From an uncultured Pelagibacteraceae bacterium (GTDB taxonomy: Bacteria; Pseudomonadota; Alphaproteobacteria; Pelagibacterales; Pelagibacteraceae), in assembly GCA_902595465.1 (NCBI GenBank), contig CACJQE010000001.1:89698-153697 (forward strand): a stretch of 64,000 nt of DNA, in the 5' to 3' direction. Below are positions 1-64,000 of the stretch, piece by piece. Each line of letters begins with the position of its first letter. Position 1 is the stretch's first letter. Below the pieces are notes generated by a model. It was given only the letters and a program-made list of their open reading frames with translations, searched no databases and was not told the origin of the DNA. The position numbers were made by a program, and so were the translations under genes.

Positions 1-4
1 GAAA

Positions 5-1267
5 TTATGCTGCTGAAGTCTTATCAGTTTTAGTTTTGTTCTTCGAATGAACAATAACAGGTGCCGATATACCTTTCGCCGCACCAGAATCGATTATAAC
101 TTCTTCAATGTTATCTTGACTTGGTAGATCAAACATTGTTTTTAATAATATGTTTTCCAGAATCGATCTAAGTCCTCTTGCTCCAGTTTTTTTAGATATA
201 GCCTTGTTAGCAATATCTTTTACTGATTGGTCTTTAAAGCTAAGTTTTACTCCTTCTAGTTTAAATAACTCTTGATATTGTTTTATTAGAGAATTTTTTG
301 GCTCTAGCAAAATTTTAACTAAAGATTTCTCGTCTAGATCATCTAATGTTGCAGTTATAGGTAATCTTCCAATAAATTCTGGTATCAATCCATATTTTAA
401 TAAGTCTTCAGGCTCAAGATTCTTCATCCACTCACCTACTTTTTTATCTTCTAAACTTTTAACCTCAGCACCAAAACCAATTGATGAACCTTTATCTCTT
501 TGAGAAATAATTTTATCTAAACCAGCAAACGCGCCACCACATATAAATAAAATATTAGTGGTATCTACTTGTAAAAATTCTTGTTGTGGATGTTTTCTTC
601 CACCTTGAGGAGGTACGCTAGCGACTGTTCCTTCCATTATTTTTAATAAAGCTTGTTGTACACCTTCACCCGAAACATCTCTTGTAATTGATGGGTTTTC
701 TGATTTTCTGCTAATTTTATCTACCTCATCAATGTAAACAATTCCTCTTTGTGCTTTTTCAACATTATAATCCGCTGCTTGTAATAATTTTAATATAATG
801 TTTTCTACATCTTCACCAACATAACCAGCTTCAGTTAATGTAGTTGCATCTGCCATTGTAAAAGGAACATCTAAAATTCTTGCTAAAGTTTGTGCTAATA
901 GAGTTTTTCCACATCCAGTTGGTCCGACTAACAAAATATTTGACTTTGAAAGTTCTACATTTTTACTAGTTTTATTTTCGTAATTTAATCTTTTATAATG
1001 ATTGTGAACAGCAACCGATAAAACTTTTTTTGCATGATCTTGACCGATTACATAATCATCTAGAACTGCACAAATCTCTTTTGGTGATGGTAATCCATCT
1101 TGATGTTTTACAAAAGTATCTTTGCTCTCTTCTTTGATGATGTCCATACATAATTCAACACACTCATCACAAATAAAAACAGTCGGGCCAGCAATTAATT
1201 TTCTGACTTCGTGTTGACTCTTTCCACAGAAAGAACAGTAAAGAATATTTTTATTATTGTTGCTCAT
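5..1267 (-). CDS. clpX: ATP-dependent Clp protease ATP-binding subunit ClpX
   Basis: AAA+ unfoldase that recognises substrates, unfolds them and threads them into the ClpP chamber in the cytoplasm. The 420-aa length is normal for ClpX. The N-terminal zinc-binding domain is intact, with Cys11, Cys14, Cys33 and Cys36. Walker A is GPTGCGKT at about 115-122, the pore-1 loop is GYVG at about 148-151, and Walker B with the following DEVDK lies at about 176-184. The RPITAT-type C-terminal region with an arginine-rich sensor segment ([10 protein letters not shown]) follows. It starts at an ATG and lies 89 bases downstream of clpP, with tig upstream of that. This is the classic tig-clpP-clpX order, so co-transcription is likely. 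Nothing looks degraded. Confidence 0.98.
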
Positions 1268-1356
1268 AGTTTTTTATAACGAATCAATTTGAATACTTTA
1301 TTACAAAGATTACTTCTTAATCAAGTGTAGGTTGTGAATAAACTATATATTGTTGT

Positions 1357-1968
1357 TTAGTCTCTTTTTTCTACTACTTTATCGATCAAACCAAAATCTT
1401 TAGCATTGTTTGGAGTCATAAAATTGTCTCTCTCCAATGCTTCTTTGATTTGATCAACTGACTTGCCTGTGTGTTTAGAATAAATTTCATTTAATCTTTT
1501 TTTCAAAGACATGACCTCATTAGCATGAATTTCTATATCAGTTGCTTGACCTTGAAAACCTGCAGATGGTTGATGAACCATTATTCTTGAATTTGGTAGT
1601 GATAATCTTTTTCCTTTAGATCCTGCAGCTAATAAAAATGATCCCATGCTTGCAGCTTGACCAATACACAATGTACTAACTTCAGGCTTGATATATTGCA
1701 TTGTATCATAAATTCCTAAACCAGCTGTAACCAAGCCACCTGGACTATTAATGTATAAAGAAATTTCTTTTTTTGGATCTTCAGACTCTAAAAATAATAA
1801 TTGAGCAGTCACCAAAGATGCAACTGCATCATTAATTGGTCCGACTACAAAAACAATTCTCTCTTTTAATAGTCTTGAATAAATATCATAAGCTCTTTCA
1901 CCACGGCTTGATTGTTCAACTACCATTGGTATTAAAGTACTAAGATGTTCAGGAATTTTTGTTGTCAT
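1357..1968 (-). CDS. clpP: ATP-dependent Clp protease proteolytic subunit ClpP
   Basis: Serine peptidase that forms the tetradecameric degradation chamber working with ClpX. The 203-aa length matches the family. The catalytic triad is readable as Ser107 (in AASMGS), His132 (in VHQPSAG) and Asp181 (in ERDNFM). The glycine-rich INSPGG motif lies at about 73-78. The start is an ATG. The gene sits between tig (31-base spacer) and clpX, as expected for a tig-clpP-clpX transcription unit. No clpA, clpS or lon gene is visible inside the window, though the neighbouring sequence beyond base 1 is unseen. Confidence 0.98.
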
Positions 1969-1999
1969 AAGTGATTCGATTTATTTATACAACTTGTGA

Positions 2000-3469
2000 T
2001 TACTTTTTGCTAACTTTTTTTGTTGATTTAGTTTTTTTCGCTACTTTTTTTGGAGCTTTAGTTGGTTTAGCTGTTTTCTTTTCTTTTTTATCTTCTGACT
2101 TAACTTCTTTTTTCTCTTTTATTTTATCATGAGCGCTTTCAGATAGTTTTGCTAATTTTTCTTGTTCTTTTAGATTTTTTTCATTCTCTTCCTTTAATAT
2201 TTTTTCAGCTTCTTCTTTGGTAATTTCCTTTTTATTTACTTTTGCAATTTTTTTAAGTTCACCTATTATTTTTTCTTCATAAATTGAACCTCTTAAACTC
2301 TCTATAGCTCCTGGATTTTTCTCATAATACTCTTTAACCATTTTTTCTTGTCCAGGCATCATTCTAAATTGTTTTTGTATTTCTGCGTTTAATTCTTCTT
2401 GAGATACTTTAATTTTATTTTTCTCACCAAATGCATTTAGAATTAAACCAGTTTTAATTCTTTTTTTGGCTTGTTCCTCAAAGTATTTCATATTTTTTTT
2501 CTTTTCTTCTTCTTTCATACCTTGAGCTAATATATTTATTTCTTGTTCAATAAGATTAGCTGGTAACTGATCTATTTTTTGTTTTTCGATTTGTTCAAGA
2601 ATTTGTTTTTTTGAAATCATTTCTAATGAATTTTTAAACTCATCATTAATTTGTTTGGATATTAATTCTTTCAAATTATTTAGGTCTTTTGCGCCTAAAT
2701 TTTTTGCAAAGTTGTCATCAATTTTTGTTTCTTCTGGTTTTCTTACTGCTGTAATTTTACATTCAAAGACCGCAGATTTATTAGCTACTTCTTTTTCTGG
2801 AAAGTTTTCTGGTAGCTTAACTTCTACTTTTTTATCTTGTTTATTTTTGACACCTTCTAATTGCTTATCAAATCCTTTGATAAATAAATCTTTTCCAAGT
2901 TCTAGTTGAGTATTCTTTCCTTCATTTCCTTCAAAGTCTTTACCGTCAACTGTTGCTTTATAATCAAAAACAACTAAATCACCTACTTTAGCTGCATAAT
3001 TTTCTTCAGCATCTTTAAAATTTTTCTGAGTTTTGGCTATTTGATCAATTCTTTTATCTGTTTCTTTTGGGTCAATTTTAACAACGTGCTCGTCTACTTT
3101 TAAATCTTTTAATGATCCAACTTCAACATTGGGTAATTCTGTTACGGAAATTGTGTATTCAAGATCTTTTCCTTCACCAAATGACTTTAAATCAATTTTA
3201 GGTTGACCAGCTGGTTTAATTTTATTATCCTCAAGAGCTTTTGTTGTTGTATCTTTTAATACTTTATCTATTACTTCTCCGTATACAGCTTTTCCAAACT
3301 GTCTTTTTAAAATTTCTGTAGGAACTTTCCCTGGTCTAAATCCTTTTAAAACAACATCTTTTTTTATCTCTTCGTATTTTTCTTCGAGATATCCAGATAT
3401 AGTTTTTTTATCGATAAAAACTTTTATATCTTTTTCTAGACCTTTTTTATTTTCTACTGTTACTTTCAT
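2000..3469 (-). CDS. tig: trigger factor with long lysine-rich C-terminal tail
   Basis: Ribosome-associated chaperone and peptidyl-prolyl isomerase acting on nascent chains. The ribosome-docking signature GFRPGKVP is at residues 43-50. An FKBP-like domain follows at roughly 150-250 (beginning near KVGDLVVFDYKA), then the helical C-terminal chaperone arms. At 489 aa it is longer than typical bacterial trigger factors of about 430-450 aa. The excess is a tail from about residue 430 onward built of Lys, Glu, Ala, Thr and Pro, ending in histone-H1-like repeats such as KKVAKKTKSTKK. Function of the core is secure; the role of the tail is unknown. It is the first gene of the tig-clpP-clpX set, directly downstream of tRNA-Leu in transcription direction. 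Confidence 0.96.
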   Translation of the reverse strand: MKVTVENKKGLEKDIKVFIDKKTISGYLEEKYEEIKKDVVLKGFRPGKVPTEILKRQFGKAVYGEVIDKVLKDTTTKALEDNKIKPAGQPKIDLKSFGEGKDLEYTISVTELPNVEVGSLKDLKVDEHVVKIDPKETDKRIDQIAKTQKNFKDAEENYAAKVGDLVVFDYKATVDGKDFEGNEGKNTQLELGKDLFIKGFDKQLEGVKNKQDKKVEVKLPENFPEKEVANKSAVFECKITAVRKPEETKIDDNFAKNLGAKDLNNLKELISKQINDEFKNSLEMISKKQILEQIEKQKIDQLPANLIEQEINILAQGMKEEEKKKNMKYFEEQAKKRIKTGLILNAFGEKNKIKVSQEELNAEIQKQFRMMPGQEKMVKEYYEKNPGAIESLRGSIYEEKIIGELKKIAKVNKKEITKEEAEKILKEENEKNLKEQEKLAKLSESAHDKIKEKKEVKSEDKKEKKTAKPTKAPKKVAKKTKSTKKVSKK

Positions 3470-3475
3470 AAATTA

Positions 3476-3560
3476 TGGTAGGCGAGAAAGGACTCGAACC
3501 TTCACAGTTTGCACTATTGGTTCCTAAGACCAACGCGTCTACCAATTCCGCCACTCGCCC
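3476..3560 (-). tRNA. tRNA-Leu (anticodon UAG)
   Basis: Read on the minus strand, this 85-base gene folds into a class II cloverleaf. The acceptor stem GGGCGAG pairs with CTCGCCT (first pair G-U), the D-arm contains GGTAGACGC, and the anticodon stem TTGGT/ACCAA encloses the loop CTTAGGA, giving anticodon TAG (UAG). A long variable arm and a T-arm with GGTTCGAGTCC follow. The 3' CCA is encoded in the DNA. The long variable arm and anticodon both identify leucine. It lies just 6 bases upstream of tig on the same strand. Confidence 0.97.
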
Positions 3561-3637
3561 AAATTATTGGTGCTTTATATATGATTGTTTATAATTGTCC
3601 AATTAGAATAATAGTGTAAAACATTAGCTTAATTGAT

Positions 3638-3817
3638 ATGAGTAAAACAAATATTGCAATTGTCATTTATCTCGTGGGTCTTGCATTGGGTGCAATCTTT
3701 TTAGATATATGGAGTGCTGAAACAAGCCCAAAAGCTTTATTAGGAATTGGATGGACAACTTTATTTGCTATTGCTTTATACTTTGCTGAAAAAGAAAAAG
3801 AAGAAAAAAAAGATTAA
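3638..3817 (+). CDS. small two-helix membrane protein, 59 aa
   Basis: A 59-codon ORF from ATG at 3638 to TAA at 3817. The product has a first hydrophobic stretch (IAIVIYLVGLALGAIFL, about residues 6-22), a short linker with SAETSPK, a second hydrophobic stretch (ALLGIGWTTLFAIALYF), and a highly charged Glu/Lys tail ending KEEKKD. This looks like a designed two-helix integral membrane protein rather than chance. Its stop overlaps the end of the convergent dehydrogenase gene by 4 bases. There is no clear Shine-Dalgarno, which is common in this window. Function unknown; the call rests on composition and fit between neighbours. Confidence 0.6.
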   Translation: MSKTNIAIVIYLVGLALGAIFLDIWSAETSPKALLGIGWTTLFAIALYFAEKEKEEKKD

Positions 3818-4668
3818 TTCTTCTTTATTAATTCACTTATAAAAAGTTCACCATCACCATCATCAACGGCTTTTTTATAAAATGATTTTGATAAATCAGA
3901 TAATTTTTCCGCATTATCCATGCCTTTTAGTAAATCTGTGATATACGTTAAATCTTTTAGTGTATTAGTCGCTGTAAACTTAAAACCTGTGTAATCATCC
4001 TCTAAAACATTATCAAAAATTCTCTTTAAAGCATTAGAATTACCTGATCCTAATTGTGCTACTTTATAAAGTTTATCTAAATCAATATCTAATTTTTTTG
4101 CAGCTTTTATTAATTCAATTACATAAGTAGCTGTTCCTAAAGATAGAAAATTATTTAATAATTTTGTTTTTGCACCATTTCCAATTCCACCAAAATGATA
4201 ATAATTTTTACAAAAGCACTTTAAAAGTTCTTCTGATCTTTTTAAATTTTCCTCAGATCCACCAACAATTCCTCCCAGTATTCCCTCTTCTGCTTGAACA
4301 GGGCCTCCCATTACAGGGCACTCTAAATAAGGAATGTTATTTGCATTTAATATTTGCTCCATTTCAATAGATCCATTTTGATTATGGGTTGTAATATCAA
4401 TTATGATTGTCTTATTGGTCAGTAATGAAACTATTTTTTTTCCAATTTCATGGGCAATAGGAGAATTCGTAACACATAAAAACAAGGCATCTAATCCACT
4501 TTTGCAAAGTTCTTCATAAGATTTAACTTCTTTTGCGCCCTCTCTAACTATTCTATCAATTGGCTTTCTGTTCTTGTTGGCAATTACAAATAATTCATGA
4601 TTATTTTTAAGAATGTTATTTGCGATACCAAATCCCATCCATCCGACACCTACAAATCCAATTTTCAT
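3814..4668 (-). CDS. NAD(P)-dependent beta-hydroxyacid dehydrogenase (3-hydroxyisobutyrate dehydrogenase family)
   Basis: Oxidises a beta-hydroxyacid to its semialdehyde, or runs the reverse, using NAD(P); the exact substrate cannot be read from sequence. The N-terminal Rossmann fold shows GFVGVGWMGFGIA at about 4-16. The substrate-binding element PVMGGPVQAEEG appears near 118-129. The segment GNGAKTKLLNN near 165-175 holds the family's catalytic lysine. The length of 284 aa is normal for the family (3-hydroxyisobutyrate, tartronate semialdehyde or glyoxylate/succinic semialdehyde reductases). It follows the exported 350-aa protein after 8 bases and may be co-transcribed with it. Its 3' end overlaps a small convergent gene. 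Confidence 0.85.
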   Translation of the reverse strand: MKIGFVGVGWMGFGIANNILKNNHELFVIANKNRKPIDRIVREGAKEVKSYEELCKSGLDALFLCVTNSPIAHEIGKKIVSLLTNKTIIIDITTHNQNGSIEMEQILNANNIPYLECPVMGGPVQAEEGILGGIVGGSEENLKRSEELLKCFCKNYYHFGGIGNGAKTKLLNNFLSLGTATYVIELIKAAKKLDIDLDKLYKVAQLGSGNSNALKRIFDNVLEDDYTGFKFTATNTLKDLTYITDLLKGMDNAEKLSDLSKSFYKKAVDDGDGELFISELIKKN

Positions 4669-4676
4669 ACTTTAAA

Positions 4677-5729
4677 CTAATTATTGTTCAATAATTTATT
4701 TTTTAATAATTCAAATTCTTCTTTGCTTATTAATCCAGATTTATACATTTCATTAAGATCTTTGATCTTGGTCATTATATCATCGACACTTAATTCACTT
4801 TCGCTATTAACTTTCTTTTCTTTTTGTTCTGCAGCTTTCTTTGCTTTTTCGTCTTTAGCTTTTTGTTCTGCAGCTTTCTTTGCTTTTTCTTCTGTTATAA
4901 TATTTATCTTATCTTGTGTAATTTCAAAATTTGAAATTTTGTTTTTAAAATTATTTTTAAAATAACTCAAATCGATACTTGGATCAAAACCTTCATAAGT
5001 CAAATCAATTTTTCTTCTAATATTTAATTTATTTTGAAATTCTTGATGTCTTTTTAATGATAAATAAATCCAACTATTCATTTTATTATTAATATTTGGA
5101 TAATTTTCAATTATATTTGGATGAAACTTTGTTATTTTATCAATAAATATATTTTCTTTTAAGATTTCATTATAATTAAACATATGACCGACCCATATTA
5201 AATCACCGCCTTTAATATACACATGGTCTGATTTAATTACTCTCTCTGGTAATTGAACATTATGTTTTTTTTTTAATTTTTTTATTGCTCTTTTGAATTC
5301 AACGAAATCATCTTGTTGATTTAAATATTTAATCAAATCAAATTCTTTAATTACTAATCCATTTGTAAAACCTGAGTCATATAAATTGAAATTATTAATT
5401 TCATTTTCATAAAAAAGTGCTGTTTTCTTTTGTTTAAAGAAATAATCAATCCACCAATTTTTCATATAAGCTCCATATTTCATACCCTTGTATTGTACAG
5501 TGGTAACTATTGATTTTATTTGATTGTTATCGGTTTTTTCAGCATAAATTCTTATTTTAGCTTTTCCAAATCCTTCATCTATACTCCCACTTGATTTAAT
5601 TAATTTATCTTTTTCAAATAATTCAATTTCTAATTTGCCTATTTTCAAAATTTCTGCATTTGATGTGTTTATTAAAAAAAATAAATAAATTACTGAGTAA
5701 AAAAATAATTTCATGACAAATTTTAACAT
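4677..5729 (-). CDS. exported protein of unknown function with SHOCT-like C-terminal segment
   Basis: 350 aa from the first ATG. The second Met at residue 6 (base 5714) makes a better signal peptide (MKLFFYSVIYLFFLINTSNA), so the true start is probably 5714. The body (about 25-270) has no family I recognise. From about 275 to 300 there is a charged Ala/Glu/Lys repeat with a 13-residue period (EKAKKAAEQKAKD type), a likely coiled coil or linker. The last 30 residues (DLNEMYKSGLISKEEFELLKNKLL) look like a SHOCT domain, a short helical hairpin often found at C-termini. Role unknown; probably periplasmic or envelope-linked. It precedes the dehydrogenase by 8 bases. Confidence 0.75.
   Translation of the reverse strand: MLKFVMKLFFYSVIYLFFLINTSNAEILKIGKLEIELFEKDKLIKSSGSIDEGFGKAKIRIYAEKTDNNQIKSIVTTVQYKGMKYGAYMKNWWIDYFFKQKKTALFYENEINNFNLYDSGFTNGLVIKEFDLIKYLNQQDDFVEFKRAIKKLKKKHNVQLPERVIKSDHVYIKGGDLIWVGHMFNYNEILKENIFIDKITKFHPNIIENYPNINNKMNSWIYLSLKRHQEFQNKLNIRRKIDLTYEGFDPSIDLSYFKNNFKNKISNFEITQDKINIITEEKAKKAAEQKAKDEKAKKAAEQKEKKVNSESELSVDDIMTKIKDLNEMYKSGLISKEEFELLKNKLLNNN
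4820..4889 (-). repeat. tandem 39-bp repeat inside the exported SHOCT-like gene
   Basis: Two copies of an identical 31-base stretch lie at 4820-4850 and 4859-4889, a period of 39 bases or 13 codons. They encode the Ala/Glu/Lys linker of the surrounding gene. The in-frame period and nucleotide-level identity suggest recent duplication or slippage within the coding sequence. Confidence 0.85.
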
Positions 5730-5850
5730 TCTGTTGTGTGTGTGTCGACAATTATGCTATTGAAAATTAATATTGAAAATTATTAAATATTTTCATTTTG
5801 ATTTACTTTTTATAATAAATATATCCATATTCGAGCCGTGTGTAGCAACG

Positions 5851-6405
5851 CTACATAGTTTCAATACTACCTATAAATTTATATTTCTTGTCTATAACAA
5901 CAATTTCACCAGATGAAGTACCAAAATTTAACATTTCAGAAATAACCACAAAATGAGTTACTAAAATAAGATTTTTCTCGCCATTCCAATTAGATATATA
6001 TTTTTTTAAACTTTTGATTTGTTCATCTTTATATTTATAAAACTTCTCTTGATAAAAAGAGTTTAAACCTTTGAAGGTTTTATAATTATTAAAAGCAAAT
6101 CTTGCAGTATCTTTGCATCTGCACCATTCACTAGATAAGACTTTATCAATTTTAATGTTATTTTCTTTAAATAGTTTTCCAATTTTTTTTGATTGCTCTA
6201 TGCCCTCTTGATTTAAATTTCTTTGAGTATCACATTTTGTTAAATCTATATTGTCAGGATCTCCATTTCCTGGTGCAAGTGAATGTCTTATAAATACAAT
6301 CTTTCCACCCTTCTGCAGTTCGCTTATTACTAAATCATTAGCCTGTGAATAATTTGAATTAAAAATACTTAGCAAAAATAAAAGAATAAAATTTATATAT
6401 TTCAT
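5851..6405 (-). CDS. exported histidine phosphatase family protein
   Basis: Phosphoglycerate-mutase-like (histidine phosphatase) superfamily enzyme, probably a periplasmic phosphatase. The start is placed at ATG 6405; a TTG nine bases upstream is open but less likely. A signal peptide (MKYINFILLFLLSIFNSNYSQA) leads into the phosphohistidine motif FIRHSLAPG, where the usual RHG is RHS. The middle motif SSEWCRCKDTA and the second histidine in LVTHFVVISEM fit the family. Product 184 aa. It lies 30 bases downstream of glpK on the same strand, which fits a role in organic-phosphate use, but the substrate is unknown. A small hairpin (5841-5855) overlaps its stop codon. Confidence 0.82.
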   Translation of the reverse strand: MKYINFILLFLLSIFNSNYSQANDLVISELQKGGKIVFIRHSLAPGNGDPDNIDLTKCDTQRNLNQEGIEQSKKIGKLFKENNIKIDKVLSSEWCRCKDTARFAFNNYKTFKGLNSFYQEKFYKYKDEQIKSLKKYISNWNGEKNLILVTHFVVISEMLNFGTSSGEIVVIDKKYKFIGSIETM

Positions 6406-6435
6406 AAACGACAATTAAATTTTTATCTGTATTTT

Positions 6436-7914
6436 TTATAATAGAGCTTTCTGAACTGATAATTTCCAACCATTTATTAAATCGTTCCTAACTTTTCGGT
6501 TTATTTTAGGCTTAAAAATTTTATCTTTTTTCCATTTCCTCTTGATTTGATATAATGATTTAAATAATCCAATTTGATATCCAGCTAGTAAAGCTACTCC
6601 TAAACCAGTTGTTTCTAATACCTTTGGTCTTTCTGTATTTATATTTATGATGTCAGATAAAAATTGCGAAAACCAGTTGTTTTTTACCATGCCTCCATCA
6701 ATCTTAAGTTTAGTTGGTTTTAAACCATCTTTTTTCATTGCATTAAATAAATCATTACTTTGATAGGCAACTGACTCTAATACTGCTCTAACTAAGGTTT
6801 TCCAATCACTATTTCTTGTTAAACCTGTTATTACCCCTCTTGCATCAGGCCTCCAATAAGGTGCTCCCATTCCACTGAAGGCAGGCACAACGTATACACC
6901 CTCATTATTTTTTTTTGATTGAGCAATTGTTTCCGTATCAAAAGCATTGTTAATAAATTTTAATTTATCTCTTAACCATTGTACACCTGCACCTGCAATA
7001 AAAATAGATCCTTCAAGAGCATAAGTATTTTTTCCATTCAATCTGTAACATATTGTTGTTAATAATTTATTTTTAGAATAAATTTTTTTTGAACCAGTAT
7101 TCATTATGACAAAGGCACCAGTTCCATATGTGCTTTTTACTGAACCTCTTTCAAAGCATGACTGTCCTACTGCAGCTGCTTGTTGGTCTCCTAGAACTGC
7201 TGATATTGGTATTTCACTGCCGACAATTCTCTTACTTGTTAAACCAAAATTATCAGCTGAATTTTTAACTTTTGGCAAAATATTTTCAGAAATTTTAAGT
7301 TTTTTTAAGATTTCTTTATCCCATTTATTATTATTAATGTTAAATAACATGGTCCTACAAGCATTAGTTGCTTCTGTTAAATGATGTTGCCCATTAGTAA
7401 GTTTCCAAATAAGGAAAGTATCAACAGTACCAAATAATAAATTATTTGATTTTAAAAGTTTCTTAACATTTTTTACGTTTTCTAGTATCCATTTAATTTT
7501 AGTTGCAGAAAAATATGGGTCAATAAATAATCCAGTTTTTTTTCTTAAAATTTTTTCATAATTTTTTTTCTTTAACTCTTCACAATAGTCTTGGGTTCTT
7601 CTATCTTGCCAAACAATTGCGTTGTAGACTGGTTTTCCTGTTTTCTTATTCCAAAGAATAGTTGTCTCTCTCTGGTTAGTTATTCCTATACTTAATATTT
7701 TTCCTCTTAATAGTGATGCTTTTTTTATTACTTTTTTCAACGCTTTTAGAGTTGTAAGCCAAATTTCGTTTGGATTATGCTCCACCCATCCATTTTTTGG
7801 AAAATATTGATTAAATTCAAACTGGGATGTAAATTTTATATTACCATCTAAATCAAAGAGAATTGCTCTAGTTGATGTTGTGCCTTGGTCAATAGCAACA
7901 AGAAATTTTTTCAC
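6436..7914 (-). CDS. glpK: glycerol kinase
   Basis: Phosphorylates glycerol to sn-glycerol-3-phosphate with ATP in the cytoplasm. The FGGY kinase N-terminal phosphate loop IDQGTTSTRAILFD is at about 8-21, the glycerol-contact region includes VEHNPNEIW near 43-51 and WQDRRT further on, and the ATP-domain motif AVLGDQQAA is present. The length of 492 aa is typical (about 500). The start is a GTG at 7914, placed exactly where GlpK homologues begin. It lies in the glycerol-phosphate block with the ugp importer and glpD. Glycerol released from lipids or diesters would enter metabolism here. No glpF channel is seen. Confidence 0.96.
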   Translation of the reverse strand: MKKFLVAIDQGTTSTRAILFDLDGNIKFTSQFEFNQYFPKNGWVEHNPNEIWLTTLKALKKVIKKASLLRGKILSIGITNQRETTILWNKKTGKPVYNAIVWQDRRTQDYCEELKKKNYEKILRKKTGLFIDPYFSATKIKWILENVKNVKKLLKSNNLLFGTVDTFLIWKLTNGQHHLTEATNACRTMLFNINNNKWDKEILKKLKISENILPKVKNSADNFGLTSKRIVGSEIPISAVLGDQQAAAVGQSCFERGSVKSTYGTGAFVIMNTGSKKIYSKNKLLTTICYRLNGKNTYALEGSIFIAGAGVQWLRDKLKFINNAFDTETIAQSKKNNEGVYVVPAFSGMGAPYWRPDARGVITGLTRNSDWKTLVRAVLESVAYQSNDLFNAMKKDGLKPTKLKIDGGMVKNNWFSQFLSDIININTERPKVLETTGLGVALLAGYQIGLFKSLYQIKRKWKKDKIFKPKINRKVRNDLINGWKLSVQKALL

Positions 7915-7988
7915 AATTTAAGTCTATACCTAAATTTTTTTTTCTAAAAGTAAAAACTAATACAAGCTGGAAGGATATGAAATTTAAA

Positions 7989-9752
7989 TTATTTAGTGAA
8001 AGATTGAGTTGAATATTCTGACAAGGGAAGTTTTGATAAAGTTTTTATCTTTTTGACATAATCTACAAAAGATTGAGCATAGCCGAGATATGTATTTACT
8101 ACTCTTCCTTGCTTAGATATAATTCCAAAAGTTTTATATCCATCTTTACCAGCTGCAATATAGTTATTTGTTGCTACTGTATAAGTCTTACTTGGATTTA
8201 TCTTTACCCAACTCTTGTCTGTTCTACCCTTAAACTCTAAATTTATCACTCTATTTCCTTTACTATTGCTTGCTTGAACATCCCATCTCAATCCAGCAGC
8301 ATATGGATAGGCTCCTGTAGAACCATCTGGAGTTAAAGCATAATCAATTGAGTCTTCCAAAACATTTTTAATTTCTTCTCCACTCATTTTCAATTCTACA
8401 ATAGTATTACTGAAAGGTAATAAAGTATACGCGTCCCCAATTGTAATATTGCCTTCTTTTATATCTATTCTTGTTCCACCACCATTTTGAATTGCAATAT
8501 CACTTAATTTGGACATTTCTCTGAAGGCGTGTGCTACAATATTCGAAATATCGGATCCATTTTTTTCAGTTTTTGATACATCACAAAGTTTTGACTTTCC
8601 TTGTCCAGGAATTCTTTCAAGACATAAATCATCAGTTACTCTGCCAATTACTTCACTGCTTTTTTCTTTAACTTCATTTTTGTATTTTTCTAATATTTTT
8701 GATGCTTGTGCGTCAGCCTCTACGATTGAAATATTTGGATTAACTTCGATAGCCTTGTATACGGCTTCTCTATAATTACCATCTATCTCAACTCTTTTTC
8801 CATTTGAATCTTTTCTCTTAAAGGAATCATCTAACATTATATGTGGTATTCCATCACATGACTTGATGGTGCCATCGTTATTAAACTCGATATTAAGTTC
8901 TCCAACAATTTGAGAATATTCCCATGCTGTAACTATACAAACATCTTCCTCATTTTTATTTTTGACTACAGTTGGGTAGGCCCCATTAGAATTTAGTCCT
9001 ACATTATCGAAATCTCCAGTTAGACTATGAGAATCACCTCCAACTATAACATCAACATCTGTGAGAAGTTTAGCCATGTTAATCTCATTTTTATATCCAT
9101 AATGAGTTAAAAGAATTATCTTATTGATTCCTTGTTGTTTAAGCTTATTTATATTTTCTTGTGCTGAATTAATTTCATCTAAAAATAAAGTTGTGTCGTC
9201 TGGATTTGATGACTCTCTCGTTTTTTTTGAGATCACAATTCCAATTACTCCAATTTTTTGATTTCCTTTATTGATTATAGTGTAAGGTTTAATTTTTTTT
9301 GACAAAGGTGAGTTTATTTTTGCTTTAATGTTTGCTGACAAAACTGGAGTCTTACACTTATCAGTATGAAGATAATCTAAAAACTCAACTAAACTCTTAT
9401 CACCATCATCAAATTCATGATTTCCTATAGCGAAAGCATCAAAACAAATTTGATTCATCATTTCTGCATCTGCTTTGCCCTTGAAAAGAGTGTAATATAA
9501 TGTCCCTGTAATAGCATCACCCGCATGAAGCTTGATAACATTTTCATTTTTTAATTTTAATTCTTTAAATTTTGCTACGACAGATGGAAAACCGCCTGAT
9601 ACAACTCTCGTCTTTTCACCATCTAAATTTAAATCAAGTCTTTTATTTGGTTCCAAATGAGAGTGATGATCATTTATATGTAAAATGGTAATTTTATCTG
9701 CTAAAGCTGATGAACTTAAAATAAGTGAAAAAATAATTAAAAATAATTTCAT
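7989..9752 (-). CDS. exported 5'-nucleotidase / UDP-sugar hydrolase family protein
   Basis: Periplasmic metallophosphoesterase that would release phosphate and nucleosides from nucleotides. A signal peptide (MKLFLIIFSLILSSSALA) precedes the calcineurin-like domain, with metal-site motifs LHINDHHSH (about 24-32), GNHEFDDGD (about 111-119) and GGDSHSL (about 238-244). The C-terminal 5'-nucleotidase domain follows, recognised by FREMSKLSDIAIQNGGGTR and TVATNNYIAAGKDGY. The length of 587 aa is within the usual 550-650 range. It fits the phosphorus-scavenging theme of this block. The exact substrate (AMP, UDP-glucose or others) cannot be told from sequence. Confidence 0.92.
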   Translation of the reverse strand: MKLFLIIFSLILSSSALADKITILHINDHHSHLEPNKRLDLNLDGEKTRVVSGGFPSVVAKFKELKLKNENVIKLHAGDAITGTLYYTLFKGKADAEMMNQICFDAFAIGNHEFDDGDKSLVEFLDYLHTDKCKTPVLSANIKAKINSPLSKKIKPYTIINKGNQKIGVIGIVISKKTRESSNPDDTTLFLDEINSAQENINKLKQQGINKIILLTHYGYKNEINMAKLLTDVDVIVGGDSHSLTGDFDNVGLNSNGAYPTVVKNKNEEDVCIVTAWEYSQIVGELNIEFNNDGTIKSCDGIPHIMLDDSFKRKDSNGKRVEIDGNYREAVYKAIEVNPNISIVEADAQASKILEKYKNEVKEKSSEVIGRVTDDLCLERIPGQGKSKLCDVSKTEKNGSDISNIVAHAFREMSKLSDIAIQNGGGTRIDIKEGNITIGDAYTLLPFSNTIVELKMSGEEIKNVLEDSIDYALTPDGSTGAYPYAAGLRWDVQASNSKGNRVINLEFKGRTDKSWVKINPSKTYTVATNNYIAAGKDGYKTFGIISKQGRVVNTYLGYAQSFVDYVKKIKTLSKLPLSEYSTQSFTK

Positions 9753-9951
9753 GACGGGATAATCGTTATAAAATATGAAAGTATTTTTACTAAAAAGTGA
9801 AAGATTTATTAAAAAAATTTAAACTAATTATTACTTATGCTCGATAAAAAACAATTTTAAATTTAATGAAAATTTTAATAATAAGAAATAATCATATCTA
9901 TTATGAGCTGATTGAGTTTGGGGCTTAAAGAATATTTAGAATTAAAAACTG

Positions 9952-10671
9952 TTACAGACTGGAAGGATTAACACTTTTAAATTCTAACATGTTCTCAAAA
10001 GTACACATTTCAGGTTTTGAAAAAGTAATTTTTGGAAATTTTTTACTAAAGTCTAAAAATAGTTTTTTATTAAATTCAATTAAATTACTTATTTCAATCT
10101 CACTAAGCTCTCTTAAGATATATGCCAAAGTAATATGAAAAGTATATCTTTGATGGTTTTCAAATTTAATTTTTAATAAGCTACTTAGTTCATCTCTACA
10201 ATTTCTTAATATTTTTTCATCCTTTTCAGAATATGGTTCTAAAATAATACTGTATCCTCCAAAAAACATTTTTAGTTTAAGATTGAATTCTTTTGGAAAG
10301 ATATAGTTCTGAATTCTTCTATTTAATTCAACAGCTATATCTTTATAATCCATATCAGGATCTATATCTGATGGCCAATAATTAGTGTCTTTTGTATTAA
10401 AATTACAACAATCAAATAATGTCATATGAAAACTGGATGGAGGTAAATAGAAGTAAGTTTTTTTGGGGTTAAAATTCTCTATATTTTTTTGAAAACTAAT
10501 AATTTGATCAGATAAATTAGTATTAAGAGGAATATTGCAAATTATTGTGCAGCCTGGAAATGGTAAAGGATTTCCTCTATCATCAAATTTATTTTCTGCA
10601 CCTTTTAAAGTATATCCTTCAAGTTTTCCTGCTAAAAATTTCTCTTGGTTATTAACTATATTTAAATCCAT
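9952..10671 (-). CDS. 2H-phosphoesterase-like protein (DUF1868 type)
   Basis: 239 aa with the two His-x-Thr motifs of the 2H phosphoesterase superfamily, HMTL in SSFHMTLFDC (near residue 82) and HITL in YTFHITLAY (near residue 180). The overall layout, including an N-terminal GNPLPFPGCTIICNIP strand, resembles the DUF1868 group. Members of the superfamily open 2',3'-cyclic phosphates or related phosphodiesters; the substrate here is unknown. It begins 9 bases after the glycerophosphodiesterase gene and is probably the last gene of the ugp operon. That position suggests a role in processing an imported phosphodiester, which is inference. Confidence 0.75.
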   Translation of the reverse strand: MDLNIVNNQEKFLAGKLEGYTLKGAENKFDDRGNPLPFPGCTIICNIPLNTNLSDQIISFQKNIENFNPKKTYFYLPPSSFHMTLFDCCNFNTKDTNYWPSDIDPDMDYKDIAVELNRRIQNYIFPKEFNLKLKMFFGGYSIILEPYSEKDEKILRNCRDELSSLLKIKFENHQRYTFHITLAYILRELSEIEISNLIEFNKKLFLDFSKKFPKITFSKPEMCTFENMLEFKSVNPSSL

Positions 10672-10680
10672 TAAGATAAA

Positions 10681-11601
10681 CTAAAACCATTTTATATTTT
10701 CTTTCTCACAAAGTTCTTTCAACCTTAATGGATAATCTGTCATAATACCATCTACACCGTACTCAACCATCTTTAACATTTCGTACTCTTTGTTTACTGT
10801 CCATACATTTACTGGCAATTCTTCTTGATGAGAAATATCGACAAGTTTTTTTGTAATGTCTTTTCGGTATGGATGCCAAGCTTTTCCACCTTGTGACTTT
10901 ATAATTTTTGGCAATTCATGATCTTCATAATAAGGCAAAAAACTCAACCATGGAGATCTGTTGTAAATAGTTTGATTAATATTAATTCCTGTCAAATGTT
11001 GAGTTAAGTAAGCTCTTGGAATTTCAGGATACTGATTTTTAATTACTGATAAAGTTCTCCAATCAAATGATGAAACGATTATTTTATCTTTTAAAGATGA
11101 TTCATTTATATCGTTCATAATTAATTTTACTGTATCTTCTGGTTCTGGTGTCAAATTTTCTTCCTCTGGTGTAGATTTAATTTCTAAATTTATTAATAAT
11201 TTTTCAGATTTATTTTTTGAAGACATTTCTAATAATTCAGAAAGTTTTGGTATTCTTTGGTTTTCTAATTTTTTTTGATTAATAAATCTTCTTCCGTATC
11301 TGGATAATTTATTTACTGAACCTACATCAAACTTTGAAAGTTCTGCATAAGTTAAATCAAATATTTTTAAATTTTCATCCTCTATCCAATTCCCCTCATT
11401 ATCTTTTGTTCTGCTTGGATCTAATCTAAAATCATGAGCAATAACTGGTACAAGATCCTTAGAAATTAATATATCTGTTTCGTATGCATTAATATTGTTT
11501 TCAAATAAGTATTTAAAACTTTCTAGAGTGTTTTCGGGAAGATCTCCTCTTGCTCCTCGGTGACCATAAATTTTTATATGATTTGGTTTGCTTAAAATCA
11601 A
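10681..11601 (-). CDS. ugpQ: glycerophosphodiester phosphodiesterase
   Basis: Hydrolyses glycerophosphodiesters (for example glycerophosphocholine) to sn-glycerol-3-phosphate and an alcohol. The GDPD catalytic signature is clear: YGHRGARGDLPENTLESF at about 12-29, then ETDILISKD and VIAHDFRLD. The C-terminal barrel strand VWTVNKEYEM and GVDGIMTDYP close the fold. 306 aa, no signal peptide, so probably cytoplasmic like UgpQ. The start appears to be TTG at 11601, two bases after the ugpC stop, since no in-frame ATG lies upstream before a stop. Direct coupling to the ugp importer supports the assignment; the symbol rests on context. Confidence 0.92.
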   Translation of the reverse strand: MILSKPNHIKIYGHRGARGDLPENTLESFKYLFENNINAYETDILISKDLVPVIAHDFRLDPSRTKDNEGNWIEDENLKIFDLTYAELSKFDVGSVNKLSRYGRRFINQKKLENQRIPKLSELLEMSSKNKSEKLLINLEIKSTPEEENLTPEPEDTVKLIMNDINESSLKDKIIVSSFDWRTLSVIKNQYPEIPRAYLTQHLTGININQTIYNRSPWLSFLPYYEDHELPKIIKSQGGKAWHPYRKDITKKLVDISHQEELPVNVWTVNKEYEMLKMVEYGVDGIMTDYPLRLKELCEKENIKWF

Positions 11602-11603
11602 AA

Positions 11604-12656
11604 TTAATTAACTCTTTTGCCAGTGCTTTTATCAAAAATATAATATTTATTGTTCTCAATATTAAGACTTAGATCAGCACCTTTTTCAATAGTTAGATTT
11701 CCCGGACACCTATAACAAAAGTCTTTTTTGTCTTTTAATTGACCATAAACAAGATTATCCGAACCAAGTTGTTCCACTAAGTCTACTTTTAAATTAATTA
11801 AACTATTTTCACTTTGACTTAAATGTTCAGGTCTTATTCCTAATTTTACTTCTCCCTCAAAGTCACTATCAATATCTTTAATTTCAAAACCTTCTGCAGA
11901 TAATGTTTTATTTTTTATATTACCATCTAAAAAATTCATTTGAGGTGAGCCAATAAAACCAGCAACAAATAATGATTTTGGATTATCATATATCTCAATA
12001 GGAGTTCCAAGCTGTTCAATAATTCCATTGTTAATAACTGCTAATCTATCAGCAAGTGTCATGGCCTCTACTTGATCATGCGTAACAAATATGCTTGTTA
12101 CTCCAACTTTCTGTTGAAGTTTTTTGATTTCAAGTCTCATCTGAATTCTTAATTTTGCATCTAAATTTGAAAGAGGTTCATCAAATAAGAATATTTTTGG
12201 ATTTCTAACAATTGCTCTACCCATTGCAACCCTTTGCCTTTGACCTCCGGATAACATTGAAGGTTTTCTCTGTAAATAATCTGAAATTTGTAACAGCTTA
12301 GCTGCATCATTTACTTTTTGCTCGATTGTTTCTTTGTCAATTCCTCTGTTTTTTAGACCATAAGCCAAGTTATTATAAACATTCATATGTGGGTATAATG
12401 CATAGTTCTGAAACACCATTGCTACATCTCTTTCAGACGGATCTACCTCATTAATTAATTTTCCATCAAGATTAATATCACCCTCTGTAATATCCTCTAA
12501 GCCTGCAACCATTCTTAATAAAGTTGATTTTCCACATCCACTAGGTCCTACAAAAACCATAAACTCACCTTCATCAACACTTAATGAAGTTTCATGAACA
12601 GCCTTAGTTCCATTTGGGTAAATCTTAGTCACATTTTTTAAATCTAAAAAGCTCAT
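11604..12656 (-). CDS. ugpC: ABC transporter ATP-binding protein for glycerol-3-phosphate (UgpC type)
   Basis: Cytoplasmic ATPase of the importer. Walker A is GPSGCGKST at about 38-46, the signature LSGGQRQR lies near 136-143, and Walker B is IFLFDEPLSNLD near 156-167, with the switch histidine in VTHDQ. The C-terminal OB-like regulatory region (about 240-350) includes the LGIRPEHL motif of the MalK/UgpC group. 350 aa is typical. It abuts the second permease gene directly and is followed two bases later by the phosphodiesterase, so translation is probably coupled. Confidence 0.95.
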   Translation of the reverse strand: MSFLDLKNVTKIYPNGTKAVHETSLSVDEGEFMVFVGPSGCGKSTLLRMVAGLEDITEGDINLDGKLINEVDPSERDVAMVFQNYALYPHMNVYNNLAYGLKNRGIDKETIEQKVNDAAKLLQISDYLQRKPSMLSGGQRQRVAMGRAIVRNPKIFLFDEPLSNLDAKLRIQMRLEIKKLQQKVGVTSIFVTHDQVEAMTLADRLAVINNGIIEQLGTPIEIYDNPKSLFVAGFIGSPQMNFLDGNIKNKTLSAEGFEIKDIDSDFEGEVKLGIRPEHLSQSENSLINLKVDLVEQLGSDNLVYGQLKDKKDFCYRCPGNLTIEKGADLSLNIENNKYYIFDKSTGKRVN

Positions 12657-13508
12657 TTATTTCTCCGTTTGAATTAATCCTTTTATGAACCATTTTTGTA
12701 AAAATACTACCACTAAAACTGGTGGGATCATTGACAAAATGATATACGCAAATCTTTCTGCAGTTCTTGGCAGAGCAACTCCTTCATAGCTTTCTGTGTA
12801 AATAATCTTCATTCCCATTACAACAGTCCAGTATTCTTCTGCAGTTGTCATTATTAGTGGCCATAAATATTGGCTGTATCCATATACAAACATAAAGATA
12901 AACATTGCTGCTATCATGGTTTTAGATAATGGAACCAAGAAATCTATGAAAAAACTCCAAGCATTTGCTCCGTCTAATTTTGCTGACTCCAAGAGTTCAT
13001 CTGGAATTGTTTTATAAAATTGTCTGAAGAAAAATGTTGCTGTAGCTGAAGCAACTAATGGAAGGATAAGGCCTGTATATGAATTTGTTAAACCTAAATC
13101 AGATACAATTTTATAGCTTGGAAAAATCCTTACCTCCAAAGGAACAAGTAGAGTAATAAAGATTAACCAAAAAATTGGTACAGCTAATTTAAATCTATAA
13201 TAAACCAAAGCATATGCTGACATTGCTGAAATAACTACCTTAAGTGTTGCAATTCCTAATGCCATTATAAAACTATTAATAAACATTTTTGCAGCAGTCA
13301 CTTCTTCTGACCAACCACCTTTTTCATTTAAAACTTCGTTATAGTTTCTTGCTAGCTGATCACCTAAATGAAACTTCATACCTTCGGTTAATATAGTTAC
13401 AGAGTCATGCGAAGAACTTGCAAAAGATATCCAAATAGGAACTACCATTAACAAGACTCCTAGTATTAAAATAATATGAGCAATTATTTGAAGTGGTTTA
13501 ATTTTCAT
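12657..13508 (-). CDS. ABC transporter permease, UgpE-like copy 2
   Basis: Inner-membrane permease of the carbohydrate-uptake-1 family (MalG/UgpE type), 283 aa with about six hydrophobic segments. The EAA loop that contacts the ATPase reads DELLESAKLDGANAW. It is closely similar to the preceding gene product (13505-14326): both share the N-terminal LILGVLLMVVPIW-like helix and the EAA loop and end with a WFIKGL/YFIKGV element. It differs by carrying about ten extra residues (TESYEGVALPRTAER) near position 240. It overlaps the upstream permease gene by 4 bases and abuts ugpC. Either this or the other copy is the orthologue of UgpE. Confidence 0.9.
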   Translation of the reverse strand: MKIKPLQIIAHIILILGVLLMVVPIWISFASSSHDSVTILTEGMKFHLGDQLARNYNEVLNEKGGWSEEVTAAKMFINSFIMALGIATLKVVISAMSAYALVYYRFKLAVPIFWLIFITLLVPLEVRIFPSYKIVSDLGLTNSYTGLILPLVASATATFFFRQFYKTIPDELLESAKLDGANAWSFFIDFLVPLSKTMIAAMFIFMFVYGYSQYLWPLIMTTAEEYWTVVMGMKIIYTESYEGVALPRTAERFAYIILSMIPPVLVVVFLQKWFIKGLIQTEK

Positions 13509-14326
13509 TTATCTTGAAAAACCCCCTTAATAAAATATTTCTGCAACACAATTATAATTAAAATTGGTGGCACCATAGACATCATCACGAAAGCAAAACG
13601 ATGAACAATTGAACCCGACATCATTTTTAATCCCATAACCACTGTCCAATATTGTTCTGAAGTTGTTACCAATAATGGCCATAGATACTGATTGTAGCCA
13701 AAAACAAACATAAATATTAACATCGCTACAATCATTGTTTTTGACAAAGGAATTAAAAAATCAACAAAAAATCTCCAGGTATTTGCTCCATCAAGTTTTG
13801 CGGATTCAAGTAATTCATCTGGAACGGTTTTATAAAATTGGCGAAAGAATAATGTTGCTATAGCTGATGCTGAAATAGGAACTATTAATCCAAAGTAAGA
13901 ATTCACTAGATTAAGCTCAGCCATTACTGAATAAGTGGGGAAAATTCTTAACTCTAATGGTACTAAAATTGTAATAAATATAATCCAAAACAATAATGTT
14001 GCATATTTTATTCTGTAATAAACCAACGCGTAAGCAGCCATTAAAGATGTAACAACGGATAATATTGCAACTCCTGTAGCCATGATAAAACTATTAAAAA
14101 ACATTTTTAATGCTGTTATCTCTTTAAAAAAACCACCCTGATATAATAAAACTCGTAAGTAATTTTCATAAAAGCTATCTCCTAAAAACATTTGGAGACC
14201 ATTCATATTAATCATTGAACTCGTGTGCGTAGAGCTAGCAAAAATCATCCATACAGGAACTACCATGATTAGTATTCCAATGAGTAAAATTAAATGTGAA
14301 AAACTTGATGTGATAAATCTAGTCAT
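13505..14326 (-). CDS. ugpE: ABC transporter permease, UgpE-like copy 1
   Basis: Inner-membrane permease, 273 aa, six predicted helices, with the EAA loop DELLESAKLDGANTW. The C-terminal portion (KMMSGSIVHRFAFV) lacks the small insertion of copy 2. It is the permease directly after ugpA, sharing one base with it (TAATG-type junction), the usual place of ugpE in ugpBAEC operons, so the symbol is given to this copy. A second, nearly parallel permease follows at once. Together with UgpA this gives three membrane subunits for an importer family that normally uses two. Confidence 0.9.
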   Translation of the reverse strand: MTRFITSSFSHLILLIGILIMVVPVWMIFASSTHTSSMINMNGLQMFLGDSFYENYLRVLLYQGGFFKEITALKMFFNSFIMATGVAILSVVTSLMAAYALVYYRIKYATLLFWIIFITILVPLELRIFPTYSVMAELNLVNSYFGLIVPISASAIATLFFRQFYKTVPDELLESAKLDGANTWRFFVDFLIPLSKTMIVAMLIFMFVFGYNQYLWPLLVTTSEQYWTVVMGLKMMSGSIVHRFAFVMMSMVPPILIIIVLQKYFIKGVFQDK

Positions 14327-15204
14327 TAATTATAATGTATTTTCCCTTCGATATATCTAAATTGAAAAATCGTAATTACTAATACAATCAACATCATCAT
14401 TATTGATTGAGCTCCTGCACTTCCTAAATCCAGTCCTCTAAATCCATCCATGTAAGCTTTATAAACTAGAGTTCTTGTTTCACCAGAAGGAGCACCTATT
14501 GTTGTGGTATCAATAATTCCAAATGTATCAAAGAAAGCATACGTTATATTAATAATTATTAAAAAGAATGTAGTTGGCATTAATAATGGGAATGTAATTG
14601 TCCAAAATCTTCTAAAACTATTTTTACAGTCAATCATTGATGCTTCAATTACAGATTTTTGTATAGCTTGAAGTCCAGCCAAGAAGAAAATAAAATTAGC
14701 ACTGATTTGCTTCCAAGAACCAGCTATGATTACGTAAATATAAGAGTCGAACACACTTTCGTACCAATTAAATCCCCACAGTTCGTGAAATAAATGATAA
14801 AGAAGACCAAATCTTTCACTAAAAAAATAATTTGCCATTACACCGACTACCGCAGGCGCAATTGCATAAGGCCAAATTAAAAGTGTTTTGTAAGTGCTTT
14901 TACCATGCATTACATTATTAGCCTGAACGGCAAGTAATAATCCAATTGAGCCTGTAATTAACGTAATAACAAAACTATAAATAATAGTAAATTTGAAAGC
15001 TATGAAATAAGCTGGATCATCAAAAATAAATAAAAAATTGTCAAACCATACAAACTTCGATCCAAATCCAAAAGCATCTTGCATTGTAAATGCATCTCTA
15101 AAGGTTTGTATGATTGGCCAATATAAAAAAATTAACAATATACCTAGCTGCGGAGCTAAGAAAAGATATTGTGAATAGCTAGATTTGAATTGGACTTTTT
15201 TCAT
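14326..15204 (-). CDS. ugpA: glycerol-3-phosphate ABC transporter permease UgpA
   Basis: First permease of the importer, 292 aa, with six hydrophobic segments starting at YLFLAPQLGILLIFLYWP. The EAA loop reads QKSVIEASMIDCKNSFRRF, typical of the UgpA/MalF branch. It follows ugpB after a 60-base spacer that holds a strong hairpin (15220-15251), so expression is probably lower than that of the binding protein. It shares a base with the downstream ugpE start. Confidence 0.92.
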   Translation of the reverse strand: MKKVQFKSSYSQYLFLAPQLGILLIFLYWPIIQTFRDAFTMQDAFGFGSKFVWFDNFLFIFDDPAYFIAFKFTIIYSFVITLITGSIGLLLAVQANNVMHGKSTYKTLLIWPYAIAPAVVGVMANYFFSERFGLLYHLFHELWGFNWYESVFDSYIYVIIAGSWKQISANFIFFLAGLQAIQKSVIEASMIDCKNSFRRFWTITFPLLMPTTFFLIIINITYAFFDTFGIIDTTTIGAPSGETRTLVYKAYMDGFRGLDLGSAGAQSIMMMLIVLVITIFQFRYIEGKIHYN

Positions 15205-15219
15205 ACTTTTGTAAAAATA

Positions 15220-15251
15220 AATAAGGAGGGTAAATTAATACCCTCCTTATT
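15220..15251 (-). terminator. hairpin between ugpB and ugpA (partial terminator or 3' stabiliser)
   Basis: A perfect 11-base inverted repeat, AATAAGGAGGG and CCCTCCTTATT, with a 10-base loop. On the minus strand it is followed by ATTTTTAC, a modest U-tract. It lies right after the ugpB stop. It is likely to terminate part of the transcripts and protect the ugpB message, giving more binding protein than permease. Confidence 0.8.
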
Positions 15252-15264
15252 GTTTTAATTATTC

Positions 15265-16572
15265 TTACAAAGTTTTAGCAAATTGCTTTAACAATTTAGC
15301 TGCACCTTTGTCCATATTCTGCAATCCTTTTTCGATTGATATTTTGCCGTTTAACATTGGCTCAATATTTTCGTAAATTACTTCACGAATTTGGGGCCAA
15401 TTACCAGCTCTATATCCACCAGGAATAGTTGAACCTTCTAAGCTTAATTGTTCACCAACTGCTTTATGATATGGAGAAGCTCTATAGAAATTTATAGTTT
15501 CAGCTAACTCTATACCACCTTTAGTCACTGCAGAGTAACCAGTCATATTGTGATAATACAGATCCATTTCTGGAGAACCCATAAATTCTATAAATTTAGC
15601 AAGTCCTTTGTACTCTTCCTCAGTATGACCATTTAAGATCCAGTTAGCAGCACCACCTATAAAAGTTGGATACTCTTTTCCTTTGGTTACTGAATCCCAG
15701 TAAGGAATATGATTAACTGTAAAGTTTGGAACAACACCTTTCATTCCACCAAATGATGCAGCAGAACCAAACCAAAATGCAGCTTCACCTGCTATAAATG
15801 GTGCTTGATTGTCTCCCCACGCTCTTCCTTTATAGCCATATAAACCTTTATCATACCATTCTTTAACTTTCTTCCAATGATAGACAAATGCATCAGTTTC
15901 AGCGAATAAAGTTTTTGTAGGAACAGCATCGTAACCATTATTTCCATCTAACATTAATAAATTATGTCTAGAAAAGAAATTTTCAGTCCAAATCCATGGA
16001 CTATGACTTTGAACTAAAGGAATGTATCCAGCAGCTTTGATTTTTGGAGCCATGGCCTCAAATTCTTCATAAGTTTTTGGCACAGATTCAATTCCAACCT
16101 CTTTCAAAATGTCCATGTTTGCATACATCAAACAAGTTGAACTATTGAAAGGTACACCAATCATTTTTCCATCAGAGTCGGCATAGAAATTTTTAATGCC
16201 TGGAATATAGTTGTCAGCATCTACATCAATGCCATATTTCTTAGCCATTTCTTCAAAACCGATAACAACACCATTTTTTACTTGAGCTACCATGATTGCA
16301 GCACCAGCATCATAAACCTGTGAATAGTGTGGTTGGTCGCCTGCTCTAAATGCAGCAATAGTTGCCGCCATGTTATCTTCATAACTTCCTTTTCCTGTAG
16401 GAATGACCGTATATTGATCTTGTGAAGCGTTAAATCTATTTGCAATTTCAATAATTACATCACCAAGAAAACCACTGTTTCCGTACCACCAATGAATTTC
16501 TGTTTTTGAATAACTGTGTGATGTAAAAGAGAAAGTAAATAGAATTGTTAAAACACTAAGTATTTTTTTCAT
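15265..16572 (-). CDS. ugpB: glycerol-3-phosphate ABC transporter substrate-binding protein UgpB
   Basis: Periplasmic solute-binding protein (family 1, MalE/UgpB type) that captures glycerol-3-phosphate or glycerophosphodiesters. A signal peptide (MKKILSVLTILFTFSFTSHSYS) is followed by TEIHWWYGNSGFLG. The family segments IGVPFNSSTCLMYANMD and FIGGAANWILNGH are recognisable. 435 aa is the usual size. A good Shine-Dalgarno (AAGGA, seven bases before the ATG) is present. It is the first gene of the operon and is divergent from glpD across a 140-base spacer. The ligand is inferred from the operon. Confidence 0.93.
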   Translation of the reverse strand: MKKILSVLTILFTFSFTSHSYSKTEIHWWYGNSGFLGDVIIEIANRFNASQDQYTVIPTGKGSYEDNMAATIAAFRAGDQPHYSQVYDAGAAIMVAQVKNGVVIGFEEMAKKYGIDVDADNYIPGIKNFYADSDGKMIGVPFNSSTCLMYANMDILKEVGIESVPKTYEEFEAMAPKIKAAGYIPLVQSHSPWIWTENFFSRHNLLMLDGNNGYDAVPTKTLFAETDAFVYHWKKVKEWYDKGLYGYKGRAWGDNQAPFIAGEAAFWFGSAASFGGMKGVVPNFTVNHIPYWDSVTKGKEYPTFIGGAANWILNGHTEEEYKGLAKFIEFMGSPEMDLYYHNMTGYSAVTKGGIELAETINFYRASPYHKAVGEQLSLEGSTIPGGYRAGNWPQIREVIYENIEPMLNGKISIEKGLQNMDKGAAKLLKQFAKTL

Positions 16573-16712
16573 ATCTATCCTTCTGTTAAGTTTATTTAAT
16601 TTTTTATTAATAATTTATTAATGTTAAGATATTATGAAATTGTAAATAATTGCATTTAAAAATTTTAAATTTCTAAAAGAGGTTGTATATTTTAAAACAA
16701 ATCATAATTTAA

Positions 16713-17864
16713 ATGTCTAAAAAATTTGATTTATTCATAATAGGTGGCGGTATAAACGGTGCAGGTATTGCAAGAGATGCTGCAGGTAGAGGTTTATCAG
16801 TTTGTTTAGCTGACAAAGGTGAGATTGGAGGAGCAACCTCATCTTGGTCGACGAAATTAGTACATGGTGGTCTTCGTTATTTAGAAAATTATGAATTCAA
16901 ACTAGTTAGAGAATCTCTGAAAGAAAGAGAAATAGTTTATAAAATTGCCAGACATATTTCCAAACCGATTCCTTTTATAATTCCTTATGCAGATAAAATT
17001 CGACCAGCCTGGTTAATTAAAATTGGTTTATTTTTGTATGATAATTTAGGTGGCAAAAGCAATATACCAAAATCAAAAACGTTTGATCTTACAAAAAAAT
17101 TTTCAAATATTCTTAAGCAAAAATACAAAACTGGTTTTCAATATTTTGACATACAAATTGACGATAAAAAATTAACGAAACTAAATGCTAAAGATGCAAA
17201 AAGAAATAAAGCTAAAATACTAGAATATAACAAAGTTAAAAAAGCTGAAATTATTGGCAATGAATGGATTATTAGTCTTGAAAAAGGTGAAAAAGTAAAA
17301 TCAAAAATTTTAATTAATGCATCTGGACCATGGATAAACGAAACCTTAAATAAAAATATAAAAATTAAATCTAAGAAAAAAATAAGATTAGTTAAAGGAA
17401 GTCATATTATTACAAAAAAATTGTACAAAGAAAATGTTGCATTCACATTTCAAAATACTGATAAAAGAATAATATTTGTGATACCTTATAAAGGGAAGTT
17501 TTCTTTAATTGGAACTACAGAAGTTGAGGTTAAATCACCAGAAAATAAAGGAATATCAAAAAAAGAAATTACATATTTAATTCGTTCAGTAAATAATTAC
17601 TTAAAAAAACAAATCAGAACAAAGGACATTGTAGATACTTATTCAGGGATAAGACCTCTAATTGAAGATTTTAATACAGCTTCAAAAGTCACAAGAGATT
17701 ATGTTTTTGATTTAAAAATTATAAAAAAATTACCTTTATTGAATATATATGGAGGAAAACTAACCACCTACAGAAAATTGTCTGAAAAAGTCATTTTTGA
17801 CCTTAGAAAGTTTTTACCTAAAACAATAAAAGGTCCATGGACACACAAAAAGAAGCTTCTCTAA
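16713..17864 (+). CDS. glpD: FAD-dependent glycerol-3-phosphate dehydrogenase, short form
   Basis: Oxidises sn-glycerol-3-phosphate to dihydroxyacetone phosphate at the membrane and passes electrons to quinone. The FAD-binding motif IIGGGINGAGIARDAAGRG is at about 9-27, the GlpD signature TSSWSTKLVHGGLRYLE at about 42-58, and the late FAD/substrate motif YGGKLTTYRKLS near 350-361. At 383 aa it stops just after that motif. The roughly 110-residue C-terminal domain of classical GlpD (about 500 aa) is absent. The stop codon overlaps or abuts the next gene and no remnant domain follows, so the gene looks genuinely short rather than broken. Divergent from ugpB, which fits one pathway. Confidence 0.9.
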   Translation: MSKKFDLFIIGGGINGAGIARDAAGRGLSVCLADKGEIGGATSSWSTKLVHGGLRYLENYEFKLVRESLKEREIVYKIARHISKPIPFIIPYADKIRPAWLIKIGLFLYDNLGGKSNIPKSKTFDLTKKFSNILKQKYKTGFQYFDIQIDDKKLTKLNAKDAKRNKAKILEYNKVKKAEIIGNEWIISLEKGEKVKSKILINASGPWINETLNKNIKIKSKKKIRLVKGSHIITKKLYKENVAFTFQNTDKRIIFVIPYKGKFSLIGTTEVEVKSPENKGISKKEITYLIRSVNNYLKKQIRTKDIVDTYSGIRPLIEDFNTASKVTRDYVFDLKIIKKLPLLNIYGGKLTTYRKLSEKVIFDLRKFLPKTIKGPWTHKKKLL

Positions 17865-17869
17865 ACTTA

Positions 17870-18544
17870 ATGACCGTTAAATTTGAAAAATTAAAAAAAA
17901 CAATAATTAAATGTAATAAATGCCCTAGACTTGTGAGGTTTAGAAAAAAAATATCTACGGAAAAAAGAAAACAATATATGGACCAAACTTATTGGGGAAA
18001 ACCAGTTACAGGTTTTGGAGATATAAATGGAAAAATAATGATTGTTGGTCTAGCACCAGCTGCTCATGGTGGAACAAGAACAGGCAGAGTATTTACAGGC
18101 GATAAATCCTCAGATTTTTTATATAAATGTTTACACAATGTAAAAATTGCCAATCAAAGTAATTCAGATCATATAAATGATGGATTAAAAATAAAAAATA
18201 CCTTTATAACACCAGCTCTAAAGTGCGTTCCTCCAGGAGATAAACCATTAAATGAAGAGTTAAAAAATTGCTTTGGTTATTTTAAATCTGAATTTGAAAT
18301 ACTTAAAAATCTTAAAATAATTGTGGCTTTAGGAAAAATTGCCTTTGATACTTGTGTAAAATTTTATAGAGAAAATTTTGATTACACTGAGAGAGTAAAA
18401 TTTAGTCATGGAACATATTTTAAATTACCTAACAATGTGTTGTTAATGGGGTGTTATCATCCAAGTCCAAGAAATGTAAATACTGGACGAATAAATGAAA
18501 AACAAATGACTAAACTATTTAAAAAAGTAAAAGAACTAGTTTAA
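17870..18544 (+). CDS. uracil-DNA glycosylase family 5 (UdgB-like)
   Basis: Excises uracil and related bases from DNA. The motif GLAPAAHGGTRTGRVFTGD closely fits the family-5 (UdgB) active-site region. HPSPRNVNTGR is the second motif. Four cysteines (CNKC near the N-terminus, then the Cys in ALKCVPPGD and KNCFGYF) fit the family's 4Fe-4S cluster. Two ATG starts are possible: 17837, overlapping glpD by 28 bases, and 17870, five bases after the glpD stop. The later one is preferred because similarity begins beyond it. Product 224 aa. Function is DNA repair, unrelated to its neighbour; they are simply adjacent. Confidence 0.88.
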   Translation: MTVKFEKLKKTIIKCNKCPRLVRFRKKISTEKRKQYMDQTYWGKPVTGFGDINGKIMIVGLAPAAHGGTRTGRVFTGDKSSDFLYKCLHNVKIANQSNSDHINDGLKIKNTFITPALKCVPPGDKPLNEELKNCFGYFKSEFEILKNLKIIVALGKIAFDTCVKFYRENFDYTERVKFSHGTYFKLPNNVLLMGCYHPSPRNVNTGRINEKQMTKLFKKVKELV

Positions 18545-18928
18545 TTTGTTAATAAGTGCTACTGGAAGTTTTACTGGTTTTCCAAACTTATTTAGAGATA
18601 CTAATTTAATCTCTGCATCACATAAAGTATCTGATTTTCTTTTAATTACTTGTGACATTGTAATTGTAGTCAAAGTATTAGATTTTACTTTTGTGAAAAC
18701 AGTAATTTTATCCTCAAATTTTGCCGGTTTTTTAAAATCTACATTGCAAGTTTTTACTGCTATTAAAACATTATGTTTATCTAATAACTTTTTATTCGAA
18801 TATCCCAGGTAATAAATAAGCTCAGATCTTGCTCTTTCAAAGTACTTTAAATAATTTGCGTGGTAAACAATTCCACCAAAATCAGTATCCTCATAGTATA
18901 CTTTTAAATTATACTTAAATACTTTCAT
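18536..18928 (-). CDS. acyl-CoA thioesterase, YbgC / 4-hydroxybenzoyl-CoA thioesterase family
   Basis: Hot-dog-fold thioesterase, 130 aa from ATG 18928; a TTG one codon upstream is less likely. The family signature YYEDTDFGGIVYHANYLKYF at about 9-28 includes the catalytic aspartate, followed by ERARSELI. YbgC members hydrolyse short or medium acyl-CoA or acyl-ACP and are often linked to tol-pal, which is not seen here. The 3' end overlaps the convergent glycosylase gene by 9 bases. The DUF3047-like gene lies just upstream on the same strand, 19 bases away. Confidence 0.88.
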   Translation of the reverse strand: MKVFKYNLKVYYEDTDFGGIVYHANYLKYFERARSELIYYLGYSNKKLLDKHNVLIAVKTCNVDFKKPAKFEDKITVFTKVKSNTLTTITMSQVIKRKSDTLCDAEIKLVSLNKFGKPVKLPVALINKLN

Positions 18929-18947
18929 CAATTGATATTAATAAAAT

Positions 18948-19601
18948 TTATTGAGAAGAAAAATAGATATTTTGATAGTAAGTAATTGATTTTTTCTTTG
19001 AATTATCTGTATCTGACATGATCGCTATACCATCTAGCTCATTAACATCTAAATTATGGAATTTCTTGAAATCTTCTTTAACGTTTGCTTTAACAGTTAC
19101 CCATTCATTTAAATTTGTTTTGGTAGTAGCAAGTACATTATCTATGGACTTTTTAGTATATGGGCTTGGAAAGTTGCTTCCAACTTCTTGATTGCTTGAA
19201 AAAACATAATTTATTGCTCTATTGGATAAAGGTGTTGCTCCAGTTTTTTTAATGACGAATACTCTTCCTGCAAAGTCATGACCCTTTTTAGCTGTCTCAT
19301 CTATCCCAGGTATGTCTTTCTCAATTTTCCAAGTTATATTTATGAAAGGTGTTTCATTAAGATCAATTTTAATCTCCTTACCTAAGCCAGAAGCGGCATT
19401 ATCAGCAATAGCTTTGAGGTAATTACCATTTTCATCAGAGCCAACAGAATATTCAGTTTTATTATCTGCCCCTCTTACTTTTCTAACTGTCAATTCTGAT
19501 AGTTCTTTCTCTGTAAACTCAAATACTTTTACTTCCTCAGAATACAAAGTAGTTTGAAATAACGTTGTAACTAAAATTAATTTAAATAAAAATCTGAACA
19601 T
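18948..19601 (-). CDS. exported DUF3047-like protein
   Basis: 217 aa with an N-terminal signal peptide (MFRFLFKLILVTTLFQTTLYS). The start is fixed at ATG 19601 by a clear AGAGGAG ribosome-binding site ending six bases upstream; an open TTG at 19619 lies ahead of that site and is rejected. The body shows features of DUF3047 proteins: LPxINITWKI-type strand (FINITWKIEKDIPG), GRVFVIKKTG, NYVFSSNQEVGS, and a closing DGIAIMSDTDNSKKK segment. The family is periplasmic and of unknown function; the fold resembles carbohydrate-binding jelly rolls in general appearance only. Probably transcribed with the thioesterase. Confidence 0.78.
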   Translation of the reverse strand: MFRFLFKLILVTTLFQTTLYSEEVKVFEFTEKELSELTVRKVRGADNKTEYSVGSDENGNYLKAIADNAASGLGKEIKIDLNETPFINITWKIEKDIPGIDETAKKGHDFAGRVFVIKKTGATPLSNRAINYVFSSNQEVGSNFPSPYTKKSIDNVLATTKTNLNEWVTVKANVKEDFKKFHNLDVNELDGIAIMSDTDNSKKKSITYYQNIYFSSQ

Positions 19602-19699
19602 GTCATCTCCTCTATACAAAAGATAAAATAATTTTCAAATTCAAAATTTTGACATTATTTAAACATGCATAAATCATTATTGTTCTCTATTTAGATGAT

Positions 19700-19831
19700 A
19701 TGAAATTAACAGTTCTTTTTGGTTTGATGATTTATTGGTCTATAATTATAACTGCACCTGTAATTTCAAAAAATTCTGAAAAATTTGGAGAAAAAAAGGT
19801 ATTAATACCTATTAAAAAACCAAGAATTTAA
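19700..19831 (+). CDS. small single-helix membrane or exported protein, 43 aa
   Basis: A 43-codon ORF from ATG 19700 to TAA 19831. Residues 1-22 form a hydrophobic N-terminus (MKLTVLFGLMIYWSIIITAP) like a signal anchor, followed by a short basic tail ending KKPRI. Its end overlaps the convergent dehydrogenase gene by 4 bases. This is the same arrangement seen for the 59-aa gene at 3638. No strong ribosome-binding site. Function unknown; chance occurrence cannot be excluded for so short a frame. Confidence 0.45.
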   Translation: MKLTVLFGLMIYWSIIITAPVISKNSEKFGEKKVLIPIKKPRI

Positions 19832-20832
19832 GGCAGAAGCACAATCTTTGGAGCCGAACAGGTTCCATCATGAATTTCTTTAAAAGCTCCCCACCCATCT
19901 TTAAGATTTCTGTACTCAATCCACTCTATCTTGCCTAGTTTGTTATTGGTTAAAATATCAATAGTTTCTCCAAACTCTTTATTTGTATAACAATAAGTCC
20001 CAATAAAAGTGACTTCTTGAAGAGTTGCTTTTCTAAAATTAAAAGATCCTGCAGGCTGAGTTAGTCCAATATGAACTATTATTCCACCTGGTTTTACTAC
20101 ACTGATTGCCTGTTGTCGTGAAACTTCAAGTCCAACAGTATCAAAAACTAAATCAAAGCTGCTCTCTTTAATATCCTTATGATCTGGTGACACTGTTTTT
20201 GCATCTACATATTTAGAGCATTCATTTAATCTTTTTTGATTAGGATCAGAAATTGTTAGATTAGTATTTCCTTGGATCTTGGATAAAATTAATGCACACA
20301 AAAGTCCAATTGCTCCACCACCCTGAACAAGCGTTCTACATTCATTTAATGGTTTTTTTGATGCTTCTACTGCTAATAATACTGCATGATATGAAACTGC
20401 TGTTGGTTCTGCAACCGCAGCTTCTTTTACATCAAGCTTTTCAGGAACTTTGAAAATATTATGATCTGGAACTGTAATGAGTTCAGCAAACGCACCTTGT
20501 CTTTCATAAGGTCTATTCATTCCTAAAAGAACTCTATCTGGACATAAATGTTCTCTTCCACTCTTGCAGTATTCACAATTTCTACAAGTTAATAATGGAT
20601 TAAGAACTGAAATTTGATCTTTAAGCTTTCCGTTAATTATTTGACCACTAACTTCATGACCTAAAATTAACGGTGGTATTCTTCTCTCATCTTTTCCGTG
20701 GTAGGCATGCATATCTGAGCCACAGATACCTGATGCATGAACTTTAAGAATACTTTCTCCAGGTTTTTCAGAAGGTTCTTTTTCCTCCCTAAATTCCATC
20801 TCCTCAACACCAGTGTAGACAAGCGCTTTCAT
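19828..20832 (-). CDS. zinc-dependent medium-chain alcohol/polyol dehydrogenase
   Basis: NAD(P)-dependent oxidation of an alcohol or polyol. Catalytic zinc motif GICGSDMHAYHG near 35-46 and GHEVSGQI near 58-65. The structural zinc site is the four-cysteine loop CRNCEYCKSGREHLC near 84-98. The cofactor fold contains VQGGGAIGLLCA near 166-177. 334 aa, as in sorbitol or galactitol-phosphate dehydrogenase relatives; the substrate is unknown. It begins 2 bases after the NCS1 permease gene and is probably co-transcribed, suggesting it acts on something related to the imported compound or its breakdown product. Confidence 0.85.
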   Translation of the reverse strand: MKALVYTGVEEMEFREEKEPSEKPGESILKVHASGICGSDMHAYHGKDERRIPPLILGHEVSGQIINGKLKDQISVLNPLLTCRNCEYCKSGREHLCPDRVLLGMNRPYERQGAFAELITVPDHNIFKVPEKLDVKEAAVAEPTAVSYHAVLLAVEASKKPLNECRTLVQGGGAIGLLCALILSKIQGNTNLTISDPNQKRLNECSKYVDAKTVSPDHKDIKESSFDLVFDTVGLEVSRQQAISVVKPGGIIVHIGLTQPAGSFNFRKATLQEVTFIGTYCYTNKEFGETIDILTNNKLGKIEWIEYRNLKDGWGAFKEIHDGTCSAPKIVLLP

Positions 20833-20834
20833 TA

Positions 20835-22289
20835 CTATTTATTATTCAATAAATAATATACTAAATAAGATGCGAATGCTCCAATAATCCATCCAAAAGA
20901 TTGATATTGTATTAAATTTTCATTTAGCAGAGATGATAAAGAAAATATTGATCCAATTAAAAGAGCATACAATGCTTTGAGGTTCCAACCGTTACTGTAA
21001 ATATATTCTGTATGTTCTTTAGGATAAAAAAGCTCTTTATGATTAATTTGTTGTTTTTTAAACAAGTAATAATCTGCAACTAATACACCAAAAATTGGCC
21101 CAAAAGTCGTCGCTACGGCTTCAACAAATATCAAAACATTAGCTTTACTGAAAATTGAAAGCCAAAATGTTGAAATAATTAATCCAATAATTGATATTAC
21201 AATTCCTGTTTTTTTTAACGTTAAAGAGTTCGGGAAAAAATTTATCAATGTATTTTGCGAAGGAATATAATTTGCTATCAAATTAGTTGATAACGAAGAG
21301 ATAATAATAAATATCAAACAAAAGAAAGTTAAAAAATTATTATTAAATTTACCGACTATGTCATTTGGATTTGTAAGTAGACTTGAAGCGTTTAATCCTT
21401 TACTGGTGAGAATAATATCTGAACCTAAAGTGATCAAAACAGAGAAAAAAGAAAAGAATATTAAATTTAATATTATACTTAAGTTTCCTTTGGTCATCTC
21501 TTTATAATTCATTGAGTATCTAGAAAAATCACCAAATGTGAGGAGAACTATAGCAAAATAAGCAAATAAAGTTCCTGTGATTGATATTATTGGAGCGATA
21601 TTTGACTGAATTGCAAAATTGCTAAAAACTAAACTAAGTTTTATTCCATTTAGGAGTTCATTGTAATACTCAGATAAAATAACAATTAATAATACAGATA
21701 ACCCCAAATATATTGAAAGACCTGAAAAATTAATAAATGATTTTAGAAAATTCTGTCCTTTTGTAAAAAGGATGTATTGAAAAATTAAAGTTAAGAATAA
21801 ACAAACCCAATCGATTAAATTTAAGCCAAAAAAGAATAATAAAAATATTTCATTCTGTAACAGTTGATTGTCAATTTTAAATATTATGATCCTAGCAATG
21901 TAACCTAGTGATTTTGATATAAAAAATGTTTGTACACCAAACATGAATAAGCCAACTAATCCTCTGATCATCCCTACATATCTGGCACCAGTAAAACCCA
22001 TTGAAAGTCTAAGAATTGTTGGAAAACTTAATCCGCTACTTTGAGAAATTTTTCCAATGATGTTAGCAAAAAAGAATACTAATAATCCTGCTAGTAATGA
22101 TCCTGTTAAGACAACAAAAAAATTAAGATCATAGAATAAATATAAAGCTGATATTAAAGAGAATCCAACTATTGTTTGAATATTTATTGCCCAAAAGTTA
22201 AAATAATTCTTCCAACTCCAGTCTCTATTATTAGGATTTATTGAAACTAATTCCCAATTCCTTAATTGAAATTTTTCGCTTTGATTCAC
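20835..22289 (-). CDS. NCS1-family nucleobase/cation symporter
   Basis: Inner-membrane transporter with about twelve hydrophobic segments over 484 aa. The N-terminal sequence NRDWSWKNYFNFWAINIQ followed by the SSGLSFPTILRLSMGFTGA segment is typical of NCS1 carriers for uracil, cytosine, allantoin, hydantoin or thiamine-like bases. The start is GTG at 22289; no ATG fits. The ligand cannot be chosen from sequence. It is followed by the zinc dehydrogenase and preceded by the TRAP operon 22 bases upstream, so it may belong to that transcript. Confidence 0.85.
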   Translation of the reverse strand: MNQSEKFQLRNWELVSINPNNRDWSWKNYFNFWAINIQTIVGFSLISALYLFYDLNFFVVLTGSLLAGLLVFFFANIIGKISQSSGLSFPTILRLSMGFTGARYVGMIRGLVGLFMFGVQTFFISKSLGYIARIIIFKIDNQLLQNEIFLLFFFGLNLIDWVCLFLTLIFQYILFTKGQNFLKSFINFSGLSIYLGLSVLLIVILSEYYNELLNGIKLSLVFSNFAIQSNIAPIISITGTLFAYFAIVLLTFGDFSRYSMNYKEMTKGNLSIILNLIFFSFFSVLITLGSDIILTSKGLNASSLLTNPNDIVGKFNNNFLTFFCLIFIIISSLSTNLIANYIPSQNTLINFFPNSLTLKKTGIVISIIGLIISTFWLSIFSKANVLIFVEAVATTFGPIFGVLVADYYLFKKQQINHKELFYPKEHTEYIYSNGWNLKALYALLIGSIFSLSSLLNENLIQYQSFGWIIGAFASYLVYYLLNNK

Positions 22290-22311
22290 TTAAATGATAT
22301 TAATCAATTAT

Positions 22312-23649
22312 TTACTGCTGTCCATATAAGAGAGTTGGCAACCACAGTACTATTTTTGGATACGCTATGATTATAATTAATCCAATTATCTGCAATACCA
22401 TGAACTGCATCATTCCAAGATAAATATCTTTTAAATCCCAACTTGGAACTACACCTTTTAAGAAATAAGCAGATAACGCTACGGGGGGTGAGAGCCAGGC
22501 GGTTTGCAAATTAACAGCAACAAGAATTGCAAACCAAGTTAAATTAAATCCTAATGCTTCTACCAATGGTAAAATTATAGGAACAACTATCATAACAATA
22601 GGTACCCACTCTAATGGCCATCCTAAAAGAAAAATCATAATCATGATTATTCCTAAAATTAAATATTTGTTCATCTCAAGAGATAAAAGAAAATCTGTTA
22701 AAACCATTGGAGTTCCTAATCTTGCAAACACTGCTCCAAAGAAATTAGAAGCAGCAACTAAAACCATAATTAATGCAGAAATTTCTAAAGTTTTAACTAA
22801 AGCATCTTGTAATTTTTTTAATGTTAATTTTTTGTAAGCTAATGAAAGCAATAATGCACCACCTGCTCCACATCCTGCAGCTTCTGTTGGTGTAGCAAAT
22901 CCAAATAGAATACTACCTAATGCAGCAAATACTAATGCTGCTGGTGGCACTAATCCTAAGAAAAATTCTAGCCATAATTTTTTTAAATCTGTTGTTCTTA
23001 ATTCTTCAGGTATGGGTGGACCTAATTTTGGGTTCATCATACATCTAAATGTAGTGTATGCAGCATATAAACATGCCAATAGAATTCCTGGAACAATTGC
23101 TGCAGCAAATAAATCAGTTACTGGAATTTCCATAATTGGACCCATAACTACAAGCATAATACTTGGAGGAATTAAAATACCCAAGGTTCCTCCAGCAGTA
23201 ATCGTGCCTGCAGCTAATTTTACATCATAATTTGATCTATTCATTGATTTTGCTGCCATAATTCCAAGAATTGTAACTGATGCACCAACTATTCCAGTTG
23301 CAGCTGCGAATATTACCGAAACAAATAAAACAGCATAATATAAAGAGCCCCTAACTCTTGCTAGCATCATTTGGAAAGCTGAGAATAATCTTTCCATTAA
23401 ACCTGCTTGTTCCATCATTATTCCCATAAATACAAATAAGGGGACGGCGGCGAGAGTTTGTTCGGTCATTACCATCGAAAATTGAAGTGTCATTAAATAG
23501 AAAACTAATTTTCCAAAACCTAAGTATCCAAAAACGAAACCTAAAAAAATAAGAGTAAATGAAATTGGAAATCCTATAAATATTGCAAACAACATCACAC
23601 CAATAAGTATGAAACCTAAAATTGCTGGGTCTATTAAATTTGAAAGCAT
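22312..23649 (-). CDS. TRAP transporter large permease (DctM), TakP-system type
   Basis: The transporting subunit of a sodium-driven TRAP importer, 445 aa with about twelve hydrophobic segments. Typical features are the TEQTLAAVPLFVFMGIMMEQAG start of the domain, GTLGILIPPSIMLVVMG, and the second half GWPLEWVPIVMIVVPI. These variants match the mannitol/chloroaromatic or 2-oxoacid TRAP subgroup rather than the C4-dicarboxylate one. It shares one base with the small permease gene. Substrate unknown. Confidence 0.93.
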   Translation of the reverse strand: MLSNLIDPAILGFILIGVMLFAIFIGFPISFTLIFLGFVFGYLGFGKLVFYLMTLQFSMVMTEQTLAAVPLFVFMGIMMEQAGLMERLFSAFQMMLARVRGSLYYAVLFVSVIFAAATGIVGASVTILGIMAAKSMNRSNYDVKLAAGTITAGGTLGILIPPSIMLVVMGPIMEIPVTDLFAAAIVPGILLACLYAAYTTFRCMMNPKLGPPIPEELRTTDLKKLWLEFFLGLVPPAALVFAALGSILFGFATPTEAAGCGAGGALLLSLAYKKLTLKKLQDALVKTLEISALIMVLVAASNFFGAVFARLGTPMVLTDFLLSLEMNKYLILGIIMIMIFLLGWPLEWVPIVMIVVPIILPLVEALGFNLTWFAILVAVNLQTAWLSPPVALSAYFLKGVVPSWDLKDIYLGMMQFMVLQIIGLIIIIAYPKIVLWLPTLLYGQQ

Positions 23650-24254
23650 TAACTACCTGGCCATTTACCTTTGACGGCTGCGTAATAACTTTTAAAAAGT
23701 TCTGAAATACCTTGGATTAGAAGGAAGACAATACCAATCCACAGACAAGATTTTATTGGCCACATATATGGCATCCATGTTGTATCCATCCCTCTTTCGT
23801 TTCTCATTATACTTTCTTGGACAAAGCCTGTTGTCATATATAAAAAGACTATTAATCCTGGAAAATAAAATAATAAGTAAAGCCAAAAATCTATTCTGCC
23901 TTGAGTTTTAACTTTAAAATTTCTATATAAAAAATCTGCTCTAATATGAACACCTTTTGAAAGAGCGTATCCTGCTCCTAACATAAATAATGCTCCATAA
24001 AAAAATCTACTCATATCATAAGCCCAGATTGTAGGAGCTAAAAATAATTTTCTTGCTAAAACTTCATAAACCATCCCAAGCATTAATGGGATTGTAATCC
24101 AGCAAACTATGTTTCCTATTAATTTACTAAATCTATCTATGTTAACTATAGTTTTAGCCATCCAAGTTGGCATATCATCAGGCATCTTTCCAGATCCTGA
24201 TCGCCTTTCGGCTATCATTTCATCTGAAATATCTAACTTTGGATTATCCGACAT
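23649..24254 (-). CDS. TRAP transporter small permease (DctQ)
   Basis: Four-helix membrane subunit, 201 aa, with a longer hydrophilic N-terminus (about 40 residues) than usual. Features include RKLFLAPTIWAYDMSRFFYGALFMLGAGYAL (in part) and GVHIRADFLYRN, the typical DctQ cytoplasmic-loop motif in this subgroup. It lies between the binding protein gene (hairpin in the 53-base spacer) and the large permease. Confidence 0.92.
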   Translation of the reverse strand: MSDNPKLDISDEMIAERRSGSGKMPDDMPTWMAKTIVNIDRFSKLIGNIVCWITIPLMLGMVYEVLARKLFLAPTIWAYDMSRFFYGALFMLGAGYALSKGVHIRADFLYRNFKVKTQGRIDFWLYLLFYFPGLIVFLYMTTGFVQESIMRNERGMDTTWMPYMWPIKSCLWIGIVFLLIQGISELFKSYYAAVKGKWPGS

Positions 24255-24263
24255 ATAAATTTT

Positions 24264-24296
24264 AGAAAAAAAAAGCGGGCTTATAAAAGCCCGCTT
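24264..24296 (-). terminator. intrinsic terminator after the TRAP binding-protein gene
   Basis: A 10-base perfect stem, AAGCGGGCTT and AAGCCCGCTT, with a 4-base loop (24273-24296). On the minus strand it is followed by TTTTTTTCTAAAA. A strong Rho-independent terminator shape between the binding-protein gene and the permease genes, likely giving partial read-through. Confidence 0.88.
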
Positions 24297-24307
24297 AATA
24301 ACTTTAT

Positions 24308-25405
24308 TTATTTCTTCAACGAATTAGCATAAGCCATTCCTAGCTTAGCATTCGATGTTTGTGCACCAGACCAGAATGGTACAGCAGTATTAGCAAAGCT
24401 TATCATTGAATCATAAACTTCTTTAAAGAATGCGTTTTCTTTTGCATTTTTCTCTAAAGTTGCTTTCGCTGCAGCCATATAAGCTGGGAAATAATCAGCT
24501 GGTGTATCTTCAAGTATCACACCATGATTTTCAGTTAGATCTTTAAGTGCCAATCCATTAGTGTTGATTCTGTAAGCTAAAGCTCTCATCAACGATGCAT
24601 CAGCAGCCATCTTCATTGAAAATTTCTCATGGTCAGTGAACTTATCGTAAGTGCTTTTATTTAAGTAAAAGTCAGCATTTACGACTACTTGGTGTAAACC
24701 TTGTAGATAGTAGTGTTTTAATACTTTATGTATACCAAACACTTTATCTGGTTGAGGACAACACCACTCAGCAGCATCAATAGTTCCTGCTTCCAATGCT
24801 GGAAGAATATCTCCACCACCCATTGCAACTGAAGCTATTCCAATGTCTTTGTAAGTTTGACCTGGAATTCCTGGAGGAGTTCTGAACTTAAATGTTCTGA
24901 AATCATCCATATCTTTGATTTTTCTTGGGAACCATCCTAAAGCTTCTGGACCAACTGGTTGAAGCATGAAACCTTTAATGTCTCTTTTCATTTCTCCCCA
25001 AAGTCTGTCATATAGTTGTTCTCCACCACCATATAAAAACCATGATAAGAATGCGATGTTATCAATTCCTACACCACCACCTGCTACTGGCGAACCAAAC
25101 AACATAGCAGCTGGATGTTCTCCAGACCAATAGTGAGTCCAAGCAAATCCACAATCAATCAAACCTTTATCAACAGCATCAAGAGTTTCTTTAACTCCAA
25201 CTACTGTTCCTGCTGGCATAATTTCAAATTTTAGAGATCCACCTGTTAGTTTTGTTACGTTGTCAGTAAAGTCTTTTAACATTACCGCTTCATCACCTTT
25301 AGCGCTAATAACCGTCTGACACTTTAACGTTTTTGCAGCATTCGCATTTGAAATAAATCCAAATACTAGAAAAGCAGCAAACAACGCTGAAACGATTTTT
25401 TTCAT
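24308..25405 (-). CDS. TRAP transporter substrate-binding protein, TakP-like
   Basis: Periplasmic binding protein, 365 aa, with a signal peptide (MKKIVSALFAAFLVFGFISNANA). The segment KFRTPPGIPGQTYKDIG contains the TRAP signature arginine, and GTIDAAEWCCPQPDK with the downstream HYYLQGLHQ is characteristic of the TakP / FcbT1 group. Relatives of that group bind 2-oxoacids or aromatic acids; the ligand here is unknown. Good ribosome-binding site (GAGAGGG). First gene of its operon; divergent from the GMC oxidoreductase across 135 bases, suggesting the two may share a function. Confidence 0.92.
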   Translation of the reverse strand: MKKIVSALFAAFLVFGFISNANAAKTLKCQTVISAKGDEAVMLKDFTDNVTKLTGGSLKFEIMPAGTVVGVKETLDAVDKGLIDCGFAWTHYWSGEHPAAMLFGSPVAGGGVGIDNIAFLSWFLYGGGEQLYDRLWGEMKRDIKGFMLQPVGPEALGWFPRKIKDMDDFRTFKFRTPPGIPGQTYKDIGIASVAMGGGDILPALEAGTIDAAEWCCPQPDKVFGIHKVLKHYYLQGLHQVVVNADFYLNKSTYDKFTDHEKFSMKMAADASLMRALAYRINTNGLALKDLTENHGVILEDTPADYFPAYMAAAKATLEKNAKENAFFKEVYDSMISFANTAVPFWSGAQTSNAKLGMAYANSLKK

Positions 25406-25540
25406 TATATCCCTCTCTTTTTATTTATAATGTGAAGATCCTCTCAAAAATCTAAGGCAGATACAAGCGTCATTTCGAGGTATTTATGAGAAAAATGTTT
25501 AAAATCATTAAATATTCATTAAAAATTATTAATAAAAAAT

Positions 25541-27145
25541 ATGGATAAATTTGATTACATAATTATTGGCGCTGGTTCAGCTGGATGTGTTTTAGCTAAT
25601 AGATTAACAGCAAATCCTGATACTAAAGTTCTTTTACTTGAAGCTGGTGGTAAAGATACCAATCCTTGGATCCATATCCCAGGGGGTTATTTTAAAACCA
25701 TGCACAATCCAGATACCGACTGGTGTTTTAATACTGAAAAAGAACCAAACTGTGATAACAGACAAATGGTTTATCCTAGAGGTAAAACACTTGGTGGAAG
25801 CTCATCTATTAATGGAATGCTTTATATTAGAGGTCAATCTAATGATTATAATTATTGGAGACAACTAGGTAATGTTGGTTGGTCATGGGATGATGTTCTA
25901 CCCTATTTTAAAAAGTCTGAAGATTTTCAATTTGGAGAAAATGAATTTCATGGTTCTGGAGGGCCTATTGCAGTTGAGAAAATTAGAGCAACATTTAAAG
26001 TTCTCGATCTATTTTTAGAGGCTGCTGAAGAGCATGGCTATAAAAGAACCGATGATTTTAACAACGGTGATAATGAAGGAATGGGATATTTTCCCTTTAC
26101 AATTAAAAATGGATTTAGATGTAGTACAGCTGTAGGTTATTTAAATCCAGTTAAAAGTAGAAAAAATTTAAAAATCATAACTAAAGCACATATTAAAAAT
26201 ATAGAGTTCGAAAATAATAAAGCAAAAAAAATAAATTATTGGATAGATGGAAAAGAATTTTCTGTTGAAACTAATAAAGAAATTATATTAAGCGCAGGTA
26301 CAATTGGTTCGCCTCATATATTACAAGCATCAGGAATTGGTCCAGGAGAACTTCTAAAAGAAAACAATATTAATGTTTTAAAAGATCACCAAGGAGTTGG
26401 AAGAAATCTAACTGATCATTTAATGCTAAGACCTGTTTACAAAATTAAAAATTTAGAAACTTTAAATGATATATACTATAGTTTTACTAAGAAAATGTTA
26501 TCTGGTTTAAAGTTTCTTCTTTTAAGAAAAGGACCTTTAACAGTTGGTGCCAGTTATGTTTGTGGATTTGTTAAGAGTGATGAACATTTAGAAACGCCAA
26601 ATCTTCAATTTCATATTTCACCAGCAAGCACTGATCTTTTAGGAAAATCTGCTTTACATAAATTTCCAGCGTTTACTCCAACAATTACAAATGTAAGACC
26701 AACAAGTAGAGGATCTATAGAATTAAAATCTCCTGACACCAGAGTTTCACCAAAAATAAAAATGAATTATTTATCAACCGATGAAGATCGTGAGATTGCT
26801 GGAAAAGCATTAAAGATTGTAAGAAAAATTGTTATGGAATCTAAAGCTTATAAAGATTATCAACCTGAAGAGCTTAGACCGGGAATCAATATTACTGATA
26901 ATGAAGAATTAGCAACTGAAGCTGGAAAATTTGCGAATACTATATTCCATCCGGTTAGCACATGTAGAATGGGTAAAGATGAAAATGCTGTTGTTAACGA
27001 CCGATTAGTCGCTCATGGATTAGAAAATTTAAGGGTTGTAGATGCCTCTGTTATGCCTCATATCACATCAGGAAATACAAATGCACCGACAATAATGATT
27101 GCGGAAAAAGCAGCTGATATGATAATTGAGGATAGTAGAAGATGA
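25541..27145 (+). CDS. GMC-family FAD oxidoreductase (choline/alcohol dehydrogenase-like)
   Basis: Oxidises an alcohol group with FAD. The ADP-binding motif IIGAGSAGCVLANRL is at about 7-21, the first GMC signature includes GKTLGGSSSINGMLYIRG near 82-99, and the second contains LSAGTIGSPHILQASGIG near 251-268. The catalytic histidine is in FHPVSTCRMG, and the second active-site residue is in SGNTNAPT near the C-terminus. 534 aa is normal for choline dehydrogenase or polyethylene-glycol-type alcohol dehydrogenases. No betB aldehyde dehydrogenase is adjacent, so choline is not established as substrate. It leads the plus-strand run and overlaps the TerC-like gene by 4 bases (ATGA). Confidence 0.92.
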   Translation: MDKFDYIIIGAGSAGCVLANRLTANPDTKVLLLEAGGKDTNPWIHIPGGYFKTMHNPDTDWCFNTEKEPNCDNRQMVYPRGKTLGGSSSINGMLYIRGQSNDYNYWRQLGNVGWSWDDVLPYFKKSEDFQFGENEFHGSGGPIAVEKIRATFKVLDLFLEAAEEHGYKRTDDFNNGDNEGMGYFPFTIKNGFRCSTAVGYLNPVKSRKNLKIITKAHIKNIEFENNKAKKINYWIDGKEFSVETNKEIILSAGTIGSPHILQASGIGPGELLKENNINVLKDHQGVGRNLTDHLMLRPVYKIKNLETLNDIYYSFTKKMLSGLKFLLLRKGPLTVGASYVCGFVKSDEHLETPNLQFHISPASTDLLGKSALHKFPAFTPTITNVRPTSRGSIELKSPDTRVSPKIKMNYLSTDEDREIAGKALKIVRKIVMESKAYKDYQPEELRPGINITDNEELATEAGKFANTIFHPVSTCRMGKDENAVVNDRLVAHGLENLRVVDASVMPHITSGNTNAPTIMIAEKAADMIIEDSRR

Positions 27146-27720
27146 CCGAACAAATAGTAATTTTTTTTCAAATAGTTTTTATCGATTTAGTTTTAGCAGG
27201 AGATAATGCAATTATAATTGGAATGGTTGCTTCTCAATTTCCAACAGAGCAAAGAAAAAAAATTATTTTTTGGGGAATTGGTGCAGCGGTAGTTTTAAGA
27301 ATTATATTTACACTAATAACTGCTTATCTATTACAAATCACAGGACTTAGACTTATAGGTGGAATTTTACTACTTTATATATGTTACAGACTTTATGTGG
27401 ATGTGATTAAAATGAATAGTAACGCTGAAGAAAATATCAAAAAAGTAGATAACTCATCATTTATGAAAGCTATAACAACTGTAATTCTAGCAGATGTAAC
27501 AATGAGTTTAGATAATGTATTAGGAGTAGCGGGTGCAGCTAGAGATCACTACATGTTATTAATATTTGGTCTTGTTTTATCAATAGTTTTAATGGCTACT
27601 GCAGCAACATTGATATCTGGCTGGATTAAAAAGTATAAATGGATAGGATGGGTTGGATTATTAGCAATATTATTTGTTGCAATAGAGCTAATATATACAG
27701 ACGTAAAACTATTTTTATAA
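27142..27720 (+). CDS. TerC/YjbE-family integral membrane protein
   Basis: 192 aa with about six hydrophobic helices. The two TerC repeats are marked by DLVLAGDNAIIIG near residues 16-28 and LADVTMSLDNVLGVAG near 117-132, whose acidic residues in membrane helices are thought to handle metal ions in this family (manganese exporters in some members). ATGA overlap with the GMC gene and direct abutment to the SDR gene indicate co-transcription. The metal or role here is unknown. Confidence 0.88.
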   Translation: MTEQIVIFFQIVFIDLVLAGDNAIIIGMVASQFPTEQRKKIIFWGIGAAVVLRIIFTLITAYLLQITGLRLIGGILLLYICYRLYVDVIKMNSNAEENIKKVDNSSFMKAITTVILADVTMSLDNVLGVAGAARDHYMLLIFGLVLSIVLMATAATLISGWIKKYKWIGWVGLLAILFVAIELIYTDVKLFL

Positions 27721-28479
27721 ATGTATTTAAAAAAAATTAATTTAAAAAATAAAGTTGCTTTAGTAACAGGTGCGGGAAAAGGTATTGGTAGAGCCTGTTC
27801 TATTGCACTTGCAGAAGCTGGCGCAACAATAATTGGAGTGAGCAGAACTGGTTCTGATCTTGATAAACTTCAAAAAGATATAAAAAAAGTTAAAGGAAAA
27901 TTAACTAAAATAACTTGCGATATAATGGATTATGAAGATCTTTCTTCTAAATTAAAAAAAATTAAGAAAGTTGATATACTTGTAAACAACGCAGGTACAA
28001 ATATTCCTGAACCTTTTGAAAAAATAAAACAAACAAGTATGAATTATCTTGTAGATTTAAATATGAAAGCAGCATTCAATGTTGCGCAATTAGTAGTCCT
28101 TAAAATGCTAAAAAATAAAAAAAAAGGTGGGTCTATAATTAACATGTCTTCACAATTAGGGCATGTCGGTATGTCAGGTAGAAATATTTACAATATGACA
28201 AAATTTGGGATTGAAGGGTTAACAAAGGGAATGGGTGTTGAACTTGCAACAAAAAATATCAGAGTAAACACTGTTGCGCCAACATTTGTTGAAACTCCAA
28301 TGGTTAAAAAATTCTTTAAAAATAAAAAATTTAAACAGCTTGCTTTAAGTAATATTCCAATGGGAAAAGTTGCAACAGAAGCTGATGTAGCTACAGCAGT
28401 ATGTTTTTTGGCTTCAGATGCAGCGAGTATGATAACCGGGACATCAATTGTAATTGATGGGGGTTGGACAGCAAAATAA
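27721..28479 (+). CDS. short-chain dehydrogenase/reductase
   Basis: Classical SDR of 252 aa. Cofactor motif TGAGKGIGRA near 16-25, NNAG near 89-92, catalytic serine in NMSSQLGH near 139-146, and YNMTK (Tyr and Lys) near 157-161. The C-terminal IDGGW is typical. Close to 3-oxoacyl-ACP reductase or gluconate dehydrogenase relatives; the substrate is not evident. Stop and next start share one base (TAATG). Confidence 0.9.
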   Translation: MYLKKINLKNKVALVTGAGKGIGRACSIALAEAGATIIGVSRTGSDLDKLQKDIKKVKGKLTKITCDIMDYEDLSSKLKKIKKVDILVNNAGTNIPEPFEKIKQTSMNYLVDLNMKAAFNVAQLVVLKMLKNKKKGGSIINMSSQLGHVGMSGRNIYNMTKFGIEGLTKGMGVELATKNIRVNTVAPTFVETPMVKKFFKNKKFKQLALSNIPMGKVATEADVATAVCFLASDAASMITGTSIVIDGGWTAK

Positions 28480-29267
28480 TGAAAAAATTGTTGCTTTCTC
28501 TAGCAATTATATTTTCTACACACTCTCATGCTTTAGAGTTTAAAGGTAAATTTTTACAAGGACATTTTATTTTAGGTAAAGCAGAAACTGGATCAAAGGT
28601 ATTTGTAGACAAAACACAAGTTAAAGTATCTGAGGATGGATATTTTGTATTCGGTATAGATAGAGATCGAAAATTCGATGTAGCCATTACTGAAATAAAT
28701 AATGGTAAAAAAAATAGAATTATAAAAAAAGTTTTTAAGAGAAAATATAATATTCAAAGAATAGATGGTCTGCCTGAAAATAAAGTTACACCACCAGAAT
28801 CTGTTTATAAAAGAATTAAAGAAGAAAATGGAAGAATTGGAAAAGCAAGAGCCATAAATTCAGATTTAACTTTCTTTACTGAACAATTTATTATGCCAGT
28901 TAAAGGAATAATTAGCGGAGTTTACGGTAGCCAAAGAATTCTTAATGGTAAACCAAAATGGCCTCACTATGGAATTGATATTGCAGCTAAACAGGGAACT
29001 GAAATAAAATCATCTGGAACTGGAGTAGTCACAATGGCGGAAGATGATCTTTATTATACAGGTGGTACTGTAATAATGGATCACGGACACGGAATTTCAA
29101 CAATATATTCACATCTAGAAAATGTAATGGTTAAAGTTGGTGATGAAGTTAAACAAGGAGAAATTATTGGAACTGTTGGATCTACAGGAAGATCAACTGG
29201 GCCTCATTTAGATTTTAGGATAAATTGGTTTCAAACTAGACTTGATCCTATGAGTATTCTTCAATAA
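28479..29267 (+). CDS. exported M23-family metallopeptidase
   Basis: Peptidoglycan endopeptidase or its relative in the periplasm. ATG 28479 is chosen because it overlaps the SDR stop by one base and begins a signal peptide (MKKLLLSLAIIFSTHSHA); an in-frame TTG 15 bases upstream lies inside the previous gene. Product 262 aa. The LytM domain (about 145-255) has the zinc ligands in HYGIDIAA (His, Asp) and GPHLDFRI, with the general base in HGHGISTIYSHL. All active-site residues are present, so it should be catalytic rather than an EnvC/NlpD-type activator. The N-terminal third has a small beta domain of unknown role. Confidence 0.92.
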   Translation: MKKLLLSLAIIFSTHSHALEFKGKFLQGHFILGKAETGSKVFVDKTQVKVSEDGYFVFGIDRDRKFDVAITEINNGKKNRIIKKVFKRKYNIQRIDGLPENKVTPPESVYKRIKEENGRIGKARAINSDLTFFTEQFIMPVKGIISGVYGSQRILNGKPKWPHYGIDIAAKQGTEIKSSGTGVVTMAEDDLYYTGGTVIMDHGHGISTIYSHLENVMVKVGDEVKQGEIIGTVGSTGRSTGPHLDFRINWFQTRLDPMSILQ

Positions 29268-29276
29268 GTTCTGGCT

Positions 29277-30050
29277 ATGAAAAATGAAATTAATCGTATC
29301 GCTGGAAGACTTGTAAAAGCTTTCAACACAAATACAGTCATCAATCCTATCCCAGTAAAATATTGTAAAAATATTAATTTAGCCAACAAACTTAGAAAAT
29401 TGTGTGAAGATCAAATTAAAGATGAAACTATAGGTGTAAAAGCTGGCGGAACTGGAATTCAAGCTTTAAAAAAATTAAAAGAAAAAGAACCTTTTACAGC
29501 AAAAGTATTTAAAAAAAGATTAGTTAAATCTGGTCAAAAAGTAAAAATAAATCAGCACACCAAAGGTATAGAGGTTGAAGTTTATTACTTTATTAAGAAA
29601 TCTTTCTTTGATTTTAAAGGAAAAGTTACAAAATCAAATGTCACTAAATTTATTAAGTTTATGGGACCTTGTTTTGAAATAGTTGGATTTAGACAAAGAA
29701 ACAAAAAATTTACATATTTGGGAGACATTTGTGGGGATTTTGGATTTAACATCAAATTTGTTGTTGGAAGAAAAACAAAATTTAAAAAATTAAACTTAAA
29801 TAATTTAAAAACTTCACTAGTTAGCAAAAAGAATGGAGTAAAAGTAAATGGTAATACAAATATTGTTTATATTAACCCATTAAATTCTTTAAGATTTGTT
29901 TTAAATAAAGTTAAGAAAGAAAAGATTAACTTAAATAAAGATTTTTATGTTTTCACAGGCTCAACTGTGGGAGTAGTTCCATTTAAAGGAAAAGGATTAT
30001 ACAAAGGAACAGTTAATAAAATTGGTTCTGTTAGTGTTAACATTCGTTAA
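29277..30050 (+). CDS. MhpD-like 2-oxo-acid hydratase/decarboxylase family protein
   Basis: 257 aa, very lysine-rich, resembling the 2-oxopent-4-enoate hydratase / 2-oxohepta-3-ene-dioate hydratase branch of the FAH superfamily. The metal-binding Glu-x-Glu pair is visible in GIEVEVYYF and the third acidic ligand in PCFEIVGFRQRN. The closing FTGSTVGVVPFKGKGLYKG matches the family's last conserved block. Reaction and substrate uncertain; most members act on ring-cleavage products, but no other aromatic-catabolism genes are here. Start ATG 29277, nine bases after the M23 gene; end shares one base with the M24 gene. Confidence 0.7.
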   Translation: MKNEINRIAGRLVKAFNTNTVINPIPVKYCKNINLANKLRKLCEDQIKDETIGVKAGGTGIQALKKLKEKEPFTAKVFKKRLVKSGQKVKINQHTKGIEVEVYYFIKKSFFDFKGKVTKSNVTKFIKFMGPCFEIVGFRQRNKKFTYLGDICGDFGFNIKFVVGRKTKFKKLNLNNLKTSLVSKKNGVKVNGNTNIVYINPLNSLRFVLNKVKKEKINLNKDFYVFTGSTVGVVPFKGKGLYKGTVNKIGSVSVNIR

Positions 30051-31201
30051 TGGGTCTTCATTTTAGTAAAGAAGAAATCTCAAATAGAAAAAAAAAGACA
30101 CTAAACTCAATGAAAAATGAGGGTCTAGATGCTCTTATCATGTTTAGACAAGAGTCTATGTATTGGCTCACTGGTTACGACACATTTGGATATGTTTTTT
30201 TTCAAGCATTAGTTTTAGATCAAAAAGGTAATGTAATATTATTAACTAGAGCCCCTGATCTAAGGCAAGCTCAAAACACGTCCAATATTAGTGATATAAG
30301 AATTTGGGTTGATAAAGATGGTGCTAATCCTGCTGATGATCTCAAAATAATTTTAGATGAATTAAATTTAAAGGGAAAAAAAATTGGAGTTGAATATGAA
30401 GCATACGGTCTTACAGGAAGAAATGCATTAAGACTTAATTCAGTTTTACAAAACTATTGCTCAATTGAAGATAAGTCAGAATTAATTACAAAACTAAGAG
30501 TAATTAAATCTAATGAAGAAATTAATTATGTAAAAAAAGCAGCAAATTTAGCTGACAAAGCTTTAGATGAAGTTTGGAAGCATGCAAAAGCAGGAGTAAG
30601 TGAGTCTAAAATTTTAGCTGAAATGAACAGAGTTATATTTGAAGGAGGTGGAGATTATCCCGCTAATGAATTTATTATAGGGTCTGGAAAGAATGCCCTA
30701 CTCTGTCGATATCAAGCAGAAAAGCAAATACTTAATAATCAAGATCAATTAACCATTGAATGGGCTGGTACTTATAGGCACTATCATTCAGCGATGTTTA
30801 GAACAATACCAATAGGAAAAGCAGATCCAAGACATCATAAAATGCATGAAGCATGCGTTGAGGCTCTTGCAAATTGTGAAAAGAAATTAAAGCCTGGAAA
30901 TAAAATTGGAGAAGTTTTTGATGTTCATGCAAAAACTTTTGATGATCATGGTTTTAAAAATTCCAGAATGAATGCATGTGGATATTCTTTAGGAGCAACT
31001 TTTTCTCCTAATTGGATGGATTGGCCAATGTTATACACAGGTAATTCTTACGTTATAGAACCAGGCAACGTCTTCTTCATGCACATGATTTTAATGGATT
31101 CTGATCATCAATTAGCAATGAACTTAGGCGAAACTTATCTTGTTACTGAAAATGGTAATGAAAGATTAGGTCAACAAAAATTAGATCTTACAATTCTTTA
31201 G
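30050..31201 (+). CDS. M24 (pita-bread fold) hydrolase, creatinase / ectoine-hydrolase-like
   Basis: 383 aa. The N-terminal creatinase domain (about 1-140) and C-terminal pita-bread domain (about 150-370) are present. The usual metal site of M24 peptidases is not conserved: where prolidases have Asp and Asp in their D-x-G...SD-x-TR block, this protein reads IEWAGTYRHYHSAMFRT, with Glu and His/Ser instead. That pattern is expected in metal-independent members such as creatinase or ectoine/N-acetyl-diaminobutyrate-type hydrolases, so a small amidine or amide substrate is more likely than a peptide. Start overlaps the hydratase stop by one base; the 3' end overlaps a convergent gene by 14 bases. 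Confidence 0.75.
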   Translation: MGLHFSKEEISNRKKKTLNSMKNEGLDALIMFRQESMYWLTGYDTFGYVFFQALVLDQKGNVILLTRAPDLRQAQNTSNISDIRIWVDKDGANPADDLKIILDELNLKGKKIGVEYEAYGLTGRNALRLNSVLQNYCSIEDKSELITKLRVIKSNEEINYVKKAANLADKALDEVWKHAKAGVSESKILAEMNRVIFEGGGDYPANEFIIGSGKNALLCRYQAEKQILNNQDQLTIEWAGTYRHYHSAMFRTIPIGKADPRHHKMHEACVEALANCEKKLKPGNKIGEVFDVHAKTFDDHGFKNSRMNACGYSLGATFSPNWMDWPMLYTGNSYVIEPGNVFFMHMILMDSDHQLAMNLGETYLVTENGNERLGQQKLDLTIL

Positions 31202-31646
31202 TGCAACCAAAGAAAGAAATATATTTTTCATTGTCTTTAGTATTCATATTTTTTGTAACTTCGTGAATTAATTCACCAGTTGATCGATTTAAAAATACTG
31301 ATTCCGAGTATTTTTTTTCTTTATCTATATTTTTAAATAAAATGGTATCGTTTTTAGCAATTCTAACATCATCTTTACTAATATTTGAATAAGTATCTAT
31401 AAATTCTGATAAACCATTAATAGTAAGTTTGCTTGGTTGTGCTGCTACAACTTTTAAAACTTTGTTTTTATCAACTTCAATATTGTCTGCAGTAAAAGTT
31501 TGATAATTAAAATCTTTATTTTTGATCATTATTTTTTCTAATTTACAATCAAAAGTAATTTTAAAGTCATGGATAATATCAGTATTTTTAGAAAAACTAA
31601 TTGATGATGAAAAAAGTAAAATTACTATCGAAAATATAATTTTCAT
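31188..31646 (-). CDS. small exported protein of unknown function
   Basis: 152 aa with a signal peptide (MKIIFSIVILLFSSSISFS). The mature part is a mix of short beta-like strands with two cysteines, one in TFDCKLEK near residue 36 and one close to the C-terminus in FFGCTKEL, which could form a disulfide. No family recognised. It abuts the upstream FAD protein gene and converges on the M24 gene with a 14-base overlap. Confidence 0.7.
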   Translation of the reverse strand: MKIIFSIVILLFSSSISFSKNTDIIHDFKITFDCKLEKIMIKNKDFNYQTFTADNIEVDKNKVLKVVAAQPSKLTINGLSEFIDTYSNISKDDVRIAKNDTILFKNIDKEKKYSESVFLNRSTGELIHEVTKNMNTKDNEKYISFFGCTKEL

Positions 31647-32624
31647 TTATTTACCATATCGTATTTTACTGTGTAAATCGTGTGCACTTTGCCACCCATT
31701 TTCTAATCTTGGTCCTCCAAAATAATCACCGCATAAACCTAATTTTAAAGACTTATTCCATAAAGATAATTGTTTGAGTGGCTTTGAATTGGATGAATAC
31801 ATCCAGCCATGAATTCTTGAGTGATGAATTTTTTTGATTTTTAACTTTGTTAATTTTTCAAATTTTTTAACTAGTTGATTTGTGTAGTATTTTCTTTTGT
31901 TTCTATAATCTTTAGTGAATTTATTACCATATTTGTATGTGCTTTGAAGTGTCCATAAATCATACTTAAATTTAAATCTTTTCTTACTATTTTCGTATGC
32001 AGCCCAACCAAGCATATCATCATTAAAAAAATAACTACTATTTGATTGTTTAAGCTTATTAGTGACAATCATGACTGTTAAATTAGCATCCATTTTAACT
32101 TTTTGATTTAAATAGGATTTATTTAAATATTTTTGTCCTAATTTCTTACTTTGAGGAAATGGACAAGTCAAAATAAGATTTTTACAAATTTGTTTTACAT
32201 CATTTTTAAATGTTAATTCCCAATGATCATTTAATCTCTTTATATTTGTAAGTTCATGTTCAAAATTACATTCAATTTTCTTTAATAAATGTTTGCTAAT
32301 AGAGTTGTTTCCTTTTGTTCCAATTAATTTTAAATGATTTTTTATTTCTTTAACCGTTTTATGCAGAAATAAATGATTTCCTTCCCACTTTTTTAAAACT
32401 TTTTTCTTAATAAGTTGATTAGTAAATGTTTTAAATTTTTTAGATTTTGGAGAGATATATTGAAGTCCATGATCAAATCCAACTTTATCTTTGTATTTTT
32501 TAAATGAACTTCTTCCACCATAACCTCTTGCTTTATCATAAACTGCAACAGAATATTTTTTATTTAATAAGTTTGCTATCGTTGATCCAGAAATTCCCGA
32601 TCCTATGATGCAAAAATCAAGCAT
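31647..32624 (-). CDS. FAD-dependent amine-oxidase/renalase-like protein
   Basis: 325 aa flavoprotein. The dinucleotide-binding motif IIGSGISGSTIANLL is at about 6-20, with the acidic end of the beta strand in VYDKARGYGGRSS (about 33-45). The C-terminal FAD contact resembles LGLCGDYFGGPRLENGWQSA. This layout matches renalase-like NAD(P)/FAD proteins; some oxidise dihydronicotinamide isomers, but activity here is not established. It is preceded by the aminotransferase gene (18 bases upstream) and followed by the small exported protein with no spacer. Confidence 0.8.
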   Translation of the reverse strand: MLDFCIIGSGISGSTIANLLNKKYSVAVYDKARGYGGRSSFKKYKDKVGFDHGLQYISPKSKKFKTFTNQLIKKKVLKKWEGNHLFLHKTVKEIKNHLKLIGTKGNNSISKHLLKKIECNFEHELTNIKRLNDHWELTFKNDVKQICKNLILTCPFPQSKKLGQKYLNKSYLNQKVKMDANLTVMIVTNKLKQSNSSYFFNDDMLGWAAYENSKKRFKFKYDLWTLQSTYKYGNKFTKDYRNKRKYYTNQLVKKFEKLTKLKIKKIHHSRIHGWMYSSNSKPLKQLSLWNKSLKLGLCGDYFGGPRLENGWQSAHDLHSKIRYGK

Positions 32625-32642
32625 GATTTATAACTTGATTGA

Positions 32643-33815
32643 TTAACAAAGATACTCAAGTGCCTTAAGTATTCCACCTTTTTTATAAGGTATTTTAGAT
32701 TTCATTAAACCCATTTCAACACCTGCCAATGTTCCAGCTAACATTAGTTCATTAAAATCACCCAAGTGGCCAATTCTAAAAATTTTTCCCGCAACTTTTG
32801 CAAGTCCTGTTCCTAATGACATATTGTAATGATCTAAAATAGTTTTTCTTAAAAAATCAGCATCATGACCATCTGGAACCATTACTGCTGTTAATGAGTC
32901 TGAGTATTCTTCTGGATTTTTACAAAGTATTTCTAATCCCCACGAGTTAACTGCAACTCTTGTGGCTTCTGCAAATCTTTTGTGTCTTTTGAAAACATTA
33001 TCTAAACCCTCTTCAGTAAGCATATTGATTGCTTCATCCAAACCATAGAATAAATTTGTTGCTGGTGTGTAAGGAAAGTAACCTTTTTTATTGTTTTCTA
33101 ACATCGGTCCCCAATCCCAATATGATTTTGGTAATTCAGATGTTTTATATGCCTCTAAAGCTTTAGAACTTATTGCATTAAAAGAAAGTCCTGGTGGTAA
33201 TAGTAATCCTTTTTGAGAACCACCAACAGTTACGTCAACTTTCCACTCTTCATGTCTATAATCAATAGAGCCTAATGAAGATATCGTATCAACAAATAAT
33301 AAAGCTGGATGTTCCGCATTATCCATAGCTTTTCTAATTTCTCCAATTCTACTTGTAACACCAGTAGAAGTTTCATTATGTACAGCGCAAACTGCTTTAA
33401 TTTTTTTATCTTTGTCTTCTTTTAGTTTTTGTTCAACGATGTTTGGATCAACACCTGTTCTCCAATCACCTTCAACAAAATCTACTTCAATTTTAAATTT
33501 TTGAGCAATATCCCACCAAAGAGTTGAGAAATGTCCAGTTTCAAACATCAAGATTTTATCACCAGCACTTAAAGTGTTTACAAGTGCAGCTTCCCAAGCA
33601 CCTGTTCCTGAAGCTGGAAAAATTATTACAGGTTCAGAAGTTTTGAAAATTAATTTTATTCGATCTAAAACTCTTAGTCCTAATTCAGCAAAGTCAGGAC
33701 CTCTATGATCTATAGTTGGATAATCCATAGCTCTTAGAACTCTATCTGGAACGTTTGTTGGTCCTGGAATTTGTAAAAAATGTCGACCAGGTCTTATATT
33801 ATTTGAAATTGCCAT
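32643..33815 (-). CDS. serine-glyoxylate / alanine-glyoxylate-type aminotransferase
   Basis: PLP-dependent class V aminotransferase, 390 aa. The N-terminus GRHFLQIPGPTNVPDRVL, the PASGTGAWEAA cofactor loop near 67-77, and the PLP lysine in GGSQKGLLLPPG near 198-209 are typical of SgaA/AGXT. It would transfer an amino group to glyoxylate forming glycine. The gene is divergent, across 45 bases, from a mandelate-racemase-family gene and a GlcD-GlcF fusion (a possible glycolate/2-hydroxyacid oxidase that could supply glyoxylate). The pairing supports a 2-hydroxyacid/glyoxylate role. Confidence 0.9.
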   Translation of the reverse strand: MAISNNIRPGRHFLQIPGPTNVPDRVLRAMDYPTIDHRGPDFAELGLRVLDRIKLIFKTSEPVIIFPASGTGAWEAALVNTLSAGDKILMFETGHFSTLWWDIAQKFKIEVDFVEGDWRTGVDPNIVEQKLKEDKDKKIKAVCAVHNETSTGVTSRIGEIRKAMDNAEHPALLFVDTISSLGSIDYRHEEWKVDVTVGGSQKGLLLPPGLSFNAISSKALEAYKTSELPKSYWDWGPMLENNKKGYFPYTPATNLFYGLDEAINMLTEEGLDNVFKRHKRFAEATRVAVNSWGLEILCKNPEEYSDSLTAVMVPDGHDADFLRKTILDHYNMSLGTGLAKVAGKIFRIGHLGDFNELMLAGTLAGVEMGLMKSKIPYKKGGILKALEYLC

Positions 33816-33860
33816 ACCGCTGTATATGCTAAAGAAATTATATAAGCAAATTTATAATGT

Positions 33861-35015
33861 ATGACAAATGGTAGTAATTTAATTGATAACCTAGAAGTTT
33901 ATGTTCTTAATAATCCAGATGAAGTAAAACCACATTGGGTTAGTCACTTCATTGTACCAACAGCTAATGAACTCTTAATTAAAATTAAAACTAAAGATGG
34001 TCATTCAGGATTTGGTTTAGCAACAAGCTACACTGATATTACTCCAATCATCAAACCATTTTCAAATGGCTTACAAGATTTAATAATTGGAGAAGATCCG
34101 TTTTGCCCTGAAAAAATTTATGAAAAAATTTTCAAATTAACTGATACTCGAACCAGTAGCGAAAAAGGTTGGAGCAGAGAAGCATTAATCAGAATTTCAG
34201 CAGCTTTAGATATTGCTTGTTGGGATTTAATAGGAAAGGCATCAAACATCCCATTGTACAAATTATTTGGAGGATACAGAAATAAAATTCCTGTTTATGT
34301 TACATGTGCTTACTACAGAGATGGTAAAGATGAAAAAGAATTAAGAGATGAAATTAAAAAATTAGTAAATATTGGTCATCAAAGTTTTAAAGTTAAAGTT
34401 GGAGGACTTAGTATCAAAGAAGACGCTAAGAGATTAGAAATTATTAGAGATGAAATTGGAGATCAAAAAGGTTTAATGATTGATGTCAATAGAGCATGGG
34501 ATCTAAAAACTGCAATTGAAGGTGTAAAAGAATTTGAGAGATTTAATCCTACATGGATTGAAGAACCAGTTAGATGGGAAGATGATAGAAGGACTTTAAA
34601 ACTTTTATCAAAGCAAACCAAAATTCCATTATCAGGTGGTGAAAGTGAAATAACTATTTATGGATGTAGGTCCATGATTGAAGAAGAGGCAATACAAATT
34701 TTACAATTTGATTGTACAATGTTTGGTGGTTTTACTAATGGAAAAAAACTTTCTGCACTGTGTGAATTAAATCATATAGATGTAGCTCCACATCATGATT
34801 GTTATATTCATGCACCATTAGTAGCATCAACTCCAGCAGGAAGAATTGTTGAGTCATTTGATGATGAAAGAGATCCTCTTCAAGCTCAATTATTTGAAAA
34901 TTCACACAAAATGAGTGATGGATGGATACATTTAAATGAAAAACCTGGTTTAGGTTTAGAGATTTCAGAGGCCGCGTTAAAAAAGTTCGGTAAACTGGTT
35001 TACAAAAATAAATAA
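33861..35015 (+). CDS. mandelate racemase / muconate-lactonizing enzyme family protein
   Basis: Enolase-superfamily enzyme, 384 aa, probably a sugar-acid dehydratase or racemase. The Lys-x-Lys catalytic motif is in SFKVKVGG near 171-178. Metal ligands are visible in IDVNRAW (Asp), IEEPVRW (Glu) and GGESEIT (Glu). The histidine in DVAPHHD near 308-314 points to the mandelate racemase subgroup. The exact acid is unknown. It is followed 17 bases later by the GlcD-GlcF fusion, suggesting successive steps on a hydroxy-acid. Confidence 0.9.
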   Translation: MTNGSNLIDNLEVYVLNNPDEVKPHWVSHFIVPTANELLIKIKTKDGHSGFGLATSYTDITPIIKPFSNGLQDLIIGEDPFCPEKIYEKIFKLTDTRTSSEKGWSREALIRISAALDIACWDLIGKASNIPLYKLFGGYRNKIPVYVTCAYYRDGKDEKELRDEIKKLVNIGHQSFKVKVGGLSIKEDAKRLEIIRDEIGDQKGLMIDVNRAWDLKTAIEGVKEFERFNPTWIEEPVRWEDDRRTLKLLSKQTKIPLSGGESEITIYGCRSMIEEEAIQILQFDCTMFGGFTNGKKLSALCELNHIDVAPHHDCYIHAPLVASTPAGRIVESFDDERDPLQAQLFENSHKMSDGWIHLNEKPGLGLEISEAALKKFGKLVYKNK

Positions 35016-35032
35016 ACCTTTAATTAAGTTTT

Positions 35033-37936
35033 ATGCGGTTTAATTCAGATCAGATACAAAAAATTGGTAAAGAAATTAGTAGTAAAGTTGATGGAAAAAC
35101 TTTATTCGATGAATTCTCACGTGGAAGATACAGTACCGATGCTTCTGTTTATCAAATTAAACCACTTGGTGTAGTTCTGCCAAAAGATACCAATGATGTT
35201 TTAAGTTTAATGGAATATTCGCAAAAGAATTCCGTTCCTCTATTAGCTAGAGGTGGTGGAAGTTCACAATGTGGTCAGACTGTTGGAGAGAGTGTTGTAT
35301 TAGATTACAGCAAACATCAAAATAAAATTTTAGAACTTAATGTTGAAGAAAAATATGTATGGGTTCAACCAGGTGTCGTATTAGATCATCTAAATGCTTA
35401 TTTGAAGCCTCATGGACTTTGGTTTCCAGTAGACGTTTCAACGAGTAGTAGAGCAACAATTGGAGGAATGTCAGCTAACAATTCCTGTGGATCAAGATCT
35501 TTGTATTATGGCAACATGGTTCATAACGTATTAGCAATTGAAGCAATATTAGATGATGGCTCTATATTTAATTTTGACCATATAAATAAGAATTATTTAG
35601 CAACAAAGAATAACCAAGACAGACTTTATAAAATCATAGATAAATTCATAGATGTGAGACAACAGGTTGGAAGCGAAATTGATGCTAATTGGCCAACAAC
35701 ACAAAGAAGAGTTGGAGGATATAACATTGATTTAATTGATCCAGAAGGATTTAACTCATCCAATCTTCTTGTTGGCTCTGAAGGAACATTGTCTTTATTC
35801 AATAAAATAAAATTAAAGTTATCCGAAATACCAAAGAATAAAATTTTAGGTGTCTGCTACTTTGATAATTTTCATCAAGCAATGGAATTATCAAAAGAGA
35901 TTGTAAAATTAAAACCAACTTGTGTTGAGTTGATGGACCAAAATTTATTAAATTTGGCAAAAGAAATCCCGATGTATGCTGGGGGTATCAAAAAATACAT
36001 CAAAGGAAATCCTGAAGCAGTTTTGATGGTTGAATTTATTGATACAGAGAAAAGTGTATATGAAAAGAAAATAAAGGATCTAGAATACTTAGTTTTAAAC
36101 CAAAACAAAAAAAATGAGTTTTCATATTATTCAGATCTATCAGAGCAGAAAGAAGTTTTTGAAATAAGAAAAGCAGGATTAAATATTTTGATGTCAATGA
36201 AAGGTGATAAAAAACCAGTTGCCTTCATTGAAGATTGTGCAGTTTCTTTAGAACACCTAGCTGATTACACAGCAAGATTAAAAGAAATATTTAAAAAATA
36301 TGGGACAAGTGGAATGTTTTATGCTCATGCATCTGTTGGAACTCTTCACGTAAGACCAGTTTTAAATATGAAATCTGACAAAGATATACAAAATATGAGA
36401 TCTATATCTGAAGAGGCTTTTGAAATGGTTAAAGATTATAAAGGTTCTCATTCTGGTGAGCATGGTGATGGAATTGTTAGATCAGAATTTCATGAGATGA
36501 TGTTTGGAAAAAAAATCACAAATGCATTTGAAGAAATAAAAGATACATTCGATAGTAAAAACCTTTTAAATCCTGGAAAAATTGTTCGACCATTTAAATC
36601 AAATGATAGATCTCTAATGAGATACAAATCAGGTTATCAAACAGAAAATATAGATACACATTATGATTGGTCTAATTGGGGTCAATTCTCTGATGCTGTT
36701 GAGATGTGTAATAACAATGGAGCTTGTAGAAAGTTAGACTCTGGTGTGATGTGTCCATCATACAGAGTAACTAAAGAAGAAAAAGATTTAGTCCGAGGTA
36801 GAGCAAATACTTTAAGATTAGCTTTATCTAACCAGCTTCCAGAAGGTTCATTTGCATCTAAAGAAATGTATGAAACTATGGAGTTATGTGTGAGCTGTAA
36901 AGCTTGTCAAAGAGAATGTCCTATGTCGGTTGATATGGCTAAGATGAAATCTGAGTTTCTTTCTCATTACTATAAAAAATTTAGTATGCGAATTAAAGAT
37001 AGAGTTATCTCAGATATGCCAAGACTTATTTGGTTATTAAAGATTGTTGCTCCTATATTTAATAAGATCAAAAATATACCATTAATCTCAACAATTGTTG
37101 AAAAGTTCGGCTTTGCAACTGCAAGGACTATGCCTGAAGTTCAAAACCAGAACGCGTTACGAGAGATTTATGAAAGTCAGACAGTATCAGAAAACAAAGT
37201 AATTTTATTTGCAGATACATTTAATATTAATTTTGAAAATGAAAATTTAGTTTATGCAATTAAAGTACTAAATAAATTTGGTTATCAGGCAATTATACCA
37301 AGTTTTGGTAAAGATAAATTAAAGAGACCCCTTTGCTGTGGCAGAACTTATATATCTTATGGTCAATTAGACAAAGCGTCTGAAGAACTAAATAGATTTA
37401 ATGATTACGTTATACAAAATAATTATGTAGATTTACCAGTTGTAGGTATTGAACCATCCTGTTTATTAACATTTAATGATGAGTATCAGACTTTAAAGAA
37501 TGTAAATAATAAAGAACAAATTAAAAATAAATTTTATCTACTTGAGGAATTTATTTTAGAACAAATAAGAAATAATAATAAAATTAAAGCAAATAAGTTT
37601 GATCAAAATGTATTAATTCATGGACACTGTCATCAAAAATCACAGGATAGAATGAAAGGGCTAACTAATCTTTTATCAGAATTAAATATTAATAATAAAA
37701 TGATAGATTCTAGTTGTTGTGGTATGGCTGGTTCATTTGGATATGACAGTAAGACTTACGATGTCTCCAAAAAAATGGCAAATCTTTCTTTAATACCTGC
37801 AATCAATAATAGTAGTGAAAAAGACTTTATTGTTGCAAATGGTACAAGCTGTAGACATCAAATATCTGATTTATCTGAGAAAAAAGGTAAGCATGTCTCA
37901 GAATTATTATTTAAAATTTTTGAGACTGTTAATTAA
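35033..37936 (+). CDS. FAD-linked 2-hydroxyacid dehydrogenase fused to Fe-S (GlcD-GlcF-like) subunit
   Basis: 967 aa. Residues about 40-260 form a PCMH-type FAD domain with LARGGGSSQCGQTVGES and GGMSANNSCGSRS. The FAD-oxidase C-terminal domain follows, ending near 520, including SGEHGDGIVRSEF. The second half is GlcF-like: a ferredoxin block with CVSCKACQRECP and further cysteines, then two CCG-type domains whose conserved cysteines appear in RPLCCGRTY, HGHCHQKS and DSSCCGMAGSFG. It would oxidise D-lactate, glycolate or a related 2-hydroxyacid and pass electrons to quinone. The single-polypeptide format resembles Dld-II/YdiJ types. Its end overlaps the convergent CoA-transferase gene by 4 bases. 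Confidence 0.92.
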   Translation: MRFNSDQIQKIGKEISSKVDGKTLFDEFSRGRYSTDASVYQIKPLGVVLPKDTNDVLSLMEYSQKNSVPLLARGGGSSQCGQTVGESVVLDYSKHQNKILELNVEEKYVWVQPGVVLDHLNAYLKPHGLWFPVDVSTSSRATIGGMSANNSCGSRSLYYGNMVHNVLAIEAILDDGSIFNFDHINKNYLATKNNQDRLYKIIDKFIDVRQQVGSEIDANWPTTQRRVGGYNIDLIDPEGFNSSNLLVGSEGTLSLFNKIKLKLSEIPKNKILGVCYFDNFHQAMELSKEIVKLKPTCVELMDQNLLNLAKEIPMYAGGIKKYIKGNPEAVLMVEFIDTEKSVYEKKIKDLEYLVLNQNKKNEFSYYSDLSEQKEVFEIRKAGLNILMSMKGDKKPVAFIEDCAVSLEHLADYTARLKEIFKKYGTSGMFYAHASVGTLHVRPVLNMKSDKDIQNMRSISEEAFEMVKDYKGSHSGEHGDGIVRSEFHEMMFGKKITNAFEEIKDTFDSKNLLNPGKIVRPFKSNDRSLMRYKSGYQTENIDTHYDWSNWGQFSDAVEMCNNNGACRKLDSGVMCPSYRVTKEEKDLVRGRANTLRLALSNQLPEGSFASKEMYETMELCVSCKACQRECPMSVDMAKMKSEFLSHYYKKFSMRIKDRVISDMPRLIWLLKIVAPIFNKIKNIPLISTIVEKFGFATARTMPEVQNQNALREIYESQTVSENKVILFADTFNINFENENLVYAIKVLNKFGYQAIIPSFGKDKLKRPLCCGRTYISYGQLDKASEELNRFNDYVIQNNYVDLPVVGIEPSCLLTFNDEYQTLKNVNNKEQIKNKFYLLEEFILEQIRNNNKIKANKFDQNVLIHGHCHQKSQDRMKGLTNLLSELNINNKMIDSSCCGMAGSFGYDSKTYDVSKKMANLSLIPAINNSSEKDFIVANGTSCRHQISDLSEKKGKHVSELLFKIFETVN

Positions 37937-39126
37937 AGAATTACTTTTCTATTATAAAAATCTACAATCTGGTCATCTTTGTAACCAAAAATTTGCATAA
38001 TTTCTTTTGTATGCTCTCCTAAGTTTGGAGCACCTTTTGATTTTTCAGTTTTACTTTTTGAAAATTTAATTGGCATACCAATAGCTGTACTTTTACCAGC
38101 TTTTTTATTATCTACTTCTATAACCATTTCTCTTTCAATTGTTTGAGGATCTTTAAACATGTCTGTTATCGAGTTAATAGGTCCGCATGGTAATCCATTA
38201 TCATCAAAGATTTTTAACCATTCACTAGAGGTTTTTTTAATTAGTTCTTCGTTAAGAATATCAACTAGTTCTTTTAAATTTTGTTTTCTATTTAAATTAG
38301 ATGAAAACTTTTCATTTTCTTGCAAATCTTCACGACCAATTGCTTTGAGTAACATAAGCCAAGTGTTTTGATTTGAAGCACCTACCGTAATCCATTTATC
38401 TTTTGTTTTAAAAGCTTGATAAGGTGCTGTTAAAGGATGTGCTGATCCTAATGGACCAGGCGACTCTCCTGTTGCACCTGCAATAGCAGACTGCCAGTAA
38501 GTATGAACAATACCCGCTTCATACAAAGAAGTATCAACTTTTTGCCCTTCACCCGTTTTTTCTCTATGAACTAATGCAGCTAAAATTCCACTAGCCGCAA
38601 GTAAACCAGCTGTTATATCTGTAATAGGTGCACCTACTTTCATTGGTGGTTTATCTTTGCTTTCGCCGGTAATACTCATTAATCCACTCATTCCCTGAGC
38701 GACTAAATCAAATCCTCCTTTATCTGCGTAAGGACCCGTTCTACCGTATCCAGAAATTTCACATAAAATGATTTTAGGATTAATTTCTGACATAACATCA
38801 TAACCAACTCCTAATTTTTCTAATGTCCCTTTTCTAAAATTCTCTAAAACTACATCAGAATTTTTTACCATCGTTTTAAATATCTCTATACCATCTTTAT
38901 CTTTTAAATTTAATGCGATACCTTTCTTATTTCTATTCATCATCATAAAAGCTGCTGACTCTCCATTAATTTCTGGTGGTAAGAAGTTTCTGGTATCATC
39001 TCCTCCGGGTGTCTTTTCTATTTTAATTACTTCTGCGCCAAGATCAGCTAATAATAGTCCACAAGTCGGACCAGCCATTATTTGTGCCATCTCAAGTACA
39101 CGAATGCCTTTTAATGATGCGGTCAT
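37933..39126 (-). CDS. CaiB/BaiF family (family III) CoA-transferase
   Basis: 397 aa. Transfers CoA between organic acids. The catalytic aspartate is in GAPITDITAGLLAASG near 163-178; the N-terminal GIRVLEMAQIMAGPTCGLLLADLGAEVIK (seen in part) is diagnostic. The substrate pair is not known. Three bases separate it from the enoyl-CoA hydratase gene and one from the TRAP large permease further upstream, making a five-gene unit: TRAP binding protein, small and large permeases, hydratase, transferase. This suggests activation and hydration of an imported carboxylic acid. Confidence 0.92.
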   Translation of the reverse strand: MTASLKGIRVLEMAQIMAGPTCGLLLADLGAEVIKIEKTPGGDDTRNFLPPEINGESAAFMMMNRNKKGIALNLKDKDGIEIFKTMVKNSDVVLENFRKGTLEKLGVGYDVMSEINPKIILCEISGYGRTGPYADKGGFDLVAQGMSGLMSITGESKDKPPMKVGAPITDITAGLLAASGILAALVHREKTGEGQKVDTSLYEAGIVHTYWQSAIAGATGESPGPLGSAHPLTAPYQAFKTKDKWITVGASNQNTWLMLLKAIGREDLQENEKFSSNLNRKQNLKELVDILNEELIKKTSSEWLKIFDDNGLPCGPINSITDMFKDPQTIEREMVIEVDNKKAGKSTAIGMPIKFSKSKTEKSKGAPNLGEHTKEIMQIFGYKDDQIVDFYNRKVIL

Positions 39127-39129
39127 CTA

Positions 39130-39912
39130 TTACTTATTTTTGAATTTTGGTTTTGTTTTATTTAAAAAAGATTGATATCCAATTTTAAAGTCTTGGGTAT
39201 CGTAACATTTGTAACCTAGATTATTTATTTTTTCTGTGACTTTTCCATTTTTTAAGATGTTTCTTGCAAATTGCTTATGCCACCTTGCAACTTTTGGAGC
39301 ACCTTCACATATTAATTCAGCTGATTTATAAGCTTCTTTTTCAACATCTTTATCATTAACTACTCTATTAACTAGCCTCTTCTGAAATGCTTCATCAGCA
39401 CCAAATACTCTTCCTTCAAATAATATTTCCATTGCAGTTGTGTAATTTGTTACTTTTAAAAGTACTTCTAATTCTTTTGCAGCCATTGTTAGGCCTAATC
39501 TTTTAATTGGAACTCCAAACCTAGAACTTTTACCACAAATTCTAATGTCACAACATCCTGCTATTTCCAATCCTCCACCAACACATATACCTTCTATCAA
39601 AGCAATTGTTGGTATTGGACAATCAAAAATTGCTCCGAGTGTTCCGTGTAAAAATTTACCGTAAGATTTTGCTAATTTTGATGAAGATCTTTGTTTTTTA
39701 AATTCTCCAATATCATTTCCTGGTGAAAAAGATTTACCACCCTGTCCCCTTATAATTATACATCTTAAATTTTTATTCTTAGATAACTTTTTAAAGACCT
39801 TACCAAGTTCAATCCACATTGGCTTAGTCATTGCATTTAATTTTTCAGGTCTATTGATAACAACTTCGACTAAATGTTTATTTTTTTTATTTAATTTAAT
39901 TAATTTGGTCAT
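39130..39912 (-). CDS. enoyl-CoA hydratase/isomerase family protein
   Basis: Crotonase-fold enzyme, 260 aa. The first oxyanion-hole region is SFSPGNDIGEFKK near 66-78, and the second is EGICVGGGLEIAGCCDIRI near 106-124, carrying the GGGLE element. Could be a hydratase, isomerase or carnitinyl-CoA-dehydratase-like enzyme; pairing with a CaiB-type transferase makes the last comparison natural. It abuts the TRAP permease gene upstream and lies 3 bases from the transferase gene. Confidence 0.88.
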   Translation of the reverse strand: MTKLIKLNKKNKHLVEVVINRPEKLNAMTKPMWIELGKVFKKLSKNKNLRCIIIRGQGGKSFSPGNDIGEFKKQRSSSKLAKSYGKFLHGTLGAIFDCPIPTIALIEGICVGGGLEIAGCCDIRICGKSSRFGVPIKRLGLTMAAKELEVLLKVTNYTTAMEILFEGRVFGADEAFQKRLVNRVVNDKDVEKEAYKSAELICEGAPKVARWHKQFARNILKNGKVTEKINNLGYKCYDTQDFKIGYQSFLNKTKPKFKNK

Positions 39913-41196
39913 CTAGCTCCTGTAAAAATATTCTACCAGTGTCATTGGTATAGCTGGTACATAAGTTACCAACATTAACAATACTAATAATACACATATA
40001 AAAGATATATTTGATCTTGTGACATCCCATATATCAGCTTTTGCTACAGAGCATGCTGTAACTAGAACACTTGCAACTGGTGGTGTTTGTTGGCCAATTG
40101 CTAAATTTAAAGTTACAATTATTCCAAAGTGAACTGGATCAATACCTACTGCATTAACTAGTGGCATAACAATTGGTACAGTCAAAATTATTGCAGCGAC
40201 TGAATGTAAAAAGAAACCTATAATTAATAGAAATACATTTAGTATTCCTAACACTGCATATTTATTATTTGTAAAATCAATAATTGATTCAGCAACTTTT
40301 TGTGGAATTTGTTCAATTGTTAAAAATTCACCAAGTAATACAGATGCAGCTACTAATAACATTACTGAAGCAGTTTGAATTGCTCCCTCACAAGCTGACT
40401 CGTATAATCTTTTAAAATCTATTTCTTTATAAATAAATCCAATAACTAATGATGCTACAACTGCTAAACCTGCACCTTCTGTTGCGGTAACAACTCCTCC
40501 AAATATTCCACCTAAAATAATAACTGGTAATAAAAATGCTAATGCTGCATCTTTTGCTGTTTTCTTTACATTTGGAATATTAAATGTTTCCTCAACAGGG
40601 AAGTTTTTACGTCTTGCAGTAATATATGCTGCTAACATTAAAAAAAAGCCACCTATTACTCCTGGTACAATTCCTGCTACAAACAATTGTACTACTGAAC
40701 TTTGAGCCATTACCGCATAAACAATCATCGGTATTGAAGGCGGAATGATAATTGCCAAAGACGCTGAAGATGAAGTGACGGCTGCAGCAAATGGTCCAGG
40801 ATAGCCTTTTTTCTTCATCGCTGGAATTAATATTGATCCCAGTGCAGCAACATCAGCTACAGCTGAGCCAGAAATTTCAGCAAAAAACATAGAAGTAGCA
40901 ATGTTGATCATGCTTAGGCCGCCCTTAATAAATCCTACAAGCGCTGAAGCAAAAGCAATTAATCTTCTAGAAATACCCGCACTATTCATTATTGAACCAG
41001 CGAGGATAAATAAAGGAATAGCAATCAATGGGAATTTCATCGATCCATCAAACATTACAATTGCTGTATCAATTAAAAAACTTGTTCCAGTTTTCAATAC
41101 CATTGCAATAATTGTTGTTACTGCAAGGCCAATAGCGATAGGTACATTGATTGATAAAAGAAGTAGAAGGACTGCAAACATTGTAAGAATTATCAT
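39913..41196 (-). CDS. TRAP transporter large permease (DctM), C4-dicarboxylate type
   Basis: 427 aa, about twelve hydrophobic segments. Diagnostic segments include FPLIAIPLFILAGSIMNSAGISRRLI (partly quoted), AEISGSAVADVAALG, IIIPPSIPMIVYA and ILTVPIVMPL. This is the standard DctM form, different from the TakP-type permease at 22312. It shares one base with the small permease gene. Confidence 0.95.
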   Translation of the reverse strand: MIILTMFAVLLLLLSINVPIAIGLAVTTIIAMVLKTGTSFLIDTAIVMFDGSMKFPLIAIPLFILAGSIMNSAGISRRLIAFASALVGFIKGGLSMINIATSMFFAEISGSAVADVAALGSILIPAMKKKGYPGPFAAAVTSSSASLAIIIPPSIPMIVYAVMAQSSVVQLFVAGIVPGVIGGFFLMLAAYITARRKNFPVEETFNIPNVKKTAKDAALAFLLPVIILGGIFGGVVTATEGAGLAVVASLVIGFIYKEIDFKRLYESACEGAIQTASVMLLVAASVLLGEFLTIEQIPQKVAESIIDFTNNKYAVLGILNVFLLIIGFFLHSVAAIILTVPIVMPLVNAVGIDPVHFGIIVTLNLAIGQQTPPVASVLVTACSVAKADIWDVTRSNISFICVLLVLLMLVTYVPAIPMTLVEYFYRS

Positions 41197-41705
41197 TAAA
41201 TATCTCCTGTTTGCTCGTCGCCTGTTGTTTGAAGAACTAAATTTTTATAGTCTTCGGGAATTCTTAAGGTTTCAGATAAAATAAATAAACATGATGCAAT
41301 TGGAATAACTGATTGCACAAAAGGTTGCGGAACCCACTCTAATGTTACTAAGGTTTCTCCTGTTATAAGAGTTAAAACTAAATATCCATAGTAAGCCAAT
41401 AATATTAAAAAACCATATACAACTAATTTTGACACTACAAAGAAAATTTTTCTAAGTGCTAATGGAAAAGCTTTAAAAATACTTGGAACACTTATATGAG
41501 AACCTTTTAAAGCTGCATAGGCTGAACCATAATATGTTATCCAAGCAAGTTGAACAGCTGCAACCTCGTCATACCAAACTAAAGCACTACCAGCAAAACG
41601 AAAAGTAACACCAAGTAAAACTGTTACTGCTAATGCAACCATCATTATAAACAGAACTAGTTTTAATATTTTTTCGTAGATATTTATAAACTTTTGCAAT
41701 GTCAT
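41196..41705 (-). CDS. TRAP transporter small permease (DctQ)
   Basis: 169 aa, four hydrophobic helices, with the family motif RFAGSALVWYDEVAAVQLAWI near 32-51 (partly quoted) and AALKGSHISVPSI. Its ATG follows a run of A residues directly after a hairpin (41714-41736), with no classical Shine-Dalgarno. It lies between the binding protein and large permease genes. Confidence 0.92.
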   Translation of the reverse strand: MTLQKFINIYEKILKLVLFIMMVALAVTVLLGVTFRFAGSALVWYDEVAAVQLAWITYYGSAYAALKGSHISVPSIFKAFPLALRKIFFVVSKLVVYGFLILLAYYGYLVLTLITGETLVTLEWVPQPFVQSVIPIASCLFILSETLRIPEDYKNLVLQTTGDEQTGDI

Positions 41706-41713
41706 TTTTTTTT

Positions 41714-41736
41714 CAGGCCCTCTGGTCGAGGGCCTG
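41714..41736 (-). promoter_or_regulatory. GC-rich hairpin between TRAP binding protein and small permease genes
   Basis: A perfect 9-base stem, CAGGCCCTC and GAGGGCCTG, with a 5-base loop. On the minus strand it is followed by nine A residues and then the dctQ start codon, so it lacks the U-tract of an intrinsic terminator. A 3' stabiliser or processing element for the binding-protein message, or a block to dctQ initiation, is more likely. Confidence 0.7.
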
Positions 41737-41748
41737 TTACAAATTAAA

Positions 41749-42723
41749 TTAATTTGCTAAAGATGATACTTTATCAATTAATGCACCACCAGTTGGTACT
41801 TCTGATGCAAATTGATCGTATATTCCTTTACTTGCACTAATGAAAGCACCTTTATCAGCTTCGTTAACTTGAACTCCAGCTGATTTTATTACTCCCAATA
41901 AAGATTTTTCAAGATTAGCAGCTTCAGCGTACACAAATTTTTGTGTATCTTTAGCAGCTTGCTCTAAAATACTTTGTACATCTGCAGGTAATTTGCTCCA
42001 ATGGTCGTTATGTACGGTTACATAAGCAGGAGTGTAAACGTGACCTGTGATTGACAAATATTTTTGTACTTCTTGGAATTTAGCACTAGCGATCTGTGCA
42101 TATGGGTTTTCTTGTCCATCCATCGTTCCTGTTTTCAAAGCAGTAAATACTTCAGAGAATGACATTGGAGTTGGGTTTGCACCATATGATTGGAACATTT
42201 TAACTCTCCATTTTGATTTAGGAGTTCTTAATTTAATTCCTTTTAAATCACCTGGAGTGTTAATTGGTCTAGTATTATTAGTTATATGTCTAAATCCATT
42301 TTCCCAAACAGCGATTACTTTGTATCCAGTTTTAGCTTCAAGATTCTTAAACATTCCTGGTAAAACTTGACTTTCAACTTTATTCATATGTGTTCTATCT
42401 TTTATGATAAACGGCATATCAAATACACCAAACTCATCATGGATAGACGCCATTACTGATGAAGGTAACCACATATTAACAGTACCTAATTTTAGTTTTT
42501 GCATTCCTTGTTTATCTTTTCCAAGTTGCGAAGAACCAAAAACAGTTACTTTTCCTTTGCTGCCTAATCTTTCATTTGCAAGTTTAGCAAAATGATCAAC
42601 TGATGCAGAAAATAAAGATCCAGGTTTACCTACATGTCCAAATTTAACTTCAGTTGAATTTGCTGCAAAACTTAAAAACAAAGATGAAAATAAGACAACA
42701 ATTATTTTACAAAATTTACTCAT
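41749..42723 (-). CDS. TRAP transporter substrate-binding protein (DctP)
   Basis: 324 aa periplasmic protein with a signal peptide (MSKFCKIIVVLFSSLFLSFAANS). The DctP signature runs through GIKLRTPKSKWRVKMFQ near 168-184, carrying the carboxylate-binding arginine, and TALKTGTMDGQENPYAQI. Ligands of this group are C4-dicarboxylates, sugar acids or other carboxylates. A GAGGG ribosome-binding site precedes the ATG. First gene of the operon that also holds a hydratase and CoA-transferase. Confidence 0.94.
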   Translation of the reverse strand: MSKFCKIIVVLFSSLFLSFAANSTEVKFGHVGKPGSLFSASVDHFAKLANERLGSKGKVTVFGSSQLGKDKQGMQKLKLGTVNMWLPSSVMASIHDEFGVFDMPFIIKDRTHMNKVESQVLPGMFKNLEAKTGYKVIAVWENGFRHITNNTRPINTPGDLKGIKLRTPKSKWRVKMFQSYGANPTPMSFSEVFTALKTGTMDGQENPYAQIASAKFQEVQKYLSITGHVYTPAYVTVHNDHWSKLPADVQSILEQAAKDTQKFVYAEAANLEKSLLGVIKSAGVQVNEADKGAFISASKGIYDQFASEVPTGGALIDKVSSLAN

Positions 42724-42809
42724 ATTTTCCCTCTTTAGTTTATTTTTTCAGAAAGCTTATAGAAAATATGGATACAGTTCTAGGGATTAAATTGGCTTAT
42801 TGGAAAAAA

Positions 42810-43079
42810 TTATCGATCTTTAAATTCCAGATTTCCTCGGGAGTCTACACTCTTTTTTACATGCTGATAATAGGTAGGATTATCAATTAGCCTGGTCATA
42901 TCAATACCCTTGTTTTCGTAACGTCTTTTTATTGTCATTCTTGGAATTATAACAAGGTTCATATTATCTATGAAGTCCTCAGTCCATTCTTTCTCTATTT
43001 TATCCTTGACCAATTTTTTCAAAAATACTCTCAGATCAGAGCAACTAAGATGTTTAATTTTTTCGTTATATAGTACCAT
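42810..43079 (-). CDS. small hypothetical protein, 89 aa
   Basis: 89 aa, soluble, charged, no signal peptide or membrane segment. The middle has basic clusters (RMTIKRRYENKG). No family recognised. Base composition is slightly richer in G and C than the neighbours. It starts 24 bases downstream of the cysteine-rich exported protein gene and may be co-transcribed with it. Reality of the gene is likely but not certain. Confidence 0.55.
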   Translation of the reverse strand: MVLYNEKIKHLSCSDLRVFLKKLVKDKIEKEWTEDFIDNMNLVIIPRMTIKRRYENKGIDMTRLIDNPTYYQHVKKSVDSRGNLEFKDR

Positions 43080-43103
43080 TCCAATGAATATATAATCTTA
43101 GTA

Positions 43104-43805
43104 TTATCTTGCAAGTTTAATGAATATATCACCCATACCAGATTGAAGCTGATCTAATGGAGTATTATTTCTAAGTGTGCAATATCTACCTGTCACTTGG
43201 TGTCTATCTATGGCATTAACATTATATTGAGTGCAGGTTTTGGCTTTATGTAATAGACCAATGACCAATTTTCCACCTACTACTGAAACTTGTTTCGTAT
43301 CTAAGTCGTTGCCATTACAAAAATATTTTTTATTTACCCTTTCGGGGAAATCTATTTTCCCGCATGGATTTTCAATTGTAAATACATAAAATTCTTTTTC
43401 TATACCTTTAAATTTATGTTTCATTTTAGTTGTTTTTGAATATTTCATTAAATCACAGGAGCACGGGATGCAGCATCTATAATATTCACCACATATCTTC
43501 TTACCCGTATTGTTTTCACTCAAATAAACATATTCGGGTACTGCATTTGGACTTATTAAAGAACCTGATACCGCACAGTATAGTTTGTTATATTCTACAA
43601 AATCTTCATAAGAGATATCTTTATCTATTATATATTTAAAAAATTTAGGACCTGCTGCATTTCTATTTCTGTCTGGGAAAATTTTATTCCAGTCATTAAC
43701 AATATCTTGATAATAATTTTTTTCTTGAGAATTTGCTGAATTTATTGGAATTGAAAAAAAAATTACAAATATAATTAGACTAATTATATTTTTAATACTG
43801 TACAT
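43104..43805 (-). CDS. cysteine-rich exported protein of unknown function
   Basis: 233 aa with a signal peptide (MYSIKNIISLIIFVIFFSIPINSANS). The mature protein contains about ten cysteines, including a compact cluster RCCIPCSCDLMKYSKT near 109-124 and further cysteines near the C-terminus (KTCTQYN, GRYCTL). This pattern suggests disulfides or a bound metal in the periplasm. No family recognised. It lies upstream of the 89-aa gene and downstream of a 47-aa membrane protein. Confidence 0.75.
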   Translation of the reverse strand: MYSIKNIISLIIFVIFFSIPINSANSQEKNYYQDIVNDWNKIFPDRNRNAAGPKFFKYIIDKDISYEDFVEYNKLYCAVSGSLISPNAVPEYVYLSENNTGKKICGEYYRCCIPCSCDLMKYSKTTKMKHKFKGIEKEFYVFTIENPCGKIDFPERVNKKYFCNGNDLDTKQVSVVGGKLVIGLLHKAKTCTQYNVNAIDRHQVTGRYCTLRNNTPLDQLQSGMGDIFIKLAR

Positions 43806-43816
43806 TAATTAATGAT

Positions 43817-43960
43817 TTAAAAACCCATATTTGACCAGTCACTTCGGTCTTGGGTTTTGCTATTGAATTTTTTAATTTCTTCCTCTGATGGCTCTCTAAA
43901 GAGATACATTACAATTCCTGATACAAATAATGCTAATAATGATAAAGAACAAATAGTCAT
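43817..43960 (-). CDS. small membrane protein, 47 aa
   Basis: A 47-codon ORF from ATG 43960 to TAA 43817. The N-terminal half is one hydrophobic helix (ICSLSLLALFVSGIVMYLF), followed by a charged tail REPSEEEIKKFNSKTQDR ending in WSNMGF. The helix-then-charged-tail organisation is typical of real small membrane proteins. It fills most of a 213-base gap between two same-strand genes. Function unknown. Confidence 0.6.
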   Translation of the reverse strand: MTICSLSLLALFVSGIVMYLFREPSEEEIKKFNSKTQDRSDWSNMGF

Positions 43961-44018
43961 TTGACTGATATATAAAAGCTTTATAATTTTTCAACACTAT
44001 ATAATGAGCAGTATTGTC

Positions 44019-45446
44019 CTATAATTTTTGTCTAAATTGGTAAGTTTTATTTAATTCATCAATATCAAATGATTCTATTGATCCATCGGTCCATTTAATT
44101 TCAACTTTAAAGTCTTTTTCGCCTTTTCTTATTCCATAATGAGCTACTGGTTCCATCTGACAAAGATAACCAGATCCTGCATCTATTGTTTTTGAATGAA
44201 TTCTTTTATTTGATTTAATTGTTACTGTTGCACCTCTTGCAGGAGCTCCATACTGATTAAGTGGTTTAATACGTAGATAATTAAATTTTTTAATATCTGC
44301 TTTATATAAAGTTAAAGGTTGAAAGCCTGACTCTCCGTGAGAAACTAATAACTCTAAAATTCCATCGCCATCAACGTCTGCAACAGCTGCTCCAGTTCCA
44401 AGACCAACAGTCTCTAAACCATTTTCCATTTTAATTTCTTTAAATTCTCCACCTTCTAAAACTTTAAAAAGTTTATTTGGTTCTCCAATATTATTCATGA
44501 AAATTTCATCATATCCATCATTATCAAAATCAGCTGAAATAACTGTTCTTATTTTTGTAGGATCATTGTACGGAGATGTTGATATATCTTTAAATTTGTC
44601 ACCATCTAAAACATATGCTCTATGCATTCCATCCCAGTTTGAAGATAAAATATCTAATCTTCCTCTATATAAAAGATCGCTTAAAGCTGTGCCTCTACCA
44701 TTTTCAAATCTATCTTGAACTGCATACTCTTCAGCAACATCTTGGAAAGATCCTTTAGAATTATAGTATAAAAAGTTATCTCCTCTTTCATTTGCAGCAA
44801 AAATATCTGATCGGTCTGAAAGAATGTGTCCAGATACTATGGCTCTACCTCCAGTAATTTTATCGATAGATAACAATTTTGCCTGGTCTTTTATTCGATC
44901 TCTAATTAATTCATAAAATCGAGTTGGACCACCATAATTTGCAACATAAATACCGTATGCACCATCACCATTTCTATCTACACAAACAACTGACCTACCT
45001 GCAGTTAAGTTTAATTCACTTTGATTGATTTCTTTTTCAAATAAATCTTCGAATCTATTGTTATTTAAATCTATTAGTCGATCAGAATAAATTTTTGATC
45101 CACTGTATGTATCAGTATTTAAAAAATATATTTCCTCATAGCCATCTTGATCGATATCACATGCGGCAACACCAATTGTTCTTCTCTCTTCGTCTGTAAA
45201 TATTTTTTCGTTTACTATATTGATTAACTTTCCATCTTTATAAGAAAGCGCTAAATTTTTGAAACCAAAGCCTGTTACCACAAAATCATATTTATTATCT
45301 TTGTTAACATCAGTAACTGAAACTCCATAGCTTAATCGAAACTCATTTTCTACTATTTGATCAGTTATATTTAAGAAAAAATCTTTAGCGTTTGCATAAT
45401 TAAATATTGATAAAATACTGAGAAAAATGAAGATAATTTTTTTCAT
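44019..45446 (-). CDS. exported FG-GAP/VCBS repeat protein with ASPIC/UnbV C-terminus (CRTAC1-like)
   Basis: 475 aa from ATG 45446; an in-frame TTG two codons earlier is less likely. Signal peptide (MKKIIFIFLSILSIFNYANA). The body is made of calcium-binding beta-propeller repeats with DxDxDGxxD-like loops: DVNKDNKYD, DIDQDGYEE, DRNGDGAYG, DFDNDGYDE, DVDGDGILE. The C-terminal 90 residues, with NQYGAPARGATVTI, GSGYLCQMEP and VEIKWTDGS, match the ASPIC/UnbV domain. Likely a secreted or surface beta-propeller; ligand unknown. It is 50 bases downstream of the 65-aa membrane protein gene. Confidence 0.9.
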   Translation of the reverse strand: MKKIIFIFLSILSIFNYANAKDFFLNITDQIVENEFRLSYGVSVTDVNKDNKYDFVVTGFGFKNLALSYKDGKLINIVNEKIFTDEERRTIGVAACDIDQDGYEEIYFLNTDTYSGSKIYSDRLIDLNNNRFEDLFEKEINQSELNLTAGRSVVCVDRNGDGAYGIYVANYGGPTRFYELIRDRIKDQAKLLSIDKITGGRAIVSGHILSDRSDIFAANERGDNFLYYNSKGSFQDVAEEYAVQDRFENGRGTALSDLLYRGRLDILSSNWDGMHRAYVLDGDKFKDISTSPYNDPTKIRTVISADFDNDGYDEIFMNNIGEPNKLFKVLEGGEFKEIKMENGLETVGLGTGAAVADVDGDGILELLVSHGESGFQPLTLYKADIKKFNYLRIKPLNQYGAPARGATVTIKSNKRIHSKTIDAGSGYLCQMEPVAHYGIRKGEKDFKVEIKWTDGSIESFDIDELNKTYQFRQKL

Positions 45447-45496
45447 AATCAAGCTCTTTATTAGAATTTAAAAATTATAATATGAGATAAATTAGC

Positions 45497-45694
45497 TTAC
45501 TCTAGTAAGCCTATTATTGAATAAATAACTAACCCTATAATTGCAGCAAAGAAAATTAAAAATGAAATTTGACTAAAAATATTATTCTTTGATCTAATTT
45601 CTCCCTTTTTGTACTTTCTAATCTGAATTATACCAAACCTAATTACTATTAAACCAAGGATTAAAAGCGATACTTTAAATAAAAATTCAATCAT
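45497..45694 (-). CDS. small two-helix membrane protein, 65 aa
   Basis: Two hydrophobic helices (FLFKVSLLILGLIVIRFGII and QISFLIFFAAIIGLVIYSII) separated by a basic loop QIRKYKKGEIRSKNN. Its start overlaps the stop of the preceding gene by 4 bases (ATGA type), strong evidence that it is translated. No family recognised. Third gene in a unit with the 863-aa multidomain protein. Confidence 0.75.
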   Translation of the reverse strand: MIEFLFKVSLLILGLIVIRFGIIQIRKYKKGEIRSKNNIFSQISFLIFFAAIIGLVIYSIIGLLE

Positions 45695-46236
45695 TTTTTT
45701 TTATTTTTCTTATAATTTTCCATCCATTTGTTAAATAAAATTATTGCATCATTCATGTCTTTTGTTTTATTTGGATGATTCTTAGCTCTGCCTAGCATAG
45801 TTGCAATAACATTTACTTGATATTTTATTGGTCTCTTTTTTATGGCTGAAACAGTAAACAATGCTTTTTCTTTATCTTTAAATCCTAAGCCCTTTAAGGT
45901 TGTCTCTGGTTTATAATCTGAAAATAAAGAAAGATTTAATGGTTTAAATTTTTTATCTTTAATTAGTTTATTCATTGGCATTTTATCAACTATATCAAAG
46001 ATTTTTTTTGTATATACTTTATCTAACTCAATTTTTTTTGTGCCATCAAAACCAATTAAAGTAACTTTAAATTTTTTTGTTTTATCTAATTTTGTAACTA
46101 ATTTTATATATCTTTTGTGGAAGCCTTTAATTTCTTTTTGATACAAATCTTTTGATCTTTTATATTCTGGATGACTGTAATTAGGCGTATTTAGGACTAA
46201 CAATCTACATTTCCATAGATATTTTTTAAAACTCAT
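45691..46236 (-). CDS. hypothetical protein with DUF4174-like N-terminal domain
   Basis: 181 aa, basic, no signal peptide. The first 100 residues, with WKCRLLVLNTP and IGFDGTKKIELDK then DIVDKMPMN, resemble DUF4174, a thioredoxin-like-looking domain of unknown function. The second part (ETTLKGLGFKDKEKA through NVIATMLGRAKNHP) is a helical segment I cannot assign. It lies 8 bases after the 863-aa multidomain gene and overlaps the next small membrane gene by 4 bases, so these three are likely one operon. Confidence 0.7.
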   Translation of the reverse strand: MSFKKYLWKCRLLVLNTPNYSHPEYKRSKDLYQKEIKGFHKRYIKLVTKLDKTKKFKVTLIGFDGTKKIELDKVYTKKIFDIVDKMPMNKLIKDKKFKPLNLSLFSDYKPETTLKGLGFKDKEKALFTVSAIKKRPIKYQVNVIATMLGRAKNHPNKTKDMNDAIILFNKWMENYKKNKKK

Positions 46237-46244
46237 TAAAAATA

Positions 46245-48836
46245 TTAATTGTAAATTTTATCTCTTACAAGCTTACTTAATAAACTATATCCAAGTTCGT
46301 TCATATGTAGTGGATCTTCATCGTAAAACTTATCATAACCTGCATTTATCATGGGTGTTGTAATATCAATATAATCCCACATTTTTAAATTGGTTAAGTG
46401 TTTTTTTATCTTTGAATTAGCATCTAAAATTGTTGTCATAAGATCTCTCCTAAAAGGACTAGGCTTAATAGATATAAAAAAACATTTCGCTCTTGGTAGT
46501 TTTTCTTCAACTTGATTAGAAAATAATAAAAATTCTTTTAACAATTCATCGCTATCCATTCCATAACCAATGTCATTATCTCCGGCATAAAAGAAAAGAC
46601 TAGATGGGTTTAAAGGAGCGACCAATCTATCAAAATATCTTCTACAAGAGACTAAAGTTGAACCACCAAAACCTAAATTATAAAGATTATTTATTGATAA
46701 ATCGTTTTTGGCATTATCCCACATTTTAAAAGTTGAACTACCATACAAAGCAACACTGTTATTTGTTTTTGTCTGTTGAAAAGAATTATGTTCCAATTCT
46801 CTCACATCTAATTCAAACTCTTCTTCAACTGGACTCACTAAATTTACATTAGTTTTCAAATTCTCTATTTTATCTATGTTGTCTTGAACATTTTTAGATA
46901 AATCAATAGCTTCTTCTACATAGGATCTAAATTTGGTTCTGTAATTATCTAAGAAGCTTTTCATTTCATCTTGATTTTCTGGATCTTTCACATGATCACT
47001 TATAGTTATTGGCTCCTTAATAACTGCTGAATATATTGTTTTAGAAACTGGATAATCAAAATTAGCAAGGGCAATTGGAATGAGTTTTGGTTTTGGACTA
47101 AGCTTAAAAGCAAGGTTAAATGCTCCTGCTTTAAATGGTCCTGGCGAAGTTATTGTTTTATTATCTTCTGTTTCTGATGTTCCTTCGGGGGCAATTACAA
47201 TCGGTTGTTTTTGATTAAATACTTTTTGAGCTTCATCAAAAAGCTTTTGTTTTCTCTCTTGCTTTTCCTTTTCACTTTCTTCCAACATATCAGACTCTGG
47301 GGTATGAACAAAAATATAATCTAAATTTTCATAATAATTATATCTCCAAAATTCTGTGTTCCGACTTGTTCTAACGATACGTTGACCTCCATCATTATAT
47401 TTTGGATATAATATTTTTGAACTGATGAAATGACTATCTATTGAAAATGAATGTCCATTTGCAAGTTGATTGTCATCTATAGCTGCTAAATGATTGTAAA
47501 AAAAAATATTTGTTGGTTCATCTGGTAAATTTTCCCAACCCTTTATTACATATTTAACATTATCAAAAGCTTTGGTGAAATTAGAATTGGTTAACTCTCT
47601 CAATTTTGTTTTATTAGAATTGTTAGAAGAATTCGATACTCTGTTATAAATTATATTTAATTGATTATGAAAACGGGACTCTCTTTCTAAATTATTTAAG
47701 GTATCTTTTATCAGACTGGATAACGATTTTTCTATCTCATTTCCTTTAATAATTAATTCATAAACAACATCAAATGCCATTGCATACGTATGAGGACTCT
47801 TCAATAAATGTGGTATAGTATATAACTTAGAACTAGCAGGTATTCTTGCTGTATTATCTTTTAATAATAAATTAACAAATTCTAATTCATTTTCTGCAGA
47901 ATACTTGGTTAAACCTGTAGCGCTTTGCTGGAAACGACCTAGTTGCCATAATTGTCTCCTGAAAATTTTTATAGCCATTTGAGGATCTGAAATTGTTAAA
48001 TTTTCAAGTGCCTCATTAGAAATATGAAGAACTTTTGTGTCTCTAGTAGACTTTATCGTATAAGGATTAAAGAAATCTCCTTTTCCAGATGATAAAGTTA
48101 AAGCGATTCCAGCTCTAGTTAAAGTTCTGAAATTTCGTCTTATTTTTCCATTAATGAAATTATGAAATAAACCATCAACTTTACCACTCAATAATATCTT
48201 TAAACCTTTAGAAACATCTCCTTCTTTAACTATATATTGATTTGATGAATACATCTTTATATTACCTAATTTAATAAATTTTTCTAAGTCATCATCAGTA
48301 AGAGTTGAAAAAAAAGTAGCCGATTTAATTCTTTGTATATTTGTTATACTTTTTTCTGATGGGGTACCTGGAGAAATTTGTATTTCATCATCTTTATACA
48401 AAGTGTTTAAATTTCTTGAAGAGACAAGCAGTTGGAAAGAAAAAAACGAAATGGCTGAGTATAATGTAGATATAAGTTTACTATTTTTTTGTTGTAAATC
48501 TATTAAATCATCTAGTTTTATCGAGATATATTCTGTTCCACCTTCAATAAATATTTCACCCATAAATCTATTGGGTTGATTAAGTCCAGATATACCTAAT
48601 GGTGTTGCAGGCTTTGTTATTTTTGCAAAGGTTATAGATTTTGTTTCAAAATACTTGGTAAATGTAGCTTTGCCTTTAATTAAAAAATAAATGTTTTCTG
48701 AAATTTGATGCTGCTTTGCTAAAACTTCATCACTTTCAGCTATTATATGTTCTGATATTCCATCTATTAATCCAAAGGATTCTTTTAGATTTCCTAAATC
48801 AAAGCCATTTTGCTCAAATAATTCAGATAATTTCAT
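46245..48836 (-). CDS. multidomain protein: two cNMP-binding-like domains, PlsC-like acyltransferase, SGNH hydrolase
   Basis: 863 aa. Residues about 25-150 and 165-305 look like two cyclic-nucleotide-binding (CAP effector) beta barrels; the second has QYIVKEGDVSKGLKILLSGKV (partly quoted). A helical linker (310-430) follows. The acyltransferase domain has the H-x4-D motif at His449-Asp454 (YNHLAAIDD) and the PEGT motif at 550-553 (IAPEGTSET), as in glycerolipid acyltransferases. Residues 693-863 form an SGNH/GDSL hydrolase with all four blocks: YGSST (Ser701), GFGGST, AGDND (Asn754) and DPLHMN (Asp841, His844). No signal peptide or obvious membrane helix, so probably cytoplasmic or membrane-peripheral. 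A lipid acyl-transfer/deacylation enzyme gated by a nucleotide is inference. First gene of a three-gene unit. Confidence 0.85.
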   Translation of the reverse strand: MKLSELFEQNGFDLGNLKESFGLIDGISEHIIAESDEVLAKQHQISENIYFLIKGKATFTKYFETKSITFAKITKPATPLGISGLNQPNRFMGEIFIEGGTEYISIKLDDLIDLQQKNSKLISTLYSAISFFSFQLLVSSRNLNTLYKDDEIQISPGTPSEKSITNIQRIKSATFFSTLTDDDLEKFIKLGNIKMYSSNQYIVKEGDVSKGLKILLSGKVDGLFHNFINGKIRRNFRTLTRAGIALTLSSGKGDFFNPYTIKSTRDTKVLHISNEALENLTISDPQMAIKIFRRQLWQLGRFQQSATGLTKYSAENELEFVNLLLKDNTARIPASSKLYTIPHLLKSPHTYAMAFDVVYELIIKGNEIEKSLSSLIKDTLNNLERESRFHNQLNIIYNRVSNSSNNSNKTKLRELTNSNFTKAFDNVKYVIKGWENLPDEPTNIFFYNHLAAIDDNQLANGHSFSIDSHFISSKILYPKYNDGGQRIVRTSRNTEFWRYNYYENLDYIFVHTPESDMLEESEKEKQERKQKLFDEAQKVFNQKQPIVIAPEGTSETEDNKTITSPGPFKAGAFNLAFKLSPKPKLIPIALANFDYPVSKTIYSAVIKEPITISDHVKDPENQDEMKSFLDNYRTKFRSYVEEAIDLSKNVQDNIDKIENLKTNVNLVSPVEEEFELDVRELEHNSFQQTKTNNSVALYGSSTFKMWDNAKNDLSINNLYNLGFGGSTLVSCRRYFDRLVAPLNPSSLFFYAGDNDIGYGMDSDELLKEFLLFSNQVEEKLPRAKCFFISIKPSPFRRDLMTTILDANSKIKKHLTNLKMWDYIDITTPMINAGYDKFYDEDPLHMNELGYSLLSKLVRDKIYN

Positions 48837-48947
48837 AAGTAAAATGAATAGATATACTTAATTTGAATTTATTGATTAAGAATAAATGCATATCTGGGTT
48901 GAAAAGTTATCAATAGTTTACCTAATTTTTTTTAGTATTTGTAAAAC

Positions 48948-49085
48948 GTGAAAAATAAATCAAAAAAAAATAAATCAATAATTAAATCTAAAACACTATC
49001 AAAAAAGCCAAAGGTAATAAATCCAAACTATTTTTATTTTTATAATGAAAATGGAAAATTAGTTGGAATACCTTACGGTAATTAA
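48948..49085 (+). CDS. small basic protein, 45 aa (GTG start)
   Basis: A 45-codon ORF from GTG 48948 to TAA 49085, between two minus-strand genes and ending 3 bases before the photolyase stop. The first half is very basic (SKKNKSIIKSKTLSKKPK), and the second is aromatic and neutral (NPNYFYFYNENGKLVGIPYG). The patterned C-terminus looks protein-like, but there is no Shine-Dalgarno and the start is GTG. Function unknown; could be a chance frame. Confidence 0.4.
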   Translation: MKNKSKKNKSIIKSKTLSKKPKVINPNYFYFYNENGKLVGIPYGN

Positions 49086-49088
49086 ATT

Positions 49089-50546
49089 TTATCTTCTTTG
49101 AGATAAACTCGCGTGTTTGTTTAATATTTCAGCTGAAATAATTTTTGCTTCTGTTGTTTTCTTAACATTCCAGATTTTTTCCTTAGCAATTTTAGTCGAT
49201 ATTTTATTATCAACTATTGGTGATGGATAATCTTTACCAATTTCTAAATTAGTTCCTTTTTGTTCAATGAATGTCAATTTCCATGGTTCATGAATTAATT
49301 TTCCTGGAACATTTTTTAATTCTGGAACCCATTTTTTGATAAAATCTCCAGTGGGATCTTGATCAATTGATTGTTTAATTGGATTGTAAATTCTTATTGA
49401 ATTTATTCCTGTTGTTCCTGATTGCATTTGAAATTGTGAATAATGAATACCTGGCTCATAATCTGTAAATAATTTTGCCAAGTGTTTTGATGTTTTTTTC
49501 CAATCTAGCCACAATTGATAAGACGCAAATGAAACTAACATTGCTCTCATTCTAAAATTAATCCATCCATTAGTTCTAAGATACCTCATACAAGCATCAA
49601 CAAACGGATAACCAGTAGTTCCATTTTTCCATGCTAAATGATAATCTTCATTAAAATCATTTTCTCTTATTCCATTATAAGCGCTATTCATATTTCTAAA
49701 TTCAATTTCTGGTTCATCATATAACTTTTGAATAAAATGACAGTGCCAGGCTAATCGACTTTTAAAAGCAATTAAGGATTTCTTTTTTGAAAAAGATAAA
49801 TTGGATTTTAACTTATCATTAGTTTTATTAAAAATTTCTTTAATAGAAATATTTCCAAATGCAATATGAGGACTTAATCTAGAACAAGAAGTTTCTCCTG
49901 TTATCGGCGAAGACATTTCTTTTTGGTAATTTTCTGATCTGTCATTAAGGAAAGAATCTAATAGTTGAAGTGCGTTTTGTCTTCCACCAATTTGAATTTT
50001 TCCATTTTCTAAATTATTTGTTTCTACTTTCGATAAATCTTCTAAATAATTATCTGAAATAAACTCGCAATTTAAATTTGAATGAACACTTTCACTATTT
50101 ATGAATTTATTCCAATTATATGACCATTTATTTCTAATTCTATGATTTAATTGAACGCCAAATTGATTTGATATTTTCCAGTTAATATTTTTTTCTTTAA
50201 ATAAAAAACTAACTTCTTTATCTAAGTTAGTTATATACATGTTCTTGAATATTATATTTGAATAAACCTCATTTATTTTAAATTTATTAGTTAAATGACT
50301 TAAAATTTCTAATGTATCTCCATAATATATATTGAGTTTAGCATTATATTTTTCACTTAGTGTTTTTGATAATTCGTATAATGATGATTTTAAAAAATCT
50401 AAATGGAATGAACTTGATGTAGGTAATTTGAGATACTCTTTATCAAATATGTAAATTGGTAAAATCTTTCCTGATTTTGCCGCTTCATTAAATGCATCAT
50501 TATTAGATACACGTAGATCGTTCCTGAACCATACGATTTTGTTCAT
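49089..50546 (-). CDS. divergent DNA photolyase / cryptochrome family flavoprotein
   Basis: 485 aa. The N-terminal alpha/beta domain starts [15 protein letters not shown] (antenna chromophore domain), and the C-terminal helical FAD domain includes [27 protein letters not shown] and [11 protein letters not shown]. By hand alignment to the Escherichia coli CPD photolyase, active-site Glu274, Asn341, Met345 and Trp384 correspond here to Arg264, Phe331, Ala335 and Met, and the FAD-proximal Trp382 to Phe. Trp277 is kept (Trp267). The fold is clear but the lesion specificity, or a signalling role, is open. The small 63-aa gene lies 8 bases upstream on the same strand. Confidence 0.85.
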
Positions 50547-50554
50547 TTTAATAA

Positions 50555-50746
50555 TTAAAGACTAATTTTGAAAGTTCTTGAAGTTTTGTCGTCTGATACT
50601 TTTAAAATTTTAAATTTTGAAGTTTTTTCAAGCTTTTGACCTTTGTTTGTAACAAAAGATTTCATTTTCTTAACTTCACCTTCAGGCATTTTTCTTGTGT
50701 ACTTCAGTGTATGTTTTTTTGATCCAATAACAAATATCGTCTTCAT
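50555..50746 (-). CDS. small basic protein, 63 aa
   Basis: 63 aa, rich in Lys and Thr, predicted beta-rich ([20 protein letters not shown], then [21 protein letters not shown], partly quoted). No cysteine, no membrane segment. It begins with ATG and lies 8 bases upstream of the photolyase gene, so it is probably co-transcribed and perhaps translationally linked. No family recognised. Confidence 0.65.
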
Positions 50747-50853
50747 GAAATTTTAATTACAAATATATTTATTATTTGTCTCTGTGACATAAGTTTCATT
50801 TAAGAGTTTGGGAATATTTAAATTATTTTGATATCGAGAATCTACTAAAGAGC

Positions 50854-50914
50854 TAGGTTGTATTCAAATAATATATTTATAAAAAATAGAAATAAATTTG
50901 TTGAATACAACCTA
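50854..50914. repeat. 14-base inverted repeat
   Basis: TAGGTTGTATTCAA at 50854-50867 and its exact reverse complement at 50901-50914, separated by 33 AT-rich bases. In RNA it would form a 14-pair stem. It could be a regulator site, an RNA stem, or part of a terminator, but no U-tract follows on either strand. Confidence 0.85.
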
Positions 50915-50948
50915 CCTAAAACTTATTTTATAAGTGAAGGAGGTGAAA

Positions 50949-50978
50949 ATGCTTAGAATAACGCCACCTGACACTTAG
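50949..50978 (+). CDS. candidate 9-aa leader peptide
   Basis: ATG at 50949, nine codons (MLRITPPDT), stop TAG at 50976. It is preceded by AAGGAGGTGA, an exact match to the complement of the 16S 3' end, at ideal spacing; this is far stronger than most ribosome-binding sites in the window. The AGGTG of the site (50941-50945) can pair with CACCT inside the ORF (50965-50969), and the same CACC can pair with GGTG at 50981-50984. Such mutually exclusive pairings are typical of leader control. No plus-strand gene follows before 55199, so what it would control is unclear. Confidence 0.35.
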   Translation: MLRITPPDT

Positions 50979-51053
50979 CTGGTGAGATATCACATATTAA
51001 AAATAACACAAACTAAATCCATTTGATGGATTTGGCCAAAATGGCATAAAAAT

Positions 51054-51091
51054 GGGGAGCTCTTTTGGTAATAACCAATTGAGCTGACCCC
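51054..51091. terminator. bidirectional hairpin terminator
   Basis: A long stem: GGGG with CCCC (51054-51057 and 51088-51091), AGCTC with GAGCT, then TTGGT with ACCAA around loop AATA, with a 2-base bulge and small internal loop. On the minus strand it is followed by ATTTTTATG, just after the aminotransferase stop, so it should end that transcript. On the plus strand it is followed by ATTTAATAATTTTT and would end any RNA from the region at 50.9 kb. Confidence 0.8.
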
Positions 51092-51093
51092 AT

Positions 51094-52242
51094 TTAATAA
51101 TTTTTAGACATAAAATCTTTAATTCTCTTAGCACCTTCAATTATATCTTTTGTGCTTCTGGCATATGAGAATCGAATAGTAGAATTTCCTCTTTTTTGAT
51201 CAAAATCAATTCCTGGTGTTATAGCAACATTTGCTTCATCTAAAACTTTTTTACAAAAAGCTAAGCTATCATTTGAATATTCAGATATATCAACATAAAT
51301 GTAAAAAGCACCATCTGGTGGTGAAAACTTTTTTAATCCTGCCTTCGGTAATTCTTCCAAAAGTATCTCTCTATTTTTTTTATATACTTCAACATTTGAT
51401 TGTAACTCTTCGGTTGCATCCAATGAAGCAAGAGCTGTAACTTGACTTGCGTGTGGAGGACAAACAAACAAATTTTGTGAAAGCCTTTCTACTTGTCTAA
51501 CATGATCATCTGGTACAACCATCCACCCTATTCTCCAACCGGTCATAGAAAAGTATTTTGAGAAAGAATTAATTACATAGCAATTATCTGTAATCTCTAG
51601 AGCTGAAGTCGGATTATTTTCATATTGAATTCCGTGATAAATTTCATCACTAATAAAGCTAACATTATTCTCATTTGCAGTATTAATTAAATTTTCTAAA
51701 GCTTGTTTATCCAACATTGACCCAGTTGGATTTGCAGGTGATGCAACAAGAATTCCATTTAAATTATTATTTGTAATATCATCTGGTACTGGTTGAAATC
51801 TATTTTGAAGTTTGGTTTGAATATCTACGGTTTCCAAACTTAATGATTTTAGTATTTGTCTATAGCTAGGATAACTTGGAGATCCAATTCCAACTCTATC
51901 TCCACTATCAAACAGTGCAGAAAAGGATAATATAAAAGCTCCAGAAGAGCCTGTTGTAACTACTATTCTATTTGGATTAAGATCTAAATTGTACCAATCT
52001 CCATATAACTTTGAAATTTTTGATCTTAGAGCTGGTAGACCAAGTGATACTGTATAGCCTAGATTGTTTTTATTTATCTCATTGGTAATATAGTCTTTTG
52101 CAATCTTAGGTGCTGGTGTTCCTGGCTGCCCTACCTCCATATGAATTATATCTTTTCCTTTTTCCTCTGCAATTCTTGCTGATTCCATTACATCCATTAC
52201 TATAAATGGATCAACATCTGATCTTTTTGATTTTTTCATCAT
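51094..52242 (-). CDS. class I/II PLP-dependent aminotransferase
   Basis: 382 aa. The PLP lysine lies in SFSKYFSMTGWRIGW (about 228-242), with the upstream substrate and cofactor motifs PANPTGSMLD and SDEIYHG. The N-terminal GQPGTPAPK element fits the aspartate/aromatic aminotransferase fold I group. Substrate not determined. The start overlaps the upstream 68-aa gene by 4 bases. A strong hairpin follows its stop. It lies downstream of an FAH-family gene and xsc on the same strand; linkage to sulfonate metabolism (for example making a sulfo-ketoacid) is possible but unproven. Confidence 0.9.
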   Translation of the reverse strand: MMKKSKRSDVDPFIVMDVMESARIAEEKGKDIIHMEVGQPGTPAPKIAKDYITNEINKNNLGYTVSLGLPALRSKISKLYGDWYNLDLNPNRIVVTTGSSGAFILSFSALFDSGDRVGIGSPSYPSYRQILKSLSLETVDIQTKLQNRFQPVPDDITNNNLNGILVASPANPTGSMLDKQALENLINTANENNVSFISDEIYHGIQYENNPTSALEITDNCYVINSFSKYFSMTGWRIGWMVVPDDHVRQVERLSQNLFVCPPHASQVTALASLDATEELQSNVEVYKKNREILLEELPKAGLKKFSPPDGAFYIYVDISEYSNDSLAFCKKVLDEANVAITPGIDFDQKRGNSTIRFSYARSTKDIIEGAKRIKDFMSKNY

Positions 52243-52445
52243 TTTATTTGATCTTCACAAAATTTTTTAACTTCATCAGCAGAGAGTCTTTCGCTCTCAG
52301 GTTTATTCGAATCTAATTCAGCTTTTCCAATTATACACGCTTTAATAGTTTTGCTTTTATTAAAACCTGAATAATACTGAGTTGATATATACAATGCTAT
52401 AACTCCAAGTATTATAATTATTGAAACTTTTAAATTATTACTCAT
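52239..52445 (-). CDS. small membrane-anchored protein, 68 aa
   Basis: N-terminal hydrophobic helix (VSIIIILGVIALYISTQYY) then a 45-residue periplasmic-looking tail with two cysteines (KACIIGKAE and VKKFCEDQI). Both ends overlap neighbours by 4 bases (ATGA junctions), a strong sign of real coupled translation. No family recognised. Confidence 0.75.
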   Translation of the reverse strand: MSNNLKVSIIIILGVIALYISTQYYSGFNKSKTIKACIIGKAELDSNKPESERLSADEVKKFCEDQIK

Positions 52446-53299
52446 TTATGAATTATTTCATCCTCAACAGTGTTAGACAAAACTCCAATATTTGAGATTT
52501 CAACTTCAACATTGTCTCCAGGTTTCATATATACAGGTGGATTTCTTTTTGATCCTACTCCTCCGGGAGTTCCTGTTACTAAAACATCTCCTGCTCGCCA
52601 AGACATAGCTTTAGATACGTAAGAAATTAAAATTGGCAAATCGAAAATTAATTGACTTAATTTAGCATTTTGCATCACTTCACCATTAAGCCTCGTCTCT
52701 ATTGTTAAACTTTTATAATCTGGAATATCTTCTGCTAAAACCATATGAGGACCAAAACTTCCTGTATTTTCAAAATTTTTTCCCATACCGAATTGTCTAG
52801 TATGTCTTTGCCACTCTCTAATTGTTGCCTCGTTATAACATGAAAAACCAACAATGTGTTTTAAAGCATTCTCTGGTTTGATATGTTTGCCACCTTCATC
52901 CATAATAACTGCCATTTCACCTTCAAAGTCTAAACTTTTGGATACAGATGGTCTTTGGATTGCCTGCATATGAGCTGTTTGACTTTCTGGAAATCTGTGA
53001 AATATAACTGGGTTTTCTTCAACAGTACGATTGGTTTCTTTTGCATGTTCAATGTAATTCAAACCTACACATATAATTTTACCTGGATTAGGAATCAGGG
53101 GTAAGTATTCAATTTCCTCAGTTTTTATGGAACCGGGATTGCTTACTACATATTCTTTTGCTTCTTTGATTTTTTTAATCTTTATTAATTCTTTTAAATT
53201 TGAAGCTCCACCTATCTTTCCAGTTAGATCGGTGATGAGATTATTTTCAATTATTCCAAACTTTTCAACATTATCGTGTTTGTAAGAGACAAATTTCAT
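52442..53299 (-). CDS. fumarylacetoacetate hydrolase family protein
   Basis: 285 aa. The FAH C-terminal domain spans about 75-280. Metal ligands are visible in LDFEGEMAVIM (Glu-x-Glu) near 123-133 and the later acidic residues, and the active-site region CVGLNYIEHAKE near 77-88 holds the conserved His. MSWRAGDVLVTGTPGGVG near 232-249 is typical. Acts on acyl-pyruvates, oxaloacetate or related 2-oxo acids; exact role unknown. It lies 24 bases after xsc and may share its transcript. Confidence 0.9.
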   Translation of the reverse strand: MKFVSYKHDNVEKFGIIENNLITDLTGKIGGASNLKELIKIKKIKEAKEYVVSNPGSIKTEEIEYLPLIPNPGKIICVGLNYIEHAKETNRTVEENPVIFHRFPESQTAHMQAIQRPSVSKSLDFEGEMAVIMDEGGKHIKPENALKHIVGFSCYNEATIREWQRHTRQFGMGKNFENTGSFGPHMVLAEDIPDYKSLTIETRLNGEVMQNAKLSQLIFDLPILISYVSKAMSWRAGDVLVTGTPGGVGSKRNPPVYMKPGDNVEVEISNIGVLSNTVEDEIIHK

Positions 53300-53323
53300 A
53301 TCTATTATGAAATTTTATTAATA

Positions 53324-55108
53324 TCAACTAACAAGAGACTTTTGAGGTCTCATATCACTCTTGCTTATACCAGCTACTTTAACTGGTTTTTTCATAGCAT
53401 CTCTTCTGAATGGCTCACCTAATTCTTGATTTAGAATTATTTCTATAAATGTAGTAATGCCCTTTTTCTGATCTTCACATGATTGTTTAATAGCTTTAGT
53501 GGTTTCTTCCATTGTATTTGCAATAATACCTTTTAAACCACATGCATTAGCAACTTTTGCATAACTTAATTCTGGATCTAACTCTGTTCCAACAAAATTA
53601 TCATCAAACCACAATATTGAATTTCTTTTTTCAGCACCCCATTGATAATTTCTAAAAATTACCATTGTTATTGCAGGCCATTCTTCTCTTGCACACGAAC
53701 TCATTTCATTCATGCTTATTCCAAAAGCTCCATCACCAGCAAAACCTATGACTGGAGTATTTGGGCATCCAATTTTTGCTCCAAGAATAGATGGAAATCC
53801 ATAACCACATGGTCCAAATAAACCTGGAGCCAAATATTTTCTTGGTTTTTCGAATGTTGGGTATGCATTACCAATTGCACAATTATTTCCAATATCGCTT
53901 GAAATTATAACATCTTCTGGCATTCCAGCTTGAATAGCTCTCCATGCTTGTCTTGGAGACATTCTATCTTTATCTCTTTCTCTTGCTTCTTTGTTCCATA
54001 CGGTGCCTGGATCATCATCCTCATGATCTAAACTTGTAAGAGTTTGCAACCATGCAGATTTAGTTTGATGAATTAGATTTTTTCTATCTTCTCTACCATT
54101 ATCTCCTGCGTTTGATGAAAGTTTTTCTAATATCTGTTGAGCTACCATTTTAGCATCACCGCAAATACCAACTGTAACTTTCTTAGTTAAACCAATACGA
54201 TCGGGATTCATATCTACTTGAATAATTGTTGCATCTTTTGGCCAGTAATCAATTCCATATCCTGGCAATGTTGAAAATGGATTTAATCTTGTTCCTAATG
54301 CTAAAACTACATCAGCTTTTGAAATTAATTCCATTGCAGCTTTAGATCCATTATAACCTAATGGGCCAACAGCTAATGGATGACTTCCTGGAAAGCTATC
54401 GTTATGTTGATAACCATTACACACAGGTGCATCCAATTTTTCTGCTAATTTTTTACAATCATCAATGGCATCGCCTATAACAACTCCAGCACCAGATAAA
54501 ATTACTGGAAATTTTGCTTCTGATAATAATTTCGCAGCTCTATCAACAGCATCTTTTCCACCACCTTGTCTTTCAAATCTTACAATTGGAGGTAACTCTA
54601 TATCTATAACTTGTGTCCAAAAATCTCTTGGTACATTTATTTGTGCAGGCGCTGACCCTCTAAATGCTTTTTCTATTACTCTGTTTAAAACTTCTGCCAT
54701 TCTTGATGGGTCTCTAACTTCTTCTTGATAACACACCATGTCTTTAAATAAATTCATTTGCTCTACTTCTTGAAAACCACCTTGGCCCATAGTTTTGTTT
54801 GCAGCTTGTGGTGTAACTAAAAGTAGTGGAGTATGATTCCAGTAAGCAGTTTTTATTGGTGTAACAAGTCCTGTAATACCTGGACCATTTTGAGCAATCA
54901 CCATTGACATTTTTCCAGTTGCTCTCGTGTAACCATCAGCAATCAATCCACCATTTGTTTCATGAGCAACGTCCCAAAAAGTTATTCCAGCTTCTGGGAA
55001 AAGATCAGAAATAGGCATGAATGCAGAACCGATAATACCAAACGAATGTTCGATACCATGCATTTGTAAAACTTTTACAAAAGCTTCTTCGGTTGTCATT
55101 TTAGCCAT
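53324..55108 (-). CDS. xsc: sulfoacetaldehyde acetyltransferase
   Basis: Thiamine-diphosphate enzyme that converts sulfoacetaldehyde and phosphate to acetyl phosphate and sulfite, the desulfonation step of taurine, isethionate and related C2 sulfonates. 594 aa, the usual Xsc length. The N-terminal part, with HSFGIIGSAFMPISDLFPEAG and WDVAHETNGG (quoted in pieces), and the block QAANKTMGQGGFQEVEQMNLF, match Xsc specifically rather than acetolactate synthase. The thiamine-binding segment is GDGAFGISMNEMSS near 460. It is divergent from suyAB over a 90-base spacer. A phosphate acetyltransferase, needed to use acetyl phosphate, is not in the window. Confidence 0.94.
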   Translation of the reverse strand: MAKMTTEEAFVKVLQMHGIEHSFGIIGSAFMPISDLFPEAGITFWDVAHETNGGLIADGYTRATGKMSMVIAQNGPGITGLVTPIKTAYWNHTPLLLVTPQAANKTMGQGGFQEVEQMNLFKDMVCYQEEVRDPSRMAEVLNRVIEKAFRGSAPAQINVPRDFWTQVIDIELPPIVRFERQGGGKDAVDRAAKLLSEAKFPVILSGAGVVIGDAIDDCKKLAEKLDAPVCNGYQHNDSFPGSHPLAVGPLGYNGSKAAMELISKADVVLALGTRLNPFSTLPGYGIDYWPKDATIIQVDMNPDRIGLTKKVTVGICGDAKMVAQQILEKLSSNAGDNGREDRKNLIHQTKSAWLQTLTSLDHEDDDPGTVWNKEARERDKDRMSPRQAWRAIQAGMPEDVIISSDIGNNCAIGNAYPTFEKPRKYLAPGLFGPCGYGFPSILGAKIGCPNTPVIGFAGDGAFGISMNEMSSCAREEWPAITMVIFRNYQWGAEKRNSILWFDDNFVGTELDPELSYAKVANACGLKGIIANTMEETTKAIKQSCEDQKKGITTFIEIILNQELGEPFRRDAMKKPVKVAGISKSDMRPQKSLVS

Positions 55109-55137
55109 ATCAAATCTTTCTTAATTCTATTTTTTAA

Positions 55138-55165
55138 TTGTCAAAGTGCCCAATTCATATATAAA
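55138..55165 (+). promoter_or_regulatory. candidate promoter of suyAB
   Basis: TTGTCA (-35, 55138-55143), a 16-base spacer and TATAAA (-10, 55160-55165) precede the suyA ATG by about 33 bases. This is close to the sigma-70-type consensus. It sits in the divergent spacer shared with xsc, so one regulator could control both directions. Confidence 0.5.
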
Positions 55166-55198
55166 TTGGATCGAATTTCAAACAAAGAAATCGTCACA

Positions 55199-55486
55199 AT
55201 GGCTGGCACAGATATTATAATCCACGATGAAAAAGACAATGTAGGTGTTGTAGTTATTGAAAAAATTACTCCTAAACAAGACTGTGATTGCTGGATTATG
55301 GAAAATGATAAATCAGTAAAAATTCAATCGATGGATGAAATACCTTTGGGTCATAAAATTGCAATGACTGATCTTAACGAGGGAGATACAATATTAAAGT
55401 ACGGGCATGATATTGGCAAAGTAGTAAAATCAATTAAAAAAGGTGAGCATGTACATGTTCACAACGTAAAAACTAAAAAGTGGTAA
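55199..55486 (+). CDS. suyA: (2R)-sulfolactate sulfo-lyase subunit alpha (SuyA-like, SAF domain)
   Basis: 95 aa, the small SAF-domain subunit of a UxaA-family lyase. ATG 55199 is chosen; an in-frame TTG 33 bases upstream would fall within the promoter. Features are the [11 protein letters not shown] strand, ALTDLNEGDxIxKYGxxIG-like [19 protein letters not shown] (19 residues), and HVHVHNVKT at the end. On its own the domain is also found in altronate or galactarate dehydratases. Assignment to SuyA rests on the separate short subunit paired with a SuyB-sized partner and the adjacent xsc, tauE and apr genes. Cleaves sulfolactate to pyruvate and sulfite. Confidence 0.82.
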
Positions 55487-55487
55487 A

Positions 55488-56654
55488 ATGGAAATTCCAA
55501 AAACGTTTTTAGGATATAAAAGAGAAGATGGAAGAACAGGTACAAGAAATCACGTAATAATTCTTCCTGTTGATGATATTTCAAATGCTTGCGCTGAAGC
55601 TGTAGCTAATAATATTAAAGGTACGATTGCACTTCCACATTCTTATGGAAGATTGCAATTTGGAGCAGACTTAGAGCTTCATTTTAGAACAATGATTGGA
55701 ACAGGGAAAAATCCAAATGTTGCAGCAGTTATAGTTATAGGTATTGAACCTAAATGGACAAAAAGAATTGTTGATGCAATTGCAACAACTGGAAAACCAG
55801 TTGAAGGTTTTAGTATAGAAGGTGTAGGAGATATAGACACTATAGCAAGAGTTTCAAAGAAAGCTCAAGAATTTTCAATTTGGGCATCTGAGAAACAAAG
55901 AGAAGAGCGTCCTATAAGTGATTTATGGATTTCAGTTAAATGCGGAGAGTCTGATACAACATCAGGATTAGCCTCAAATCCTACAGTTGGAAATTTAATG
56001 GATAAATTAGAGCCCCTTGGTGTTCATTTATGTTTTGGTGAAACATCTGAGCTGACGGGTGCTGAAACTGTATGTGAAAAAAGAGGAAAAACTCCTGAAG
56101 CTCAAGAAAAGTTTAGAAAAACTTGGAGTTCGTATAATGATTTTATCTTAAAAGAAGCAACAGACGATCTTTCAGAAAGTCAACCAACGGCCGGAAATAT
56201 AGCAGGTGGACTTACTACAATTGAAGAAAAAGCTTTTGGAAACTTTCAAAAAATTGGTGGATGTAAATTTATTGATGTACTAGAACCAGCAGAAGAACCA
56301 ACTAAAGGTCCAGGTTTATACTTTATGGATACCTCATCAGCTGCTGCAGAATGTGTAACTTTACAAGCTGCAGGAGGATTTAATCTTCATCTATTTCCAA
56401 CTGGACAAGGAAATATAATTGGAAACCCGATTGAACCAGTTGTTAAACTAACAGCTAATCCTTTAACTGCTAGAACTATGAGTGAGCATATTGATGTTGA
56501 TGTTTCTAAAATTTTATCAAGAGAAATGAATTTAGATGAAGCTGGTGATGAATTAATTAAAGCTACAATAAGAGTTGCAAACGGAAGATTAACTTGTGCT
56601 GAAGCATTAGGTCATAGAGAATTTGTTATGACTAAATTATACAGAAGTGCCTAA
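55488..56654 (+). CDS. suyB: (2R)-sulfolactate sulfo-lyase subunit beta (SuyB-like, UxaA family)
   Basis: 388 aa catalytic subunit. The start [20 protein letters not shown] is characteristic of UxaA/SuyB. Cysteine-containing blocks [19 protein letters not shown] and [14 protein letters not shown] carry the likely iron site, and the end has [10 protein letters not shown]. It is separated from suyA by one base. Altronate dehydratase is the main alternative; the two-gene arrangement and sulfonate neighbours favour SuyAB. The stop overlaps the convergent tauE gene by 4 bases. Confidence 0.82.
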
Positions 56655-57736
56655 GCTTTAAGCTTAGCTTCTCTTGCTTTGTTCCACTTAGAAATATAAT
56701 TTCTTAAAATTGCAGCTCCAATTCCAAGAACCACTGCTAATACAACTGATGTAAGTCCATAAAAAACTGGAAGGTCTTTAGAATAATCTAAAATAAACTG
56801 TGCAATGTTACCAAGGTTTTTAGTTCCATTTGCTACTGTTTCAACGATTACGTCCTCTTTAATAAAAGTGTCATAAGCAATTGCAATTCCAACTAATAAT
56901 AAAAGTACTGCTAAGATTGTTTTAAATTCTGAGCTATCAACTTTTTCACCAATTTTTTGACCAAACTGAACTCCAATAATTGAGCCAAGTATAAGTACAA
57001 AAACTAAAACAAGATCAATTGTTCCGTAATTAAAAGCATGAAGAACTGTTACGATTGCACTTACAAATATTGTAACAAACAAAGATGTGCCAGGAATTAG
57101 TTTAGTTGGCATTCCAATAATATAAATCATTGCAGGAACCAATATAAATGCACCACCCACTCCCATAATTGCTGCAATATATCCGACAATTAAACCAATA
57201 ATAATTGGAGTAAATGCACTTTCATAAACTTTTGATTTTTTAAAACGCATTCTAAAAGGTAGTCCATGTATCCAATAATGAGTATGTAATTTTTTTCTAA
57301 CAACAATTTTTTTTCTTGCCTTATCAATTTCAGATACTCCTTGAATAAGCATTAAAGTTCCAAGTATAGCTAAGATGTACATGTAGGCTAAAGAGATAAC
57401 GATATTTATTTTTCCAATATCTTGAAAATAAGAAAAAGTTAAGATCCCAAGTAAAGTTCCAATAGTTCCTCCGACTACAATCATCAATCCCATTTTATAA
57501 TCTAATGTACCTTTTAAATAATGAGTAGTTGAACCAGATACCGATGTACCTAAAATATTGCTTGCTTCATTTGGAACTGCATAAGCAGGTGGAATACCTA
57601 AAAATATTAAAAACGGTGTCATTAAAAATCCTCCGCCTACACCAAATAATCCTGAAAGAATACCAACTGCTAAACTTAAACCAAATATAAAGAGTATGTT
57701 AATCTCGACTTGAGCTATTGGAAGAAAATATTCCAT
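56651..57736 (-). CDS. TauE/SafE-family sulfite exporter-like permease
   Basis: 361 aa with two TauE half-repeats: [20 protein letters not shown] near 21-40 and [20 protein letters not shown] near 184-203, both carrying the family's glycine-rich GVGG motif. About eight to nine hydrophobic helices. A hydrophilic insertion of about 40 residues ([15 protein letters not shown]) splits the halves, longer than in the simplest members. Sulfite or sulfoacetate export is the known role of relatives and fits the position between suyAB and the apr genes. Specificity is not proven by sequence. Confidence 0.85.
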
Positions 57737-57787
57737 ATAATCTAACTATTCCTCTCATAATCTAAAGTCAATGATTATAAGAATAAA

Positions 57788-57934
57788 TTAAATAAAATTT
57801 TGAAATGTTCCTAAGATTATAATTGCCCAAGTAAAAAATATAAAAAGATATAGAAAAGATTTAATAATTTTTGAAAGCTGATTTGAAACTAATAAAGGGA
57901 TTTTCTTAATATTTTGATTAAAAGCTTGAAGCAT
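57788..57934 (-). CDS. small membrane protein, 48 aa
   Basis: 48-codon ORF from ATG 57934 to TAA 57788 in the 249-base gap between the apr operon and tauE. The first half is polar (MLQAFNQNIKKIPLLVSNQ), and the second half is a single hydrophobic helix (FLYLFIFFTWAIIILGTF). No clear ribosome-binding site. It could be a C-tail-anchored small protein. Unrecognised; moderate chance of being spurious. Confidence 0.4.
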   Translation of the reverse strand: MLQAFNQNIKKIPLLVSNQLSKIIKSFLYLFIFFTWAIIILGTFQNFI

Positions 57935-57985
57935 ACCCGCGAAATACCACAAGTTTTATTAAATGCAAATAATATTTAATTAAAT

Positions 57986-58336
57986 TTAAAAAATAGTTGC
58001 CCCGAAGACTTTGACCTCATCTCCCTCTTCTCCAAGGACAAGTCGACCTAAAAAGTCTCCTGGTATCTCTGTACTGTTTTGTTTATAGATAACAGTTACG
58101 TACAAGCCTCTTCTTAGACAGCCTATAGCCTTACACCCCTCTTTAAGGCTTGAGATCAGCTTATTGCTTGCCCATTGCTTGCCTAGCTCTACTTCGTTGG
58201 CCCCGTAAAGCATTTGTGATGATAAATCCTTGGTAAAACCACCATAGTCTTTCATGTTGGAACATCTAACCATGTTATCCCAGATAGGATCAGCAATTTT
58301 AATGATTTCTTCGTCTGATTTGTCGACAATACTCAT
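57986..58336 (-). CDS. conserved-looking hypothetical protein linked to aprA, 116 aa
   Basis: 116 aa, soluble, starting ATG 58336, 9 bases after aprA. No signal peptide. Helical N-terminus (DEEIIKIADPIWDNMVRCSN, partly) then a beta-rich part with CKAIGCLRRGLYVTVIY and GRLVLGEEGDEVKVFG. The helix-then-curved-sheet order recalls NTF2/SnoaL-like folds, a weak impression only. The DNA is visibly richer in G+C than its neighbours. Position as last gene of aprM-aprB-aprA suggests a role with APS reductase. Function unknown. Confidence 0.75.
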   Translation of the reverse strand: MSIVDKSDEEIIKIADPIWDNMVRCSNMKDYGGFTKDLSSQMLYGANEVELGKQWASNKLISSLKEGCKAIGCLRRGLYVTVIYKQNSTEIPGDFLGRLVLGEEGDEVKVFGATIF

Positions 58337-58345
58337 CTAAAATGG

Positions 58346-60205
58346 TTAGGAAGCTTGCTTCTTCTCTTTATCATCAACTATATGATAAACAGGCTTTTTC
58401 TCCATTTCAAATTTTCCAGTTTCAGGATCTCTTCTAGAAACAGTTAAACAATGCCAGTTTTCATCATCAAGTTTCATATGATCGCCTCTGTAATAATAGC
58501 CTGGCCAACGAGTTTCTTCTCTAAATAGTGTATGATGAGCAACACATTCTGATGTTACAGCTCTATGCTTAAGTTCCCATGCTCTCATCAATTGGTGATA
58601 ATCTTCAGCTCCGACATGATCTAAGTCTTCTTGAAGTAATTGTAGCTGTTCTAGGCCTTTTTTAAGTAGATTATCGTTTGTCATGTAATTATTTGTTAAT
58701 CCACCACAATATTCATCCATAATTTTTTGTAGTCTTTGTAGTCCTTGTATAGGTAAAATATAGCTTGGAGAAACAGTTCCTCCAGTAATTTCATTTCTAC
58801 CCACTGTATAATTTTCAATTGGTTTAAATATTTCTTCTTTAAGCTTCTCTAATTGTGCATCAGAAACTTCAATATCATCAGCTTTTTTATCTTGAATATA
58901 TTTAACAGCAGCTTTAGACGCTAACCTTCCTTCTGTGAATGAACCAGATGAAAACTTATGAGCACTTCCACCAACTGCATCTCCTGCTCCAAATAATCCA
59001 TCGATAGTCATCATTCTATTGTATCCCCAGAAATATTCATCAGGTGCTATATCTTCTGGTCCACTAACCCATGCTCCTGAACATGTAGCATGAGATCCCA
59101 TTACATATGGTTCTGAAGTTGTTAATTCAGGGTTTGTGTATTTTGGATCAATATTTTGAGATGCCCAAACTACCGCTTGTCCAACTGTCATTCCTAAGAA
59201 ATTTTCCCATCCAACTGTTTCTAAGTGTGGATCTTGGAATGCTTCTTTTGTGACCATATGGATTGGTCCACCACCTGCAGCTGTTTCTTGAATAAATGCA
59301 TGATTTCTTAAACAAGTTGGTGTTGGATGATGGTCTATATACTCTCCTACTAATTCTTTAGTAGCTTCATACCATTTCTTCTCATAGTTTTCGCCATTAG
59401 CGTTTTGAGTATATGTTTTTAAATGAAGGAAATATGCTCCAACTGGACCATAACCATCTTTAAATCTACAAAGTACAATTCTATTTTCCATTTGAGTCAT
59501 TTTTGCACCTGCTTGAATAGGTAGTGCATAAGCAGATCCATTACTCCAAGGTGCATACCATGTTCTACCCATACCTTCACCAACTGCTCTTGGTTTAAAT
59601 ATGTGTGATGCTCCTCCAGCAGAAACAACTACTGTTCTAGATTTAAATACGTGAAAATTTCCGGTTCTAACATTAAAACCAACTGCACCAGCTATTCGAT
59701 TTGGATTTTTTTCATCTTTTAAAAGATGAGTAATCATTATTCTATTATAAATTTTATCAGCAGATTTTTTTGCAGCCTCAGCTACAATCGGCTTGTAACT
59801 CTCACCGTGTATCATAATTTGCCACTTACCTTCTCTTTGATATCTTCCAGTTTCTTTATTTTTCATCATTGGAAGACCCCATTCATCAAACATGTGTACA
59901 GTTGAGTCTACATGACGTGCCATGTCATAACCTAAGTCTTCTCTAACAAGACCCATCAAATCATTTCTAGCGTACCTTACATGGTCTTCTGGCATATTCT
60001 CGCCCCACTGCATTCCCATATAACAGTTAATAGCGTAAAGACCTTGTGCAACAGCACCACTTCTATCTATATTTGCTTTTTCAACACAGATTATTTTTAA
60101 ATCTCTTCCCCAGTGTCTTGCTTCAAAAGTAGCCCCTGTTCCAGCCATACCTCCACCGACAACTAGTACGTCACATTCTTCGATGATAGTTTTGTGCTTA
60201 GCCAT
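58346..60205 (-). CDS. aprA: adenylylsulfate (APS) reductase subunit alpha
   Basis: FAD subunit that interconverts sulfite plus AMP and APS; in aerobic marine bacteria it is expected to oxidise sulfite. 619 aa, as usual. The FAD motif VLVVGGGMAGTGATFEA is at about 13-29, and active-site segments include MGSHATCSGAWVSG and the FAD-binding GLFGAGDAVGGSAHKFSSG. It shares one base with aprB. With no dissimilatory sulfite reductase present, the oxidative direction fits sulfite release by Xsc and SuyAB. Sulfate adenylyltransferase (sat) is not in the window. Confidence 0.96.
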   Translation of the reverse strand: MAKHKTIIEECDVLVVGGGMAGTGATFEARHWGRDLKIICVEKANIDRSGAVAQGLYAINCYMGMQWGENMPEDHVRYARNDLMGLVREDLGYDMARHVDSTVHMFDEWGLPMMKNKETGRYQREGKWQIMIHGESYKPIVAEAAKKSADKIYNRIMITHLLKDEKNPNRIAGAVGFNVRTGNFHVFKSRTVVVSAGGASHIFKPRAVGEGMGRTWYAPWSNGSAYALPIQAGAKMTQMENRIVLCRFKDGYGPVGAYFLHLKTYTQNANGENYEKKWYEATKELVGEYIDHHPTPTCLRNHAFIQETAAGGGPIHMVTKEAFQDPHLETVGWENFLGMTVGQAVVWASQNIDPKYTNPELTTSEPYVMGSHATCSGAWVSGPEDIAPDEYFWGYNRMMTIDGLFGAGDAVGGSAHKFSSGSFTEGRLASKAAVKYIQDKKADDIEVSDAQLEKLKEEIFKPIENYTVGRNEITGGTVSPSYILPIQGLQRLQKIMDEYCGGLTNNYMTNDNLLKKGLEQLQLLQEDLDHVGAEDYHQLMRAWELKHRAVTSECVAHHTLFREETRWPGYYYRGDHMKLDDENWHCLTVSRRDPETGKFEMEKKPVYHIVDDKEKKQAS

Positions 60206-60675
60206 TAATAATAAACGCCTTGCTTAAATGAATTCTTGTCTAAAGTTGGTAAATCTTTTTCAGTGTTTAAACCATGTGGCTCATTATATAAAATTTGTGA
60301 ATTAATCTCTCCTTGATTAGGAGTATCAGCTTCAGCTAATTTTGGTATAAATTTTCCCCAAGGTTTTGTTGTTATTGGTGATACAAAATTCTTCTCTGTA
60401 CCGTTTCTAAATTTAATTCTCCAAGAAATAGTTCCTTTTTCTTCTTCTCTTCTAACTCTAACACTATGACCCATTGGAGCAAAGTCAGCATATCCTCTTA
60501 CATCAATTGCATGATTAGGACATGCCTTTACGCATGAATAGCATTCCCAACAAAAATTTGGTTCTATATTTTTTGCTCTTCTAATAGTTTCGTCAATGTG
60601 CATGATATCTGATGGGCATATATCTACGCAATGACCGCAACCATCACATCTTGTCATGTATACAAAAGTTGACAT
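60205..60675 (-). CDS. aprB: adenylylsulfate (APS) reductase subunit beta
   Basis: Electron-transfer subunit with two 4Fe-4S clusters, 156 aa. Cluster motifs are CDGCGHCVDICPSD near 10-23 and CWECYSCVKACP near 42-53. The C-terminal tail (about 90-156) wraps the alpha subunit in known structures. Encoded between aprM and aprA, sharing one base with aprA. The order aprM-aprB-aprA is the arrangement described for sulfur-oxidiser-type operons. Confidence 0.96.
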   Translation of the reverse strand: MSTFVYMTRCDGCGHCVDICPSDIMHIDETIRRAKNIEPNFCWECYSCVKACPNHAIDVRGYADFAPMGHSVRVRREEEKGTISWRIKFRNGTEKNFVSPITTKPWGKFIPKLAEADTPNQGEINSQILYNEPHGLNTEKDLPTLDKNSFKQGVYY

Positions 60676-60714
60676 ATCTACTTATTACCTTTCTTTAAAA
60701 TTTTATCAATCATA

Positions 60715-61509
60715 TTAATAGTGCTTTGGTGCCTCACGTTTAATTCCAAGTCCAAATTGTTCTGGAGCATCTGCGGGTGGAGGTAAATTATCTCTAGAAC
60801 CATCTGCTTCTGCTAAATTTTTTTGGATTGCAGCACCTGGTTTGTAGAACATATGAGCAAATTTAGACCAGTAAACTCCTCCAAATAAAACTATGTTAGC
60901 AACCGCAAACAAAATTAAAAATAAAATACTTAAACCAGTAGATCCTGAATATTGAAAATACGACCAAGCTAAACCAAACGTAGAAGATAATACTAAAGCT
61001 AAAACAAATAAATCTGCTTTTATGATTCTAAAAACTGAGTGAGCTTCAGCAGATACATCTACTCTTAAAAAAAACCAAAACCAATATGCTCCAAGGCAAG
61101 TTAAAATTGCACCAGCATGCCAAATGATTGGCCATATAGATGGAGTTACCGCATTAGGAGAAGAATATCCAAATATCATAACACCTGACCCGATCCAAAA
61201 TAATATTGTTCCATACATTCCTAATACATGTGCAAACCTTCTTTTACCCAATCCTAATTCAGATGTAGTTCCAATATCATGAACTACAGTTTTAGAAATT
61301 ATCGCTGTTTTCTCGCCAAGACTTAATACTTTACTTGCTGCTTTTTTTGCTTTTTTAGCATTATTAAAAAAATATTTTACATTCTTCTTATGAATAATAT
61401 CCATCAGTGTTCCAATCACTACTAATGCCAACATCAACAAAACAAATGCTTGCAAAGCAATTGAAGGAACTGTTGAAGAAAGTACAGCAAATGGATTTGT
61501 TGTGAACAT
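60715..61509 (-). CDS. aprM: membrane protein AprM (likely APS reductase membrane partner)
   Basis: 264 aa with about five to six hydrophobic helices (for example AFVLLMLALVVIGTLMDII, FAHVLGMYGTILFWIG, and AILTCLGAYWFWFFL). Histidines at helix ends (in RFAHVLG, WHAGAIL and KFAHMFY) could bind heme, as in respiratory-complex membrane anchors such as NarI or HdrE types. It is the first gene before aprBA. It probably passes electrons from AprBA to quinone; this is the role proposed for AprM, not shown by sequence alone. Confidence 0.85.
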   Translation of the reverse strand: MFTTNPFAVLSSTVPSIALQAFVLLMLALVVIGTLMDIIHKKNVKYFFNNAKKAKKAASKVLSLGEKTAIISKTVVHDIGTTSELGLGKRRFAHVLGMYGTILFWIGSGVMIFGYSSPNAVTPSIWPIIWHAGAILTCLGAYWFWFFLRVDVSAEAHSVFRIIKADLFVLALVLSSTFGLAWSYFQYSGSTGLSILFLILFAVANIVLFGGVYWSKFAHMFYKPGAAIQKNLAEADGSRDNLPPPADAPEQFGLGIKREAPKHY

Positions 61510-61615
61510 ATTATTATCTCCGCTAAATATAATACTAATCTAAGCTCTTAATCTATAAAAAATATTAGTTCAACTGACTAATAATCTCATCTCAATAAAA
61601 AAATGTTAATAAAAG

Positions 61616-62014
61616 TTACTTTTTCCTTACATAATGCTGTTTAGCAGAAATTACAGCTCGAACACCACCTTGAGGATTTTTAACATCATTTTTTCGTCTT
61701 GGAATCAGATGAATATGACAATGATTAATAGATTGTCCAGCAACCTTGCCTGAATTGGTACCAATATTAAAACCTTTTACAGATTTATCGTTCATTTCAA
61801 TTTTTTTTTTTAGTTTCTTTATTAATCTATCGCACGCTAAGATTTCTTTTGAAGTAAGATCAAAATAATTTTTAACACACCGCTTTGGAATTATAAGAGA
61901 ATGAAATTTTGATACAGGGTAAGTATCAGTAGTTGCATAAGCTAGTTCATTTTCAAAAAGATATTCCTTTTTCTTTGTAAAACAGAATATGCAAGGGTTA
62001 TTTAGATTTTTCAT
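61616..62014 (-). CDS. HIT-family hydrolase
   Basis: 132 aa histidine-triad protein, with HCHIHLIPRR (His-x-His-x-His) near 100-109 and the N-terminal CIFCFTKKKEYLFENELAYA element (two cysteines, possible zinc). Members hydrolyse nucleoside phosphoramidates or dinucleoside polyphosphates. It overlaps the pabC-like gene by 4 bases and so is the last gene of the pab unit. Why it is there is not evident. Confidence 0.9.
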   Translation of the reverse strand: MKNLNNPCIFCFTKKKEYLFENELAYATTDTYPVSKFHSLIIPKRCVKNYFDLTSKEILACDRLIKKLKKKIEMNDKSVKGFNIGTNSGKVAGQSINHCHIHLIPRRKNDVKNPQGGVRAVISAKQHYVRKK

Positions 62015-62787
62015 AAATAATTACTCAATTTTTTTTGTTTTAGTATTTGAGTTTTATATTTACTTATAAAAGCATCATATGATTTATATTTTTTTCTATT
62101 CCAGTTTTTCTCTTTTATAGATGAAACAGTGGAAACTCCTTTTCCAGATCCAATTAAAAGTATTTCATCGTATTGATTTAATTTATTTATATTAATATTA
62201 GTTTTTTTTATTTTAAATTGCTTTTCAAAAAATTTTAGATTAACTCCTCGATAAAATTTCCTGATAGGTGAATAATATTTATTATCTTTTATAAAAATTA
62301 TATTTGAAGTTCCTGTTTCTAGAATTTTTCCATTTGAACAAAGAGCTATATCTGATTTTGTATTATCCATTTTAGATAAATTTTTTAAAATAAATTTATA
62401 CTTTAGATTTTTGTGCTCAGGCTTAATTCTATTGTAATTGACTAGCTTTAATTGAAGATTTTTTTTAATTTTTAATTTATCTCTTAAAGAAATAGAAATT
62501 AAATTTTTGGTTACTGCAATTCTCAATAAATGATTATAATTTTTTTGTTTATTTAAATTAGATTTAATTATTTTAAATATATTTATTTTTAAATTTCGAT
62601 CATAAATTTTATAATTTTTTGTAGACTTAATAAGATTTGATATGTGTTCTTTAAAAAATAAAATCTTTTGAGGCTTTCCATAGATCCACATAGTTGTAAA
62701 TACCCCATGGGCATTCCATAGATCTTTAAATTCTTTTTCTTTAAGATCTTTTCGACTGTAAGATTTTTTTAATAAGAATTTTACCAT
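62011..62787 (-). CDS. pabC: aminodeoxychorismate lyase-like class IV aminotransferase
   Basis: 258 aa fold-type IV PLP protein. NAHGVFTTMWIYG near 28-40 matches the usual start of the fold, the PLP lysine is in YKFILKNLSK near 129-138, and LETGTSNIIFI near 155-165 holds the cofactor-phosphate and glutamate residues. PabC converts aminodeoxychorismate to 4-aminobenzoate and pyruvate for folate. Placement after pabB and pabA supports that over branched-chain or D-amino acid aminotransferase. The start overlaps pabA by 47 bases, so a later start is possible. Very Lys/Asn/Ile-rich. Confidence 0.82.
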   Translation of the reverse strand: MVKFLLKKSYSRKDLKEKEFKDLWNAHGVFTTMWIYGKPQKILFFKEHISNLIKSTKNYKIYDRNLKINIFKIIKSNLNKQKNYNHLLRIAVTKNLISISLRDKLKIKKNLQLKLVNYNRIKPEHKNLKYKFILKNLSKMDNTKSDIALCSNGKILETGTSNIIFIKDNKYYSPIRKFYRGVNLKFFEKQFKIKKTNININKLNQYDEILLIGSGKGVSTVSSIKEKNWNRKKYKSYDAFISKYKTQILKQKKLSNYL

Positions 62788-63307
62788 TTGTTGTTAAAAA
62801 AGATTCTGGATGAAATTGAAAACCATATACATCATCTCTTTTGTTTTCAAAAGCCATAGCAATATTAGTTTTAGCGCATCTCATAGTAATATCAAAATTT
62901 TCTTTAATAAATGGCTCTTTAAGCTTAAGTGAATGATATCTTCCTACTTTAAATTTAGAATTCTTTCTAAAGATAGATTTATTCGAAACAACTTTTACTT
63001 CAGATTGATAACCATGAAATATTCTCCTTTGTTGAATAATTTTGGCATTTTCACAATGTAATATTTGCTGATACCCTAAGCAAATTCCTATGATTTTTTT
63101 TCTTCCTTTAAATTTATTATAAATTTTTGAAGTATTAGGATAATCTTTGGGTGAACCGGGTCCAGGAGATAATACAATTGTATTAGATTTATTTAATAAA
63201 CTGTTATTTATTTCAAAATAATTTGAACAATAAACTTTATCAAACTGAGAGAATTGATGAACTACATTCCATGTGAATGAATCTTGGTGATCTATTATAT
63301 AAATCAT
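62741..63307 (-). CDS. pabA: aminodeoxychorismate/anthranilate synthase glutamine amidotransferase
   Basis: 188 aa class I glutaminase that supplies ammonia to the chorismate-binding subunit. Motifs: DHQDSFTWN near 6-14, LSPGPGSPKD near 47-56, nucleophile Cys in GICLGYQQ near 74-81, and the catalytic His-Glu in FQFHPESFLT near 165-174. PabA and TrpG cannot be separated by motif alone; adjacency to pabC and absence of other trp genes support PabA. The start overlaps pabB by 4 bases. Confidence 0.88.
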   Translation of the reverse strand: MIYIIDHQDSFTWNVVHQFSQFDKVYCSNYFEINNSLLNKSNTIVLSPGPGSPKDYPNTSKIYNKFKGRKKIIGICLGYQQILHCENAKIIQQRRIFHGYQSEVKVVSNKSIFRKNSKFKVGRYHSLKLKEPFIKENFDITMRCAKTNIAMAFENKRDDVYGFQFHPESFLTTNGKILIKKILQSKRS

Positions 63308-64000
63308 TTAAATAATTCTAATAATGATTTTGCTTTTATAAAGTTTTCATTAAATTCTTTTTTTGCTGCACTATCTAATACAACTCCAGATGCCGCGGAT
63401 ATTTCTGATGTATTTTTATAATTTAATATAGATCTTATTATTATGTTGAATCTCATATCTTTATTAAATTTTATATAGCCAAAACTACCTGTAAAAATAT
63501 TTCTATTCTCTTTTTCTTGTTGATTTAATAATTCCAAAGTTCGGATTTTAGGACAGCCTATAACTGATCCGCCAGGCATCATAGATTTGATAATATTTTT
63601 TATCGTCATACCCTTTAATAGGCTTCCAGATATAGTTGTAACATAATGAAATAAGTGCCTGTATTCCTCGACATACTTTTCTTTATCAATTTTTACTGTT
63701 CCTGGAATACAAACTCTGGATAAATCACTTCTTTCCATATCAACAATCATATTATGTTCTTTAGTCTCTTTAGAATTATTTCTAAAAAACTTTAAGGCAC
63801 TAGATCTATTCGTTTTTTTACTTTTTCTTAATGTACCAGCAATAGGCTTGGTAATGATTTTGTTACCTTTTTTTAATAATAAAGTTTCAGGTGAGCAACT
63901 TACAATAGAATAGTTTTTATCTCTTATCATAAAAGATTCTGGTGAAGCATTTGACTTCATTAATCTCCAAAAAAAATTAATTGGATTTATTGAAGATTTA
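63304..64000 (-). CDS. pabB: aminodeoxychorismate synthase component I, 3' part (runs off window)
   Basis: Chorismate-binding enzyme that aminates chorismate. Visible blocks are SCSPETLLL, KPIAGTLR, MIVDMERSDLSRVC, YRHLFHYVTTISG, MMPGGSVIGCPK, GSFGYIKF and SGVVLDSAAKKE, in the order expected for PabB/TrpE. An ATG at 63960 with a nearby GGAG looks like a start. However, the frame stays open to the window edge and encodes family-like residues (INPINFFWRLMKSNAS), so the real start lies beyond 64000. PabB rather than TrpE is inferred from pabA and pabC. Confidence 0.85.
   Translation of the reverse strand, partial: KSSINPINFFWRLMKSNASPESFMIRDKNYSIVSCSPETLLLKKGNKIITKPIAGTLRKSKKTNRSSALKFFRNNSKETKEHNMIVDMERSDLSRVCIPGTVKIDKEKYVEEYRHLFHYVTTISGSLLKGMTIKNIIKSMMPGGSVIGCPKIRTLELLNQQEKENRNIFTGSFGYIKFNKDMRFNIIIRSILNYKNTSEISAASGVVLDSAAKKEFNENFIKAKSLLELFK

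Follow-up and report, generated by a model that had tools for sequence, protein, structure and literature searches.

The window, a 64 kb stretch of genome from an uncultured member of the Pelagibacteraceae, contains a gap of 347 nt. Upstream of it lie a 63-aa ORF and a photolyase gene, both divergent on the minus strand, and its downstream side is bounded by a class I/II aminotransferase gene that is convergent and ends at 51094. Within this gap lies the only exact occurrence of the Shine-Dalgarno sequence AAGGAGGTGA in the window, and two bases past it an ATG opens nine sense codons (MLRITPPDT) that end at a TAG stop (50976-50978). The original prediction had drawn attention to this site on the grounds that few genes in the window have a strong ribosome-binding site, and this holds, with GGAGG found ahead of a plausible start in only 1 of 59 long ORFs. 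The features of the locus are collected in table 1. Two other ORFs of the window deserve mention: the 63-aa ORF itself (50555-50746), which has no Pfam match and occupies the same place in about 33 relatives, and an 863-aa ORF on the minus strand (46245-48836) that is an unusual fusion of cyclic-nucleotide-binding, acyltransferase and GDSL-like lipase domains.

Table 1. Features of the element, in window coordinates.
Feature	Position	Strand	Basis
TACTAA, -10-like element of putative promoter	50843..50848	+	column counts, 65 copies
Near-invariant AGGTTGTATTCAA, probable RNA 5' end, in the 5' part	50855..50913	+	alignment
Hairpin H1, AT-rich, arms about 50855-50867 / 50901-50913, within the 5' part	50855..50913	+	alignment
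Shine-Dalgarno AAGGAGGTGA	50937..50946	+	unique in window; can also pair with Pro-Pro codons
Micro-ORF MLRITPPDT-stop, conserved C-terminus (P)P-D/E-T/I-stop	50949..50978	+	comparison of copies
CCACCT, Pro-Pro codons, partner of the Shine-Dalgarno in the fold	50964..50969	+	folding and alignment
GGTG 3' of the stop, proposed competitor	50981..50984	+	clade-specific, not conserved
Hairpin H3, AAATCC / GGATTT core	51014..51034	+	covariation
Hairpin H3b, GCC / GGC	51035..51045	+	covariation
Terminal hairpin H4, GGGG-A-GCTCTTTTGG / CCAATTGAGC-TGA-CCCC	51050..51095	+	helices 4 and 5 of the alignment

Extent and distribution of the element

Alignment of homologues revealed that the 49 bases marked originally are the middle of an element of about 240 nt (about 50855-51095), a conserved unit roughly five times longer than the coordinates first given. 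A DNA search of 60 relatives returned 16 clear homologues besides the window. We then used a covariance model (R1), built on the region from the Shine-Dalgarno to the last hairpin, which recovered the element from 91 of the 201 genus genomes, never in more than one clear copy each, and from 21 of the 29 genus genomes that are at least 90% complete. Lower-scoring R1 matches came from further genera of the family; with an improved model (R2) those genera were recovered at E-values of 1e-13 to 1e-20 and genus g12 was added. The element is known from four genera of Pelagibacteraceae, highly diverged ones included. Across 241 genomes of the class, R2 matches were confined to this family, and the sampled alphaproteobacterial genomes outside it gave no match to the element. 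A pattern scan of named genomes returned Pelagibacteraceae or Pelagibacterales records only, among the matches listed. Three near-threshold matches (E 0.005-0.007) were set aside: the one in G338 (genus g6) is without the motif and was treated as chance, and no motif was recovered for G331 (g6) or G252 (g8). A viral origin was rejected, an exact-pattern scan of viral contigs having given zero matches.

Lack of conservation of the Shine-Dalgarno and tiny ORF among relatives had been named in advance as what would refute the feature, and both turned out to be conserved. The covariance-model search of SAR11 genomes that had been proposed as a check recovered the element with its peptide kept and its hairpins covarying, as described below. 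Presence is nevertheless patchy, as roughly half of the family's near-complete genomes have no detectable copy. Two copies, L107 (genome G136) and L108 (genome G024), have decayed to Shine-Dalgarno-like and LPDT-like remnants without the ATG or the 5' part; both stand in the same neighbourhood as intact copies, after a 285-aa dehydrogenase-like gene. Patchy presence and the two decayed copies indicate that the element is dispensable and, together with a subclade that carries LPDT, they argue against an essential role and against a need for di-proline in the strict sense.

Conservation of the micro-ORF

Among the 91 genus loci, 86 encode PPDT followed by the stop, three encode LPDT followed by the stop and two are degraded, and wherever a genus locus carries the motif, GGAGG is followed by an ATG in frame. 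In 164 distinct copies the ORF spans 6-11 residues and ends in (P)P-D/E-T/I-stop, with GGAGG located 0-11 nt 5' of the ATG. The N-terminal part is free in sequence and in length, with 1-6 residues between Met and Pro-Pro: genome G012, which is probably strain HIMB5, encodes MQNKTPPDT, while genera g15, g7 and g12 encode MSPPET, MSKLTPPDT and MSPPEI, respectively. The distant genera with MSPPET and MSPPEI retain Pro-Pro followed by an acidic residue. The di-proline (PPX) motif is present as PPD or PPE in 160 of the 164 distinct cores, and LPDT in the other four.

The last five codons of the 164 cores read CC[AG] CC[TA] GA[CTA] AC[TA] T(AG/AA/GA). Minor letters fall at third positions 123 times, compared with 13 times at first and second positions combined; the pattern used to extract the 164 cores required this general codon shape, whereas the 91 model hits are free of such a requirement. 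Synonymous freedom, combined with replacement of Asp by Glu and of Thr by Ile, points to selection on the peptide. Comparison of the copies thus shows the micro-ORF to be, as judged from its codons, under selection at the peptide level, and the ATG at Shine-Dalgarno distance along with the third-position variation indicates that it is probably translated. In an LPDT subclade (L103, L104, L105 and L249), GUCAGG and CCUGAC match perfectly over 6 bp across the flank of the Shine-Dalgarno.

Conserved RNA structure

The 246 nt of plus strand from 50850 to 51095 have a folding energy of -75.7 kcal/mol, while dinucleotide-shuffled versions give -40.0 +/- 3.9 (z -9.2). We measured covariation on an alignment of 50 sequences. 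The proposed structure had 91.9% of cells paired, with double changes at 15 of 31 pairs; every control gave less, and with the partner strand shifted by 1-3 columns pairing fell to 37-57%. In hairpin H3, 98.3% of cells are paired and both sides are changed in some sequence at five of the six pairs. H3b is paired in 91.9% and shows a C-G to G-C swap in six rows, while the distant genera have GAAA-loop versions of it on different stems. Terminal hairpin H4 runs as far as the aminotransferase gene's stop codon; helix 5 of H4 is paired in 93.6% of cells with both-side changes at seven of ten pairs, and the inner part of the hairpin covaries. By this comparison the three downstream hairpins are shown to exist as RNA, as far as compensatory change can reveal it. 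For the upstream hairpin H1, the left arm was found in 65 of 72 representatives and the full right arm in 30, and it is missing from the two most distant genera. We rejected a general hairpin directly after the stop, which is present in g7 and g15 and gives a mean z of -0.4 over the 72 representatives.

The original prediction also held that the Shine-Dalgarno pairs with CACCT inside the ORF and that this CACC can instead pair with GGTG past the stop, as mutually exclusive alternatives. The first pairing is part of the predicted fold and is kept in relatives (92.3% of cells paired), but it hardly covaries, with a compensatory change in one alignment row only; this is expected if GGAGG and CCN-CCN are each fixed for another reason. 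In the LPDT subclade the pairing is shifted to the GUCAGG:CCUGAC helix at the same place, hinting that pairing at the Shine-Dalgarno/Pro-codon site may itself be favoured. The CACC:GGTG competitor can form in the window genome but is paired in 58.7% of cells against 59.1% when shuffled and has zero covarying pairs. A conserved switch between the two pairings is therefore not borne out.

Putative promoter, RNA ends and gene context

The -10-like element has the form TAnnAA, and its opening T and A (bases one and two) are invariant in 65 copies. AGGTTGTATTCAA is preceded by TAnnAA in 65 of 72 representatives, and the seven without it include five g15 sequences. We infer that TAnnAA and AGGTTGTATTCAA represent the promoter and the RNA 5' end, which would give a candidate plus-strand RNA of about 240 nt with a putative start near 50855 at A(GGUUGUAUUCAA). 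A -35 matching the -10-like element was looked for and none was found; likewise, a search for a canonical U-tract terminator found none, the U-tracts past H4 being irregular on both strands. Separately, a genome-wide operator of GGTTGTATTCAA was rejected, as one-mismatch matches in the window's own genome were fewer than those of the reversed control.

The genes downstream of the element group into about 20 clusters, among them one that is a shadow ORF over folD and one that is a distant ORF. About 17 of 18 unrelated contexts have a convergent downstream gene, which mostly abuts the element. The sole exception is a distant genome of 1,284,727 bases, in which a co-directional gene lies at least 78 nt past the element. 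Upstream neighbours vary between genomes likewise. This variety on both sides indicates that the element is its own unit, and the comparison of loci shows it to be independent of neighbouring genes, to judge from their arrangement. The commonest upstream neighbour (92 loci, e.g. L010) is a divergent 59-aa membrane-protein-like ORF, MKYV..STIIIYAINIVAGFAGADY. At two loci, a TPP-riboswitch-like sequence that scores under the Rfam gathering score lies about 0.6 kb from the element (L009:2288-2375 and L007:2243-2330).

Previous records of the element

Rfam 15 holds no family that matches the element above its gathering threshold; weak matches to snoR12, mir-90, HgcG and RsmY were far under gathering scores and were rejected. 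In genome G250, which we take to be P. ubique HTCC1062, the covariance search places the element at 762685-762861, between an SMR-transporter-like gene (qacH) and a hypothetical gene. Table 1 of Meyer 2009 lists for HTCC1062 an intergenic region at 762678-763012 beside qacH, with no RNA assigned and with 76 BLAST hits, under the cut-off of 200 used there (PMC2704228). The element is inside these coordinates and its neighbours agree with those of that region. For strain HIMB5, Stav 2019 describes at least three sORFs along with two structured (HRC) motifs that are unexplained, and the element may already be catalogued in the tables of that study (PMC6429828).

Discussion

The element is apparently a real, uncharacterised RNA rather than the leader of a gene next to it. 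The reading we prefer, with confidence just short of even, is a free-standing plus-strand RNA gene of roughly 240 nt whose micro-ORF pauses a ribosome to set the fate of the RNA. From 5' to 3' it would consist of the putative promoter, the strong Shine-Dalgarno, the ORF of 6-11 residues and three conserved hairpins, the last of which closes the element. Transcribed as a separate RNA, it would load a ribosome onto its 5' part through the strong Shine-Dalgarno. The ribosome would then pause once Pro-Pro occupies the P site, with Asp or Glu incoming, and EF-P would relieve this pause; alternatively, the ribosome may be held by its slow release from the stop codon that follows closely. Its occupancy would also open the Shine-Dalgarno:Pro-codon pairing and may set the fold, the lifetime or the cutting of the RNA, or its action in trans on a target. 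Translation capacity, meaning EF-P activity and ribosome supply, would in this way be reported via the RNA and not via a downstream gene.

What is known of di-proline pausing is consistent with this mechanism. Ribosome profiling of E. coli places PPD exclusively among the di-proline motifs that pause, and lists pauses at PPE (PMC4140641); stalling has also been reported for Asp following di-proline (PMC4176338). EF-P is encoded in all 13 near-complete relatives tested. A narrower form of the same idea, a 'pause RNA' whose ORF serves solely to park a ribosome at Pro-Pro-Asp/Glu, with EF-P activity or ribosome supply read out in trans, seems to us doubtful though worth keeping in view. If true, the ORF would be among the shortest conserved coding sequences known, at six codons plus stop (MSPPET, MSPPEI). 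The LPDT subclade, with its single proline, counts against a pause that strictly needs two prolines and suggests that RNA pairing may matter too.

Two other explanations appear unlikely, to the same degree. The first takes the peptide as the product: a stable, structured mRNA would yield a minimal bioactive peptide, x-PP-D/E-T/I. Selection on the C-terminal amino acids would suit such a product, as would the mildness of replacing D by E and T by I, but its N-terminal part varies freely in sequence and in length (1-6 residues), and six or seven residues are too short to exit the ribosome tunnel during synthesis; the covariation of the hairpins would need a separate reason. The second is a base-pairing sRNA with the 5' AGGUUGUAUUCAA as its seed, in which translation of the micro-ORF would only modulate seed exposure or stability. 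Across 65 of 72 representatives these 12 nt hardly vary, even where the hairpin partner is lost, but the two most distant genera lack them while retaining both ORF and hairpins, and they might instead serve as an initially transcribed sequence or a DNA-binding one. One-mismatch matches to the stretch in the window's own genome are also not commoner than for the reversed control.

Somewhat poorer still is the case for a ribosome-site decoy, which we consider improbable. A strong Shine-Dalgarno would here titrate 30S subunits, the Pro codons being kept as a CCNCC:GGAGG off-switch. Of the suggestion of a small RNA with a decoy ribosome site in the original prediction, the small RNA with a ribosome site agrees closely with our comparison of copies, and the decoy is just one rival. 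An unusually perfect site in a window with few of them, its high level of pairing with CCNCC and the 6-bp helix at the same place in the subclade that lacks one Pro codon are all compatible with a decoy. Pairing, however, leaves unexplained why Asp/Glu, Thr/Ile and the stop are fixed while third positions are free, and an RNA from a single copy would require very high abundance to titrate ribosomes.

It is very unlikely that there is no RNA gene and that convergent genes use the element as a conserved terminator acting in both directions, or as a 3' structure. Such a role would explain why it nearly always abuts a convergent 3' end and why H4 ends at the stop codon, but the one element stands beside about 18 unrelated genes, its Shine-Dalgarno, ORF and promoter-like -10 indicate the plus strand, and the U-tracts after H4 lack regularity on either strand. 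Finally, the cis-acting leader peptide or attenuator with ribosome-sensing control of the downstream gene, as first put forward, has next to no likelihood left: a short ORF, strong Shine-Dalgarno, pausing motif and alternative pairings are what one would expect of it, but it is contradicted by gene order, with its only co-directional gene in a single distant genome, and the competitor pairing is not conserved.

The free-standing RNA with a pausing micro-ORF would be of wider interest. SAR11 bacteria are among the most abundant cells on Earth and have extremely compacted genomes with few known regulators; the median intergenic spacer of P. ubique is 3 nt (PMC5069961). An RNA gene of 240 nt that is kept across genera in such compact genomes is likely useful. 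A conserved ORF of 6-11 codons also bears on the minimum coding length that selection can hold, and sensing translation by means of a pausing peptide that has no cis-controlled gene would be out of the ordinary.

Comparison with known systems

TnaC, SecM, MifM and ErmCL are ribosome-arrest leader peptides that control a gene in cis. Like them, the element has a short ORF, a likely pausing C-terminus and alternative RNA pairings; the likely pausing C-terminus adjoins the stop codon. Unlike them, it has no downstream gene to control in nearly all contexts. Salmonella mgtQ, a translation-aborting sORF between mgtC and mgtB, resembles it in being a tiny ORF with acidic residues and a proline codon; mgtQ controls mgtB in cis and its proline codon acts through base pairing (PMC8092293). 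A tmRNA was rejected, since ARAGORN and Rfam find no tRNA-like part or tag ORF here, and the P. ubique tmRNA is at a different locus, by thyX (PMC2704228).

By analogy, the element would work most like a dual-function sRNA with an arrest-peptide ORF, a class for which a demonstrated target is required. SgrS/SgrT and Spot 42/SpfP are dual-function small RNAs. These and VcdRP share with the element a stand-alone sRNA that carries a short ORF. The VcdP peptide of VcdRP has 29 residues (PMC8672173), whereas the peptide of the element has 6-11 and is conserved at the C-terminus only.
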